Source of the DNA: Thermoplasmatota archaeon
Lineage (GTDB): Archaea > Thermoplasmatota > Thermoplasmata > Thermoplasmatales > Thermoplasmataceae
Length of the DNA stretch: 64,000 nucleotides
NCBI GenBank assembly: GCA_023489435.1
Contig: JAMDCA010000020.1
Location: forward strand, 35,677 to 99,676
Direction of reading: 5' to 3'
Under the pieces are notes generated by a model. It saw only the letters and a list, made by a program, of their open reading frames with translations, ran no database searches and had not been told where the DNA came from. Of this stretch, positions 1-64,000 are shown in pieces; positions within the stretch are counted from its first letter, which is position 1, and every line of letters begins with the position of its first letter. Made by a program: the position numbers and the translations under genes.

Positions 1-673
1 TTCTTCTGATTTCAGGGACGTCTACTACCTGTTTGCAATATTGGCAATCCTAACCATGACATATGGAAATGTCTCGGCACTTTCCCAGAACAACCTCAAG
101 AGGCTCCTTGCTTACTCTAGCGTTGCCCAGGCAGGATACCTTATACTTGTCCTCGCTGTGGTCGGTTCAGTTGGCAACGTGAATTCCAATGTCGTTGCCG
201 TTGCATTGGCAGCAGGAATGTTCTATGCCATAGCATATATCTTCATGAAAGGAGGGGCGTTCATCACCCTGAACACATTAAAGGGTGACAATCTGATGGT
301 TTCTGACCTATCAGGGCTGGCAAAGAAGTCTCCCGGAGTTGCAGTCGGTTTCTCCATAATGCTGCTGGCCCTTGCAGGAATCCCCCTTACAGGAGGGTTC
401 TTTGCAAAGTACCTGCTTTTCCTGTCCCTCATAGAAGGCGGGCTTTGGTGGCTGGCTGTAATCGCCATTCTAAACAGTGCCATTTCAGTGTTCTATTATT
501 TCAGGGTCATACTGTACATGTTCGGAAAGGAACCACTGAAGGAAGATGCATTTAACCTCGACAACTCGTTCAAGATTCCCGTCTACGTGTCAGCTTTCCT
601 CACAGTTGCCATCTCCGTACTCGTGATCTGGTTCCCCACTATGATAGGGCTTGCCCCGGGACTATTCAGGTGA
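1..673 (+). CDS. nuoN: NADH-quinone oxidoreductase (Nuo/Fpo-like) subunit N, C-terminal part; truncated by window start
   Basis: ORF open from window start; motif SQNNLKRLLAYSSVAQAGYLI and multi-TM pattern typical of NuoN/Mrp antiporter family. Confidence 0.85.
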   Translation, partial: SSDFRDVYYLFAILAILTMTYGNVSALSQNNLKRLLAYSSVAQAGYLILVLAVVGSVGNVNSNVVAVALAAGMFYAIAYIFMKGGAFITLNTLKGDNLMVSDLSGLAKKSPGVAVGFSIMLLALAGIPLTGGFFAKYLLFLSLIEGGLWWLAVIAILNSAISVFYYFRVILYMFGKEPLKEDAFNLDNSFKIPVYVSAFLTVAISVLVIWFPTMIGLAPGLFR

Positions 674-679
674 TAAAAG

Positions 680-1045
680 ATGCCGTTGATATCTGATTTG
701 GAAATAATCAAGAGCGCCATAATATACGGCGACCTAGACGATGCAATGTCTGTGATAAGGAAAAGGCAGGAATCCCTCTCCTATTACCTGAAGAGAAACC
801 CAAAGGAAAAACAGGTCACGTACTCAAAATTCCTGAAATCTTTAGAATCCCTCCTTAAGGGGGAAATTAACCTGGATACCTTCAGAAATGAGGTAGGGGC
901 GCTCGACAGCCTTCCGGAACTGCTGGACATGACAGGCGACACAGGCGAGATCCTTGAATCACTCTACTATCTGCTCGAATACTCACTTGACAGGTACGAT
1001 GTCAGGTACCCGGCATATGACGGAAAGAGGTGTGATGACAAATGA
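680..1045 (+). CDS. hypothetical protein, downstream of nuoN
   Basis: ORF 7 bp after nuoN, same strand, overlaps next ORF by 4 bp. Confidence 0.6.
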   Translation: MPLISDLEIIKSAIIYGDLDDAMSVIRKRQESLSYYLKRNPKEKQVTYSKFLKSLESLLKGEINLDTFRNEVGALDSLPELLDMTGDTGEILESLYYLLEYSLDRYDVRYPAYDGKRCDDK

Positions 1046-1296
1046 CCAGAGACTTTGACCACTGTTTTTCACATCTGGAAAGCACAGAGGAGTCCGCGGC
1101 CCACTGCATCCATTGCCTCAAGAAGAATGGCGAGCAGGTCCTGTACGATGACCATGAAAAGAGGCTGAAACTTGGCAGAGAAGTTTATGACAAGCATTAT
1201 TCCGGCGAGATGAAGACCCTGACAGGACTGTTGGGGATCAACTCGCGGGAAACCTATGAAAATATGGATAAAAAATACAATCTTACCATGTACTGA
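1042..1296 (+). CDS. small Cys/His-containing hypothetical protein
   Basis: ATGA overlap with upstream ORF; HCFSHLES...AAHCIHCLKK Cys/His cluster. Confidence 0.55.
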   Translation: MTRDFDHCFSHLESTEESAAHCIHCLKKNGEQVLYDDHEKRLKLGREVYDKHYSGEMKTLTGLLGINSRETYENMDKKYNLTMY

Positions 1297-1347
1297 ACTC
1301 GTTCCGTACGTGAGTAAATTTTAATTACCCCATTCATCACTGGAAGG

Positions 1348-2085
1348 TTGCCAATTACACGTACTCCAATAGTTTCTCTTGAAGAAGATGAGGGAGTCAG
1401 CAGGATAGTAATATCCAACGGGGTTAACAGTTGCCTCAATAACGACGGGCTCCGGGATCTCCTCATAGCACTTACCGAAGCCATATCTGCAGGGGATTCC
1501 CCGATTCTCCTGACATCTGACAGCAAGAGGGCATTTTGCATGGGTTACACGTCCGATTGCAGACGAATCAGTGACAAGATGCACCTGAGGGAGGCATATT
1601 CCCTCGGAACAACCATTGCCAGAACCATGGCCACATCAAAACAGGCAATTATCAGCGCAATAGATGGTTATGCCCTGGGGCTGGGCCTGGAGATAGCTTT
1701 GTGTTCTGACCTGGTGATTGCATCAGAAAGGGCAAAATTCGGCATGCCTGAAGTCGCCTTTGGCATACCGTCGCTGACAGGCATAATCCCGGAAGTCCCT
1801 GAAATGTTTTCCGGAATGGCATATTCACTTATCAAGAAGGGAAAGGTCTTTGGTGTACACGAAGCGAAGGAGGCTGGCATAGTGAAAGAAATTGTCAGCA
1901 GCGACAACTTCCAGAGGCATGCCCTGGGACACGCTAGAGATATAGAATCCAGGCTGTTTCGTATCATCAAGAACGGAAACCAGTCTTCACACAACAGATA
2001 CATCCTCGATGACCTATTTTTCAAGATTTACGATCCAAGCTGCCTGACAATGATGCAGCTAGAACGTTTCAGAAACAGTATCTGA
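1348..2085 (+). CDS. enoyl-CoA hydratase/isomerase (crotonase) family protein
   Basis: SKQAIISAIDGYALGLGLEIALCSDLVIASERAKFGMPEV crotonase signature. Confidence 0.85.
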   Translation: MPITRTPIVSLEEDEGVSRIVISNGVNSCLNNDGLRDLLIALTEAISAGDSPILLTSDSKRAFCMGYTSDCRRISDKMHLREAYSLGTTIARTMATSKQAIISAIDGYALGLGLEIALCSDLVIASERAKFGMPEVAFGIPSLTGIIPEVPEMFSGMAYSLIKKGKVFGVHEAKEAGIVKEIVSSDNFQRHALGHARDIESRLFRIIKNGNQSSHNRYILDDLFFKIYDPSCLTMMQLERFRNSI

Positions 2086-2886
2086 ATCCTTTGCTCCTAA
2101 TTTCCGTTCATATCTTCTGGTGAAGTATATTCCTGCGAAATATAGGGCAATCATGGGCATGGCCATCAGGACTTCCGTGAATCCTGTAACGCCTGGAGAG
2201 AAAATGAGCCCAAAAAAGAGTGACCCAACTACTGCATATCTCCAGTTTTTTTCCCAGGTGTTGGCTGGCACCATCCCGGCACGTGTCAGTCCGTACATGA
2301 AAACTGGCACTTCAAAGGCAAAGCCGAATAATACAATGTAAATGATAAGAAAGGAAATGAAGCTCATCAGGCCCACAGTAGGCTGTGCACTCACTCCAAT
2401 GTCAAAGCTGTTGAATATTCTGAAGAGAACAGGGGCAATCCACAGGAGCCCCATTAGTGAGCCTGCCAGAAAAAGGAGGCTTGACGGAACAAGAATAGTC
2501 CTTAGAAGCACTCTTTCACTCCTTTTAAGTGCCGGCCCCAGGAACATGCTTATTTCATAAACTATAACCGGCATTGAGAGAATAAGGGCAATAAACATTG
2601 CCACGTAGGCATCAGCGGTTACTCCGTCAGAGGGCTTGAGTATCAGAATTTTTGTATTTGCAGGAAGCACGTAATTCTCTATTAAGAGAAGAAGTTGGGC
2701 TGCAATGTTGTGATATATGTCAGGATAAATGAATGGAAACGTGTAGCCAAAGAGTGTGAGGTCTCTAATGGTAAATAGCATTATGAAACCAAAGATTACG
2801 ACGAAAACAGCCATAATCCTAACTACTCTATGACGTAACTCATCTAGATTCCGGAAAATGATCGGAATAAAGCTATCATCATTCAT
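2059..2886 (-). CDS. tatC: Sec-independent protein translocase TatC
   Basis: six-TM protein; LDELRHRVVRI N-terminus and FAFEVPVFMYGLTRAGMV motif. Confidence 0.9.
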   Translation of the reverse strand: MNDDSFIPIIFRNLDELRHRVVRIMAVFVVIFGFIMLFTIRDLTLFGYTFPFIYPDIYHNIAAQLLLLIENYVLPANTKILILKPSDGVTADAYVAMFIALILSMPVIVYEISMFLGPALKRSERVLLRTILVPSSLLFLAGSLMGLLWIAPVLFRIFNSFDIGVSAQPTVGLMSFISFLIIYIVLFGFAFEVPVFMYGLTRAGMVPANTWEKNWRYAVVGSLFFGLIFSPGVTGFTEVLMAMPMIALYFAGIYFTRRYERKLGAKDSDTVSETF

Positions 2887-3192
2887 TTAATGGTTTGTTT
2901 TGAGTCTTTCCGATATTTCCTGGCTAAGCTGATCATCTGTCTTGTTTGCGGGGTCAATTCCCAGATTCCTTGCAGCTTCAGCGTAATTTACCTCTGATTT
3001 TGCTTTTGGAGCTTCTGGCGTGGAATACATGGCATTCTTTATCTCGTTCTCAAGTTCCACTTGCCCTCTCTTGAATTCCCCAGTGGCCCGTCCTAGGTTT
3101 CTTGCGAAATCCGGGATCTTTTTGGCGCCACCAAAAAGAATCAATGCGACAACAATTATGATGATCCAACCACCGACGTTGTCGAAGATCAT
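2887..3192 (-). CDS. tatA: twin-arginine translocase TatA/TatE
   Basis: N-terminal TM then FGGAKKIPDFARNLGRATGEFKRG; adjacent to tatC. Confidence 0.9.
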   Translation of the reverse strand: MIFDNVGGWIIIIVVALILFGGAKKIPDFARNLGRATGEFKRGQVELENEIKNAMYSTPEAPKAKSEVNYAEAARNLGIDPANKTDDQLSQEISERLKTNH

Positions 3193-3286
3193 GCTTTATG
3201 TATATTAGCCCGTTATTTAATCTTTTAGAGTGCATTAGCAGCACTGTTAAATGTGGATTCCGCAGACAAAAATAATATCTTAGGGT

Positions 3287-3751
3287 TCATTTGATCAATC
3301 CTCCGTGATAATTCATCTGGTAAACCTCAACACCTTCTGAGAGAATGTACTCCTCTCCATGGAATCTTTCACCTGACCCATTGAAATGGTTCTCGTAGGT
3401 GAAAAGACTCTCCTTGAAGGCTTTCGGTCCCCTGACAGGAAATTCTGTGGAAACTTCTCTCAAGGCCTTCTTAAGGAATGCATATACTGCAGCAGAGTAT
3501 GTTGGGGATAGCATGCCCCCACTGTAAACCATTGTCCAGATGGGCACTTTTCCTTCATATGCAACTTCAATGCCTGAAAACCGCTCTGAACCAAAATAAA
3601 TGTCCCTGTATAGAAAATTCCCGCTGGAGTACTGCAGCTGCCTGGAAGATTCCAGAATTGGAACAGAGGCATTAATGGGAGACTCTGAAGCATAAGTGTT
3701 CCTTTTTGCTTCTACAAGAAAATTTGCGAATTGGGGTCCAACTGATGTCAC
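3287..3751 (-). CDS. DUF5680-like hypothetical protein
   Basis: YRDIYFGSERFSGIEVAYEGKVPIWTMVYSGG motif resembles DUF5680 proteins. Confidence 0.55.
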   Translation of the reverse strand: MTSVGPQFANFLVEAKRNTYASESPINASVPILESSRQLQYSSGNFLYRDIYFGSERFSGIEVAYEGKVPIWTMVYSGGMLSPTYSAAVYAFLKKALREVSTEFPVRGPKAFKESLFTYENHFNGSGERFHGEEYILSEGVEVYQMNYHGGLIK

Positions 3752-3801
3752 ACTACAAAATCCTCAATGGATAATTTAACCTGTTGGATATGAAAAATAG
3801 A

Positions 3802-4140
3802 TCAGGGCAGGTCCAGGTCTACACTGTAGCCTATCTGCCTGAATTTTTCTCCGGCGCTGATAAGCCCATTCTTAGTATGGGTTTCCACAGCGCTGAATGA
3901 AAATGAGACTATCTTCTTGTTGCTGTTGAGAACCACAAATCCAACAGTCTTGTCTGTTGGAAGGACTTCGTCAGTTCTTGAGAAATTTTCAATGAATTCC
4001 GGCAGCCCCTCTTCAATATATGCGGAGCCTAGAAGATCTACCAGAGAATCCAGCGATGGAATAAGATTGGGAAGTTCAACACAAATTACCGAGGGGTGTA
4101 TGGACCCCAGGGATAAATTGTACATTGCGCAGTTTGTCAA
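3802..4140 (-). CDS. hypothetical protein, possibly a divergent single TBP-like repeat
   Basis: 112-aa ORF; VGFVVLNSNKKIVSFSFSAVETHTKNGLISAGEKFRQIGY loosely resembles a TBP half-repeat. Confidence 0.5.
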   Translation of the reverse strand: MTNCAMYNLSLGSIHPSVICVELPNLIPSLDSLVDLLGSAYIEEGLPEFIENFSRTDEVLPTDKTVGFVVLNSNKKIVSFSFSAVETHTKNGLISAGEKFRQIGYSVDLDLP

Positions 4141-4145
4141 GTTAA

Positions 4146-4760
4146 TCAGGCTTTGACTCTCTTAAGGTACCATCTCTCTGCCCCAGCTTCCTTCTCTCTT
4201 TCAAGTGCACCCTTGAAAGTGTTAGGCGCTGCTGCGATACCATCAGTTCCAGGTTCCCAGTTTGCAGGAGTTGCCAGTTTCTTGTCCCAGTTGAACTGGA
4301 AGGCCTTGATGACTCTGATAATCTCCCTCATGTTTCTTCCAACTTCGGCTGGATAGTAAACCATCCACCTAATGGTCTGGTTTGGGTCTATGAGGAATAC
4401 GCCCCTTACGGTTGTGCCAACCTTTTCATCCATCAGGTTATACTCTCTTGCGACTTCCTTCTCAAGGTCCGCAAGCACAGGGAACGGAACTTCCACCCCG
4501 TACTTCTCCTTGATATCCTTGAGCCAGGCAATGTGGCTGTATATGCTGTCCACACTAAGTCCAATAAGCTCAACGCCCAGTTTCTTGAATTGGTCAAAAC
4601 TCTCAGTAAATGCCATAAACTCTGTTGTGCACACTGGAGTAAAATCTGCAGGATGCGAAAAGAGGAGTACCCACTTTCCCTTGTAATCCGAAAATGTTAT
4701 GGGGCCCTGCGTTGAGTTTATAGTAAAGTCTGGTGCTTTTTGTCCTAGATGTACTGGCAT
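4146..4760 (-). CDS. peroxiredoxin (AhpC/TSA, Prx6-like)
   Basis: FSHPADFTPVCTTEF active site; GVFLIDPNQTIRWMVYYPAEVGRN. Confidence 0.95.
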   Translation of the reverse strand: MPVHLGQKAPDFTINSTQGPITFSDYKGKWVLLFSHPADFTPVCTTEFMAFTESFDQFKKLGVELIGLSVDSIYSHIAWLKDIKEKYGVEVPFPVLADLEKEVAREYNLMDEKVGTTVRGVFLIDPNQTIRWMVYYPAEVGRNMREIIRVIKAFQFNWDKKLATPANWEPGTDGIAAAPNTFKGALEREKEAGAERWYLKRVKA

Positions 4761-4828
4761 TATTTTTTCACCTTATACCTCGATCTGGAATTCCTATATT
4801 AACAGTGAAGATAGGTGCAAATTTAGCT

Positions 4829-5794
4829 TTATTTTCTAGATTTTTCACAAAGGTACTCTGCGAAATAAGTAATGACCATGTCTGCACCAGCCCTGAAAAT
4901 TGAAGTAATGCTCTCTTCAATTGCAGATGGCGCAAGATAGCCATTATCGACGGCCATCTTCAACATGGTGTATTCGCCGCTCACACTGTATGCTGCGATT
5001 GGGGCGTCAAAAGATTCTCTCGCCTTGTTGATGATGTCAAGATATGGCAGGGCAGGCTTTACCATTATTATGTCTGCGCCCTCATTGAGGTCATGTGCAA
5101 TTTCCAGCATGGCTTCCCTGGAATTTCTAGGGTCCATCTGATAAGCCCTTCTGTCGCCAAAGGATGGTGTTGAATCTGCTGCGTTTCTGAATGGCCCGTA
5201 CATTGCAGATGCATACTTTGCACTGTATGCCATAATGGGGACATTCTGGTATCCTGAACCATCAAGTGTTTCCCTGATGAAACCAACCTGGCCATCCATC
5301 ATGCCACTGGGAGCAACCATGTGAACACCTGCTTTTGCATATGAAAGGGCAATCTTTCCGTAGCTTTCCAATGTGGAATCATTGTCAACCTCCTCACCGT
5401 GGAGGACTCCGCAGTGCCCATGTGAGGTATATTCGCACATGCACAGGTCAGCTATCACGATCTGGCTGGTTTCCTTCCTTGCAATTCTGATAGATTCCTG
5501 GACAACACCATTTTCCTGGTGCGCTGAAGTTCCTTTATCATCCTTTCTTCCCGGAATCCCAAACAGCAGGATGCTGCTGACTCCAGCCTCATCCAGCTCT
5601 CCCAGATGCCCGGCTAAAGAATCCGGGGTTTGCCTGGCAATTCCAGGCATTGAGGGAATTGGAACCGGTTTCCTTGCAGTCTCGTCCACAAATACCGGCA
5701 TTATGAGTTTCTTCGTATCAAGAGAGGTTTCGGAAACTAAGTCCCTTATTTTTTCTGAACTGCGCAAACGCCTCGGGCGCGAGACTGGAAACAT
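4829..5794 (-). CDS. hemB: porphobilinogen synthase (delta-aminolevulinic acid dehydratase)
   Basis: RRLR...MPVFVDE, VAPSGMMDGQV, YSAKYASAMYGPFR, MVKPALPYLDII. Confidence 0.95.
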   Translation of the reverse strand: MFPVSRPRRLRSSEKIRDLVSETSLDTKKLIMPVFVDETARKPVPIPSMPGIARQTPDSLAGHLGELDEAGVSSILLFGIPGRKDDKGTSAHQENGVVQESIRIARKETSQIVIADLCMCEYTSHGHCGVLHGEEVDNDSTLESYGKIALSYAKAGVHMVAPSGMMDGQVGFIRETLDGSGYQNVPIMAYSAKYASAMYGPFRNAADSTPSFGDRRAYQMDPRNSREAMLEIAHDLNEGADIIMVKPALPYLDIINKARESFDAPIAAYSVSGEYTMLKMAVDNGYLAPSAIEESITSIFRAGADMVITYFAEYLCEKSRK

Positions 5795-5848
5795 AAAGCA
5801 TAAATTACCTTCCGCAATTAAACTTATTGAGCTTAAGGTTTTGATAGC

Positions 5849-6217
5849 ATGGTTAAGATAACATCCCAGGGGACAATGGTGCTCCCCTTTCAGAGGATTC
5901 AGGAATTATTGAAAACGGTCGATACGGGCAGCAATAAGTTCCACACTGCCAGAAACATCGTAACAGACAATATGGCCAACAAGAACCAGGAGATTGCCAT
6001 TGGTTCCATTGATTTTGAGGTTTCGGGGAACAGGGTCACTGTTACTTGCGACACAACCGGAAAGAGTGTTAAGGAAGCTTTCAAACGCTCATTTGACGTG
6101 GTTTACGAAGTTATGTCAGAACTACTTGAGCTCACATTGAGGGAAAAGGACATTGAAAACGAGGACACTCTGATGGCAATAAGGGACATAACTATTGTAA
6201 GTGTATCAGAGGAATAA
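5849..6217 (+). CDS. hypothetical protein
   Basis: 122-aa ORF divergent from hemB. Confidence 0.6.
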   Translation: MVKITSQGTMVLPFQRIQELLKTVDTGSNKFHTARNIVTDNMANKNQEIAIGSIDFEVSGNRVTVTCDTTGKSVKEAFKRSFDVVYEVMSELLELTLREKDIENEDTLMAIRDITIVSVSEE

Positions 6218-6220
6218 TCA

Positions 6221-7663
6221 TTACACTATTTCGTGCATGACAAGTGATGGCCAGCCGTCATTGTTGAATTCAGGCATTGCGACATAGAAGACTTTCGGTG
6301 CAGAATTGACTACCGCATAACCGCTGACTTCCTTGAAATGCATTGTGAAGTTGGAATAATGGCTGATCTTCTCGTAGTACTCATCATCAGTGATTATGAC
6401 AATTGCACCGGTTGGCCTGATGCTGTTGATGAGATTCACAAGATCTCCAAAGAAATCCCGTCCGTAAGTGAACATCAGGAAATCCGTGGAGAAGAAGTAC
6501 AGATCCGGCCTTGATGAGGCTGACATAAAGAAGTCAATTACATCATTTGGAAAGTCTTCAACAATACCTTTTCCTTCAAGGTTAATAACAAATGAGTTTG
6601 CCCTCTTTGACTTCTCAGCAGTAATGTAATGCTTCATGGTCTCAGAATCCATGGAGTTGACCAGGATTCTTGAGGTTTCATAACTGCTGGAAGTTGCGTC
6701 TATGACTCCTCTCCCGTCCAGGATTGCATCCTTTATGAGATTATTTTTCACGAGGTTGACAAAATCATTCACAACGGTTGAGTTCCCTTTTCTGTGCAGC
6801 ATGATTACGGAACCAAGAGGAACAGTATCAGATCCGGTCTTGGTCAGTTTCTGCAGGTCGTCAGAATCGAGAGGGACTTCAAACTGTTCGTGCTTGCCCT
6901 TCTTGTCTACCTTTACCTTCTTTTCTGGATAGATAATCTGCCGCTGGTCAAGCGAAAAGAACCTGCCGCCCTTAAGCGTGTATAAGTATACTGGCGTTGA
7001 GCCGAGAGAGACACCCCTAAGCTTCTCAACGATGGTTCTCCGGACAAGGAAGTCCTCCTCAATACTATAATCCATAGAAATGACTCCGTCAGAGAAGTAT
7101 TCCAGTTTCTGGTTCTCCTTTGCTTCCAGGATGCAAACAAGCCTGGCACCGGATTTCTCAACCAGATCCGCATGGATCATTGAAAACAGGAGCAGGTAAT
7201 TAATGTCATATTTTTCAGAAAGGGCTTCTATGGAATCGATGACAATGAGCGGGGCACTTCCATAATTGGAATCCACGAATTCGTAAAGTGCCCTCACCTC
7301 AGGCAGAAGGTCTGTGATATTAAGTATCAGGCCGTTGTCTATGCCACTGGACACTTTTCCCTCTTCAATCATGTGCTCCAGCTTCTGCAGAGACTCGGTG
7401 CTGGCGTTGACAATTTCCCCTTTCAGTGAAGTGGAAAGATTCCTGATGGAAACATCTTTCAGCCAGGGATATGTGAGCTGAAGGGATTCGTCAGAGAAAC
7501 GGGCTGAGAGGTAGCAGACTGGAACTTTGTCCATTACAGATTCCATGTATTCAAGTGCAAAAGTAGTTTTTCCGGCACCAGGCTTACCTTTGATAATAAG
7601 GGACCGCCCATACTTCTGATCAAAAAATTGATCAAGGAGACCTACTAATCCCTCTCTATTCAT
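6221..7663 (-). CDS. RecA/KaiC-superfamily ATPase (GvpD-like)
   Basis: Walker A IIKGKPGAGKTTFALEYME; Walker B LIVIDSIEAL. Confidence 0.75.
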   Translation of the reverse strand: MNREGLVGLLDQFFDQKYGRSLIIKGKPGAGKTTFALEYMESVMDKVPVCYLSARFSDESLQLTYPWLKDVSIRNLSTSLKGEIVNASTESLQKLEHMIEEGKVSSGIDNGLILNITDLLPEVRALYEFVDSNYGSAPLIVIDSIEALSEKYDINYLLLFSMIHADLVEKSGARLVCILEAKENQKLEYFSDGVISMDYSIEEDFLVRRTIVEKLRGVSLGSTPVYLYTLKGGRFFSLDQRQIIYPEKKVKVDKKGKHEQFEVPLDSDDLQKLTKTGSDTVPLGSVIMLHRKGNSTVVNDFVNLVKNNLIKDAILDGRGVIDATSSSYETSRILVNSMDSETMKHYITAEKSKRANSFVINLEGKGIVEDFPNDVIDFFMSASSRPDLYFFSTDFLMFTYGRDFFGDLVNLINSIRPTGAIVIITDDEYYEKISHYSNFTMHFKEVSGYAVVNSAPKVFYVAMPEFNNDGWPSLVMHEIV

Positions 7664-7667
7664 TTTT

Positions 7668-8555
7668 TCAAGCCTCTAAGTCTGTCACCGCATCTCTGTT
7701 CCAGTCCAGACAGTACCTTGTAATCTGCCCGAACTGAATATGGTCCATAGAACCTTCGCCAAACACTAGCACCAGATAAGCATTCCTTTCCAGGGCTATG
7801 CTCTTTATCTGTTCGAAAGCTCTCGCCACGTCATAGAATGAGTGATATACAATCAGCAGATCGAATACATCTATAAATATAATGTGTGCTTTGTTTTCGC
7901 TTATCCTTTTAATGATGGAGTCAACAATGAATGTAAGGTTCACGGGCCTGTTTCTCTGCGCACCCATAGAATCCGTGACCCAGATGAAATTTTCGTCATT
8001 GAGGATTTCAGGCATTTCCAGTTTAAGGTTGAAACGTGAAACAACAAGGATTGAATCCTTGCTTATTCTGTTGGAAATGAGCATTGACATAAAAACGGGA
8101 GTTGATTCTGGCATGGTAAAATAGGTGTTTCCGGGATAAAGGCCATTTTTGGCAAGGTAAATTGTGGTGTTATTTATTGTTTTAAGCTTGCTAATAATAT
8201 GACCGGAGAGAGCCTGCCTCAAGCGCTTGCGGATCTCTTCAATATTCTTTGGGTCAATAATAACAGTCTCGGAAGTATACCGGATCTTCTCATCCATCAC
8301 CGGTTCCTTCTGAGACATAATTATGAGCAGGTAACCCCTGTGTTCCTCGAGAAACAGTTCCGCATCCTCTTTCTTCATGGAACCGTCTGTGTAATAGATA
8401 AGAGAACTGGGTTTTGTCTTCTCAATAAGATCCCTGGTAACCTTATTCATGATTTTATATTCAATACCTGTGGGAGCCATGATATCCTTGAACAGCTTTT
8501 CTTGTTTTCCGCTCCCATCGTAAACTAATATCATGCCTCTTAAACTAAAGTTCAT
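7668..8555 (-). CDS. KaiC-like protein without a recognisable P-loop, paired with upstream-type ATPase
   Basis: FIDVFDLLIVYHSFYDVARAFEQI Walker-B-like segment; no GxxxxGKT. Confidence 0.55.
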   Translation of the reverse strand: MNFSLRGMILVYDGSGKQEKLFKDIMAPTGIEYKIMNKVTRDLIEKTKPSSLIYYTDGSMKKEDAELFLEEHRGYLLIIMSQKEPVMDEKIRYTSETVIIDPKNIEEIRKRLRQALSGHIISKLKTINNTTIYLAKNGLYPGNTYFTMPESTPVFMSMLISNRISKDSILVVSRFNLKLEMPEILNDENFIWVTDSMGAQRNRPVNLTFIVDSIIKRISENKAHIIFIDVFDLLIVYHSFYDVARAFEQIKSIALERNAYLVLVFGEGSMDHIQFGQITRYCLDWNRDAVTDLEA

Positions 8556-8783
8556 GTTTATTTAATTTTTACTATTGTGGGCGAGGGTAAGTTCGTTTAA
8601 AAATTAGCCAGAATGTCGATTTTCAGTCAATTTTTGAATTGGTTCAAAGAATTTGGTCAGGGATGGTACACCATTTACCACATAACCATGCATTTTTACA
8701 CTTTAGACATGTGAAATACCAAATAAAAAGGAATATATGCTGCATTCTATATTATAAACAGATCTGCAGGGAGGACAAACTAA

Positions 8784-9377
8784 ATGGACTGGGATATAGC
8801 ATATGAAAACGGAGACTACAGAAAACACTGGAATTCTTCACATCCTTCACCAGAACTGGTCTGTCATATTTCTTCTATGCAAAGCCCTTAGACCAAGGAA
8901 TTTCTGGACATTGGCTGTGGAACTCGAGAAGATACTATTTTTGTATCTAATTTTTTCATGCATTCTGTGGGAATCGACATCAGCTTGAAGGCTTTAGCAC
9001 ATGCAGCCGCAAAAACCGGCTCTACGGGATCAAAGGCAAAATTCATTCAAGGGGACATAGGGGCCCTTCCTTTTGAGAGTTCAAGATTCAGCATGGTTTC
9101 GGATAGGTGATGCATGCATAATCTTTCCTTTGAGATGTGGGCATCATGTGAAAAAGAAGTTTACAGGGTGCTGAAACTCGGTGGCGTTTTCTTCTTGAGG
9201 GGTGCAAGAAAAATTCCATCCTATGTTACGAATTTAACTTTCATTGAGCAGGAGAATGTTGAAAAATATTTCACCTCAAATCGCTGGAAAATCGCCGGGC
9301 CATTTAACTTCACAATGTTCTCTGATGCAGAGGATGGTTTCCCTCTTTCCAATCTATTCGTTTTGAATAAATTGTAA
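8784..9377 (+). pseudogene. decayed SAM-dependent class I methyltransferase
   Basis: MDWDIAYENGDYRKHW... then frameshifts; AKTGSTGSKAKFIQGDIGALPFESSRFSMVSDR* then CMHNLSFEMWASCEKEVYRVLKLGGVFFL in broken frames. Confidence 0.75.
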
Positions 9378-9440
9378 TTGTTATCAGCTTGCCCAAATAT
9401 CGCCCAACAAATTTAAGATTGTTTCAACAATCCTTGATTC

Positions 9441-10415
9441 ATGGTACGAAAGAAGATTTCACTTATAGGCGCAGGAAACGTAGGCGCTTCCCTTGCCCAG
9501 TTTCTTGCACTGAAGGAACTTGGTGACGTATATTTATTCGATGTTGTGGACGGAGTGCCTGAAGGAAAGGCATTGGACATTCTCGAAGGAAACCCGCACT
9601 GGGGTGCCGATGTCAAAGTCAAAGGCTTCACTACCGCAGATCCATCAGCTTACAAGAACCTTGAAAATTCAGATGTCATTGTTATCACTGCCGGGCTTGC
9701 CAGAAAGCCTGGAATGTCCAGAGATGATCTCCTGAACAAGAATGTTGAAATCATGGCTTCCATCGCCAAAAATGTAAAAAAATACTCTCCCGGTTCTAGG
9801 GTTGTAATAGTATCAAACCCTGCTGATGTAATGGCATACGCTTTCCACAAAGCGTCTGGGATTAAGGCAGAAAACATAATGGGGCTTGGAGGTTCACTGG
9901 ACAGTGCAAGGTTCAGAGCATTCCTTGCTGAGGAACTTTCAGTGTCAGTGGAGGACGTGAACGCATTTGTCATTGGAGGACACGGCGACGACATGGTTCC
10001 CTTCATCAGGTATTCCAATGTCGCGGGAATCCCAATTACATCTCTCCTCTCAAAAGAAAAGATTGAAGAGATTGTAAAAAGGACCAGGTTTGGTGGCGGA
10101 GAAATCGTCAATTACCTCAAAACCGGTAGTGCATATTATGCACCTGGTGTCTCCATCACAGCAATGGTTGAATCCATCATAAAAGACAAAAAGAGAGTTA
10201 TTCCTTGTGCAGCCTATCTTTCTGGAAGCCATGCAAAGCACTATGGTGCTGAGGGCATATTTATAGGCCTTCCCATTAAGATTGGGGAAAGTGGTGTAGA
10301 GCAGATTTATGACATGGACTTCAACCCTGATGAGAAAGCACTTTGGGTAAAAACTGTTGAATCGGTCAAATCCAGCTGCCAGAAAGTTGATGATTTCCTG
10401 AAAACATCAAACTAA
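9441..10415 (+). CDS. mdh: malate dehydrogenase
   Basis: KKISLIGAGNVGASLAQFLALKELGDVYLFDVV; VIGGHGDDMVPFIRYSNVAGIP. Confidence 0.95.
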   Translation: MVRKKISLIGAGNVGASLAQFLALKELGDVYLFDVVDGVPEGKALDILEGNPHWGADVKVKGFTTADPSAYKNLENSDVIVITAGLARKPGMSRDDLLNKNVEIMASIAKNVKKYSPGSRVVIVSNPADVMAYAFHKASGIKAENIMGLGGSLDSARFRAFLAEELSVSVEDVNAFVIGGHGDDMVPFIRYSNVAGIPITSLLSKEKIEEIVKRTRFGGGEIVNYLKTGSAYYAPGVSITAMVESIIKDKKRVIPCAAYLSGSHAKHYGAEGIFIGLPIKIGESGVEQIYDMDFNPDEKALWVKTVESVKSSCQKVDDFLKTSN

Positions 10416-11125
10416 TCTCTTTTTTTCAGGTAATCCTGGTAAAAGCCAGGATATTTTTTATATTTAACAGGGTCTTTCAGACCCGCTTCCTTGAAACCCT
10501 GCAACCTCAGTATGCAAGAATCACACTGGCCGCATGCTTCTTCACCCCCTTCATAGCAGGAAGTGGTGAATTCGTACGGCACACCAAGATCTGTTCCAAG
10601 TTTGATTATTTCTGACTTTTTCAGGAATTGAAGGGGGACATGTATCCTGAACCCTTCTTCCAGGCCTGATTTTGTTCCAAGATTTAGGGCACGTTCAAAG
10701 GCGTTATAAAAGCCCGGCCTGCAATCTGGATATCCGGAATAGTCAATTGCATTGGCACCGATAAAAACATGCCTTGCTCCAATGCTCTCTGCATAAGAGG
10801 CAGCAATAGAAAGGAAGATTATATTCCTGGAAGGAACGTATGTATTTGGAATTTCATTGCTGATTTCATTCAGTTCTCTTCTCTGTACCTCCCCATGACC
10901 CGTAAGTGCGCTCTTCGCAATATGTCTGAGGTCTATTTCGGAAATTACCCTTTCCACGCCAAAGTGTTCAGCTATCTTTCTCGATGAATCAAGTTCCCTC
11001 TCGTGCCTCTGTCCATAACTGAAACTGATTGCATGGCATTCAAAGCCCTTTGATAGGGCAATTGCAAGCACAGTTGCAGAATCAAGGCCACCGGAAAGCA
11101 GGCAGACAGCTCTTTCATTCTGCAT
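10412..11125 (-). CDS. queC: 7-cyano-7-deazaguanine synthase QueC (start trimmed from ORF-track 11173 to MQNERAV)
   Basis: VCLLSGGLDSATVLAIALSKG PP-loop; CYEGGEEACGQCDSCILR zinc site. Confidence 0.92.
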   Translation of the reverse strand: MQNERAVCLLSGGLDSATVLAIALSKGFECHAISFSYGQRHERELDSSRKIAEHFGVERVISEIDLRHIAKSALTGHGEVQRRELNEISNEIPNTYVPSRNIIFLSIAASYAESIGARHVFIGANAIDYSGYPDCRPGFYNAFERALNLGTKSGLEEGFRIHVPLQFLKKSEIIKLGTDLGVPYEFTTSCYEGGEEACGQCDSCILRLQGFKEAGLKDPVKYKKYPGFYQDYLKKRD

Positions 11126-11594
11126 TGAATGGCAGCTCCTGGCAGGTACATTGTCCAGGGCCCTCATAAACACAAATATTGATTCTTTTAAGATTCTTGT
11201 ACTGCTTGAGTTTGGTTCTCATCTGCTCTGCAATGTAATCTGCAATCATCTCGCTTGAAGTGATTTTCCTTTCCAGCATGTACACGTCGCTGATTGGAAA
11301 CCTGAACTGCTTGTCACCATATGTTACAAAGCATTCCTTGGTGTTGCACGTTATCATTGACATGCTTGAGCTTTCGGGAAGAAGTACTTTGTGATCAAAG
11401 GTGTCAACTAATCTTCTGAGGGCACTTTTCACTATGCCATAGTCTATTAGAATGCCATCTCTTGGTTCGCCTTCGAGTTCCAGATCCACGGTATAGTCAT
11501 GTCCGTGAAGCCTGGAGCATTTTTCTATGGAGGGAATGAAATGAGCTGCGGAAAAATTAATTCTGTTGTGTGCACCTTCAACCCTTAGTATCAT
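11115..11594 (-). CDS. queD: 6-carboxytetrahydropterin synthase QueD
   Basis: NFSAAHFI...RLHGHDYTVDLELEG; FDHKVLLP; CVYEGPGQCTCQE. Confidence 0.9.
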   Translation of the reverse strand: MILRVEGAHNRINFSAAHFIPSIEKCSRLHGHDYTVDLELEGEPRDGILIDYGIVKSALRRLVDTFDHKVLLPESSSMSMITCNTKECFVTYGDKQFRFPISDVYMLERKITSSEMIADYIAEQMRTKLKQYKNLKRINICVYEGPGQCTCQELPFNAE

Positions 11595-11747
11595 GGTACT
11601 CTTGAATTGATTCGAATATTAAATATCTTCATAGACTGACTCGAATAAAATGGATGATATCGTATTTAGCAAAGAAAAGAATTAGGTTGTGGAAATGCTG
11701 AAAATGACTCAAAATAAATACTACCTAAGAATTATGGACTAACATCT

Positions 11748-11822
11748 GGGCGGGTGGCCTAGTCAGGATATGGCAGCAGCCTCCTAAGCTGCAGGTCGGG
11801 GGTCCGAATCCCTCCCCGCCCG
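11748..11822 (+). tRNA. tRNA-Arg (anticodon CCT)
   Basis: cloverleaf read by eye: acceptor GGGCGGG/CCCGCCC, anticodon arm GCAGC-CTCCTAA-GCTGC. Confidence 0.93.
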
Positions 11823-11879
11823 TTTTTTCTGCATGAAATTTTGGAATTCTATTATTGCTGCTTATATGTGCAATCAGTG

Positions 11880-12403
11880 TTGTGGGTCCAAAGAAATACC
11901 GCCGAAAGGATTTTGTCATCAGGCTATCCGAAGCAGGTGACTTTAAGGAATCTAGCGAAACCTTTGCCGAAGTGGCAAGGGAGAAATTTATCTTAACGCT
12001 GAGGAACCGTCGCCAGACATACTGGAAGTCTGGAACGAACGCTGGAAAAAATGGCGCAAACACGATGTTTTGCGTTGCCCAATGCGAGAGCAGGTTTGCA
12101 GGTAGCTTTCATACCGATATCATATTCCAGATCGCCAAAAACAGCGCATATCATTAATCTGGGAATGTGGCTGGTCAAGGATCGTGGGGGACAGGGAATG
12201 AATAGTGCACTGATTGATTATGCAATAGGATGAGTCAGGCAGGTCCCCGAAATCAGGGAAATCATCCTAGGGGTATTGAATGTCACTCCAAGGGTGATTG
12301 CTCTTTCCAGAAGGTTCGGTTTTCATATAGAAGGCTGCTACAGGAATATCGTAATGGTTCAGAAAAAACCTGTCGATGAGGTGCTTATGGCCTGTGATTT
12401 ATA
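11880..12403 (+). pseudogene. decayed GNAT-family N-acetyltransferase
   Basis: HIINLGMWLVKDRGGQGMNSALIDYAIG* continues in frame as VRQVPEIREIILGVLNVTPRVIALSRRFGFHIEGCYRNIVMV; upstream part in another frame. Confidence 0.75.
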
Positions 12404-12423
12404 AATAAATATTTTAAAATGGT

Positions 12424-13170
12424 TTACTGTTCCATTCTGGGTGCCAGAAGGAATGAACCTTTTATTGCATTGGGTGCAGCCTTGCCCTGTCCGAAATTGA
12501 ACTCAATGGTCAGGGGATAATCGTCCTTGAAGCTCAACTTAAGTTCCTCGGTTGAAGCAAGAGACTTCACAAGCTTAAGCAGATACTCAAGGGGATATGA
12601 ACTCTTGATGGGGGTCGAGCACTGGATTTCCTTAATCATGTCCTTTGTGAGAACCATTTCTGATTCTTCAGAATCGGATGAGGATCTCGCCCTGAAATCC
12701 TCAGATGTGAGGCTGAACTTGATTGAGTCTGAAACATCCTCAGCAGCCTTCAACCCCCTCTCAAGCTCTGTCTTGCCCAGGACAACAAAGAACTCCGAGT
12801 TTATCTGCGGTATTCTTGGAGTTGTGACTGTGCTGTTGTCCAGCAGTGAAATGCTCTTCACAATGTTGTTGATTTCAAATTTTAGCTTTTCCTTCTCCTT
12901 TGCGAGGGAAACCATATCATTGCTGTTCGCAAGTCTGATCACGGATTTTAGCCGTTCCACATCAAGTGCAATTTCTTCTTCCCCTTCCGTTTGAAATTCT
13001 GAAAATACATCCTTGGGCACATTGATGCTAATCATTGCAACGTGTGCCGGGTCCACTGCAATAACTGATATTCCGCCGGCATCAATCTTGAATTTAGCTT
13101 CTGTAACAACAGTGTTCAGAAGATCTGCAATTTCTTTGAGATTTTTAACTGATATTGTAAGTCGCAGCAT
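12424..13170 (-). CDS. pcn: DNA polymerase sliding clamp PCNA
   Basis: EAKFKIDAGGISVIAVDPAHVAMISINVP; C-terminal APRMEQ. Confidence 0.93.
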   Translation of the reverse strand: MLRLTISVKNLKEIADLLNTVVTEAKFKIDAGGISVIAVDPAHVAMISINVPKDVFSEFQTEGEEEIALDVERLKSVIRLANSNDMVSLAKEKEKLKFEINNIVKSISLLDNSTVTTPRIPQINSEFFVVLGKTELERGLKAAEDVSDSIKFSLTSEDFRARSSSDSEESEMVLTKDMIKEIQCSTPIKSSYPLEYLLKLVKSLASTEELKLSFKDDYPLTIEFNFGQGKAAPNAIKGSFLLAPRMEQ

Positions 13171-13253
13171 AATTTACACCAATAGATTCAACTAAGCCAG
13201 AGATAATTAAATGGAACATAATTAAGGCTTTTCCTCTCTCCATTTGTAGGCAC

Positions 13254-13847
13254 CTACTTTCTCAGGAACACGAACCCGGTGTAAACAGGCCAGATGCCGA
13301 GCATAACTGCCTCAACAAATTCATAGAAGCCCAAACCAAGATAAGTACTGATAACGCCGAAATCCTCCAATATTCCGGCGATGATGAAAATCAGCCCTAT
13401 AATGGAGGTTATAATCCCCAATGTCCTCTTATAGCTGTTTTCAAGTGTTCCCCTGGTTGTACAGAACAAAATTATCCCAATTGGGAAAAGAATGAAATAT
13501 ACAAGTGCAAAAATCAGGTGGAATGGTTCATGATGTTCGGTGAATATCCCAACTAGACCAAGGGATAATCCCGATATTATCAGCATTGCAGAAACAGGAA
13601 TACTGGCCAGTTTCATTTTACGAAGACCAATGATGAAGATGAGGTTGGCCAGGGCCTCAAAAACTAAGCCCCCATTGAACAGGTATGAATAATTGTTAAC
13701 ACCCAAATCGCTTAGAGCGCTGGTTCTCCAGTTAAACCATGGTGACAGAAGAATGTCAACCACAACAAGTCCAATTGCAATTACTGGTCCAATAATACCA
13801 AAGAACATGAACCATCGGTAAGAGGAATGCACTCCCGTCTCATCCAT
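13254..13847 (-). CDS. DUF998-like membrane protein
   Basis: multi-TM; LSDLGVNNYSYLFNGGLVFEAL. Confidence 0.75.
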   Translation of the reverse strand: MDETGVHSSYRWFMFFGIIGPVIAIGLVVVDILLSPWFNWRTSALSDLGVNNYSYLFNGGLVFEALANLIFIIGLRKMKLASIPVSAMLIISGLSLGLVGIFTEHHEPFHLIFALVYFILFPIGIILFCTTRGTLENSYKRTLGIITSIIGLIFIIAGILEDFGVISTYLGLGFYEFVEAVMLGIWPVYTGFVFLRK

Positions 13848-13990
13848 ATGAGTGTACCTTGAGTCTCGCTATAAATCTTTCATTGAAATGTGACCCGTGA
13901 TATAGGGAAACACGCGAAATATTCACGTGAAAGATTCAATTACTCCACGGACATCTCCAACGGTCTTAATTGAAGACATAAGGTGACAAA

Positions 13991-15241
13991 ATGCCGGAAA
14001 ATTTGGATCCATTCGAAATAGCATTGGAACAGCTTAACAAGGCTGCCAAAGTTATGAAATTGGACAAGCAAGCTCTCTCCTTATTGAGCTCTCCCAAGGC
14101 AATCCTTGAGGTTAGCATACCTATAAGGATGGACGACGGAGAAACAAAGGTATTCAAAGGATTCAGAGTAAGGTATAATAATGCCCGTGGGCCAGCCAAG
14201 GGAGGAATCAGATTCCACCCAGCTGAAACGCTTTCAACCGTGAAGGCACTTTCTGCTTGGATGACCTGGAAGACCGCTATAACAAACCTTCCACTCGGTG
14301 GAGGAAAAGGCGGCATTATTTGCGATCCAAAATCAATGAGTGAAGGCGAATTGGAGAGACTCAGCAGAGGATACATCAGGGCTGTTGCAGATTTCATTGG
14401 CCCAGAGATAGATGTCCCCGCTCCGGATGTTTACACAACACCACAGATTATGGCCTGGATGATGGATGAATACGAAACCATAGTCAGGAGAGCTGCACCA
14501 GGTGTCATAACCGGAAAACCAATTGAAAACTGGGGTTCACTTGGAAGAGGAGACGCCACAGCTAGAGGTGGAATGTTTGTACTCAGGGAAGCAGCCAAAA
14601 CACTGAATATGGACCTTGGAAAAGCCAAAGCAGCTATACAGGGATTTGGAAATGCAGGCCAGTTTGCACTTAAACTCATAACCGAAATGTACAAGACAAA
14701 GGTCGTTGCAGTTTCTGACACAAAGGGTGGAATATATCTAGAATCCGGAATAGATTACAATAAGCTACTTGAGCACAAGAAGAAAACTGGCACGGTCCAG
14801 AATTTTCCGGGTGCAAAAAACATTACCAATGAGGATCTTCTTGAACTGGGAGTGGATATTCTCATACCTGCTGCTATCGAGAACCAGCTCAGGGCGGACA
14901 ATGCAGGCAAGATTAAGGCAAAAGTCATAATGGAGCTGGCAAATGGCCCCACAACCCCTGATGCTGATGAGATCTTCCACAAGAACAATGTCCTGGTTCT
15001 ACCAGACTTCCTCTCCAATGCAGGAGGAGTTACCGTATCTTACTTCGAGTGGGTGCAGAACCAGGAAGGTTACTACTGGACAGAGGAAGAGGTTCACCAG
15101 AAACTTGACCAGAAAATGACAGAAGCCACTCACGCGGTACTGGCGGCCTCAAAGGCATACAATGTAGACCCCAGGACAGCAGCCTACACGGTTTCTGTAA
15201 AGAGAGTGGCCGACGCGATGAAGTACAGAGGATGGTATTGA
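13991..15241 (+). CDS. gdhA: glutamate dehydrogenase (Glu/Leu/Phe/Val dehydrogenase family)
   Basis: [41 protein letters not shown]. Confidence 0.95.
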
Positions 15242-15298
15242 CCATCTCCAAATTTTTTTATTGACATAACTGCTACAGGTTGGCAGACAGACAGTTGA

Positions 15299-15370
15299 GC
15301 GGGCGTAGTGTAGAGGTTATCACAGGAGCTTCCCAAGCTCTTGACCCGGGTTCAAATCCCGGCGCCCGCA
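15299..15370 (+). tRNA. tRNA-Gly (anticodon CCC)
   Basis: acceptor GCGGGCG/CGCCCGC, anticodon loop TTCCCAA, T-arm CCGGGTTCAAATCCCGG. Confidence 0.92.
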
Positions 15371-15479
15371 TCCTTTAAAATGCAAATTCCTATATTTTAA
15401 ATCAGAAGTTAAGGAAAGTTGTTTATCATATTCTTCCAAAATGCAGTCAGAAATCTGCAATGAATTATATTTTAACATC

Positions 15480-15770
15480 GTGAGCGGGAAATCCCACATC
15501 CTTCAGGGGTGGGATGGGAGCGAACCAAAATTTATTAGGCGATTGCAGATAATCTGCTGTTCGCTGGCAGACATAAGTGAAAGTGGTCGGATCGCATATT
15601 GCTCCATGCGTGCCTGCATCCGTAAAGTCAGATGGCTGAGCATGGAGAACACAGTACCTTCGGGCCGAGGGGAATTCAAGCCTGTGGAGACTCCGCCAGC
15701 AGCCGTAGAAGCAGGAAGCCCATGGATTTATTCGTGGGAGGAGGTCACAAGGCTCTGTGTATCAGGTTTA
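15480..15770 (+). pseudogene. IS200/IS605-type remnant: terminal hairpin and TnpB C-terminal fragment
   Basis: hairpin ATCCCACATCCTTCAGGGGTGGGAT; downstream frame GRGEFKPVETPPAAVEAGSPWIYSWEEVT resembles TnpB C-termini; no catalytic core. Confidence 0.55.
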
Positions 15771-15923
15771 TTTCTTCGTATGCAGTTGGCCCTTATCCGC
15801 AATTGCCACAAGGGCACACTTCAATTTATTAACTCTACTGATGAATTATAAGAAATTCTATGGCTTCTGGTTCTTCGACATCACGGGTATGGCGAAACAT
15901 ATTCATCATAAGTTGGATATTGA

Positions 15924-16733
15924 ATGCACATGGATAGATTGAAAGTCTGCATGTCCGGGGTTTCAGGGTGGGCAGGAAGGGCATTGGTTCCAGCTATCAT
16001 AGAATCAGACGATATGGAACTGGTGGGGGCCGTCTCTAGAAAATACGCAGAAAAGCCCCTCTCGGATGTAACTGGGAACTTGACCCATAAACTTACAATC
16101 TCAGGATCAGTCGAGCAAGCCCTGAAAGTGAAAACAGACGTGTTGATCGACTATACTTCTCCAGAGGCTGTGAAAGACAACATTTTGGCTGCGGTAAAAA
16201 AAGGCGTTCATTGCGTTGTAGGGAGTTCCGGCCTTACAGATGGCGATTATCGGGAAATAGATGAAGCTAGCAAGATCAGCAAAGTTGGGGTGGTAGCAGC
16301 GGGAAATTTTGCCATTTCAGCAGCACTTCTTCTCCGTTTTGCCACGATGGCCGCCAGGTACATGCCAAGCTGGGAAATTTTGGATTACGCATCTGACGGA
16401 AAACCTGATGCACCCAGTGGTACGGCAAGGGAACTGGCATACAGGCTTTCCAAAGCAGGAAATCCTAAGTTTGAAGTCCCACCGGAAAAGATAATCGGGC
16501 CAAAAGAGAGCAGAGGCTTGACTCTCAACGGCAACCAGATTCACTCGATAAGGCTGCCCGGGCATGTAATTGGGGCCGAGGTAATATACGGGAAACCCGA
16601 CGAAAGGCTGATATTGAAGTATGACGGTGGAAGCGGGGCTGCCCCTTACATAGAGGGCACGTTTCTTGCAGTTAGGAAAGTAAATGGGATGGTTGGCCTG
16701 ACAAGGGGCCTTGACAACCTGCTTGATCTGTAA
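15924..16733 (+). CDS. dapB: 4-hydroxy-tetrahydrodipicolinate reductase
   Basis: VCMSGVSGWAGRALVPAI; ASDGKPDAPSGTA; HSIRLPGHVIGAEVIYG. Confidence 0.92.
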   Translation: MHMDRLKVCMSGVSGWAGRALVPAIIESDDMELVGAVSRKYAEKPLSDVTGNLTHKLTISGSVEQALKVKTDVLIDYTSPEAVKDNILAAVKKGVHCVVGSSGLTDGDYREIDEASKISKVGVVAAGNFAISAALLLRFATMAARYMPSWEILDYASDGKPDAPSGTARELAYRLSKAGNPKFEVPPEKIIGPKESRGLTLNGNQIHSIRLPGHVIGAEVIYGKPDERLILKYDGGSGAAPYIEGTFLAVRKVNGMVGLTRGLDNLLDL

Positions 16734-17077
16734 ACGAGCTAGAAGTTATTGAAAATTAGAAAAATAAAATTTAGAACTTGAGGTGCTCCCCGTTGGTCTC
16801 TGCCGATAGAAAGGCTGCCCGCAATCAGGAGGAATACAGTGCTCCAGTTCCCAAGGAAAAAGCTTCCGTTGAAGCCTGGCCCAAACCAGCCCCTTCTTTT
16901 CCTTGTTTGGGAATTTCCTCCTAAATTTTTTGTTAAAAGTATAGTACCGAGTTCCTTTGAATCGTTGGTGCGAACCGATATTTTCAGCTTTGAATCTACT
17001 TTAAGGCTGTAAGCTAAACTGAATAAATTCATTTTTCACATGGGCAATTTTTTATTGTTTGATTAATTTATATTAAA

Positions 17078-18436
17078 GTGAAAAGAAGAGCCGGGATCGC
17101 ATTTCTTCTTGCTGCAATCGTTTTTTCTTCATCGCTCCTCCTGGCGGAGACTTACCTTTACACTCCGCTTCAGAACAGATGGACAGGTGGTGTTTCCGGG
17201 AATGTTCTTTCATCGCAAATTGCCAATGGCTCTTTATATGTGCTCACTGCCCACACTAATTTTACCGCTAATTCATACTATTACAGTGTTTACAGGTTCA
17301 ATCTGACAACCGGCGCACGGGAGTGGTCAAGCAGCACACAGAATATTACCGGTTCTCCAGAGACACTGATGGAGCCTTCTCATTACGGCCCCCTGCTGCA
17401 TTATTATAACAATACTGTGTACCTCATGGCATTTAACGGCAGTACCTTTGAAACGTTCAACAACGCCTTCAACAGTTTTGAACTTATAGAGATGAATGCT
17501 ACAACAGGCAATATTCTGAACTCTTATGAATTGGCGCCCTTTCAGCAGGGAACATACTCAACCATAGGCTTCACTATGAACATGATTGGCAAAACTCTTT
17601 ACCTTGGGTTTTTGAACAATACATTTTCCACACCGCAAGGGCACAACAATTCTCTTGAAGTCTATGAGTATGTAATAGGCAATAATGGCCCGGCACTCCT
17701 GAACTATAACTCTACCATAATTCCACAGGTCAATGGATGGGGAACGACAGCGGAAAGTGTCTACGTTTCAGGGCAAAAAATCGCATATTGCATAAATACA
17801 CTTGGAATTGCGTTGGTATACGGCTCGGATGGTATGGTCAGGTTGAATATGCCTGGAGAGGCAATGGATTTCAATGGGCAGGAACTGTATTATTTCAATT
17901 CAAGTTCCAGTTACTTAAATGTGAGTGAAGTTTCGGTAAACGGTGGTTCCAGTGCAAATCTCTTCAATATCACGCAGTCGCCCTACAACAATGTCAGTTA
18001 CCGGTATTTTGCTGAAACAAATGGTGCGGGGATATTCTACGTCATAACAAATGCCTATCCATATGGGGTTTTCATTGGCGGAAGCACACCTGCAAGCCTA
18101 TCCTTTCAACGAATTCAGGCAGTCAGTTCCAATGGCACTGTTTTATGGAGCCACTCCCTTCCCACCGGTTCATATGCATCGGTCCTGAAGCATACAGATT
18201 CCAGCAATGGAAACATTATTGTTACTGCTTTGGGCCAATCAAGTTCAGAGATACTTCTAATCAATAATATAACCGGGAAAGTGCAGCTGAAAGTGAATTA
18301 TCATATTCTTCTTAATGCCCAGACAGGCACATCATACCCACTGACTCCGCCTCAATTCAAGGGCGCCCTGATTTACTCGGGGGCATATCTAGTTTATGTA
18401 CTGGGGAACAGAATCGCCCTGGCTGAAATAAATTAA
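17078..18436 (+). CDS. secreted/membrane-anchored beta-propeller-like (PQQ-like) protein
   Basis: GTG start, N-terminal signal/TM, many N-x-S/T sequons, repeated strand pattern TGAREWSS / GTVLWSHSL / TGKVQLKV. Confidence 0.6.
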   Translation: MKRRAGIAFLLAAIVFSSSLLLAETYLYTPLQNRWTGGVSGNVLSSQIANGSLYVLTAHTNFTANSYYYSVYRFNLTTGAREWSSSTQNITGSPETLMEPSHYGPLLHYYNNTVYLMAFNGSTFETFNNAFNSFELIEMNATTGNILNSYELAPFQQGTYSTIGFTMNMIGKTLYLGFLNNTFSTPQGHNNSLEVYEYVIGNNGPALLNYNSTIIPQVNGWGTTAESVYVSGQKIAYCINTLGIALVYGSDGMVRLNMPGEAMDFNGQELYYFNSSSSYLNVSEVSVNGGSSANLFNITQSPYNNVSYRYFAETNGAGIFYVITNAYPYGVFIGGSTPASLSFQRIQAVSSNGTVLWSHSLPTGSYASVLKHTDSSNGNIIVTALGQSSSEILLINNITGKVQLKVNYHILLNAQTGTSYPLTPPQFKGALIYSGAYLVYVLGNRIALAEIN

Positions 18437-18476
18437 TTGAAATAATGGGATGGGCCGGGAAGGGGAGGATAACAAT

Positions 18477-19784
18477 TCAGTCCTGGATGATATCCTTTGC
18501 TCCTGCTTTGGCTCTTGACCATGTTTCCGCGGAGAGCGCTAAGCCAGCGACCAACAGAACATTGGCAACAGCAAGGTTCACAAACCATCCATTGAGAAGT
18601 CCCAGCGAACTTCTGCTCAAAAGAATGAATGTTGGTGCAAACCCACCTATTATAGCACCTGCGTTGTATGTGAATCCCACACTCGTTGATCTGTAACGCT
18701 TGCTGAATTTCTCAGCAAGGAAGGATGGGAGTGTAGAGAATATCATCGCTTCCAGGAAAGCCTGCACACTGAACACCACATAGAGAATACTTGCATTGGT
18801 CGAGACGCCGTAGTAAGTCAGCGGATATAGTGAAACTATGAATAAGACGGAAAAAGTCATCATTGCCATCCTTCTTCCCGGGATCTTTGTGGAAAAAATC
18901 CCTCCAAGCCACACTCCCAGCAGAGAAACAAGATTAGCCACCACAAGTATGAGTCCACTATCCTTCAGGGGGATGTTGTTAATCCCTGGCCCCATGAGTA
19001 TGGGGTAAAAGCTGAAGGTTCCAGAATTGATGTAGAGCAAGCCTGTTGTGATAAATATGGCGAATATGACAGGAAGGGGTTCTTCCCTTATCATCCTGAA
19101 AATTGGAGTTCTTTCCACTTCTTTTTTCTCCAGCATTTCCCTGAATACGGGTGTTTCTTGAGCTCCAAGCCTTGAAACCAGGGCAATTACACCGGGAATC
19201 AGAGTAGTGTAAAACATGATCCTCCACGCAAAATTTATGATCTGAGAGGTGGAATAATAACTTCCTATTATTGCTGCAACTCCCGCAGCTATGAAGAATC
19301 CCGTGCCGAATCCACTTTGAACAAATGCTCCTATGACCCCCCTCTTTTCAGCCGGTACAGTTTCCGAATAGAGGGCAGTTCCTCCCCCATATTCAGCACC
19401 GGCAAAAAGGCCGATTATGAAGAGAAGAACATACAGGATGGCTAGTGCCACATATCCCGCAGTCACGTATGTTGGTAGAAATCCAATGGCAAAGCTGAAT
19501 ACTGAGAAGCCCACCACAGTAACCATGAGCATATTCCTGCGGCCTATTTTGTCGCCGAGGAAGTTGCCGAACACCAGGGACCCGATTGATCTGGCGATTG
19601 AACCTACAGCAAGACCAAGAACGATTGCCAGCAGAGAACCTGTAAATGACGAGGGGAAAAAGACACTCGCCATATAACTGGCCATCAGGAGGTATGCTAT
19701 TGTAACATACCCGTCCATCAACCATCCAGACCAAGCAGCTATAACATTTGTCCATTGCTGGCCATCGAGGCCATAAAACTTCAT
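18477..19784 (-). CDS. MFS transporter (metabolite:proton symporter type)
   Basis: 12-TM; GNFLGDKIGRRNML; ETVPAEKRGVIGAFVQSGFG. Confidence 0.9.
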   Translation of the reverse strand: MKFYGLDGQQWTNVIAAWSGWLMDGYVTIAYLLMASYMASVFFPSSFTGSLLAIVLGLAVGSIARSIGSLVFGNFLGDKIGRRNMLMVTVVGFSVFSFAIGFLPTYVTAGYVALAILYVLLFIIGLFAGAEYGGGTALYSETVPAEKRGVIGAFVQSGFGTGFFIAAGVAAIIGSYYSTSQIINFAWRIMFYTTLIPGVIALVSRLGAQETPVFREMLEKKEVERTPIFRMIREEPLPVIFAIFITTGLLYINSGTFSFYPILMGPGINNIPLKDSGLILVVANLVSLLGVWLGGIFSTKIPGRRMAMMTFSVLFIVSLYPLTYYGVSTNASILYVVFSVQAFLEAMIFSTLPSFLAEKFSKRYRSTSVGFTYNAGAIIGGFAPTFILLSRSSLGLLNGWFVNLAVANVLLVAGLALSAETWSRAKAGAKDIIQD

Positions 19785-19901
19785 CGCCCTTATATACTCA
19801 CTATCTTAAAATTTTTTCATCAAATGGTTCAGGTAAAATTATTACTTAGTGTCCCTCTAATATCATTTTGAAAAAAGGATGGAAACGAAAGAAACAGAAA
19901 T

Positions 19902-21026
19902 TCAGGATACCATTTTCTTCAAATCGTTAATCAAATCTTCAGGGTCTTCAAGGCCAACAGAGAGCCTGAACGTCTCATGGCTTATCCCCAGAGATTTCTT
20001 TTCCTCTGCGGACAGGGAACGGTGAGACATTGTGGAGGGGTGTGAAATGGTGGAATTCACCCCTCCAAGGGTATTTGCCGGAGTTATGATGCTCATTCTC
20101 TTCATAGCCTCAAGCGGGTCTCCCTGGATCTTTATGTCAAAAGTTACAACACCCCCGAAACCCTTGAGGTTTCTCAATGCAATCTCTCTGTCTGGATGAT
20201 TCACTAAGCCAGGGTACCGGACGCTGGAAAAACCATTGATCTTCCCAATAGTCTCTGCTATTTCCAGAGCTGTGCGGTTGATCTGAATAATTCTGGTTTT
20301 AAGAGTCTTAATACCTCTCAAAGTGAGGAAAGCTGTATTTGGGTCCATGGTCGTGCCAAGGGTTCGCCTGAAATTGTCTATCTTTTCAACAAGAATCTTT
20401 TTTCCTGCAGCAGACCCGCCAATTACATCATTATGGCCAGAAATGAATTTTGAAAGGCTCTGGACAACAACATCTGCCCCAAGGTCGCTTGCACACTGGT
20501 TTATTGGAGTCGCGAAGGTTTCATCAACCACAAGGAGGCCGTTGTTGGAGTGGACCGCCTTTGAAATAGCCTGTACATCATATACCCTTAAAATGGGGTT
20601 TGTCAGGCTCTCCAGGAAAACAATGTCAGCATTCTCTGCTTCCCTGACAAATGCCTCATTCCCAAGCTCAGGAACAATGGCTTTTACGCCCCATTTCACC
20701 AGGAACTCTGTTATAAACCTGTACGTCCTTGCAAAAGTATCCTTGTGAACAAGAACTTTTGAGCCCGGTCTGCACAGTGCAAGCATAGTAGTGGATATTG
20801 CACCCATTCCCGATGCGAAGCATGTGGCAGCTTCTGTATTCTCAAGGATGGCAATAATCCTGGCAAGTTCCTCCACCGTGGGATTTGATTCTCTAGAATA
20901 CCTGAACTTTTCACCCTCCGGCATCAGGAAAGCGCTGGTCTGGTGAATGGGAAAACTGAGGCTTCCTGTATTTGGATCGACCGATTCCTTTATCGGAAAT
21001 TCAATTTTCCGTGATATAAGCACCAC
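19902..21026 (-). CDS. Cys/Met metabolism PLP-dependent enzyme (cystathionine gamma-synthase/lyase family); GTG start proposed
   Basis: VVVQSLSKFISGHNDVIGG PLP lysine region; ANTLGGVNSTISHPSTMSH. Confidence 0.9.
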   Translation of the reverse strand: MVLISRKIEFPIKESVDPNTGSLSFPIHQTSAFLMPEGEKFRYSRESNPTVEELARIIAILENTEAATCFASGMGAISTTMLALCRPGSKVLVHKDTFARTYRFITEFLVKWGVKAIVPELGNEAFVREAENADIVFLESLTNPILRVYDVQAISKAVHSNNGLLVVDETFATPINQCASDLGADVVVQSLSKFISGHNDVIGGSAAGKKILVEKIDNFRRTLGTTMDPNTAFLTLRGIKTLKTRIIQINRTALEIAETIGKINGFSSVRYPGLVNHPDREIALRNLKGFGGVVTFDIKIQGDPLEAMKRMSIITPANTLGGVNSTISHPSTMSHRSLSAEEKKSLGISHETFRLSVGLEDPEDLINDLKKMVS

Positions 21027-21930
21027 CTGCCAGGTTTGAATTAAGAACGGAGTAACCAATGCCTGATGATTTCAGCACATCACCTGTTCCACTTAGAATT
21101 GAATCCAAATCAGTTTTCCTGTCAACCACAACAAGGATGCTTGGCCCAGCGCCGCTTATGCATACTCCTGCTGCTTCGTTCTCCAGGGCAACCTTCTTAA
21201 CCGCAGGGTAAAAAGGAAACATCTGCATACGGGAAGCTTCAACGATATGGTCATTCATTCCTGCCCTGAGGGCGTCCCTGTCGCCATTTATGAAACCTGA
21301 AACCATGAGGCTTGTATGCCTTATTCCCCAGATATGCTGGGACATTGTAATTTCACTTGGAACCAGGGTTCTCGAGATCCTGGTTTTACCAGGTATGTTC
21401 ATATTCGGAAGTATGGTGAGAAAAGAAAATTTCCTGTTGATTTTGAGAGGGCGTATTTTCATGGGATTTGTTGACTCAACCATCACCAACCCACCATAAA
21501 CAGCTGCAGCAACATTATCAGCATGTGGGGTGCCTGAAGAAGCTGTTTCGCCAAGCATGGCAAAGTTTACCTTCTCATCCATTGAGAGGCCAATATCCAT
21601 CAGTGAATCAATCGCGACTACCGCAGCTGCAGCTGAGGCACCGCTGCTGCCAAGCCCAAGGCCAAGAGGTATGTCACTGGAAATGCAGATTCTGAACTTT
21701 CCGTTTATACCCCGGGTTTCCAGTACATTCTTTACTGCAAGAGAGGCAGTGTTTTCAAGCGGATTGGAGGGAAGGTCGCCACTGTTCAATTCCAGTTCAA
21801 CTTTGGGTGAATGTTCCACGAGTTCCACTGATATCTTTGTCGACCCTGCATCATGAGCGAGGCCCATTGTATCAAAACCGGGGCCAAGATTGGCAGAACT
21901 TGAGTAGGCCCTGGCAGTGGCAATTCTCAT
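21001..21930 (-). CDS. thrB: homoserine kinase
   Basis: SSANLGPGFDTMGLA; PLGLGLGSSGASAAAAVVAI (GHMP kinase motif). Confidence 0.92.
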   Translation of the reverse strand: MRIATARAYSSSANLGPGFDTMGLAHDAGSTKISVELVEHSPKVELELNSGDLPSNPLENTASLAVKNVLETRGINGKFRICISSDIPLGLGLGSSGASAAAAVVAIDSLMDIGLSMDEKVNFAMLGETASSGTPHADNVAAAVYGGLVMVESTNPMKIRPLKINRKFSFLTILPNMNIPGKTRISRTLVPSEITMSQHIWGIRHTSLMVSGFINGDRDALRAGMNDHIVEASRMQMFPFYPAVKKVALENEAAGVCISGAGPSILVVVDRKTDLDSILSGTGDVLKSSGIGYSVLNSNLAGGAYITEN

Positions 21931-22048
21931 TTTGTGCCCAAGATTATGGACTGATAAGAATATTTTTTAATATGGGATTACCACCAGGAATATTCTTAAT
22001 AATAAATGGCGAAGCAAGAGATCAGGTTTAAGTTAATGGTTCATATTT

Positions 22049-22399
22049 TTGCCTATGATTATAGGTATTCCAGTCACTGGCAATATGCCATCAGGACCGG
22101 GTGAAGCTCAGGAAGTTGTACTGTTTGACACTTCAACCGGCCTTGAAATTGACAGATATGAAAATCCAGCGCTTACGGCAACTTCAGGCAGAGGCATTGC
22201 CATGATCAGGTCACTCCTGGAAAGAAGAGTGGAGGCAATGGTTGTTTCTGGCATTGGCCAGCATGCATTCGAAGTTGCGAGAAGGACTCTTAAAGTTCTC
22301 AACGGGGAAGGCCTTACGCTGGAGCAGATAGTCCAGGAAGCTAGAAAGGGTGCCCTCCACGAAATCACTGAGCCAAACCACGGAATGCACTCTCACTGA
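22049..22399 (+). CDS. NifB/NifX (dinitrogenase iron-molybdenum cofactor) family protein
   Basis: IPVTGNMPSGPGEAQEVVLFD; VVSGIGQHAFEVAR. Confidence 0.75.
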   Translation: MPMIIGIPVTGNMPSGPGEAQEVVLFDTSTGLEIDRYENPALTATSGRGIAMIRSLLERRVEAMVVSGIGQHAFEVARRTLKVLNGEGLTLEQIVQEARKGALHEITEPNHGMHSH

Positions 22400-22421
22400 A
22401 CGAGGCAGACATAGCATAGAG

Positions 22422-22958
22422 TTACAAAATTCTGCCAAGGCAGAACATTGAATGGAACCCATCTTCAAGTTTGTAAGAATCCCGTTCGAATCCCTCTATC
22501 ATGAAGCCATTTTTCATCAACACGCGCAGTGATGGCAAATTGAAGTCGAGAACCTTGGTGTATAACCTTCTCAGTCCAAGCTCACCCTTTGCATAGTCCA
22601 CGACCAGGGAAAGAGCCTCGGACGCGTATCCTTTGTTCCAGTATTCCCTGCCAATCCAATAGCCCACGTGGGCTTTGAAATCTGTATAGTCAATATCCTT
22701 AAGTCCTATTATCCCAACTAGCAAATTTTCACTGAAAATAAGGAAATCCATAGCAAAATGGGTCTTCCCGTATTTCCTGTTCATGTCGAGAAAAATCCTT
22801 CCGTCTTCCTCTGTATATGGAAATGGAAAACCGTGTCCGCCTATGCGCCTTGCTATTTCTGGGTCGTTGGCTATTCTGGATATCTGCACCGCATATTTCC
22901 CTTTGAGGTCATTTGAGAGGTGCAACCGGGGGCTGACCAGATCTACTTTGTCTTCCAC
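22422..22958 (-). CDS. GNAT family N-acetyltransferase (RimJ/RimL-like)
   Basis: HVGYWIGREYWNKGYASEALSLVVDYA. Confidence 0.92.
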   Translation of the reverse strand: MEDKVDLVSPRLHLSNDLKGKYAVQISRIANDPEIARRIGGHGFPFPYTEEDGRIFLDMNRKYGKTHFAMDFLIFSENLLVGIIGLKDIDYTDFKAHVGYWIGREYWNKGYASEALSLVVDYAKGELGLRRLYTKVLDFNLPSLRVLMKNGFMIEGFERDSYKLEDGFHSMFCLGRIL

Positions 22959-23084
22959 ACCAGTAATAAGCTAAAGGTCATAAGAAACCTTATGATTTAT
23001 AGAAATTGCAGTTATCCATCTCATCCATTTCAAAGGTGCCTAAGTTTTTATTGTCATTTAAAAAATATTTTCAATGGGAATGGT

Positions 23085-24056
23085 TCAGTTGCCCCAATTT
23101 TTTAAAATTGAAACAAGGTCAGTAAGGGCAGACTGGGCAGTTTCGATCCTGCCTGCACCAGGGCCCATGCTGTATATTTTTCCCAGAGTGTCTGTTTCGA
23201 ATTCAACTGCGTTCATCACGCCGTTGACTTCCCTGAGTATATCGCCTCGAGGGAGCTCAACAGGCTTTACAAAGGCATGGTTCCTGTCAGCGTAGGCTAC
23301 AAGTTTTGTTCCATTGGCTGCCTGTTCCCTGGTTACCTTCCTGATTCCCTCGATATTCATTTTGTTGAAATCGTGGTTCCATCCAAGGATGTTAGAAATT
23401 ATCACGATTTTCGCACCAGTGTCAAAGCCGTCAACATCGTTGGTCGGGTCAGCTTCTGCATATCCAAGAGACTGTGCTTCCCTTAAGGATTCATTGAAAT
23501 CCTTTCCGCCAACCATCCTTTCAAGTATGTAGTTCGTTGTGCCATTCATGATTCCCCTTACGCTCTTTACCTCAATTCCGGGCAACAGTTCCAGCAAGTT
23601 GAATGATGGTGTGCCCGCCATTACTGTGCCTTTCATCTTGAACTGAATGTTGTTCTTTTTGGCCAGTTCATTCAGTTCCCTGAACTTGAGGGCAGATGGG
23701 CCCTTGTTTGTCGTTATGACATGTTTTCCATGTCCAAGTGCAGTCTTTATATGCGAATATGCCGGTTCTCCGGTCTTCAGGTTAAGCCATGTGAATTCGC
23801 ATACAATGTCAGAGTCTGATTCACTGATAGCCTTGACGGGATCTATTTTTGGAAATGTTTTTCCACCCTTTACCTCTGAAATAATGTTCTCGCAAGGTTC
23901 AATGATATGGCCGAATTTTGCGTCAACTATTTCGCTGATGGAAACATTGCCCAGCCCAAGTGAATGCCTCTTTTGATTGAAAAGTTCATAAAATCCCTGC
24001 CCAACCATTCCAAAACCAAGTATCATAATTCTGGGTTTTGCCATAGTCATAGGCAA
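23085..24056 (-). CDS. hom: homoserine dehydrogenase
   Basis: GFGMVGQGFYELF; TTNKGPSALKF; GIMNGTTNYILERM; EADPTNDVDGFDTGAK. Confidence 0.92.
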   Translation of the reverse strand: MPMTMAKPRIMILGFGMVGQGFYELFNQKRHSLGLGNVSISEIVDAKFGHIIEPCENIISEVKGGKTFPKIDPVKAISESDSDIVCEFTWLNLKTGEPAYSHIKTALGHGKHVITTNKGPSALKFRELNELAKKNNIQFKMKGTVMAGTPSFNLLELLPGIEVKSVRGIMNGTTNYILERMVGGKDFNESLREAQSLGYAEADPTNDVDGFDTGAKIVIISNILGWNHDFNKMNIEGIRKVTREQAANGTKLVAYADRNHAFVKPVELPRGDILREVNGVMNAVEFETDTLGKIYSMGPGAGRIETAQSALTDLVSILKNWGN

Positions 24057-24152
24057 TAGATCGAAGGGATTTAGTTAAATATAATGATTAAGCGGATAAA
24101 TCAACGTAATACGGGAAATGCGTCATTTAAACGATAGTTTTAATGGTTTGTT

Positions 24153-24821
24153 TTGCATATTTTTAACATGGAGGTAAAAGGATTCTACGATTTGAGCGTG
24201 CCTCTGAAAAACTACATGCCATTATGGCCTACTAACCCGCTACTCAATATAATTCCCGTTGGCATTACAGCACGCGATGGATACAGCGTGGAAACATATT
24301 TCTCATCAACACATTCGGGCACTCACATAGATGCGCCATACCACATGCTCGAGGATGGAGCAACTGTGGACAACCTGCCTCTTTCACAGCTCATTGGAGA
24401 AGGATATGTTCTGAAGCCTGAACTTAAGGGGAAGGAAATCACACTTGACATGGTCAAGAAAAAATGGAAGAAAGAGTATGATGGCAAAATTATTCTAATC
24501 CACACAGGATGGGACAGGAAGAGAGGTTTTACAAGAGAATTCCAGTTCGATTTTCCCGGCCTAGCCATGGATACAGTAGATTTCCTTATCGAACACCACC
24601 CGCAGGTAATAGGCATCGACTCCCTGGGCATTGAACCATACGGGCATTCCGACTTTGAGGTGCACAGGGCCCTGCTTTCCCATGGAATGGCTTTCATCGA
24701 GGACCTTGCGGGGCTTGATCAGCTTACAGAGGGTAAGAAGTATCTGGTTGCAGCCCTCCCGATCAAGATTTCTGGAGCTAGCGGAGCCATGGCAAGAGTC
24801 GTTGCCATGGACGTTTACTGA
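24153..24821 (+). CDS. cyclase family protein (kynurenine formamidase-like)
   Basis: STHSGTHIDAPYHMLEDGATVD signature. Confidence 0.9.
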   Translation: MHIFNMEVKGFYDLSVPLKNYMPLWPTNPLLNIIPVGITARDGYSVETYFSSTHSGTHIDAPYHMLEDGATVDNLPLSQLIGEGYVLKPELKGKEITLDMVKKKWKKEYDGKIILIHTGWDRKRGFTREFQFDFPGLAMDTVDFLIEHHPQVIGIDSLGIEPYGHSDFEVHRALLSHGMAFIEDLAGLDQLTEGKKYLVAALPIKISGASGAMARVVAMDVY

Positions 24822-24851
24822 AGTCAAAAATCCGTGGAAGTGCAGAAAAAA

Positions 24852-25625
24852 TCAGGAAATAGCCTTAAGCTTTTCCCTGATAAACTGCAGTGATTCCAGG
24901 TACTTGAGCTGGATTGCTTCCCTGTCCGCTCCAAGCATCAGATAATTGAACCCTCTCGCAAGGATTGGTTCAGGAGTGCGGTTAGTCAGTGGAGTATATA
25001 TTCCCGTAATCAGATTCCTCTTTTTAGCGGCTGAAACTATCCTGTCTATTATCCCCACAAATGTGCTGTTATCCCATGAAAATTCAATCTGGAGCGCGGT
25101 AGAGAGGTCCACCGGGCCAATGAAACACCCATCGATACCGGGAACATCAAGAATCTCTTCAAGTGATTCATAGGCTTTTTTGGTTTCTATCTGTATCATG
25201 ACTGCAGAATTTCCAGATTCTCTTACATATTCCCTGAAGCCGTACCCGTACTTCGATGCCCTTCCAGGGCCAACCCCTCTTATTCCCGAAGGTGGAATCC
25301 TTGAATATGACACTGCATCCCTTGCATCCTGAGGAGTTTCAATCCCCGGAACAATTATGCCAGACACTCCAGTATCAAGAACCTTTTTCACCTCATTCTT
25401 TTCAAGCCCTCTGATCCTTGCCACAACGTGCATTGGCTTTGCCGCCATAAGAATATTCTGGAGTTCTGGGACATCAATTAAAGAGTGTTCCATGTCCACA
25501 ATCAGGAAATCAGGCGACAGAAAACTCAACATTTCTGACACAGACGAATCGCTGATGCTTACGAGCGGGGCAAGGAGACATGTGGATTTTCTGAGTATTG
25601 CTGAAAAAGTTTCATTTACCGGCAT
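24852..25625 (-). CDS. HpcH/HpaI aldolase family protein
   Basis: FLIVDMEHSLIDV; RASKYGYG; IETKKAYESLEEILDVPGIDGCFIGPVDLS. Confidence 0.9.
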   Translation of the reverse strand: MPVNETFSAILRKSTCLLAPLVSISDSSVSEMLSFLSPDFLIVDMEHSLIDVPELQNILMAAKPMHVVARIRGLEKNEVKKVLDTGVSGIIVPGIETPQDARDAVSYSRIPPSGIRGVGPGRASKYGYGFREYVRESGNSAVMIQIETKKAYESLEEILDVPGIDGCFIGPVDLSTALQIEFSWDNSTFVGIIDRIVSAAKKRNLITGIYTPLTNRTPEPILARGFNYLMLGADREAIQLKYLESLQFIREKLKAIS

Positions 25626-26297
25626 GATAAACCATACGCTCCTTAAGTGAAAAATTCTTGTTTCTGCTTAATGTGGTGAACAACGAATCACCGTCTGAAT
25701 AAGACAGGCTTGGTTTTCATCACCTCTCTACTGAATACCTCATCAGTTCTCTTCCAGACAACTTTTTCATTCCACCAAAGGGCAGGCGTACACTCCTAAA
25801 TCTGATGCGTCCTTAACAGGTAGAGTCATAAAATCAAGTTCATTAATTTCCCTCAATACGAGATCAAGATTGAATGTATATTGCCAACCTGTGGGGCCCT
25901 CTTCCTTTGATGAGAATATCTTCCACATTCTTGATGCCTGTGTCTTCGAGTTCCACGAACTTCTCCCCCATTGAATTTATCCCTCACAATCATGTGACAA
26001 GGTGGGGATATTGGGAATATATGCCTTATTTCAGATTTTTTGATAGTTTGGCGTGGTGTGTTTCGCAGGTACAGCACCGGTCTTTCCTTTGTTTCAAGGC
26101 AATCACTCAAACAGTCCTACTTCACGGCCTTGATAATGTGTCCTGTTAAGAGCACAGTTGAAATTTTGGTTTTGCAGCCAGTTGCTCTTCTTTGTTTTGG
26201 GAGAATTGCAGTGAAAAGTTCCAAAATATTTTCCTGTTTTGGCGTTCCACCAGTCATAAAATGCAAAGTTTATCATAATTCCTAGAGGTACACATCC

Positions 26298-26447
26298 ATG
26301 GGACTTAGCAAGAGGGATCTCACCCGGAAGAAGAACAGTCTCGAGGAAAAACTGAAGGAACTAGAGGAAAAAGCTAGAAAAAACCCGTTAAACAAACCGC
26401 TTCAGGAAGAAGTTAAGGAATTAAAAAAGAAGATTGAGAAACTCTAA
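26298..26447 (+). CDS. small charged coiled-coil protein (49 aa; not in ORF track)
   Basis: ATG ORF MGLSKRDLTRKKNSLEEKLKELEEKARKNPLNKPLQEEVKELKKKIEKL. Confidence 0.6.
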   Translation: MGLSKRDLTRKKNSLEEKLKELEEKARKNPLNKPLQEEVKELKKKIEKL

Positions 26448-26484
26448 AATCTTATTTCCAGTTTTTCCAACGCTTTTTGGTAAA

Positions 26485-27417
26485 TCAGTCAACAACATTT
26501 TCTAGCAGTTCCAGGTAGGTATCTTCGGTGGAAAGCCTGATTTTGGCATTGAGCGGAATGAGCATCTGGTCATCCCCATGGCCAAAGGGGAGTCCATAAA
26601 GGGAGGGGACCTTCAACTGATTCAGATACAGCTGAACGACGTCTTCAATGAAAGGCATGGGCTCCTCCGCTTCTGTTATGGCACGAAAATCACCAAAAAC
26701 AAATCCAACATATTTGTCAAGAAGCCCTGCAAGTTTCATTGTGAATAAATATCTGTCAATATCACCACTTGTTACGCCTGTGTCTTCCATGAAGAGAATT
26801 TTCCCATCTGCTGAGGGCATGTACTCAGTGCCAACCAAAGAGGCCGCAACAGATATATTGGTTCCCTGGGAAACACCTTCCACCTTGCCGGAAATAATGT
26901 ACTTGATCACTTTGTCAAGGTATCCGCTTAAGTCAGTGGACTGGCCTGAAAGAATATCGGCAAAATTCCTGAAGGATGGTTTTCTGATTTCATCAGGATC
27001 AGATCCGGGCATGGGCCCGTGGAAAGTTATAAGGTTAGAAAATTTGCTCAGTGCAAGGTGAAGGGCAGTAATATCGCTGTATCCTACGAAGATTTTCGGG
27101 TGATCCCTTATGACATCATAATCAAGCAGGGGAAGGGTATGGATCGATCCATAGCCTCCTCTGGCACAGAATATGGCTTTAACAGAATCATCAGTAAAGG
27201 CATTCATTAATTCCTCTGCCCTGTCAATATCCGGAGCAGCAAGGGAATTTCTCTGAACAAGTTTCCTGATGTTCCTCCCAAGAGATATTTTGTAACCCCA
27301 GTTACGCAGTTTAGAAATGCCCTTTGACAGGTTGTTCATATCAGGCGCGCTGGCAGGCGCAATAATCCTGACGGTGTCTCCTGGCCTTAATGCAGGTGCT
27401 TTTACCGTTGTAGACAT
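26485..27417 (-). CDS. LD-carboxypeptidase / MccF-like (S66 family) protein
   Basis: ALRPGDTVRIIAPAS; IFCARGGYGSIHTLPLLDYD; FVGYSDITALHLAL; LPFGHGDDQMLIPLNA. Confidence 0.92.
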   Translation of the reverse strand: MSTTVKAPALRPGDTVRIIAPASAPDMNNLSKGISKLRNWGYKISLGRNIRKLVQRNSLAAPDIDRAEELMNAFTDDSVKAIFCARGGYGSIHTLPLLDYDVIRDHPKIFVGYSDITALHLALSKFSNLITFHGPMPGSDPDEIRKPSFRNFADILSGQSTDLSGYLDKVIKYIISGKVEGVSQGTNISVAASLVGTEYMPSADGKILFMEDTGVTSGDIDRYLFTMKLAGLLDKYVGFVFGDFRAITEAEEPMPFIEDVVQLYLNQLKVPSLYGLPFGHGDDQMLIPLNAKIRLSTEDTYLELLENVVD

Positions 27418-27501
27418 GGAATCACTAATTTGAGCATACCGCCGTGGACTAATTAAATGTGGTATATATGAAAAATATTTTAAATATAAATTTGGACTCT
27501 G

Positions 27502-28755
27502 TCAAGATCCCGTTGATGGGATATGACTTCCCGCCATCTGCTCCCCATCTTTGAACTGGTTCACAGCTTCAACTGGCGGGCCTTTTTCCATCAGGAAGGA
27601 TCGCACAAGCCTTGTACGGCCCCGTTTTGCCTGAGATATGCATGCATTGATGTCCCTGTTGATCCATATATCACAGGATTCACAGTGTAACATGTGTCCG
27701 CTCTTTCGGGTATATGACCCACATTCCGAGCACCTGCTGCTTGTACCGTATGTTTCCTGGCGTGTCAACTGGATCACGGGAAGGCCTTCCCATTCGGCCT
27801 TGTATTTGATCATGGATGCCAGCCTTCCGTAAGGGAATGAACTGTGCATGAGATGCCTGTGATTGGCACCTGTTCTGTCTCCCCTGTATGTCATCCTGTT
27901 TATGTGTCTAATGTCTTCAAGCACAGGCGCTTCCCTGTCTGAGATGCATGCATTCACGATCTCCTTCGATTTCTCATGGAGGATGGCATTGGTCCTGTTC
28001 CTCTCCCTCCTTCCGTATTTCTCCCTGATCTTTTGCTGGATCCTGCGGTCATTTCTCATTGGATGTGAAGCCCTGTTGCGGTATCTTCTCTTGATCTTGA
28101 CAATTTCCGAGAGATCATAGGATTCCTGGTGGAGTTCGTTTCCTACCGTGACGTTGCGGAGGTTGCGGTCGATGCCGGCGGTCGAGTCACACTCAATCGT
28201 CTCAGGTACCCTCTCAATGGATATTGAAAGCACATCAGGGGTGAGAGTGAAGGACCTGGCATGGACTCCATTCCTGTTGATCAATGAGGAAACATGGCGG
28301 TTAAGCCCTATGGTTTCATGTTCCCTGCCGTATTTCTCAGTGGAGGCGGGTATGATCATGTTATCACCTTTTATGCGGAATCCATAATGTGAGGCAAGCA
28401 TCCGCCTGTCCACGTGGGGGACCTTGATGTTCCTAGGCTTGCGCTTGGGATCAGTGTCGGGCTTCGAACCACCATTCTTCTTCTGCTTCGCTCTCATTTC
28501 CTCCCTTCTCACGGACTTGCGGTAGTTCTTCACCATGGCTGTTGCCTTGGTGATTGCTGGAGGGATATAATATGAGGGAATGGGAAGATCCTTCACGAGA
28601 GGATATATTTCACTGGATATCGCCCCCTCAGATGTGAGGTTCTTCTTTATTGCCACATCGATAGCATCATTCATGATTGAAGTGAATATGTCCATGAAAT
28701 CCATGATCCTCCGGGAAGGTGAATAGGACTGGGTGACGGACTTGATTGCTCTCAA
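27502..28755 (-). mobile_element. tnpB: TnpB (IS200/IS605-type RNA-guided nuclease family), apparently intact ORF
   Basis: RuvC-I GIDRNLRNVTV, RuvC-II VLEDIRHIN, zinc finger CSECG..CESC, RuvC-III WINRDINA. Confidence 0.92.
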
Positions 28756-28938
28756 TAATGTGCCAGAATGCTATGTCATATGAAAGTTATGATTTCTATA
28801 GCCATTTGTGCACAACTTATAGGTACAGGTAACTGAATGGCAGGAGACAGATGGAATCATGAAGCTTTGAAACCGATGGCCATCGCACATCAACTAAAAA
28901 TTGACAGTCTCTAAATTTGAAAACAAAAGTGACGGGTT

Positions 28939-29136
28939 TTACCCATGGGGGTTTTTGCCCTGCACAAGGTGGCTCAAAACACTATGGGCCTGAGACCAGG
29001 TTGGTACATGCTGAAGTGCAATTGCCAAACCATGAGCGTTACCCGTTGCCACTGCCACAGCACCGGTTGCAGCTGCAATTCCTACAGATGCTGCCACGCC
29101 TTTTGCTATAACTAATCCTGTAATTGACATCATCAA
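28939..29136 (-). CDS. small Ala/Gly/Val-rich hydrophobic peptide
   Basis: 65-aa ORF MMMSITGLVIAKGVAASVGIAAATGAVAVATGNAHG... Confidence 0.45.
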   Translation of the reverse strand: MMMSITGLVIAKGVAASVGIAAATGAVAVATGNAHGLAIALQHVPTWSQAHSVLSHLVQGKNPHG

Positions 29137-29252
29137 AAAATAGGGTTTATAATAAAATCACTTGTGGTACAAAATAGCAACTAAATGCAATAAAGTTGTT
29201 TTCGCATTGAATTAAAAAAAATAAAATTTGACTGATCAACCTACTGTGTCAA

Positions 29253-30830
29253 TCAGTCAGAAACTGCCATAAAATTATTTCTCTGTTCTTCAACACTCTC
29301 CGTTGAAAGTCCCGTTCTCAATGCGATCCAGTATATCGCCAGCGACACTGCACCCATTACTGCGACATCATATGGGAACCCGATTACATTGGACCCCTCG
29401 CTTCCTAGGTATGAAACCACTGGGACAGCTATTAGAATTGCAATGAACCACAGCGCCCCTTTTATGTCAGAAAAAGAACTCGTGTGTCTGTATATCGGTA
29501 TAAAGAACAGAGCAAGGCCCGCAATTGCCACTATGCTCATATAGAGGGTTGTGGGATATCCAGACCAGTAAACCAGCAAAATGGCTGAAATAAATGCTAT
29601 TGGGGCTATAGTCGAGGCAAATGGCAACCTGAACCAATTGTTTCCAGCATCATAACCTGCCCTCCTGAGAACCATGAGCGCTACTGGTCCGGAAGCATAG
29701 GCAATTATTGCAAGGTCAGAACTAAGGGCGACCAGTTGAGTCCATGAAGGCGCAGGTATCAGGAATAGAATCATGAGGATAATGTCAAAAGCCATTGCCG
29801 TTGCAGGAACCGAATGCCTGTTCAGTCTTTTGAAAATTGCAGGAAACAACCCTATTTCACTGAGTGCATATGTTACCCTGGAAGTAGTTGTTTCATATAT
29901 AGAGGCTGTTCCCAGAGGTGAAAATACACCATCCCCAAGCAGAAGTAGGGCGAGCCAGCCAATACCGAGAGCAGTTGCAAGAACCACAAGGGGGCCGGAA
30001 GCAAAGGAAGATGTCTGTAGTTGTGCCCAGTCGCCGAAAGGTATCTTGTTCCACTGCATTGAACCTATAAAGGCGACCTGCACCAGAATATAGATTGCTG
30101 TTGAAAGGACAATTCCAAGCACAACTGCTATAGGAATTGTTCTTCCTGGATTTTTAGCTTCACCTGAAAGTTCTATTGCCTGCCTGAATCCCAGGAATGA
30201 GAACACAATTCCTGCATTTGGAATTGCAATGAAAATTGCCTCGGCACCAGGGTAGGAGGTAGTTCCAACTGTAAAATTGCTGAATGAAAAGTATGTCAGC
30301 ATCAGTACTATGGCTGTAAGTGCGGGAATTATAAGTTTGGCAACCGCCAGAATGCTGTTCGTTTTTGATATTGCCCCTATGCCAAAGGTATTCAGTGCAA
30401 AGAATGCAAGAAGGAAGAGAACAGCTACACCTATCCCGGTAGTGGTCAGGGCGCCTGCCGAATTAATTAAGCCTCCAGTAAGAAAATTAAGATAACTCAC
30501 CGAAGCGATGGCTTCTAGGGGTGGTGTTGAAACATAACCAAGGAAAAGTGCCCAACCGTTTAATGAAGAAGCAGCCTTTCCGTGGGAAAGCAGTGGGAAA
30601 CGGGCAGCAGCCCCTCCAACCGGGACTTTTCCCCCGAGTTCCGCAAATACCAGTGCAAGTGCCATCATCATCATCGAACCGATGATCCATGAGATTATGG
30701 AATATGGGCCAGCTATTGAAGCAGCGTACATTTCACCGAATAACCACCCTGATCCGATCATGCCAGTAACCGAAGCAAGAGTCAGATGGAATATCCCAAG
30801 TTTTCTTGTAAGCGACATTATTGTCTTCAT
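29253..30830 (-). CDS. APC-family amino acid permease
   Basis: 12-TM; SVTGMIGSGWLFG; FSFLGFRQAIELSGEAKNPGRTIP. Confidence 0.92.
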   Translation of the reverse strand: MKTIMSLTRKLGIFHLTLASVTGMIGSGWLFGEMYAASIAGPYSIISWIIGSMMMMALALVFAELGGKVPVGGAAARFPLLSHGKAASSLNGWALFLGYVSTPPLEAIASVSYLNFLTGGLINSAGALTTTGIGVAVLFLLAFFALNTFGIGAISKTNSILAVAKLIIPALTAIVLMLTYFSFSNFTVGTTSYPGAEAIFIAIPNAGIVFSFLGFRQAIELSGEAKNPGRTIPIAVVLGIVLSTAIYILVQVAFIGSMQWNKIPFGDWAQLQTSSFASGPLVVLATALGIGWLALLLLGDGVFSPLGTASIYETTTSRVTYALSEIGLFPAIFKRLNRHSVPATAMAFDIILMILFLIPAPSWTQLVALSSDLAIIAYASGPVALMVLRRAGYDAGNNWFRLPFASTIAPIAFISAILLVYWSGYPTTLYMSIVAIAGLALFFIPIYRHTSSFSDIKGALWFIAILIAVPVVSYLGSEGSNVIGFPYDVAVMGAVSLAIYWIALRTGLSTESVEEQRNNFMAVSD

Positions 30831-30921
30831 ATTCTAGTATATTTAAAGCAAATCTCCCAAATTGGCTGTAATTTGCAGAATTGACAAAATTCAAGTATCA
30901 TTGTCCAATTCTGGCTAAATT

Positions 30922-31566
30922 ATGGAAAATAATGAACATGTTGCCTCCAGAGTAAGAGAATATCTTCAGGATAACCCGGAACTCTGGAAATCTCTGGATC
31001 TAGGTATCGTTAATCTATCAGCATTGTCCAGATTGATATTGAAGGATCTCGAATTAGAATCATTCGATGCCGTGATGGGTGCGTTGAAGAGAATCCCGGT
31101 TTCTGGCATTTCAATGAATACCTACAGGAATATACTAAAAAAATCAAAGATAGAGTCCAGGACTGATATCTCTGTTTTAATCTTGAAGCCAACAACAGAA
31201 AATTTGAAACTGCTCATAGAGTTGACTAAAAATCTGACAGAGAATTATTCAGATTACAGGATAATTCAAGCGACTCAGGGTTATGGTATTGTTGTAGGTG
31301 ATGAACTTCTTGAAAAGATATCAAGATTCATTCCCAAAACAGAAATCATAAGCAAGTCAACAGGGCTTGGCGAAATAATTATTGTAAGTTCCAACTCCAT
31401 TCTGAGTATAAAAGGATACGTATCATACGCTTCCGGGCTGCTTTCCAACCGGGGAATCAACATTCTTCAGATAGTTTCTTTTTTCACTGATATAACGTTC
31501 ATCCTTCAGCCTAGAGATTTGCTTTCAGCCCTGGACATATTCCTTTCCGTGAAAAGGGGAAAATAA
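30922..31566 (+). CDS. ACT-domain-like regulatory protein
   Basis: C-terminal segment SILSIKGYVSYASGLLSNRGINILQIVSFFTDITFIL resembles an ACT domain. Confidence 0.65.
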   Translation: MENNEHVASRVREYLQDNPELWKSLDLGIVNLSALSRLILKDLELESFDAVMGALKRIPVSGISMNTYRNILKKSKIESRTDISVLILKPTTENLKLLIELTKNLTENYSDYRIIQATQGYGIVVGDELLEKISRFIPKTEIISKSTGLGEIIIVSSNSILSIKGYVSYASGLLSNRGINILQIVSFFTDITFILQPRDLLSALDIFLSVKRGK

Positions 31567-31848
31567 TTTTTCATGCTATTCATTTATTCTCGCGAGTACC
31601 GCATAAGCTATCCTTTTCCCGAAATAGAGAATTGGGGAGGTTCCGCGTAAGCACTCAATATTACTTTCTATGGATGCATCTATCAGAGACCACTGGTGCA
31701 CAATATAGCTTCTAGAAATTCTATAAACCCCTGAAACGATTCTATGGATGTCATCTCAGGGCTCCTCAAATGATATAGATTATTGCCGAATCGCAGGAAA
31801 TATGCAAAAATAAATATGGTTAATCCAATAATATCATTCAGGATTTTT

Positions 31849-33816
31849 ATGAGCCGAACAATTGGAGTAGTTGGTGCGGGTGTTATGGGTCACGGAATTG
31901 CCGCGGTTTTCGCCTCATCAGGATACAATGTTATTCTGTCCGATGTTCAGGATTCCTTTCTATCATCTGCCATGGAAAAAATGAGATGGAGTCTTGAAAG
32001 CCTCAGCAAAAAAGGTGCCCTGAAAGAAAAGGCGGGAGATATATTGGCGAGAGTAAGGACCACAACAGACATGAATGAATTTGCATCAGCAGATTATATT
32101 GTTGAAGTTGTAAAAGAAGATTCCACTGTAAAGAGGGCTGTACTGGAAAAACTTGACAGGATCGCAGGACCTGATTGCGTTTTTGCCTCAAACACCTCCA
32201 CAATACCCATTACAGAACTTGCTTCAATGACCGGGAGAGCTGACAGGTTCATAGGATTGCATTTTTCCAATCCACCCGTTATGATGCCCATTGTGGAAAT
32301 AATTCTCGCCAAGAACACAAGCGAACCAACACTTTCCGCAACACAGGATCTTGTGAAAAGTATTCACAAGGAATATGTAATTGTCAGAAAAGATGTTCCT
32401 GGATTTCTCATTAACCGGCTTAACGACCGTGTTATACTGGAGTCCATGAAGATGCTTGAAGCGGGCACAGAAATGAGCAATATTGATGCCATGGCCAGAT
32501 TCAGGCTCGGGTTTCCCATGGGCATGTGTGAACTTCTTGATTTTGTTGGAATAGATACGGTTTATAATGCCAATAAGGAGATGAGGAGTCGGGGATTTTC
32601 CACTGAGGAATCATCTACCCTAAGAGAGAAAGTGGAGTCAGGCAATTTAGGAATGAAGTCTGGCAGCGGTTTTTACCCGTATCCAAAGCCCAATGTGTAT
32701 GCAAGGCCTGTTGTACTCCCAAACGAAGGCATGTTCAGTGTCAGTCCGGTCAGGCTGCTCTCATCTGCAATAAATGAAGCTGCGTGGATTGTTAGAAACG
32801 GAGTAGCAAGCAGGGAAGATGTTGACAGATCCATGAAACTGGCAATGAACTGGCCGGAAGGTCCACTGGAAATGGCGGATAGATTTGGACTTGACAATGT
32901 CGCAGCGATGCTGGAAAAGCAATTCAATGAATCTGGAAGTGAGAGGTACAGGTTAGACCCTATGATAAAGGAAATGCTTGACAAAGGGCAATCGGGAATC
33001 AAAAATGGAAAGGGTTTCATGGACTGGAATGAGGTCAGAAAGGACTTCGGTTCCGTATCTTACATCAGTGTGGATAACTTTGCAATTATTACCATGAACA
33101 GGCCTGATCGCCTCAACGCCTTGAATGAAGAGACGTGGCAAGGAATAAGGCTGGCCCTTGAAGAAGCTCTTGTTGAGGAACAGGTGAGATCAGTCATAAT
33201 TACGGGTAGTGGAAGGGCATTCAGCGCCGGAGACGATATTGACATGATGGAAAAATGGAAGAGTTCCATGGATGCCAAGATATGGATGAACACTCTGGCC
33301 CAGCCTTTACTGGATACCATTTCACGTTACCCAAAGCCTATAATTTCTGCAGTAAACGGCATAGCTTTTGGTGGGGGATGCGAACTGAACATGCTATTTG
33401 ACATTGTAATCGCCGACAGCACAGCAGTGTTTTCACTGCCAGAAGGACTGATAGGCGCTATGCCACCTCTGGGTTCATCATATGGCATAGCACTCATAAG
33501 CAGGAAATTAGCCAGGTATGCCCTTACAGGTGATTGGTTCTCTGCTGAGGAAGCTCTAAAACTCGGTATGGTTGATGTTGTTGTTACCAGTGACCAGCTC
33601 CAGGCAGTGGCTCTCGAGTATGCCAAGAAAATAGCGAAGGTTGCACCACTTTCAATTGCAGGAATAAAATCATCTATTAACGCAGTAAGACAGACATTTG
33701 CCGGTCACGCCAAGTCTGCAACCGACGATCTTCTCTTACTTGTATCTTCTGAAGACTTCCATCACGGCCAGGAATCATTCATGAAAAAGAAGAAACCAGT
33801 ATGGAAGGGGAGGTAA
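31849..33816 (+). CDS. 3-hydroxyacyl-CoA dehydrogenase / enoyl-CoA hydratase fusion (internal ATG start preferred)
   Basis: IGVVGAGVMGHGIAAVFASSGYNVILSD; C-terminal crotonase domain KPIISAVNGIAFGGGCELNM. Confidence 0.93.
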   Translation: MSRTIGVVGAGVMGHGIAAVFASSGYNVILSDVQDSFLSSAMEKMRWSLESLSKKGALKEKAGDILARVRTTTDMNEFASADYIVEVVKEDSTVKRAVLEKLDRIAGPDCVFASNTSTIPITELASMTGRADRFIGLHFSNPPVMMPIVEIILAKNTSEPTLSATQDLVKSIHKEYVIVRKDVPGFLINRLNDRVILESMKMLEAGTEMSNIDAMARFRLGFPMGMCELLDFVGIDTVYNANKEMRSRGFSTEESSTLREKVESGNLGMKSGSGFYPYPKPNVYARPVVLPNEGMFSVSPVRLLSSAINEAAWIVRNGVASREDVDRSMKLAMNWPEGPLEMADRFGLDNVAAMLEKQFNESGSERYRLDPMIKEMLDKGQSGIKNGKGFMDWNEVRKDFGSVSYISVDNFAIITMNRPDRLNALNEETWQGIRLALEEALVEEQVRSVIITGSGRAFSAGDDIDMMEKWKSSMDAKIWMNTLAQPLLDTISRYPKPIISAVNGIAFGGGCELNMLFDIVIADSTAVFSLPEGLIGAMPPLGSSYGIALISRKLARYALTGDWFSAEEALKLGMVDVVVTSDQLQAVALEYAKKIAKVAPLSIAGIKSSINAVRQTFAGHAKSATDDLLLLVSSEDFHHGQESFMKKKKPVWKGR

Positions 33817-33820
33817 ATCT

Positions 33821-34975
33821 ATGAATCTGAATGGCACACTCAGTGATGAGGAAACAATCATAAGGGAATCATTAGAGGAATACTGCAGAAGGAATATTGC
33901 CCCAGCTTATGAGGGCTGGATCAGGGAACGGGAGTTTCCCAGAAGCCTCATGAAAGGTCTATCGCAACTGATCCTTGGAGCTACCGTGTTGCCAAAAGAT
34001 GAAGGGGGAGTTGACGAGGTCACATTAGGCCTTCTTTCTGAAACAATGGGAAAGTATGAGGTGCCTGTGCCGGCTTTTCTGACAATGCATTTTGCAAAGA
34101 TGCTCCCATTAATTTCAGATGAAAATACGAGGGAGAATTATGTAAACAGATACCTTTCCGGTGATCTTGTTCTATGTGGCGCATTTACGGAACCCGGTTT
34201 CGGTTCGGACTCAGCCTCAATCACAACTGAGGCACATCTGGAAAATAACAAGTATGTCTTAAACGGGGAGAAAGCTTTTGTCAGTAGCCCGGGAATTGCG
34301 GATGCACACATAATATCTGTGCGGACCTCAGAGATGCATGAAGAAAGGAAGCACAAAGGGATCAGCCTAATACTGGTTGACAGTAAGGAATCTGGGCTGG
34401 AAACTTACGAGGATGAAAATATGGCATCGCTCTTCAGGGGAGATTTTGGGCGTGTCAGGCTCAACAATGTAAGAACACCGCAGGGGAATATCATAGGCAG
34501 GGAAAATGAAGGTTTTGCAATTCTTATGAACATACTCGGGATACAGAGAGTGCATGTGGGGCTGTATGCTATCGGCCTCGCCATGAGTGCCCTGGAAGAG
34601 GCAATAGAATATGCAAAAACAAGAAAAGTCTTCGGCGAGTACATTTCCAAATATGAAGCCATATCTTTCAGGATAGCTGATGACTGGTCCAAGCTCCAGT
34701 CTGCGAGAATGATGGCGTTTAAAGCCCTGGCACTGAATGATTCCGGTCTCGACAATAGCGCAGAGAGTTCTGTAGTCAAAGGATTTGGTTGTGAAGCAGC
34801 CTTTGAGGCGGTGAGCCATGCCCTGCAGACACTGGGGGCCTCGGGATACGTTAAAACCTCATCACTGGAGAGAAAATTCAGGGCCTCGAGAGGTTTCTTA
34901 ATCGGAGACGGAACTCCTGAAGTACAGAAGCTTATAATCGCCCGAAAACTCTTTGGGAAGTCGTTTGCGCCCTGA
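33821..34975 (+). CDS. acyl-CoA dehydrogenase
   Basis: TEPGFGSDSASITTEA; ALQTLGASGYVKTSSLERKFRASRGFLIGDGTPEVQKLIIAR. Confidence 0.92.
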   Translation: MNLNGTLSDEETIIRESLEEYCRRNIAPAYEGWIREREFPRSLMKGLSQLILGATVLPKDEGGVDEVTLGLLSETMGKYEVPVPAFLTMHFAKMLPLISDENTRENYVNRYLSGDLVLCGAFTEPGFGSDSASITTEAHLENNKYVLNGEKAFVSSPGIADAHIISVRTSEMHEERKHKGISLILVDSKESGLETYEDENMASLFRGDFGRVRLNNVRTPQGNIIGRENEGFAILMNILGIQRVHVGLYAIGLAMSALEEAIEYAKTRKVFGEYISKYEAISFRIADDWSKLQSARMMAFKALALNDSGLDNSAESSVVKGFGCEAAFEAVSHALQTLGASGYVKTSSLERKFRASRGFLIGDGTPEVQKLIIARKLFGKSFAP

Positions 34976-35150
34976 TTTATTTCCCAGTAAAGGCTAACCA
35001 AAATCTTAAAGCCAAATTTACGGCAATATTTTTTGCCTGTTTCTCTCCTATTTTTTTAAGAACTTTTGACGAAATCACTTGTACCAGTTCGGGGATATTT
35101 CAAACGCAGGAGTATACAGTTTAAATAACACCTATAATTTTGGGCTTTGA

Positions 35151-35846
35151 ATGAAGTTCTCAGTTGACCCAAAGATATTTCAGCTGTTCCCTGAACTCAG
35201 ACTGGGTGTGGTAATTGCTGAGGAAATCCATAATGCAGGCACAGATGATCAAGTTCAGGAACTGTTGAGAAAGGCTGAATCTGATATAAACAAGAAACTG
35301 GAAATTGAATTTTTGTCAAAAAACGAATTTATCAAAAATTGGAAAACCGCATATAAATTACTGAAGATCATGGATGGCAGGCCCTCTCACGAGGCCCTAA
35401 TAAGGAGATCCCTGAAAGGAAATGAAATCCCTCACATCAATAAACTGGTTGACATATACAATTACCTGTCGTTAGAGTTCATGACTCCTTTTGGTGGAGA
35501 GGATCTGAGTAAAATCAAGGGCAATCTACAACTGAGGTTTGCACAGGGGACAGAAGACTTTGTTGAGCTCGGTTCGAATGATGTTACTCATCCAAATCCT
35601 GACGAAGTCATCTATTCAGATGAAGAAAAGGTATTATGTAGAAAATTCAACTGGAGAGAATCTGAATTGACTAAACTTACGGATAGCACAAGAAATGCAT
35701 TCTTTGTCTCTGAGACTCTTCCACCCTTCCCCGAAAAAGTTCTTGACAACTTGCTAGAGAAATTTGCAGATGCTCTTTCAAGGTTTTGTGGTGCCAAGGC
35801 AACTACCTACAAGATAGATAGCAAAAATACTGAAATCCAGTGGTAA
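35151..35846 (+). CDS. B3/B4 tRNA-binding-domain protein (PheRS beta-like)
   Basis: PHINKLVDIYNYLSLEFMTPFGGEDLSKI motif. Confidence 0.8.
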   Translation: MKFSVDPKIFQLFPELRLGVVIAEEIHNAGTDDQVQELLRKAESDINKKLEIEFLSKNEFIKNWKTAYKLLKIMDGRPSHEALIRRSLKGNEIPHINKLVDIYNYLSLEFMTPFGGEDLSKIKGNLQLRFAQGTEDFVELGSNDVTHPNPDEVIYSDEEKVLCRKFNWRESELTKLTDSTRNAFFVSETLPPFPEKVLDNLLEKFADALSRFCGAKATTYKIDSKNTEIQW

Positions 35847-36140
35847 TCGTTATTTTTCAGACCCCATAGAATTTGGGAAAATAGCAACTTCGTGAAAATA
35901 AGGGAACCACATTTTATAGATATAGGGCACGATGAACTGACATTTGGTATTTCAGATTTTAAAATTATAGGAGTGCGTGGGGGATGGATTCTGTCAATCT
36001 TTTAACTGGGGGGATGCTTTTTAGACCAAATTGTAATTAGTAATAAATGTATGACGACATTTATATATAATTGAGAAGTTCTACACTGGGATGCAAATAC
36101 TAGAATACCCTTAGAACGTTTATCTTCGATAAGTTGGTCA

Positions 36141-36398
36141 TTGCATAATTTGCAACCTGACGTTTTTGAAAAGATCTTGAAGGATATCGAATATCATTCT
36201 GTTTCAGGGTTTAGTCGAGAATACTTGCTCCAATATGTGTTGGATTTTAGCATGTCTGGTACCTCAACGGACAGTGCGCTTGTGAGAACGAGTTCATCTC
36301 CCCATCTTGCTGAATGCATTAACGTCTACAAAAAACGCCCTCAAGATGCAGATTTTATGAGTACCTCGGGGGATGGTATAAATGACTCAGACTATTGA
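36141..36398 (+). CDS. small hypothetical protein overlapping the MFS gene
   Basis: 85-aa ORF overlapping next CDS by 17 bp. Confidence 0.4.
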   Translation: MHNLQPDVFEKILKDIEYHSVSGFSREYLLQYVLDFSMSGTSTDSALVRTSSSPHLAECINVYKKRPQDADFMSTSGDGINDSDY

Positions 36399-37593
36399 CA
36401 ACAACTATGATAAGAAAAATTTCTCCTTGTTGATGGCAGAAACCGGCATTTCAGCGTTCGCAACCTCTCTTTTCACAGTTCTTATTCTATGGGTTTCCAT
36501 ATCTGAGACAAAGTCGGCTCTGGTAACAGGAATAACCAGTGCAATGCTTATAGCGCCTTTAATTTTGAGTATTCTTACGGGCGCAATTATCGACAAGTTC
36601 CGGAACAAAAAAGTATTCGCTATATTTGGCCAATTCTTGAAAGTTTTGGCTGCAAGCACTCTGTTGATAGTTATTCAGAACCATTCACTTTTCTTAGATT
36701 CAGTTTTCCTGTTCATATCCGCTTTGGCTTTTGGGTTTTCACTGGACATACTGGTTCCGGTGAGGGCCATTTGGAGTCAGCAATTTCTCCGGAAACCCAT
36801 ATATCTGAAAGGAATGTCTGTGGCGAACTTGGTTTCCAGAACATCGCGGCTCACGGGGTTTATAGCGGCTGCACTTTTGTTGTCAAATGGCCTGAAAACA
36901 AGCACGTTAACTATCACAATTCTCTATCTATCATCTCTCTTGCCAATTTTGTTCATCGATAGCTCAAAGGATGTGACTGTTGGAAAGGGAACATTGCGGG
37001 AAGTAATGAGAGATGGTTTACGATATATTAGCAATACAAGAATAGTTGCAGAAATTGTCTTTATCTCGTCTATTTCCGCCCTTTTCTGGGGAATGTCTGA
37101 TTCCGCTTCAACGGTTATGATAGATAGGGTGTTTGGTCTTTCTTCGGCTTACCTGAGTTATGCTTTTTTCGCCATATCCCTTGGTGGAATATTTGGTTCC
37201 GCATTAACCTCTAAACTTAAAACTGTGAAAAGCGTTGGCAGAAAACTTCCAATATTGTATGGGGTCGGGGGGTTAAGCGTACTCTTCATCGCCATTTTCC
37301 CATATCTTTACACACTTCTGTCTGTGTTTTTCGTGGTTGGTTTTTTATCGGGGATAACCTCCCCTCTTATTTCTGCTGTCCTTTTTGGAGCCGCCCCAAG
37401 AGATAAAATGGGACGAATACAAGGAGCTATGGACACCTTTGGAACATCCTTTAATTCTATATCAGGCGTTTTAGCTGGTGTTATAATGACCTTTTGGTTT
37501 CCTGGAACTGTATTCTACGTAATGGCAGCTGGATTAGTTATACTTTCTATGATAGTTTCACGGTTCAAGTCCCTATCAAAGATAGACGTGTAA
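36382..37593 (+). CDS. MFS transporter
   Basis: 12-TM; LTGAIIDKFRNKKVF; LVPVRAIWSQQFLRKPIYLKGMSVANLVSRTSRLTGF. Confidence 0.85.
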   Translation: MTQTIDNNYDKKNFSLLMAETGISAFATSLFTVLILWVSISETKSALVTGITSAMLIAPLILSILTGAIIDKFRNKKVFAIFGQFLKVLAASTLLIVIQNHSLFLDSVFLFISALAFGFSLDILVPVRAIWSQQFLRKPIYLKGMSVANLVSRTSRLTGFIAAALLLSNGLKTSTLTITILYLSSLLPILFIDSSKDVTVGKGTLREVMRDGLRYISNTRIVAEIVFISSISALFWGMSDSASTVMIDRVFGLSSAYLSYAFFAISLGGIFGSALTSKLKTVKSVGRKLPILYGVGGLSVLFIAIFPYLYTLLSVFFVVGFLSGITSPLISAVLFGAAPRDKMGRIQGAMDTFGTSFNSISGVLAGVIMTFWFPGTVFYVMAAGLVILSMIVSRFKSLSKIDV

Positions 37594-37914
37594 TTACTCC
37601 TTCTACCGTTAATACTGAGGCATCCTAGTCGCAAATTGTGTTTAACATAGGAGAAGGATAGCCATAGGGATTCCCATGGCTTTGGGTATAGCCTACCCAT
37701 TCTCCGACCGAACAGGGCTTCCCGAACTCGAAGCGTAGGAAAACGAGCCTCAAGATTGCTATGTCCCCATCCGTGCTTTCCCTGTGTCTGGCACGGTTGT
37801 TTCCCTATGGTCTCTTTTTTTCTGTATTTCTCAGCAATTTCTTGTGCTTCGGCTGAAAAGCCATAATGTAAATTGCTTCAAGGAGTTAATATCTTGTTTG
37901 ATTAATAATCAAAA

Positions 37915-37999
37915 TGCGGAGGGCCGGATTCGAACCGGCGAACCCCTACGGAAACAGATCTTGAGTCTGTCGCCTTTGACCTGGCTCGGCAACCTCCGC
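37915..37999 (-). tRNA. tRNA-Leu (anticodon CAA)
   Basis: reverse-complement cloverleaf with acceptor GCGGAGG/CCTCCGC, anticodon loop CTCAAGA, long variable arm. Confidence 0.93.
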
Positions 38000-38056
38000 T
38001 TTCGTTCAGGAATTGCAGTATACTTATGATATTTTCCTTTGCGCCAATGCTAAATA

Positions 38057-38284
38057 ATGGTGCTCCCTATTCATCTATTGCAAATCAAGGTAGCAATAGA
38101 ATGTGAAGGGCAGGAATGCAAGGACCTTCTGAATGCCTTAAAGGCAGACGATGCAAATAATTGGATTACAGAAGTAAAGGACGACAAAATTGAGGTCACT
38201 GTAAGTACTGATAAAATCACTTCTCTCTACAATTTAGTTGATGATCTTTTAAGGTCTTATGAAGTATTTAAAAAAATTTATTGA
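38057..38284 (+). CDS. KEOPS complex Pcc1-like subunit
   Basis: short ORF with KVAIECEGQECKDLLNALKAD...IEVTVSTDKITSLYNLVDDLLRSYEVFKKI. Confidence 0.65.
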   Translation: MVLPIHLLQIKVAIECEGQECKDLLNALKADDANNWITEVKDDKIEVTVSTDKITSLYNLVDDLLRSYEVFKKIY

Positions 38285-38298
38285 GTGGAAACAGCAGA

Positions 38299-39249
38299 TT
38301 ACTGTTCCACGTTAATTGAGAGCTTTTCTGTGAGCTCTTTGTAGCGGTTTCTTATGGTCACTTCAGTGACACCGGCAACTTCTGCAACTGCCCTCTGGGT
38401 TCTCCTCTCTTCTGTGATGAGGGATGCGATATATATTGCAGCTGCGGCTACGCCGGTTGGTCCTTTGCCGGAGGTCAGGTCATTGTCCTGGGCCATCTTC
38501 AGGATTTCAGTTGCTTTCTTCCTGGCTTCCATTGAAAGCTTCAGCTTGCTGCAGAATCTGTTAACATAGTCATCAGGCTTCGAAGGCATGATGTTCAGCT
38601 TCAGGTACCTGCTCATTATCCTGTAGGTCCTTCCGATTTCCTTCTTCTTGACTCTTGTGACAGAGGCAATCTCATCCAGTGTCCTCGGGACATTCGTTAT
38701 CCTGCAGGCAGCATATATTGAGCCAGCAACGACTCCTTCAATGCTCCTTCCCCTGATCATGTTCTGTTTCACTGCTTTTCTGTAAATCACAGCTGCAGTT
38801 TCCCTGACATCGTTGGGGATGCTGAGATTGGACGCCATTCTCTCCAGTTCCTGGAGTGCCTGCGACAGGTTTCTCTCAGCGGCATTGGATACCTTGATCC
38901 TCTTCTGCCACTTCCTCAGCCTGTAAAGCTGGGCCCGGTTTCTGGTAGGAATTGATTTGCCATATGAATCCTTGTTTTTCCAGGAAATATCCGTAGAAAG
39001 TCCCTTGTCATGGATGGTAAATGTCATTGGTGATCCAACTCTAGCTCTGGATTCAGTCTGTTCGGAATCGAATGCTCTCCATTCTGGTCCCTGGTCAATG
39101 TAACTGTCATCTATTACGAGTCCACAGTTGTTGCACACTAGCTCACCCCTCTCATAGTCTCGGACAAGCTGGAAAGAGCCACATTCTGGGCACTTTTCAA
39201 TTTGTTCTATGTTCTTTTTCTTACTTTCTGTGTTCTCCATTTTTGTCAC
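38299..39249 (-). CDS. tfb: transcription initiation factor TFB
   Basis: zinc ribbon [29 protein letters not shown]; cyclin-fold repeats [16 protein letters not shown]. Confidence 0.95.
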
Positions 39250-39480
39250 CTAACATATGAGCCTTAGTTTATGAGGCTCCTTTACTTCCTCATTGAGGTT
39301 AACCAGCCCGTAGGGGTTGGAAACGGGGCCAAATATTTTCATCAGTCGGCCCACGGTATTATCGTTCTCATCTAGTACTTTCGCTTTGATTTTTGTGCAC
39401 TGCCCCGCCCTTATTACCAGTTGCCTGGTCATTATGTGCACAATTTCTAAGTTTTCTTTTGCCAACATTTCATATATCAT
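39250..39480 (-). CDS. H/ACA RNP protein Gar1-like
   Basis: DENDNTVGRLMKIFGPVSNPYGLV matches Gar1 core. Confidence 0.8.
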   Translation of the reverse strand: MIYEMLAKENLEIVHIMTRQLVIRAGQCTKIKAKVLDENDNTVGRLMKIFGPVSNPYGLVNLNEEVKEPHKLRLIC

Positions 39481-39732
39481 AATTAAGTATTTAAACTCTA
39501 CGCAAATTTATTAATAGATTTTCTCTAGATATTAAAGCATTAGTATCTTATTTTGTTTAATCTTGGAACGGGTCAGGGATGGGCTTACATACTTTTCTAC
39601 TTTGTAATTACTGAGATCTTCTGTTTTTAAAGCAAAACAAAGTTGTGCAGTGAAATTTTAATATGTCAATAATGGAAAAGCTTTAATAGCTTTTCCTATG
39701 ACATTAAATACTAATTATTCATTGGTGTTTAA

Positions 39733-40662
39733 ATGGTTGCCAATATTGATCAGGATATTACAAAGAGGTGCCAGGAATGCGGTTCTGAGCATCTTGTTAG
39801 GGATTATGAAAGGGGAGAATTGATTTGTAATGATTGTGGAATGGTTTTGGAAGATTCCTTTATAGATCAAGGTCCCGAATGGAGAGCTTTTGACTCTGAG
39901 CAGGATGACAGGAGGGCAAGAACCGGTTCACCCATGACTTTCCTGAGCCACGATAAGGGTCTCGCCACCGAAATTTCATGGTCAAACAAGGACTATTATG
40001 GAAAAAGGATCCCACATAAGAACAGGGCCCAGATTTATCGTGTAAGAAAATGGCATCAGAGAATTAGGGTAAGCAATGCAGCAGAAAGGAATTTGTCCCT
40101 GGCCCTTCAGATGTTAAATGACAACGGTGCAAAACTGGGAATACCAAAAGATATCAAAGAAACGGCTGCACTTATATACAGAAGGGCTGTTGAGAAGAAT
40201 CTGATAAGGGGCAGAAGCATTGAAAGCATAGTATGTGCATCCATTTACGCTGCATGCAGAATGGTCAATCTCCCACGAACTCTTGATGAAATATCAAAAG
40301 CTTCTGAAGTCAACAAGAAAAAGATAGGGAAGGCATACAGGCATCTCGCGAAAGAACTCAGCCTTAATCTCAAACCGACCACACCTTATTCATATGTGGC
40401 GCAGTTTTGCAGCAAACTTGACCTTGATAAGCAGGCAATTATTGTGAGTGAAGACATTGTCAGGAGATCCATAGAGCTTGGCATTTCTTCCGGAAAAGGT
40501 CCTACTGGCGTGGCTGCCGCATCAATTTATATTGCTTCAGTAATGGTTGGAAAACCAAGAACGCAGAAGGAAATTGCCAGAGTTTCCGGAGTTACTGAAG
40601 TGACAATAAGGAACAGATACAAGGAGATTAGCAAATCACTGGGCATTCCCGGAATGGAATAA
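39733..40662 (+). CDS. tfb: transcription initiation factor TFB (second paralog)
   Basis: [45 protein letters not shown]. Confidence 0.95.
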
Positions 40663-40669
40663 CCCTCCC

Positions 40670-41236
40670 ATGAAAATCTACGTGGTCGACAACGGAGGCC
40701 AGTGGACACACAGGGAATACCGGGTGTTAAGGGACCTTGATGCAGAGGTTAAGATAGTCCCCAACACCTCCCCCTCGAAAGAGCTTGATGACCTTGACGG
40801 TTTAGTGTTGTCCGGTGGGGCTCCAAGCATTGCTTCTGAGATAGACAAACTAGGAAACATAAGTTCCTTCATTGAGGATCACGAGTATCCTATTTTGGGG
40901 ATCTGTGCGGGTTTTCACTTTATAGCGCTTCATTTCGGTGGAGAAGTAGCGCCTGGAAAACACCCTGAATTTGGCAAGACAGAGGTTGCAATCAAGAAAC
41001 CAACTTACATGCTCAATGGTTTGCCGGAAAAAATAATCGCGTGGGAAAACCACAATGATGAAGTGAAATCCCTTCCAGACAGCTTCGAAGTTATGGCATC
41101 TTCAAAAACATGCCCTATCCAGGCATACCGGCACAAGGTGCGCCCTATTTTTGGAGTTCAGTTCCATCCAGAAGTCGAAAACACGGAATATGGCAAGAAG
41201 ATCTTCGAAAACTTTATTGAAATCTGCGGGACCTGA
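40670..41236 (+). CDS. guaAA: GMP synthase glutamine amidotransferase subunit
   Basis: VVDNGGQWTHREYR; ILGICAGFHFIALHFGG; GVQFHPEVENTEYG. Confidence 0.93.
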   Translation: MKIYVVDNGGQWTHREYRVLRDLDAEVKIVPNTSPSKELDDLDGLVLSGGAPSIASEIDKLGNISSFIEDHEYPILGICAGFHFIALHFGGEVAPGKHPEFGKTEVAIKKPTYMLNGLPEKIIAWENHNDEVKSLPDSFEVMASSKTCPIQAYRHKVRPIFGVQFHPEVENTEYGKKIFENFIEICGT

Positions 41237-41276
41237 TCTGCAAGGTTTTATATTTAGATCAGGATTGTATTAAAGC

Positions 41277-41528
41277 ATGCTCACAGAAGTGACTGAACTC
41301 TACGGTATGTCCGTTTACACAGACAAGGGAGTTCTGCTGGGACAAGTTAATGATGTTATTTTTGAAATGGAGCAGCAGGATATTTACGGCATCTATATTG
41401 CGCAACCCAACCCTCAGGTAGTGGAAAATGGTTCAGCCATAAGCGTTCCATTCAGGTGGGTAAAGTCCATAGGTGAAATCATCCTTCTCAGAAAATTTCC
41501 GGCCTTCCTGAAGGTTCCGCAGGAGTAG
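41277..41528 (+). CDS. PRC-barrel domain protein
   Basis: YGMSVYTDKGVLLGQVNDVIFEM. Confidence 0.85.
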   Translation: MLTEVTELYGMSVYTDKGVLLGQVNDVIFEMEQQDIYGIYIAQPNPQVVENGSAISVPFRWVKSIGEIILLRKFPAFLKVPQE

Positions 41529-41530
41529 CT

Positions 41531-43195
41531 TCACTTGTGGGTAAAATATCCCACTTCGCTTGAGAGGACATTCACGTAAGCGTATCTTTCCAGCTGGGCA
41601 ACCCCCAGAAATTTCTTCCCATGAGGTTCCATTAGGCCTGCATCATTTTGGCCATCGGGCCTCATCACAGTAAATTTGTGGCTCCCGGTGGGGCACCACT
41701 GTAATATCTTAACTCTCTTGCCTGTTGGTTCGACGCTGACAAATGCGATCCCCTCACCTGTTTTTCTTACATTGCAGAGGTCCTTCAAACGGAATTCCTC
41801 TCCATCTGCCATAGAAGTCCAGTCTGATCCGGGGATTGAAACCTTTGGGGATTTTTCCAGCCTATAAGTTCTAGTGCCCAGTTCCCTGTTTGAAGGATGG
41901 TTCAGTATGACGGGATTGAGTTCAGGTGCGCCATTGATTTCAAGGCTGACTGGATCTGGTACGAAGAAAAGCCTCCTTGTCCTTTGGTCGATGAACTCCT
42001 TGTTCATTGCATTGAAAATTTCAATAGAAAATTCGGAGTCGATTTCTCTCATTCCCGACTCTATCCAGTACCTCCTGAACGTTTCCGGGGAAAACCCTCT
42101 CTTCCTGAATGCCAGCAGAGAACCAAGCCTTACGTCATCCCACCCGGTGTAGGTGCCATCTGCTATTCCTTTCTTTATTATGGAGGTCTTAAGCACCACC
42201 TGAGGGAAGTCAACAAGCCCGTAGTGATAGTATTCAGGCAATGTCCAGTTGTTGTACTTGAATATGTATTTCTGCCTCTCTGTGTTATTGATATGGTCCT
42301 TTCCCCTTATGACATGCGTCAGGCCAAGCAGGTGGTCATCCACTGCTACGCTGAAATTCATCATGGGGTAGAATCTGTACTCGTGTCCATGCCTTGGATG
42401 ATTTGTTTCTGAAATCCTGAAAGCAATCCAGTCCCTTACAGATGGATTGGGGTGGTCAAGCTGGGTTTTTATTATCAAAACTATTTCCCCGGGTGCAAAA
42501 TCTCCCTTCAGCACCCTTTCGAAAAGTTCCATATTTTCAAGCGGGGAGACTGCTCTGTGAGGGCAGGCGATAGATTTCGCAAGTTTTTTCTTGTACTCCT
42601 CTGTATTGCAGGTGCACAGGTATGCATTTCCCTGTTCCAGCAAACTTCTTGCTTCCTGGTAGTAAAGTTCCATCCTGTCGGACTGTATAATGATCTGGGT
42701 AGAGTTCACGCCAAGCCATTCAAGGTCTCTGGGAATCTGCTCATATGCATTCGGGTCAATGTTTGAAGGGTTGGTGTCTTCTATTCTCAGGATAAGCTCT
42801 CCACCATACCGCTTCACGTATTCATCATTGAGGATGCCAAGCCTGGAATGTCCAATATGCAGGGGACCGGATGGCGAAGGGGCCATTCTCATCACGACCT
42901 TTCCCTTAACGTTCCTGAGGTCAGGGAGCCTGTGTTCCTGCACCTTTTTTTCCTTGTTCAGCAACTCAGGGTAGTTTTCCTCCACGATTCTGGCGATTTC
43001 ATTGGAGTCCATTGCATTGACTTCACTCACGATTGAGTTGACTATTGGAAAAACTTCCTTTGACTTCGCCCTGTATTCAGGGAACTGGCCAAGGACTTTG
43101 CTCATTATGGCTCCAGGTTCGGCTTTACCCTTATGTTCGAAGGCGTTCTTTATGGCTATTCTGCGGATATCATCCTCAATAGGCATAACCTTCAC
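41531..43195 (-). CDS. gltX: glutamyl-tRNA synthetase (archaeal type)
   Basis: MRMAPSPSGPLHIGHSRLGILNDEY; LRIEDTNPSNIDP. Confidence 0.95.
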   Translation of the reverse strand: MKVMPIEDDIRRIAIKNAFEHKGKAEPGAIMSKVLGQFPEYRAKSKEVFPIVNSIVSEVNAMDSNEIARIVEENYPELLNKEKKVQEHRLPDLRNVKGKVVMRMAPSPSGPLHIGHSRLGILNDEYVKRYGGELILRIEDTNPSNIDPNAYEQIPRDLEWLGVNSTQIIIQSDRMELYYQEARSLLEQGNAYLCTCNTEEYKKKLAKSIACPHRAVSPLENMELFERVLKGDFAPGEIVLIIKTQLDHPNPSVRDWIAFRISETNHPRHGHEYRFYPMMNFSVAVDDHLLGLTHVIRGKDHINNTERQKYIFKYNNWTLPEYYHYGLVDFPQVVLKTSIIKKGIADGTYTGWDDVRLGSLLAFRKRGFSPETFRRYWIESGMREIDSEFSIEIFNAMNKEFIDQRTRRLFFVPDPVSLEINGAPELNPVILNHPSNRELGTRTYRLEKSPKVSIPGSDWTSMADGEEFRLKDLCNVRKTGEGIAFVSVEPTGKRVKILQWCPTGSHKFTVMRPDGQNDAGLMEPHGKKFLGVAQLERYAYVNVLSSEVGYFTHK

Positions 43196-44148
43196 CTCAT
43201 ACCGATCATGGAAGACATAACTTCCTTCAATTCGTCAAATCCCTGGAGTGTTTCTGTAGAAATTGCCAGCTTTTCAATCCTCTCCTGAGTCATATCGGCT
43301 TTAGTCTGTACTCTAATAATGGGAGAAACGAATCTCTCCTTTACTTCAGTGAAAAGGTTTTCCTGCTGTTCCATTGTATAGGATGAATGGCCGGTGGGAT
43401 CAATGAGGAAGATGATTACGCCCCTGATGTCCCTCAGAGAAAGAATTGATTTCAGTTCCATTTCGTTTCTTTCCTCCATGGGCCTGTCCAGTATCCCGGG
43501 TGTATCAATTATCTGTATTTTCTGATTATTCAACTGCATATAACCTATGGAGATAGTCTGCGTGGTGAACGGGTAGATTGCAACCTTGGGCTCATTCCCT
43601 GTTAATTTTGAAAGCAGTGAGCTTTTGCCAACATTTGGCATGCCGGCAATGATAAAGGTTGGCATTTCCGCATTAATATCTGGAATAATGCGCATCCAGT
43701 CCCTGCATTTTGAGAGGAACTGAAGATCCTTGTCGATGCTTTTTATTATGGAAGAGTAACGCCCGTAGTACGCTTTCATTATCTGGTTGAGTTTTTCTAT
43801 GGTTTTGGCTTTCTTAAGCTGCCCTATAAGTTCTGTGCTCAGGACCTCGATCCTCTCAGCCGCCCACTGGGCCTTGCTGAGGCTAACCTTGTACTGGTCA
43901 ACATCGAACATCAGATCAATCATGTCCTCGTAAAATGGATGGAGTTTTTCAATGGTGGGGAAACGTTTGACAAGTTTTAACAGATGTGAACAGGTTATTG
44001 ACTCTATGGTGGAAATTCTGTCCATGATCTCCTTCCTGATCTTGTCTTCTATTTTTGGATGATACGGCTCAGTTATCTTGGAAGCTTTGAGGAAGGATTT
44101 GTCTATGAGCTCCTGACTCCTAAGTACGGTAGGTATTCTTGTAAACAT
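43192..44148 (-). CDS. NOG1-like GTP-binding protein
   Basis: FIIAGMPNVGKSSLLSKLTG; QIIDTPGILDRP; QTKAD. Confidence 0.9.
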   Translation of the reverse strand: MFTRIPTVLRSQELIDKSFLKASKITEPYHPKIEDKIRKEIMDRISTIESITCSHLLKLVKRFPTIEKLHPFYEDMIDLMFDVDQYKVSLSKAQWAAERIEVLSTELIGQLKKAKTIEKLNQIMKAYYGRYSSIIKSIDKDLQFLSKCRDWMRIIPDINAEMPTFIIAGMPNVGKSSLLSKLTGNEPKVAIYPFTTQTISIGYMQLNNQKIQIIDTPGILDRPMEERNEMELKSILSLRDIRGVIIFLIDPTGHSSYTMEQQENLFTEVKERFVSPIIRVQTKADMTQERIEKLAISTETLQGFDELKEVMSSMIGMR

Positions 44149-44156
44149 TCGGTTTC

Positions 44157-44366
44157 TTAACTTGTTCCTTTTTCCTTAATGGCAGCCTTGAACGCATTCA
44201 TCTTTTCTTCCGGGACTTCAAAAAGGTTGTGTGCATATTTGGCATGAATCTTTATCTTTGGCTCCAGTTCTTCCGATGTTGCCCCATCGACCTCATAGCT
44301 GCAATTATAACCAGCATCAGAACACTTGAAATAGTATCTTGGCATGGTAATGTATCCCACATGCAT
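44157..44366 (-). CDS. DUF1059-like small protein
   Basis: YYFKCSDAGYNCSYEVDGATSEELEPKIKIHAKYAHN. Confidence 0.75.
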   Translation of the reverse strand: MHVGYITMPRYYFKCSDAGYNCSYEVDGATSEELEPKIKIHAKYAHNLFEVPEEKMNAFKAAIKEKGTS

Positions 44367-44428
44367 TTAAAAAGATGTTGAGTTCCGCCGGTTGACATTC
44401 AGATGCATATGGTAAGGAGGCTGGAATC

Positions 44429-44626
44429 CTGGCTGTTGATCTTCTCAGAAAACTTGAAAAGGAAAAAAAGCTCTTCCAGATAAGGGGCGAAAACATACAG
44501 GACCAGGTGGAGGAGAAACGCCTGAAGGTTCTTGACATGGAAATGCGCCTCAGGGAAGTGAAAAGCGATCTGCTGCGTTCTCAAGAAATACTCAGTCTTT
44601 TGAGGGAAAATGAAACCGGAGATTAG
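44429..44626 (+). CDS. small coiled-coil protein lacking ATG/GTG/TTG start; possible CTG start after AAGGAGG
   Basis: open frame LAVDLLRKLEKEKKLFQIRGENIQDQVEEKRLKVLDMEMRLREVKSDLLRSQEILSLLRENETGD; overlaps next ATG. Confidence 0.4.
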   Translation: MAVDLLRKLEKEKKLFQIRGENIQDQVEEKRLKVLDMEMRLREVKSDLLRSQEILSLLRENETGD

Positions 44627-44960
44627 CAAGATACTGGGTGAGCTCTGCAGGCACCTTAACCTTTCATCCGAAGAAATGACGGAAATAAGGGAAAATTTTT
44701 CACTCTATGAAGTGGCAATAGATGGCCTTCTTAAGGTCGCCTCCAAAAACGCGTCACTTATAGGGGAGTTATCAAAGCTTTCTTCTGAAGAAGCTAGAAT
44801 TAATTATGAACTCTATGAGACGTTCATGGCGGTGCATTCCAACTCTGTGGCAATCAGCGGAAACAGAGGCGCCATAAGACTGAGTGGCCAGAGCCTTTCC
44901 AGCGATGTTGAAAGTGCGATTGAGGGACTCCTTGCGAGGTACCTCATGATCAAGTTCTAA
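44610..44960 (+). CDS. hypothetical protein
   Basis: 116-aa ORF, overlaps preceding coiled-coil frame. Confidence 0.6.
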   Translation: MKPEISKILGELCRHLNLSSEEMTEIRENFSLYEVAIDGLLKVASKNASLIGELSKLSSEEARINYELYETFMAVHSNSVAISGNRGAIRLSGQSLSSDVESAIEGLLARYLMIKF

Positions 44961-45007
44961 ATGCTGAACGATTAAGGTTTTAAGCCATTCTGCAATGAGG
45001 TTAAGCA

Positions 45008-45256
45008 ATGATTAAAGAGGATCACAGAAACATTTCATGCGGAGGGGACCCGTTTAATTACCTCAAAAGCGTCATGAAAGGGCTGAATATCCAGCTTGAC
45101 GAAGGGCAGGACGCAGAAATTCTGGTTCTCAAAGAAAAGTTCCCTTACTCCAAAGGCACCTACGAAGGGCTGGCTAGAACCACGAAATTATCCCTGGTTG
45201 AAGTCAAGGAATCAGGGCCGGACGTAGAGATATTTGTGAGGAAGCCGAAAGAATAA
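45008..45256 (+). CDS. hypothetical protein
   Basis: 82-aa ORF with plausible composition. Confidence 0.55.
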   Translation: MIKEDHRNISCGGDPFNYLKSVMKGLNIQLDEGQDAEILVLKEKFPYSKGTYEGLARTTKLSLVEVKESGPDVEIFVRKPKE

Positions 45257-45329
45257 GCTCCCATTCCCTATCTCAAATAAATTTTTATACAACATGGGAT
45301 AGTGAAGGAGAGAAAATATAGATTTAATT

Positions 45330-47288
45330 TTGGAAGTGGTAAATTCAATGGAAAATTATGATTCATCGCAGATACAGATTCTAGAAGGACTGAAAGCTGT
45401 TAGAAAAGTGCCAGGAATGTATATTGGCTCAACGGATGAGCGTGGTCTTCACCACCTTGTCTACGAGGTTGTCGACAACAGCGTTGACGAAGCCAACGCC
45501 GGAGTTGCCAAGTACATATATATAACATTATACAAAGATACTTCAATTAGCGTCGAAGATGATGGAAGAGGGATACCTGTTGACATGCACCCGAAATACA
45601 ACAGGCCCGGCCTGGAGATAGTCCTTACAGAACTGCATAGCGGTGCTAAATTTGACAAGAAAGTTTACAAGATCACAGGGGGACTTCATGGAGTGGGTGT
45701 GCATGTGGTTAATGCACTTTCCTCAAGACTCACTGCAATAGTCAAGAAAGGGAACGAAGTTTATTTCGAAACATTCAGACAGGGGGCGCCTGTAACCAAA
45801 CTCGCCTCTATGAAGACTTCTGAGTTCACAAAGAACCCGCCTGAAGACATGAAGAATGTCTCCATCCAGCTGGAAAAGTCTCACGGGACTATTATATGGT
45901 TCTACCCCGACACTGAAATTTTTGAAACAGTGGACTTCTCTTATTCAACCCTGCTTGAGAGAATCAGGGATCTTGCCTTCCTGAATCCGGGCATAAGCAT
46001 AACAATAGAAGACCAGAGGACAGACCAGAAGGAAACTCTCCATTTCGAGGGTGGGCTTTCTGCTTTTGTTGAGTACCTGGGTGAGGGGTACAATTCAGTG
46101 CACAAGGAACCAATTTCCAACAAGGCGGAACTTGAAAACGGTATAGTTGAGTTTGCTTTCCAGTACAATACAGGCGTATCTGAGAGCATTGAGAGTTTCG
46201 TCAACAATATCAATACAATAGAAGGTGGAACCCATGTTGCCGGATTCAGGGCTGGTCTGTCAAGGGCTATACAGGACTATGCCAAGAACAAGAACATGGT
46301 AAAGGGCGTTGAGACTATCACAGGCGAAGATGTAAGGGAAGGCATTGTTGCTGTTCTTCACATCAAAATCGCGGAACCGCAGTTTGAGGGACAGACAAAA
46401 TCAAAACTGGGTAACAGTGAAGCCAGAGGGATGGTGCAGTCGGTTACTGAAACCTACCTCAGGGAGTACTTCGAATCCTACCCGAACATTGCCGATTTAA
46501 TTGTCAAGAGGGCACTGGCTGCGGCGGCTGCCAGGGAAGCATCAAGAAAAGCCAGGGACCTTGTAAGGAGAAAATCCGCCCTTGAGAGTGGTGGGCTTCC
46601 CGGAAAGCTTGCAGACTGTTCTTCCAATGACAGCACCAGGACGGAGCTATACATTGTGGAGGGGAACTCTGCAGGAGGCACCGCAAAGCAGGCCAGGAAC
46701 AGGGATTTCCAGGCTATCCTGCCCCTGAGGGGAAAGATTCTCAATGTGGAAAAGGCAACTGACGTCAAGACCCTTGAGAACGCAATCATTCGGGACTTAA
46801 TCACCGCAATGGGAACAAACATCAAGGAAGACCTTGACCTCACCAAGCTCAGATACGGGAAAATCATCATCATGACAGATGCTGATGTAGATGGGGCACA
46901 TATCCGTACCCTTCTTCTCACATTCTTTTACAGATTCTCAAGGGACCTTATCACCAACGGGAAGATTTTCTTCGCCCAGCCCCCGCTTTTCAGGATTCAG
47001 AAAGGTGAAAAAGTGGAATACGTCTATTCTGAGAAAGACAAGGACAAGGTTGCCTCAAAAATGGGGTCAAATGCAATAACCCAGAGATTCAAGGGTCTGG
47101 GAGAAATGAACCCGGAGCAACTGTGGGACACAACCATGAACCCTGAAACAAGAAGGCTGGTGGAAGTTTCAATCGAGGATGGTGCCTATGCGGACAGGCT
47201 CTTCTCCATACTTATGGGCGACAAGGTTGAGCCGAGAAGGAAATTCATTGAAGAGAATGCCAGGTATGTTACAAACATAGACCTGTGA
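45330..47288 (+). CDS. gyrB: DNA gyrase subunit B (ATG at 45348 also possible)
   Basis: GLKAVRKVPGMYIGST; EVVDNSVDEANAG; TGGLHGVGVHVVNALS; EGNSAGGTAKQARNRDFQAILPLRGKILNVEKA. Confidence 0.95.
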   Translation: MEVVNSMENYDSSQIQILEGLKAVRKVPGMYIGSTDERGLHHLVYEVVDNSVDEANAGVAKYIYITLYKDTSISVEDDGRGIPVDMHPKYNRPGLEIVLTELHSGAKFDKKVYKITGGLHGVGVHVVNALSSRLTAIVKKGNEVYFETFRQGAPVTKLASMKTSEFTKNPPEDMKNVSIQLEKSHGTIIWFYPDTEIFETVDFSYSTLLERIRDLAFLNPGISITIEDQRTDQKETLHFEGGLSAFVEYLGEGYNSVHKEPISNKAELENGIVEFAFQYNTGVSESIESFVNNINTIEGGTHVAGFRAGLSRAIQDYAKNKNMVKGVETITGEDVREGIVAVLHIKIAEPQFEGQTKSKLGNSEARGMVQSVTETYLREYFESYPNIADLIVKRALAAAAAREASRKARDLVRRKSALESGGLPGKLADCSSNDSTRTELYIVEGNSAGGTAKQARNRDFQAILPLRGKILNVEKATDVKTLENAIIRDLITAMGTNIKEDLDLTKLRYGKIIIMTDADVDGAHIRTLLLTFFYRFSRDLITNGKIFFAQPPLFRIQKGEKVEYVYSEKDKDKVASKMGSNAITQRFKGLGEMNPEQLWDTTMNPETRRLVEVSIEDGAYADRLFSILMGDKVEPRRKFIEENARYVTNIDL

Positions 47289-47297
47289 GGTTAAAAA

Positions 47298-49694
47298 ATG
47301 GAAAAAAGACCTATTGAAAACGAGATCAAACAATCATACTTAGAATACGCCATGAGCGTTATTGTATCGAGGGCTCTCCCGGAAGTTCGGGATGGCCTGA
47401 AACCCGTTCAAAGAAAGATATTGTTTGCCATGAGTGAACTTGGTTTCACCCATGACAAACCGTACAAGAAGTCGGCAAGAATTGTTGGAGAAGCGATGGG
47501 TAAGTATCACCCGCACGGTGACACTGCAATTTATGATGCTCTTGCAAGAATGGCCCAGGACTTCTCATTCAGGTATCCATTGATTGACGGCCAAGGAAAC
47601 TTCGGTTCAATTGATGGGGATTCGCCTGGAGCCATGAGATATACGGAAGCCAGGATGGCAAGGCTTTCAGAGGAAATGCTGGAAGACATTGATAAAAACA
47701 CCGTCCCGTTTATGCTTAACTTCGATGGCTCCCTCGAAGAGCCGGAATACTTCCCGACTAAAGTCCCAAACCTTCTCATAAACGGAAGTTCAGGGATCGC
47801 GGTTGGAATGGCGACCAACATGCCGCCGCACAACCTCAACGAAGTCTGCAGTGCAATTACATACGCACTTGACAACCCGGAATACGAGGTTGAGGACCTC
47901 CTGAAGTTCATAAAGGGTCCGGATTTCCCGGGAGGAGGCATATCATTCTACACTCCTGAGCTGGTAGACGCATACACCAAGGGAAGGGGCAAGGTCATAA
48001 CCCACGGAGAAGTGGATATGAAAGACCCCAAGCTTATCATAATCAAGAGCCTGCCCTACAATGTCAACAAGGCAGTTTTCATCCAGAATGTTGCAGAACA
48101 GGTGAAGAATGAGGTTCTCAAAGGCATAACCGATATCCGGGATGAAAGCGACAGGACGGGTATGCGCGTAGTCATAAAGGTGAGGGATGAGGACATGAAA
48201 AACCTCATACTGAACCAGCTTTACGAGCACACTGAACTTGAATCATCATTCGGAATCATCAACCTGGTCCTGGTTAATAACCAGCCCAAGACCCTTAACC
48301 TCAAGGGAATGGTACAGACATTCATTGACCACAGGCTTGAGGTTATTGTCAAAAGGTCTGAATTTGACCTCAAGAAACTCAGGGAAAGGGAACACATACT
48401 CCTGGGGCTTGCAAAGGCCCTTGAGGATATAGACAGGGTCATAGAAATCATCAGGAAAGCAAAGGACGTACCGGAGGCAAGGGCCAAACTGATGAAGGCA
48501 TTTGAGCTTGATGAATTGCAGACCAATGCTATCCTCGACCTGAGGTTGCAGAAACTCACAACTCTTGAAGTTTCAAAAGTTCTGGAAGAACTTGCTGAGG
48601 TCAGGACAAAGATTGCATCTTTTGAAGATCTTTTATCAGACGAGGGCAAGAGGAAGGGGATAATCAAGGAGGAAATGGTTATCCTGACCAAGAAGTACGG
48701 TGACAAGAGAAGGACCAAGATCACTTACAAGCAGGTGAAAGGCAGATCGATTGAAGATCTCATACCAAGGGAGGACGATGTCCTGATCCTAAGTGAAGGA
48801 AACCTTCTCAAGAGAGTCTCACTGGAAGAATATCGTGCACAGCGCCGTGGAGGCAAGGGAATCATAACCTCCACAAGAAAGGAGGACAGCATCAAGAGCA
48901 TTGTTTCATGCAGTTCCCATGATGACATCTTCTTCTTCACAAATACTGGAAGGGTGCTGAAGTCAAAGGCGTACGAGATCGAAAAGAAGAACAGGAAATC
49001 AGTGGGCGTTACAGCTTCCACATATCTGTCTTTGTCAGAAGGGGAGACTGTCAAACAGATCATGAAATCTCCGGAGAACAAGAAATCCGATCTTGTGATA
49101 ATAACCAGGAATGGCTTCATCAAGAAGACTTCAGCAATCAACCTATTCAACATGAGGGCTTCAGGACTCAAGATCATCGCCCTATCGGAGGATGACGAGG
49201 TTGTTGCAGTTGAATCAACCAGTGGCGGCAAGAATATCGTTGTCATTTCAAACCAGGGCAAGGGTGCTGTTTTCAAGCTCACTGAGGTCAGGGGAACTGG
49301 CCGGTCATCCAGAGGAGTAAGGGCAATGCGCCTGAAGGACGGCGACTACCTGATCACTGGATTCATAGCTGAAGATGACCAGGAAATCCTCACAATATCA
49401 GAGTTTGGAATTGGAAAGAGGACTCCGCTGGCAGAATTCTCCGTCCATCACAGGGGTTCTTCCGGAATACTGGTGTTTAAAAAGTCGGAAAGGACCGGGA
49501 GGCTTGTAAAAGCCATACCAGTGGGAAGGGATGATGACATCATGGTTGTGACCAAGAACGAGAAGACCATCAGGCTCAAAGTCAGCGGCATCAAGAGCCA
49601 GGCCAGGGTAACCTCCGGGGTAAAACTTATTGATGTTGGAGATGGAGACTGGGTTCTTGAAGTCTCAAGAGTTGAAGGATCAGATGATGAGTGA
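47298..49694 (+). CDS. gyrA: DNA gyrase subunit A
   Basis: [51 protein letters not shown] GyrA box. Confidence 0.96.
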
Positions 49695-50700
49695 AAACTT
49701 GAAGGTGGCAGTACTTGGCCTTGGCAACGTGGGCCAGAATTTCATCAGGATCCTTTCTGATAGCGCAGTTCACATAAGGGATTCCTGCGGAAGCGACATT
49801 GAGATTGCCTTCGTGGCAGATTCCACGGGGATCGTGAAAGTTGATCCCGGACGAACTTACGCAAACATACTGCTTGCGAAACGCGCACAAAACATCCAGA
49901 GCCTTGGGGAACCAGCCACAATTGAACAGGTTCTCGATTCAGGCATCGATGCCATAATAGATGTTTCGTCAGCCTCCAAGGACGGAAACAGGGAACTGGA
50001 AATCTTCCGAGCAGCAATAGACAGGGGGATCAACATTGTTACAGCCAACAAGTCTCCGCTAGCCCTGCACTGGACGGATATTGTACCCTATGCCAGGGAC
50101 AGGAACGTCAGAGTCCTATTCGAAGCAACCGTTGCAGGGGGGGTGCCTCTGTTCAATTTTGCCAAGTACAGTTGCGCCCCATCTAGAATCATAAAATTCA
50201 GGGGAATAGTCAGCCTTACAGCCAACTTTGTGCTCAAGATGATGCACTCTGGCACATCATTTGAGGAAGCCGTCAAAAAAGCACAGGAAATGGGAGTGGC
50301 AGAAACAGATTATACTGATGACACTTCCGGCCTTGATGGGGCCAGAAAGACAGTGATCCTTGCAAATGCGCTATTTGACAGAGGGTACAGCCTGAAGGAC
50401 ATAAAATATTCAGGAATTCCTGAAGTCGACCTCTCTGCGTTAGCATCGGAAGGAGACAGGCTGAGGCTCTTTACTTCAATAACCTCCGAGGAAGAAACAC
50501 TTGAGATAAGCACCGGTTTTGGCCTTCTCGATCAGGGTGACTTTCTTCTTTCCCTGGGAGAATCCGCACTCGGTTATGAAATTGAGTCTGACAACAATGG
50601 TGTATTGAGGGTTTCAAGCGCGCATGATGGTCCTAGAGAAACAGCTGCTGCTGTTGTTAATGACGTCATGATCCTTGCCAGGGAAAGAAAGGTGCACTGA
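49684..50700 (+). CDS. homoserine dehydrogenase-like oxidoreductase (second paralog; start trimmed from 49630)
   Basis: [58 protein letters not shown]. Confidence 0.85.
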
Positions 50701-50725
50701 GATCTAGAGAAAATTTTACAGCAAT

Positions 50726-51712
50726 GTGAGATACAGGTGTACCTTGACCAAAGTAATCAGGCATGAAGTTCCAATTGCAATAAGGGCACTCAAGACTGCA
50801 AATATCTATGAAATTAACAATGACACCCACATACTTGTTGACACAGGTATGTCTCCTGCTTCACTGGAATTCCTGTTGGGCAGGGGTGTAGATTTTTCAA
50901 AGATTGATCTCGTGGTTCTTACACACCTGCATGTGGATCACATCGGCGGAGCACAGGCTATCAGGGAAAAGTACGGCATTCCAATAGCAATGGGAAGGAA
51001 TGATGCATTAAGGATAAGGAAAATCCAGGAAGACAAAGATGGATTTGGAAAATTCCTGTCAACCCAGCTTGCCCAAAACGGTACCCCTGGAGATATCCGT
51101 TCGAAGATTGTTGACAGGCACTCAGTCCTGGACAACATGTCGCTTTACCACGACATCGATCTGGACAGGGAACTCCACGGAGGGGAAAAAATCGGCAGTG
51201 ATATTGAAATAATAGACAACCCCGGCCATTCACCCGGCTCAATTTCTATTCTCATTCACGGGTTAAATTATCTTTTTACCGGTGATCATTTACTCCCCGG
51301 TATTACACCAAATATCAGTTTTTATGACGAGGAGTCTGATATGCTCGGGCTTTACATCGAAAGCCTGAAGGAAACCCTCAAAATCAATGCCAAAGAAATT
51401 TTTCCGGGGCATCGGGATCCTTTCAGTTATGGAAACACCAGGATTTCGGAAATTATTAACCATCACCTGGAAAGGCTCAAGGAAATACTCTCAGTTTCTG
51501 GAAATTGGACCAACGCGTTTGAAGTGGCTTCGCACATTAGATGGAGCAAGGGGCGGACGCTCGACTCCATGAATCTCATGGAAATGAACTTCGCAATTGG
51601 CGAAGCAATTTCCCATATCAGGCATCTTGATGCAATGGGAATGATGGAGAAGAGGGAAATATCTGGTGTAACAAGTTACAGGTCTGCGGGCAAGATGCTT
51701 AATTCCTTGTAG
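50726..51712 (+). CDS. MBL-fold metallo-hydrolase
   Basis: VVLTHLHVDHIGGAQAI; NPGHSPGSISIL; TGDHLLPG. Confidence 0.92.
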   Translation: MRYRCTLTKVIRHEVPIAIRALKTANIYEINNDTHILVDTGMSPASLEFLLGRGVDFSKIDLVVLTHLHVDHIGGAQAIREKYGIPIAMGRNDALRIRKIQEDKDGFGKFLSTQLAQNGTPGDIRSKIVDRHSVLDNMSLYHDIDLDRELHGGEKIGSDIEIIDNPGHSPGSISILIHGLNYLFTGDHLLPGITPNISFYDEESDMLGLYIESLKETLKINAKEIFPGHRDPFSYGNTRISEIINHHLERLKEILSVSGNWTNAFEVASHIRWSKGRTLDSMNLMEMNFAIGEAISHIRHLDAMGMMEKREISGVTSYRSAGKMLNSL

Positions 51713-52488
51713 TCTTCAGGCTTCAAGGTGATTTTTGCTGCTGTCAGAAGTTCATCAATGTGGGCTGGATTTGAAGACTTTGGAATGGCAAAAGCTTTTT
51801 CCATAACATATCTCAATGACATCTGGACCGGCGTAACTCCGTACTTCTCTGCCATTACGGCAAGTTTCTGGTATTTTGCGGTTTTCCCCCTCATGATGGG
51901 TGTATAAGCAATCACATCAATTCCATTTTCTTCACAGAAAGGGATTAGCTCATTTTCAGCATCCCTATTGCTGTAATTGTATTCAATCTGGTTTGCACAG
52001 ATTCTTGTGCGTTCTGTGGCGTCCATTGCTTCTTTTAGTTGGGATAAGCTGAAATTGCTTACACCAATATTTTTTGTCAATCCGGAGGAGACAAGTTCTT
52101 CCATTGCTGTTATGGTCTCCTTAATTGGGACGTTTGGATTGGGCCAGTGAATCAGATAAAGGTCTATGTAATTTGTTCCAAGCCTGGCAGCACTCTTCCT
52201 GGCAGAATCTAATAGGGCATCATGGGTGAGGTGGTCATTCCAGACTTTTGAAATGATGAATATATTCTTTCGGTCATATGTAGAAATGGCTTTGCCAACA
52301 ATTTCCTCTGAGTGGCCGCCGGCGTACATTTCTGCTGTATCTATTACATTAATTCCACTGTCAATGGCATATCTTATGGCCATAATACTTTCAGTGTCAT
52401 GCCCGTAATCAGGAGTTTGTCCCCCACCCATTTTCCAGGTACCCAACCCAAAGCTTGACACTTTCCTGCTGCACAGGGTATTCTTCAT
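51676..52488 (-). CDS. aldo/keto reductase
   Basis: NVIDTAEMYAGGHSEEIVGKAI; IDLYLIHWPNPN; NIGVSNFSLSQL. Confidence 0.94.
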   Translation of the reverse strand: MKNTLCSRKVSSFGLGTWKMGGGQTPDYGHDTESIMAIRYAIDSGINVIDTAEMYAGGHSEEIVGKAISTYDRKNIFIISKVWNDHLTHDALLDSARKSAARLGTNYIDLYLIHWPNPNVPIKETITAMEELVSSGLTKNIGVSNFSLSQLKEAMDATERTRICANQIEYNYSNRDAENELIPFCEENGIDVIAYTPIMRGKTAKYQKLAVMAEKYGVTPVQMSLRYVMEKAFAIPKSSNPAHIDELLTAAKITLKPEDYKELSILPADL

Positions 52489-52529
52489 GCCCCTGAATGA
52501 ATGGACACCTAAAAAAAGTTCAGTTTTGT

Positions 52530-52790
52530 CTATGTTCCATCAGTTTCCAGATAGGAATGGTCAGGAAGGCTTTTTATGTTCAGATTAGGGTGCTCAGCTT
52601 GCCATTTTTCAAGGGATTCCTTTCCATCCAGCTGAATCGGATCAAAGTTAGTAGAGCCGCAACTGGGGCATGTCATTCTCAGTTCGTTGAATATATGTGG
52701 TTTGAACAGATCTGTAGCCACAAAGATGTGTTCGAATTCAGTACTGCAGTTCTTGCATTTGATTTTCCACTTGTGCACTTTCTTTTCCAT
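52530..52790 (-). CDS. zinc-ribbon hypothetical protein
   Basis: WKIKCKNCSTEFEHIFV...RMTCPSCGSTNFDPIQL (two CxxC). Confidence 0.7.
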   Translation of the reverse strand: MEKKVHKWKIKCKNCSTEFEHIFVATDLFKPHIFNELRMTCPSCGSTNFDPIQLDGKESLEKWQAEHPNLNIKSLPDHSYLETDGT

Positions 52791-52872
52791 GGAATTTGAT
52801 CTTCTTATGGCATAACTAACTTTGCGACCTGACCTGCAAAATAATTATCTAAAACCTTAGGGTATTGCCCTT

Positions 52873-53481
52873 GTGTACAATCCTAAGCCATTTCCCGTAA
52901 ATGATACAGAGAGACTTGTCAAATTCGCCAGGGAGCACAATTTTGGGCACTTTATTTCATCCGACAACGGAGAATCCCAAGTGGCCTCCATTCCGTTGCT
53001 AATAGATGATGAATTTAAGAGAATTCGTGGACATATTGCGCTGGCCAATGGAATATGGAAAGAGCAGGAAGGCAAGAATGTACTTGTTCTATTCACCGGA
53101 CCAAATCATTACATTTCACCGGGATGGTATGAAGAGGTTCACGCCGTTCCCACATGGAATTATGTCAGCGTTGTCGCATCGGGCACATTAAGGATAGTGA
53201 AGGAAACGGAGAAAAAGATAGAAATTCTTGACGAACTGACTCTGTTCCATGAGCAGCGTTTGGGCCGTAACTGGTGGGCTGACTGGAGTGATCCGGAATT
53301 CATTGGTATGCTCAAGGCTATCGTTGCCTTTGAAATTGAAGTAACGCAAGTTGAAGGAAAATGGAAACTCAGTCAGAACCACCCAAAGGAAAATTGCTAC
53401 AATGTTATTAGGAATCTTAAGGCCCTTGGAACTCCAGAATCAATGAAAATTGCGGAAATGATGGACTCTGTATGGGTATAA
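52873..53481 (+). CDS. FMN-binding negative transcriptional regulator (PaiB family)
   Basis: IRGHIALANGIWKEQEGKNVLVLFTGPNHYISPGWY; PTWNYVSVVASGTLRI. Confidence 0.9.
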   Translation: MYNPKPFPVNDTERLVKFAREHNFGHFISSDNGESQVASIPLLIDDEFKRIRGHIALANGIWKEQEGKNVLVLFTGPNHYISPGWYEEVHAVPTWNYVSVVASGTLRIVKETEKKIEILDELTLFHEQRLGRNWWADWSDPEFIGMLKAIVAFEIEVTQVEGKWKLSQNHPKENCYNVIRNLKALGTPESMKIAEMMDSVWV

Positions 53482-53566
53482 TCCTTACACAGCCAATCAA
53501 TGAAGCTCATTTTCTCATTTGTCAGACAGACGAAAAACGAGATATTCCGGGTTTTTCTGTTGATTC

Positions 53567-53734
53567 ATGGAATTTCCAGCAAAAGTGGGAAAAAAGTATG
53601 TCATACAGATTCCAAAGAACATCAGGGATTTTGAGGAAATAGCAGAAGGCGACGCAGTTGTGGTAACGCTTCAGAAGAAGGATAGCATTGAAAGGGCCAA
53701 AGTCAGGCTTGAGAGCGTTTGGGCCAGAATGTAA
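53567..53734 (+). CDS. AbrB/SpoVT-type DNA-binding protein (55 aa; not in ORF track)
   Basis: MEFPAKVGKKYVIQIPKNIRDFEEIAEGDAVVVTLQKKD. Confidence 0.65.
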   Translation: MEFPAKVGKKYVIQIPKNIRDFEEIAEGDAVVVTLQKKDSIERAKVRLESVWARM

Positions 53735-53860
53735 CTTATTCTCATAGTTCCATGAATACAAAGAAAACTTCATGGCTTTAATCCGCTTGAGACACCTATA
53801 TTAGATTAACGGTGGGTCAAGGGAGGTGAGGATAGCCCGTTTTCAGACCTCCCGGGCTGT

Positions 53861-55078
53861 TTACGCCTCCATTGGAACTGAACCTCCCCCCGTGTTCCCA
53901 GGTTTCCGCTCCCTGTACGGTTTCGCATTCTTCATGATGCCGTATACATGGAAAAGAAGCCTCTTTCCCACAACTACATAAGCCTCCGTTCTAGATTTCT
54001 TCTTCATGGTCTCCCTGCTGAAGAGTTCGTAAAACTCATGATTCCTGTGCACTACAAGGGATACGGCACTCTCATGAACTGCGTTTGAAAGATGGCTGTT
54101 CCGTGTTCTCGTTATGCCTGTCGCACGTACCTTCCCGCCTGATCCGGACATATCGGGGCACTTTCCTCCGTATGACTGGAGTTTCAGGGCGGAATCGAAC
54201 TGACCGATGTTGCCGATCTCAGAAACAATAACTGCAGCATTCACCGCCCCGATACCCTTCATTTCCCTGAGGTGCCCGATATGCTCATTCCCCTCTGACC
54301 TGAATTCTATCTCCTTCTCCACGCACTTCAGGGCGGAGAGTTCACTTCCTAGCCTCTGCACATTCATCCTCAGCCTGAAGGAATACGTTCCTTCAACATC
54401 AGGAATACCCACAGATTTCATAGCCTGTTCAATGATGTTCTGCGCATCCTCAAGTTTGAAGTGATTCCTTCCGTTCTTCTGCATGAATTTCAGGAGTTTC
54501 TCAGGATCAAGCCCTGAAATATTCTCCGGCGTTGTGTACTTCTCGAGTATGGCCATCCCCGTCTTAGAGTCTATGGACATGATGGAGGGGAACTCCGGAA
54601 AGACCACGTTGAGATCAGCCTGTATGTGATTCGATATCCTTGTTACGTTTCTCAGGATTATCTCCCTCTCCCTGGTCACTTCAGAGAGGGGGGATCTTTC
54701 ATGATCCCTTCTTTCCAGTGAGCTTCGGTCCACAAATGGAGTTGCCGCAAGGACATGCGCATCCTCCGGGTCCGACTTCTCCTTCCCGAGATTCATTATC
54801 TTTCGAAGGTGAACTGTTCTCCTGGCATCGATGAGGTGAATCATCCCAATGAATCCATTCTGTTCCAGGAAATACTTCAGAGTAATGTGATAGTTTCCCG
54901 TCGGATTCATGAATATTCCGGCAATTTCCTTCGAATTGCTCCTCCCTATCGTCCTGATCTTTTCAACGAGGCTCAGGAAACCCTCCTTTGTCACGGATAC
55001 TCTTCCGCGCCAGAGAACATCCCGTTTCTCATCCTGTATCTCTGCATAATGCATCTCCCGGTGTGTGTCTATTCCCAA
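53861..55078 (-). mobile_element. IS110-family transposase
   Basis: N-terminal DEDD-type MGIDTHREMHYAEI; C-terminal MKGIGAVNAAVIVSEIGNIGQFDSALKLQSYGGKCP. Confidence 0.92.
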
Positions 55079-55845
55079 AGATAGAATTTATACCACTTCC
55101 TGCCCATATCTGTGATCAGGGAGCACGGATTCAAGGCGCATACACCTATTACTCCTCCATTGAGGAGAGAGTGCCAATCGGCGAATTGAATCAGGGGAGA
55201 TTCATTTCATAGCCATTGAAGGCAGTCTCACGCGACTCCCCCTCCCTCTATCCGGATTCAGGCGATCCTGAATCATATTTGGATATAGGTTGATCTTGTA
55301 TAGCATTCACTTCATTTAAAGTTGTATAACCATACCAAATCAATCTTAGACAAATCTTTGCTTAATTCCATATTTCTTACTTCTGATTTCGACTGTACCA
55401 GTATGAAGGACAAACTTTCCGGTGTAGTACGTGGGACGAGGATCTTCGCAATCCCCTCCAACAGGAAGAATGAAGGCGCCAAAACAACTTCTGGCAGGGG
55501 ATCTGGAAGTTCAGAGAGGTCATTTCTCGAACTTAATGAATTCATTGTAGGCAAGATCGAGGACTTTGATGGGTAAATGCTCAAGGTCAGGACCCATAAT
55601 TCCCGCCAGCTACTGTTTGCACTGTGCGACATAAAGGATTTATTCATTGAGAAAGAAACAAAGGGGTCACAGTTCTAATTCAGCCTTAGCATTGTAATAT
55701 ACTCTTCCAGATGCGATAGAAAATGGTTTGTTCTATTACTGGCCAACAGACAATGGCTATAAATGTTTAAGTGTGGCTGATGTACTCATTAGAAGCATTA
55801 ATATCCCGGCGTTGAGCAGTTTCATAAAGGTGGCAGGCCTGAGAC

Positions 55846-56028
55846 TTATAGTTGTTTTAGCTTTTCAATGCAAATTTTTCCTTCTTCCATTGTAAAGACT
55901 ACCACATTGTCGTCTTTGGTTAACCCTAGTTTGTCAGCTACTTTCCTCGGCAGGGTTATTCTCAGAGAATTTCCGTCTCTGCTCTTGATATGGGCGACAT
56001 CAATGATCGCCTTCTTTGCCTGTTCCAT
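55846..56028 (-). CDS. AbrB/SpoVT-type DNA-binding protein (just outside the integrated element)
   Basis: IKSRDGNSLRITLPRKVADKLGLTKDDNVVVFTMEEGKICIEK. Confidence 0.85.
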   Translation of the reverse strand: MEQAKKAIIDVAHIKSRDGNSLRITLPRKVADKLGLTKDDNVVVFTMEEGKICIEKLKQL

Positions 56029-56163
56029 TTTTCTTCGATATTTTAACTCATAAATACGCTTTTCGGAATGATTAGTACATAAGAAGCACCGTATTTCAGT
56101 ATAAGCCAGCCTATTTTTTCATAGCCATAATTATTTCAACACTTGGTCTGGAATATAAACTAA

Positions 56164-56181
56164 AATGGGGCTGACCGGGTT
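56164..56181 (+). repeat. attachment-site copy distal to the tRNA (attL-like)
   Basis: AATGGGGCTGACCGGGTT identical to 63874-63891. Confidence 0.88.
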
Positions 56182-56234
56182 TTAACCCTATACGGTTTAA
56201 GCACCATAATTAAATACCTACTTGGGTTCCTTAT

Positions 56235-57629
56235 TTGATAGTCATGCCAAAGAAAGGGGATAACAAATATACAAAATACCTGAAGGACGTGGACTTTAAC
56301 CGCTGGTTAAACAACGTCAAGCGGGGATCTGCCATAACCGGGGATGTGAACCTGCGCCGAATGGGTAAATTTGTGGAATTGACCGGCAAGGAGCCAAAGG
56401 AACTGATAGCCATGAAGCCAAGGGAAATAACTGATTTCCTTGACGATTTTATTACGGACATGGAAAACAGGGGAGCAACCCCAAACTACATTTCATCAAT
56501 ACTTAAGGCTGTTAAATCTTGGCTTGCGCACAATCATATCACGCTAACAAGAAAACTCAAGATCAAGGATGCTGGGAAGCCCATCACTCTGACACGCGGG
56601 GAGAACAAGGAAAGGGTTCCCACGCAGGACGAATTGAAAGCCATATTGAATGCCGGGGACGCGCGAGCGAGAGTTGCCATAGTGCTCATGGCGCATTGTG
56701 GGGTCAGGCCAGAAGTGATAGGGGATTACAAGGGGCAGGATGGTCTCAAAGTCGAGGATTTCCCAGAACTCAAGATCAGGGATAACACCGTGGAATTTGC
56801 AAAGGTTCCAACTCTCATAAACGTCCGGGAAGAGATAAGCAAGACCGGCAATCCATACATAACATTCCTTGGGCAGCAGGGATGCAACTACATCAAGGCA
56901 TACATCCAGGAAAGGATCAATGCGGGAGAAAAGATCAAACCGTCATCCGCTATCATATCTGCATCCAAGAGCGCACTGCGCGATGAAAAACAACACATCA
57001 CGTCCATTAACGTTAGTGACTCCATCAGGCAGCCAATAAGGACAGCAGGCTTTAAGTGGAGACCCTATGTTTTAAGAGGCTATTTCGCCACACACATGAT
57101 GGAAGCGGAAGCAAAGGGCAAGATCATAAGGGACTACAGGACGTTTTGGATGGGTCACACCGGCGGGATAGAAGCCACGTACACCACCAACAAAGTGCTG
57201 CCGGAAAATATGATCGATGATATGAGGAATGCCTATGAAAAAGCCATGGAATTTTTGGAAACCGAACACGAGCCGGGCATAAAGGAAGAGGATATGAAAG
57301 CATTCGTCAACAAGCACATGCTCAAGATTGCCGGGTATTCCGATGAAGAAATAGATGCCATGGACTTGGGAACTATGGCCGATGACGAGGTAGCCAAAAG
57401 GGTTCAGGAAAAATTTGGCAGGAAGGATGAACGGCTGGAACCGGATCAGATTGAGGATAGAGCCAAGAATGACCGGGAAGAGATTGACAAGCGCACCAAT
57501 GGGTCAAGGCAAAAGGTGATCCCGTCTTACATGCTGGAGTTTTACATTAATGAGGGCTTCGAATATGCCGTTAATGTGGGGGAAGATAAGTGCATAGTAA
57601 AATTACCCCCACCTATCCCTTATCATTAA
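56235..57629 (+). CDS. int: tyrosine recombinase / archaeal integrase
   Basis: HCGVRPEVIGDY (box I Arg), RPYVLRGYFATHMM (YxxR), WMGHTGGIEATYTT (box III Tyr). Confidence 0.92.
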   Translation: MIVMPKKGDNKYTKYLKDVDFNRWLNNVKRGSAITGDVNLRRMGKFVELTGKEPKELIAMKPREITDFLDDFITDMENRGATPNYISSILKAVKSWLAHNHITLTRKLKIKDAGKPITLTRGENKERVPTQDELKAILNAGDARARVAIVLMAHCGVRPEVIGDYKGQDGLKVEDFPELKIRDNTVEFAKVPTLINVREEISKTGNPYITFLGQQGCNYIKAYIQERINAGEKIKPSSAIISASKSALRDEKQHITSINVSDSIRQPIRTAGFKWRPYVLRGYFATHMMEAEAKGKIIRDYRTFWMGHTGGIEATYTTNKVLPENMIDDMRNAYEKAMEFLETEHEPGIKEEDMKAFVNKHMLKIAGYSDEEIDAMDLGTMADDEVAKRVQEKFGRKDERLEPDQIEDRAKNDREEIDKRTNGSRQKVIPSYMLEFYINEGFEYAVNVGEDKCIVKLPPPIPYH

Positions 57630-57649
57630 AATTTCCCTGTAAAAAACGC

Positions 57650-58204
57650 TTACAAAATAAGGTTGCCGTTCTTGTCCACTATACCATCTTCAATCAGTTG
57701 TTTTAGTCGTTGTTCCTTCTCATCTTTCCGTGCCGAGCCTTCAGCGTTCAAGCGATCTCCCTCTTCCTGCTGGAATTCTTTGTATCGGAGATATATTGCT
57801 GAAGTGGCATAGCCGTTCAACATGGGAGGGATTATCGTCTTTTCATCCGGGAGAGGAATGGCAATAACCTGACCAAAGTTGTCCTTTAAATCGTCCTCTT
57901 CCCAGTTCTTCCGGTCATACGCATCTAAAACGGTATCCCAGGGTTGCCCCGGATCATACCACCTGAATTTAAAAATAGGCATTACTAAGGGTTCATTGTG
58001 TTCGCTTTTTCCAATCTTTACGTACATCATTTTTTCCAATGTATCCACAAGGCGCCTCACGCTCCGGGTACGCGAATCCGTCAGGACTAATGGGAACTTC
58101 TCCGTCAGAACGTACTGCAGGCTACCTATTGGCAATTGACCATAGAATGACAGGGTTCTCACTGTTTCTTTGAGCATTGTCTGCGGAGGCAATGATTTAG
58201 CCAT
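57650..58204 (-). CDS. putative DNA-binding regulator of the element (winged-helix-like N-terminus)
   Basis: LKETVRTLSFYGQLPIGSLQYVLTEKFPLVLTDSRTRSVRRLVDTLEKMMYVKIG; divergent from the operon at 58271. Confidence 0.5.
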   Translation of the reverse strand: MAKSLPPQTMLKETVRTLSFYGQLPIGSLQYVLTEKFPLVLTDSRTRSVRRLVDTLEKMMYVKIGKSEHNEPLVMPIFKFRWYDPGQPWDTVLDAYDRKNWEEDDLKDNFGQVIAIPLPDEKTIIPPMLNGYATSAIYLRYKEFQQEEGDRLNAEGSARKDEKEQRLKQLIEDGIVDKNGNLIL

Positions 58205-58270
58205 TAAATATTGAATATATACATGTATTTAACAATTGTTTAACATATTATATTTGCACAGGAGAATATA

Positions 58271-58477
58271 ATGTGCATGCGGTCTGATCGGGTTGACCAA
58301 GCCGCGTTATACATCAATCTAAACATGCCAGTATCATGGGATAGAAAATTGATCCGGATAAACTGCTCATATTATGTATGCGTGCCACCGGAAATAGTGA
58401 GAGCAGAAGACTTGCGTGAGGGGACGGTGCTTGTGGTGAAGCCCACTGATAAGGGGATAAACGTGGAGGTGAAGTAA
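58271..58477 (+). CDS. AbrB/SpoVT-like DNA-binding protein
   Basis: SWDRKLIRINCSYYVCVPPEIVRAEDLREGTVLVVKPTDKGINVEVK. Confidence 0.75.
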   Translation: MCMRSDRVDQAALYINLNMPVSWDRKLIRINCSYYVCVPPEIVRAEDLREGTVLVVKPTDKGINVEVK

Positions 58478-58630
58478 TTGCCTTCCATATCCCAGTTCAA
58501 ACAAGATATGATCAGGCGATACCCTGAAAGCACTCTTGCCAAGACCCTTCAAGCTGAACCTGACCAGATGAGCGATCAGGAGTTTTTATTGAAGATGCCT
58601 ACGTGGCTCAAGCTGGCGGGTGGTAAGTAA
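58478..58630 (+). CDS. small hypothetical protein (TTG start; not in ORF track)
   Basis: LPSISQFKQDMIRRYPESTLAKTLQAEPDQMSDQEFLLKMPTWLKLAGGK; abuts 58477, overlaps 58630 ATG (TAATG). Confidence 0.6.
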   Translation: MPSISQFKQDMIRRYPESTLAKTLQAEPDQMSDQEFLLKMPTWLKLAGGK

Positions 58631-59013
58631 TGTACGCACTTTCCGGAAATGGCGAGTTTTACCTAAAAGACCCCGGTGAAGTTGCAATCATCCACAGGAA
58701 ATGCGGGGAAGAAGCCGATTATAAGATCGTACATGACCACTTCAGCCACATGATCTGTAAGGTCTCCTGCTACAATTGCTATAAGGGTCAAGTGGGAACC
58801 ATGCTCCAAATTATAGATATCTTGAGCGCCAGTGAGGAGAGATTAATGATGGGTGACGAAGACTACGTGCCTGAAATAGTGGAACGTTTAGAGAATGGCT
58901 CCATCACGCAAGAGCAATTTGATAAATTGACCGTATGGATCAAGGCCGTGCCTATTGACGAAGTCCAAAAAAGAATGGACGTTGGCGAGTATTTTGCCAT
59001 AAAGGACTGGTGA
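58630..59013 (+). CDS. hypothetical protein with Cys/His pairs
   Basis: 127-aa ORF HRKCGEEADYKIVHDHFSHMICKVSCYNCYKG; operon position. Confidence 0.65.
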   Translation: MYALSGNGEFYLKDPGEVAIIHRKCGEEADYKIVHDHFSHMICKVSCYNCYKGQVGTMLQIIDILSASEERLMMGDEDYVPEIVERLENGSITQEQFDKLTVWIKAVPIDEVQKRMDVGEYFAIKDW

Positions 59014-59297
59014 AAACAATGTATAAAGAAGAGGGGAAGAGAAATGAGTATAGGCAAGATAACAAGCCTGCACCCATATTTAAGGATTCAGTTCTCCGGT
59101 ACAAGACCACAACGGGCTCCCTTGATGTATTTTCCTCCCATCTGATTGGGAAAAGCCTTGTTTTAACTCTCATCAACGGCAGAACTGAATCGGGCATCTT
59201 GACCCAGTTTGGTCAGTATGACCTTGCAATCAAGACAGCACAAGGTAGGGAATTGATCATCATGAAAAGCGCAATCATAACGGTGGGGGTGCTTTGA
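59010..59297 (+). CDS. Hfq/Sm-like (LSm-fold) protein
   Basis: LIGKSLVLTLINGRTESGILTQFGQYDLAIKTAQGRELIIMKSAIITV matches Sm1 (NG..xxG.L..F) and Hfq-type Sm2 (KHA/KSA-I-x-x-V); GTGA start/stop overlap. Confidence 0.7.
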   Translation: MKTMYKEEGKRNEYRQDNKPAPIFKDSVLRYKTTTGSLDVFSSHLIGKSLVLTLINGRTESGILTQFGQYDLAIKTAQGRELIIMKSAIITVGVL

Positions 59298-59298
59298 A

Positions 59299-60651
59299 AT
59301 GGAGGAACCCCAGCCATCTTTAGATCTGCTCAAGGATTTTAGCCTTCAGATACGAAAAGTCACTCATGCCCCTATGAACGCCTGCAACGCGGCTGCGCAA
59401 CTCCTGATAGCTTCTGCAATGCCACATTGTGTATTCAAGAACGAAATAGGTGATATTCAAACCAACCTCTCATTCCTATGGATCGCTCCTTCTTCAACAT
59501 ATAAAACCCCGCTGAGAGACCTCCTTAAGGATATTTATTTTGAACTCTTTAAGGGAGCCGGATACCGTTTAAAGAGTAAATTCACCACGGAGGGCATTAT
59601 GAACTCGTTATCCCAATTTAAGAAACAACACGAGGATAAGGGTGAAAATTTGCCGTACTGGGCTCTGATTCTCAGGGATGAAGTATCTAATCTCGCAAAG
59701 GAAAGCAAATCCGGGAGATCGTCAAACATCTGGGAATTCCTGTCTGAAGCCTTTGATGGGTATATATCTCCGTATGACACCGTGAGAGGTGGCACCCAAG
59801 AATACCCTGATACGCTCTTTAACATCTGGATGTCCGGAACTGCCGTTTTCTATGAACATCTTAGGGACGACTTCTGGGATCAAGGATTCGCGTTTAGAAC
59901 CTTATTCATTAAGCCTGAGAAAAACCCGTATCTAAAACCTGAAAGCACCTTCAAAAGACAGTACGCCATTGAAAACATCTGCCAGGAACTGAAGGGGCTA
60001 TTAGAAATCAAGAGAGCGATAGCTACCATTGAATGGAATACCGAATATCAGGAATATGTTAAAGAGATCAGGGATAAACTTGAGATAGAGGCTGATCTTT
60101 TTGACACACCCAATCGCTTGCCAATAGACATAGCCGCAATCAAGAAATATCCTGAACTTGTAGTAAAGCTCTCTATGGTTCGATGTGCATCCCGACAAGG
60201 CTGGGAAGTGAAGGATGGGATCAAGCACTTGCTCCTAACAGATGATGACCTTCACGCAGCTATGCTCGATCTTGGGGAATACCAGAATAACTGTATAGCT
60301 GCCTATAACACATACCAAGTGAAGAAAGAGGCACCAATGAAGGTAGAACGCAATATACAGGAGCGCAAGAACATACTAAACGCCATAAGGAATATAGAAA
60401 CAAGATACGAATTGCAGACGGAAATGGATGAAAAAACAGAGGAATTCGTTATAACCAGTGTAAATGTTTCGGATAAAGGGGAGTGGGTCAGGAAGTCGGA
60501 TGTTATGCGCAAGACTGGCTACAGCAAACGTACCATGGACGGGCTGATCGAAACCATGGAAGATGCACTTGAGATCGAAGCAAAACAAGTCGAAGTATCA
60601 TTTAGTAGAAGACCGATATTGATGATTCGGGAGAGGCGAAGCAAAGATTAG
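59299..60651 (+). CDS. putative replication ATPase/helicase-like protein (DUF3987-like) with degenerate P-loop and C-terminal HTH
   Basis: FLWIAPSSTYKTPLRDLL, WALILRDEVSNLAKE, NIWMSGTAVF; C-terminal GEWVRKSDVMRKTGYSKRTMDGLIETME. Confidence 0.5.
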   Translation: MEEPQPSLDLLKDFSLQIRKVTHAPMNACNAAAQLLIASAMPHCVFKNEIGDIQTNLSFLWIAPSSTYKTPLRDLLKDIYFELFKGAGYRLKSKFTTEGIMNSLSQFKKQHEDKGENLPYWALILRDEVSNLAKESKSGRSSNIWEFLSEAFDGYISPYDTVRGGTQEYPDTLFNIWMSGTAVFYEHLRDDFWDQGFAFRTLFIKPEKNPYLKPESTFKRQYAIENICQELKGLLEIKRAIATIEWNTEYQEYVKEIRDKLEIEADLFDTPNRLPIDIAAIKKYPELVVKLSMVRCASRQGWEVKDGIKHLLLTDDDLHAAMLDLGEYQNNCIAAYNTYQVKKEAPMKVERNIQERKNILNAIRNIETRYELQTEMDEKTEEFVITSVNVSDKGEWVRKSDVMRKTGYSKRTMDGLIETMEDALEIEAKQVEVSFSRRPILMIRERRSKD

Positions 60652-60652
60652 G

Positions 60653-61020
60653 ACTTGAATTATTTGCCCAATTAGAATTTCACCTGTTGAGCAATTTTAT
60701 TCTAACACATAAATCAAAATATGGTTCTTGAATTGTTCAAGGGTGAAGAACCGTAGCATTTTCCAGCGTCTTGCATATACTAATAACCATAATTCAATAA
60801 ATCAATAATTCAAGTAAAAACAGTTCTGGGCATTTGGCATGATACGATGTGGCTGCCAGAACCAATTTGGGAAAACCACTTGAATTATTGTAATTATTAA
60901 CCCAATTAGTATATTGCTCTATCCGCAATGCATCATCTTTTCTTGAATTATGACTTGAATCATTGTAATTATGTGCTTACCCAGTAATATTAGGCATGAA
61001 CTGGACTTGAATTTTGTCAA
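60653..61020. repeat. iteron-like repeats, consensus ACTTGAATYATTGTAATTAT (direct and inverted)
   Basis: copies at 60653, 60727, 60807 (inverted), 60878-60898, 60942, 60953-60972, 61005. Confidence 0.7.
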
Positions 61021-61111
61021 AGCCCGTTAAATAGCCAGTGTTTACCAGTAATAGAAGAATTGGTAATTTTACATAGTAAAATTAAAGTTTTTAACATCTT
61101 GCCGCCAATCC

Positions 61112-61279
61112 ATGCCCGTTTTACCCCGCCTCAATGGTTCAGTCAGCAAGAACATGAAGATTCAGCCACCCAGTGTTTTGGTTTGGGATGCCATAGATGA
61201 TATGTGGTATGATCCCGTTATGGACGTGAAATACTCACCTGCTGATATGGGAATAGATGAGGATATCCTTGATTCTTGA
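61112..61279 (+). CDS. small acidic hypothetical protein (55 aa; not in ORF track)
   Basis: MPVLPRLNGSVSKNMKIQPPSVLVWDAIDDMWYDPVMDVKYSPADMGIDEDILDS. Confidence 0.4.
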   Translation: MPVLPRLNGSVSKNMKIQPPSVLVWDAIDDMWYDPVMDVKYSPADMGIDEDILDS

Positions 61280-61285
61280 ATAGTA

Positions 61286-61320
61286 GTACATAATGCACCA
61301 TTGTTTGGTGCAAGATGTAC
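61286..61320. other. two-part hairpin GTACA-GCACCA...TGGTGC-TGTAC
   Basis: outer 5-bp and inner 6-bp stems separated by symmetric 4-nt internal loop. Confidence 0.55.
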
Positions 61321-61618
61321 ACATTTCGTCCCCCCGTTTCATATAATTTTAGTTTTTATATGCCAAATATAGGTTGCCCGTCATCTTGCATCCCGGCATG
61401 CTATTAAACAGCCTGCGGGTATCTATAGCCTAAATACAGGGGTTTTTGCATATCTTGTAGGGATACGGCATATTGTTGGTTTTGGTAAATATAGCCAAGT
61501 GATCCCTATTCTATAACCTAAATTGTGCAGCATTAATATTCTTGATTTCTGCAGCAAATAGAAAAATGGCTTTTGCCGGAATAAGCCTTATATATAACCT
61601 GTAAGTCCTATAATTACA

Positions 61619-62428
61619 ATGGACCAAACACCACCGACCCCTGCAGAACCCGTTTATCCGGATATGCCTCCAGACATGACCTATCAGAGGGCTCTTGTCT
61701 GGAAATCCCACAAGCTTGATGAGGTCTGGATCGAACTCCAAGAACTCAAGCAAAAATACGCTATCCGGGTGGCGCCTGATGCTCCGCTGGAACTTTTGAC
61801 TTCCCCGGAAAACCTAAAGATATACGAGTGGGTTAAACGTTTGCCCATTAGCGATAGGTCTCTCAACATGCTGGGGTATGCCATTGATCATAACAAAATT
61901 GACTATCTTTTCATGACGGATATGGGTGATCCGGGTTCGCCGTTCTATTTGGAACTTGCCAATAAATGGCGGGACGGGCATTATAAAATAATGACGACGG
62001 AGACTCAGGAGAAATATTTTGACTGGTTGGACAAACTTGAAAAAAAGGCAGCGGAACTCAAGGGAATGGAGAAGAAAGTTGAAGCCCTTAAGCCTGAACT
62101 CAAAACCCTGACCGAGCAGCGAGACGCGCTAAAGATCGAATGTGATGCAATAAAAGCCAACGCAAAGGCTGAAATTGATAAGGACAAAGAATTCCTGAAC
62201 CGCCAGAAGGAGGGAGTTAAGAATACATTCCGGAATCTATTGGGGGGCTTCTTAATCGGCGAGAGGGTACGCATTGAGTTCATGAACAGGGACTACAACC
62301 TTGAGACGATAGAATGTGAAGTTTTGGCTCTTGAAGGGGATCAGCTAACGGTCTCCGTTGGTTCCAGCAAGAAGGCGATCAATGTCGACCATATTTTTTC
62401 AATAGGTAAGGGTGGGAACCTTGAGTGA
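61619..62428 (+). CDS. coiled-coil protein with C-terminal Sm-like/beta-barrel domain
   Basis: coiled coil DKLEKKAAELKGMEKKVEALKPELKTLTEQRDALKIE; tail LIGERVRIEFMNRDYNLETIECEVLALEGDQLTVSVGSSKKAINVDHIFSI. Confidence 0.6.
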   Translation: MDQTPPTPAEPVYPDMPPDMTYQRALVWKSHKLDEVWIELQELKQKYAIRVAPDAPLELLTSPENLKIYEWVKRLPISDRSLNMLGYAIDHNKIDYLFMTDMGDPGSPFYLELANKWRDGHYKIMTTETQEKYFDWLDKLEKKAAELKGMEKKVEALKPELKTLTEQRDALKIECDAIKANAKAEIDKDKEFLNRQKEGVKNTFRNLLGGFLIGERVRIEFMNRDYNLETIECEVLALEGDQLTVSVGSSKKAINVDHIFSIGKGGNLE

Positions 62429-62597
62429 TATCATCGGCTCAATGGTCGAACTGACCTTCTGGGAGGGCTTCTCCCGCTTAACAATGGCGGGGAAAGTGAT
62501 CTCCACGGACGATTGGTATATCAACTTGGAAACTGGAATGGGTGTCAAAAGATCGGTTTTAATCAGTGCCATCGCGGAAATTAAGAGGGTGAATTGA
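62412..62597 (+). CDS. 61-aa minimal Sm-like protein
   Basis: IIGSMVELTFWEGFSRLTMAGKVISTDDWYINLETGMGVKRSVLISAIAEIKRV; overlaps upstream gene. Confidence 0.6.
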   Translation: MGTLSDIIGSMVELTFWEGFSRLTMAGKVISTDDWYINLETGMGVKRSVLISAIAEIKRVN

Positions 62598-62885
62598 ATG
62601 GCCATTTTGAAGCCGGGACGTTTTGGGGTAACAATCTTAAGCCTGACGGGTCTGTTGATCCTTATAGATAAAGCGTTCAAATCATCCAGCTTTTTGACGC
62701 TGGTTAGCCCCGGAACTGGGGCATTCTTGAATGCGTTTGTACTCATAAGCCCGTTGTTCATAGGGATCGGGTTTACGTTGCTCCTCGGCTTTTTTACGCT
62801 TCGGAATTACATGTTCGCCTTAGTATCCTTTGCCATCTTTACGGCCATCGGTTTCCTGGTCATCCTGCCTCTGGAGTTGGGATAA
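62598..62885 (+). CDS. small membrane protein (about 3 TM)
   Basis: three hydrophobic stretches; abuts neighbours. Confidence 0.65.
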   Translation: MAILKPGRFGVTILSLTGLLILIDKAFKSSSFLTLVSPGTGAFLNAFVLISPLFIGIGFTLLLGFFTLRNYMFALVSFAIFTAIGFLVILPLELG

Positions 62886-63073
62886 TGCCAAAGATAACCT
62901 GTAAATTGTGCGGGAAGAAGATGAGAAAAACTTACGTAAAATCATCTGTGGGCACGCTGAAATATTTGGGTCGCTATTGCCAGAAATGCAACAGGCTGGT
63001 ACTTGGAAAAGATGATGCAACCCAAAAGAGGCAAAAGACCGTAATCACACCGGAAGGAGGTGGTAGCCTGTGA
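62885..63073 (+). CDS. zinc-ribbon protein
   Basis: ITCKLCGKKMRK...YLGRYCQKCNRLVLGK (two CxxC). Confidence 0.7.
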   Translation: MPKITCKLCGKKMRKTYVKSSVGTLKYLGRYCQKCNRLVLGKDDATQKRQKTVITPEGGGSL

Positions 63074-63174
63074 AAATTACAACGCTGATCGCTGTTATAA
63101 TAGCCGTTTTATACATTGGCTGGCAGTTATGGTACTACGCCAAGAACACCGAGAACAATAAGGAGTTGCCGTAA
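63070..63174 (+). CDS. single-TM micropeptide (34 aa, GTG start; not in ORF track)
   Basis: MKITTLIAVIIAVLYIGWQLWYYAKNTENNKELP; GTGA overlap with upstream stop. Confidence 0.6.
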   Translation: MKITTLIAVIIAVLYIGWQLWYYAKNTENNKELP

Positions 63175-63606
63175 ATGTGCAAGGAGGAGGTTTTTATAAA
63201 TCCGGAATACCAGCGAACAAAGGATGGAGATCTCTTGGTAAAAGTAAGTGGGAATTATCGGGAGTACGGGCACGAAGAAACTTACCGGCTAACCAAAGCA
63301 AACAGGACATTTCTGAATTTGACGCTTGCCCATAAAAATATAAAAAAGGGCAACAAAACAGAACTGGGAATCATTTTAGAAGATGCGCTTAAATGGTTTG
63401 CCGACACGCTCTTGGATTATGAGGAAACTAAACCGGAGTATGGGTTAAGGAAAACCGTCCATTTTAAAAGTACGGATGAACAAACGATATATCGCCGTGA
63501 TTTGCTGAACCGGCACAATATTATAAATATCATCTTGACCCTCTATGCGCGGGAGCACCCAGTGGAAACATCAATGCAAGAACAAGAAGCCAACTCACTA
63601 CCATAG
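63175..63606 (+). CDS. hypothetical protein of the element
   Basis: 143-aa ORF directly after the micropeptide stop. Confidence 0.6.
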   Translation: MCKEEVFINPEYQRTKDGDLLVKVSGNYREYGHEETYRLTKANRTFLNLTLAHKNIKKGNKTELGIILEDALKWFADTLLDYEETKPEYGLRKTVHFKSTDEQTIYRRDLLNRHNIINIILTLYAREHPVETSMQEQEANSLP

Positions 63607-63667
63607 GTTAGATGCTGGAGCGTTTTTAACAGGGAAATTTGATCGTATCTCTATGGGCTGGGCATAT

Positions 63668-63722
63668 TTTACCCGGTTAGGTTTTCCATGTTTGTTTACC
63701 CGGCAAGGTTTATTCATGTTTG
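63668..63722 (+). repeat. imperfect tandem repeat (about 27 bp x2) near the tRNA-proximal element end
   Basis: TTTACCCGGTTAGGTTTTCCATGTTTG / TTTACCCGGCAAGGTTTATTCATGTTTG. Confidence 0.75.
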
Positions 63723-63873
63723 AAGGAGCCGGGGAAGTGAATTTGGAAATTAACAGGATCGATTAGCACCCATAGCTACACAATAATCGGGAAGTTTGAT
63801 GCCGGGTATATAAATGCAAAGTGGTTTTTCCTTGCCTTAAACTTCTTGTTATTTGGGCTTAAACCCTATTGGG

Positions 63874-63891
63874 AATGGGGCTGACCGGGTT
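63874..63891 (+). repeat. attachment-site copy overlapping tRNA-Met 3' end (attR-like)
   Basis: AATGGGGCTGACCGGGTT identical to 56164-56181. Confidence 0.88.
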
Positions 63892-63949
63892 CGAACCGAT
63901 GACCACCTGGTTATGAGCCAGGCGCTCTACCTAGCTGAGCTACAGCCCC
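63876..63949 (-). tRNA. tRNA-Met-type (anticodon CAT)
   Basis: acceptor GGGGCTG/CAGCCCC; anticodon arm CCTGG-CTCATAA-CCAGG; could also be tRNA-Ile2 if C34 is modified. Confidence 0.93.
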
Positions 63950-63952
63950 ATA

Positions 63953-64000
63953 CGCCGTTGGTCGGATTTGGACCGACGACCGCTCGATTAACAGTCGAGT
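63953..64000 (-). tRNA. tRNA-Asn (anticodon GTT), truncated by window end
   Basis: 3' part: anticodon arm CTCGACTGTTAATCGAG, T-arm GTCGGTCCAAATCCGAC, 3' CAACGGCG. Confidence 0.85.

Follow-up and report, generated by a model that had tools for sequence, protein, structure and literature searches.

Small plasmids of Thermococcales and Methanococcales, such as the pTN2-like and pEXT9a-like replicons, carry a gene for an Hfq-like protein of the Methanocaldococcus jannaschii type next to that of their replication helicase, together with genes for regulators and coiled-coil proteins (PMC3543421). When such genes were noted beside the replication genes of thermococcal plasmids in 2013, it was remarked that the part they play in mobile elements of archaea may have been underestimated (PMC3543421). 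The locus described here resembles these plasmids as a small archaeal replicon with an Hfq-like gene beside a replication gene, with predicted regulators and with a coiled-coil protein. However, in the pTN2/pEXT9a-like plasmids the Hfq-like gene is situated downstream of the helicase gene and mostly encodes an N-terminal C2H2 finger (PMC3543421), whereas the corresponding 95-aa protein of our locus (Hfq95) lacks the finger and is encoded upstream of a DUF3987-type ATPase. Since, in addition, the replication protein gave no tblastn match in plasmids, the element does not belong to this group. Moreover, it adds a second Sm-like protein, which is encoded in an operon with membrane proteins. A further likeness exists to archaeal elements and genomic islands that integrate at tRNA genes, such as the islands of acid-mine archaea, with which the element shares a tyrosine integrase, a tRNA att site and direct repeats; in the passages found by keyword in a survey of these islands, an operon of this kind for coiled-coil, Sm-like and transmembrane (TM) proteins is not described (PMC12302457). 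With its 7.7 kb, the element offers a small, concrete and testable system to ask why archaeal mobile elements bring their own RNA chaperones.

An integrative element in tRNA-Met

The window, i.e. the whole stretch of 64,000 nt that was analyzed, contains an integrative, plasmid-like element in the tRNA-Met gene of a Thermoplasmata archaeon. The 3' end of this gene is repeated as a 24-bp att sequence at the left end of the element, and the related genome G080 (locus L191) from the same genus provides the empty site: the left flank of the window (55323-56187) aligns straight into tRNA-Met and tRNA-Asn. Because the G080 flank runs directly into the two tRNA genes, the insertion in the window amounts to 7,710 bp. 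Tyrosine integrase, att direct repeat and empty site together identify a tRNA-integrated mobile element, and the initial annotation was right to place the operon discussed below in an integrated element. Outside this operon the following features were found:

56164..56187 (no strand): attL, 24-bp copy of the tRNA-Met 3' end, 22/24 bases identical; end of the element fixed by the unoccupied site of G080
56235..57629 (+): tyrosine recombinase (integrase), 464 aa; Pfam Phage_integrase E 1.6e-8, PHROG integrase E 5e-15
57629..57650 (-): copy of a 22-nt repeat, 3' UTR of the 184-aa minus-strand gene
57650..58204 (-): 184-aa protein, predicted regulator, without family match
58271..58477 (+): AbrB/MazE-like protein, 68 aa; E 0.011, below the Pfam cut-off
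58478..58630 (+): 50-aa protein; genes for 50-57 aa at the equivalent position in L049, L164 and L165
58630..59013 (+): 127-aa orphan
59010..59297 (+): Hfq-like Sm protein, 95 aa (Hfq95), adjoining the replication gene; Pfam Hfq E 0.007, below cut-off
59299..60651 (+): 450-aa P-loop ATPase of the DUF3987 type and putative replication protein; E 4e-4, below cut-off
60654..60964 (no strand): iterons CTTGAATTATT in both orientations; six of the seven window copies (at most 1 mismatch) lie here
63874..63897 (no strand): attR, 24-bp repeat inside the tRNA-Met 3' end
63875..63950 (-): tRNA-Met (CAT), integration target

The 184-aa protein is probably a regulator, judged from the position and orientation that its gene shares with genes for 156-208 aa in the related elements L077 and L078. 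The profile of the Hfq95 family matches the solved M. jannaschii Hfq-like structures (MJ1435; PDB 5dy9 and 2qtx) with E 1.8e-5, which places the 95-aa protein among the Hfq-like proteins of this type, and matches to the Hfq-like profile occur in 32 of the 117 genomes of the order, spread over many genera. Homologues of the ATPase were found in 8/117 genomes; the KT and DE motifs are invariant in nine homologues. The approximately 1 kb between the ATPase gene and the operon (60650-61600) has little coding capacity, including one 55-aa reading frame, and the iteron region within it is a candidate replication origin. A partition ATPase or a tubulin-like protein was not seen in the element. In the window, only the tRNAs exceeded the Rfam threshold, and a DNA search within the order turned up no CRISPR spacer that clearly matches the element. 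Some 1.1 kb beyond attL, outside the element, lies a gene for an IS110-family transposase (53861-55078, minus strand). In the closest ATPase relatives, a gene for an amino-acid-permease-like protein with many TM segments follows directly 3' of the ATPase gene (L052 1-1521, minus strand; L049 5721-5876, plus strand), and such a gene also occurs near the coiled-coil gene in L088 (5687-6751, minus strand).

The operon at the right end

The initial annotation had described an operon starting at 62412. Its five reading frames are all present and tightly packed up to 63606, but the true start is at 61619, where a 269-aa coiled-coil protein is encoded as the first gene. The operon thus comprises six genes (61619-63606), among which the five take positions 2-6, and occupies the right end of the element:

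61587..61597 (+): TATA box CTTATATATAA, roughly 27 nt 5' of the ATG of the 269-aa gene
61619..62428 (+): 269-aa coiled-coil protein
62412..62597 (+): Sm-like protein, 61 aa (Sm61), or 58 aa from TTG 62421; predicted Sm fold
62598..62885 (+): 3-TM protein, 95 aa; three TM segments by hydropathy
62885..63073 (+): predicted two-CxxC zinc protein, 62 aa; CKLC and CQKC, without family match above cut-off
63070..63174 (+): single-TM peptide, 34 aa; one TM segment by hydropathy
63175..63606 (+): 143-aa soluble orphan
63619..63640 (+): 22-nt repeat AGCGTTTTTAACAGGGAAATTT, 3' UTR of the operon

From the 269-aa gene on, successive genes are separated by -17, 0, -1, -4 and 0 nt. Each internal start is preceded, at a distance of 4-9 nt, by a Shine-Dalgarno-like (SD) match of at least 4 nt (GGTG/AGGT, GGTGA, GGAG, GGAGGTG and GGAG), a length reached by about 25% of random positions, while 0.2% reach the 7 nt of the best one, GGAGGTG, which precedes the 34-aa TM reading frame. 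The 269-aa gene itself has no SD, and its TATA-to-ATG layout corresponds to the leaderless type of archaeal transcripts; a TATA box at about -26 to -30 is also found before the coiled-coil genes of L077, L080, L083, L084 and L089. The codon-usage score of the small reading frames could not be separated from background, hence their assignment as genes rests on SDs, packing and the homologous arrangement. The tight distances and internal SDs suggest that the genes are co-transcribed, as had been proposed from the five downstream genes; we infer a single transcript that starts from the leaderless-type promoter in front of the coiled-coil gene, and translation is probably coupled via the overlaps and internal SDs.

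The coiled-coil protein comprises a helical N-terminal domain with a DP-x-x-P-x-YLE motif, which is followed by a coiled coil of approximately 85 residues. Its predicted model, which extends to residue 211, shows the helical domain and a long helix (127-211), and a fold search with this model gave no match. That the C-terminal part forms a small beta barrel is a guess; a direct homology test of the C-terminus against the Sm-like proteins revealed no significant similarity (best shuffle p 0.11).

The assignment of the 61-aa protein as Sm-like is backed by structure prediction. Its model consists of an N-terminal helix and five strands (pLDDT 94), and the best Foldseek matches are mostly Hfq proteins with TM-scores of about 0.7-0.8 and probability 1.0, with a best E of just 1.4e-3. 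By this predicted five-strand barrel the protein would belong to the Sm/Lsm/Hfq superfamily. Its sequence similarity to Hfq95 is modest (shuffle p 0.003), and, while the Hfq95 family is a profile relative of MJ1435, Sm61 is related to the Sm group only at the level of the fold. Translation may start at TTG 62421, which has the better SD spacing, instead of GTG 62412. The TM segments and cysteine pairs of the 95-aa, 34-aa and 62-aa proteins are as initially annotated. The proteins of 143 and 34 aa are without counterpart. The former weakly matches a reading frame of 1,102 aa in L047/L048, the large subunit of DNA polymerase II (PolD), but this match was judged spurious.

Coiled-coil genes in related elements

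Relatives of the coiled-coil protein were found in 11 genomes. With the window protein excluded from its making, the family profile places the 269-aa protein first among the 323 reading frames of the window (E 1.2e-4, next 0.3), which makes it a probable, distant member of the family. The family motif VYxYLKxNP ... CDPxNPLYLExV, which precedes the coiled coil, is partly altered in the window version (KIYEWVKRLP ... GDPGSPFYLELA). Homology is likely, as the DP-x-x-P-x-YLE motif lies outside the coiled coil, although the latter contributes part of the score. Outside the order, the class-wide profile search yielded just coiled-coil noise.

The complete relatives L077 and L078 share the layout of the window element, with the order integrase, opposite-strand gene, Hfq-like gene, large replication gene, coiled-coil gene, small gene and tRNA. 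Their att cores measure 16 and 18 bp, respectively, compared with 13 bp at tRNA-Asp in L056. The replication gene has been swapped between elements, and the coiled-coil gene is kept with differing replication genes. Related elements from other genera also terminate at tRNA genes with operons of small genes that include the coiled-coil gene; the genes that follow the latter vary between copies, as does the gene order. In L089 (contig 8 of genome G116) these encode a 68-aa C2H2-like zinc protein, a 131-aa TM protein and a 64-aa Sm-like protein, joined by 4-nt overlaps and followed by tRNA-Glu; the 64-aa protein matches the C-terminal SH3/Sm-type domain of RimP with E 2.5e-4, below cut-off. Products of 103 aa, 72 aa (C2H2-like) and 76 aa (2-TM) are encoded in L082, a 68-aa two-cysteine protein and a 75-aa 2-TM protein before tRNA-Met, the same target as in the window, in L086, and a 76-aa 2-TM protein, an 88-aa Cys/His protein, a 65-aa protein and a 98-aa TM protein before tRNA-Asp in L056. 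In G097, a decayed and frameshifted sequence of the Sm64 type lies directly 3' of the coiled-coil gene, and L077, L078 and L084 are coiled-coil elements with no Sm-like or TM gene nearby.

The recurring set hence consists of a membrane protein, a zinc protein and the coiled-coil protein, joined by an Sm-like protein in at least two intact copies. The combination of Sm-like and membrane proteins, which the initial annotation had singled out as unusual, is probably not chance cargo and points to a functional link, because the independent element L089 again combines coiled-coil, zinc, TM and Sm-like proteins. In both of these independent copies the Sm-like gene is firmly tied to genes for membrane proteins within one operon, and in some elements there are two or three Sm-like genes. 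Elements of a second type (L160, L161) have other Sm-like proteins beside the Hfq-like gene; L161, which comes from the same genus, apparently contains three Sm-like genes within 1.4 kb (4592-4801, 5087-5359 and 5789-6001, the first judged by eye). In G044, a 1,143-aa repeat-containing and probably surface-anchored protein is encoded directly downstream of the coiled-coil gene (L079 3950-7381, minus strand).

Possible roles of the operon

Our main reading, to which we assign a probability of roughly 0.4, is that the products of the terminal six-gene operon act as one complex in the maintenance of the 7.7-kb element. The coiled-coil protein would provide the scaffold and the small TM proteins the membrane anchor, while an Sm-like ring together with the zinc protein would bind RNA or DNA; the earlier proposal of an RNA-binding complex anchored at the membrane is plausible as a hypothesis. 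In the least certain step, the complex would tether replicating element DNA or transcripts at the membrane and thereby help to control copy number or to segregate the element, together with the Hfq-like protein whose gene adjoins that of the replication ATPase. Judging from L077, L078 and L084, such a complex is not obligatory for these elements.

Maintenance is weakly preferred because the coiled-coil gene is kept with different replication genes and because the searches detected neither virion nor transfer or defence families. Some archaeal virions typically contain small hydrophobic proteins, and the operon forms its own transcription unit away from the replication genes, hence the TM and coiled-coil proteins might build or release a membrane-enveloped particle and the element might be a provirus. 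This virion or egress function, which had also been proposed initially, is nevertheless quite improbable: searches in Pfam, PHROGs, NCBIfam and PADLOC gave no structural, packaging or secretion family, among them no packaging ATPase or spike, and nothing recognizable as capsid, spike or packaging protein of spindle-shaped or pleolipo-like archaeal viruses was found. No relatives of the ATPase, coiled-coil and Hfq-like families were found among 2.9 million viral contigs (IMG/VR), nor were relatives found in the phage and plasmid collections. Furthermore, the only P-loop ATPase of the element, which is of the DUF3987 type, sits in the replication cassette, and the TM genes vary strongly in number and sequence among the relatives. 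A VirB4/HerA-type ATPase as expected for conjugative transfer was not found, the similarity of the 3-TM protein to TrbL (E 0.019) is below cut-off, and the replication protein, the integrase and a coiled-coil protein of the family gave no sequence match in plasmid records.

Small TM effectors are also common in abortive systems, and accessory genes collect at the terminal position beside an att site; in other copies such as L077, DNA methylase or restriction-like genes are found nearby. The operon could therefore represent membrane-active defence, exclusion or toxin-antitoxin cargo, in which the Sm-like and zinc proteins would sense invading nucleic acid, with the TM proteins as effectors that protect element or host. 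We regard this as unlikely, since PADLOC returned no credible match to known defence systems (best E 0.002-0.005, on the coiled coil or cysteine pairs) and since the coiled-coil gene, unlike rotating cargo, stays with elements of different replication genes. Rather doubtful, too, is a loose collection, in which the coiled-coil gene would be a core gene of the element and the small downstream genes unrelated passengers sharing its promoter. The changing content after the coiled-coil gene would fit (one small gene in L077; TM, zinc, 65-aa and TM proteins in L056; five genes in the window), as would the lack of counterparts for the 143-aa and 34-aa proteins. However, the overlaps are tight, and the Sm-like, zinc and TM classes recur with the coiled coil in L089, and without a proven Sm-like protein in L082, L086 and L056. 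For a role in maintenance, the thermococcal plasmids provide a further argument, being a precedent for Hfq-like proteins tied to replication (PMC3543421).

A further peculiarity is the 22-nt repeat. Its two copies are placed in the same sense in the 3' UTRs of the operon and of the 184-aa minus-strand gene, where shuffled sequences predict 0, and they flank the integrase/att block; in the window they are U-rich. L077 has another sequence of 15 nt at both corresponding places (3197-3211 and 11956-11970), which L078 shares at one. The repeats may act as terminators or bind proteins, or they may have been left behind by recombination around the integrase/att block; given the U-richness of the window copies, a function as terminator or as target of an Sm protein is possible. 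In a more far-reaching reading, which we consider improbable as a whole, the element would represent an undescribed family of integrative plasmids of Thermoplasmata, in which the Sm ring, the zinc protein and the coiled-coil scaffold assemble on small membrane proteins into a ribonucleoprotein tethered to the membrane, which would govern replication, segregation or spread of the element, perhaps via the shared 3'-UTR targets (AGCGUUUUUNACAGGGAAAUUU) on two mRNAs. Between the operon and attR, a 27-bp tandem repeat is present in two copies (63668-63722; TTTACCCGGCAAGGTTTATCCATGTTTG).
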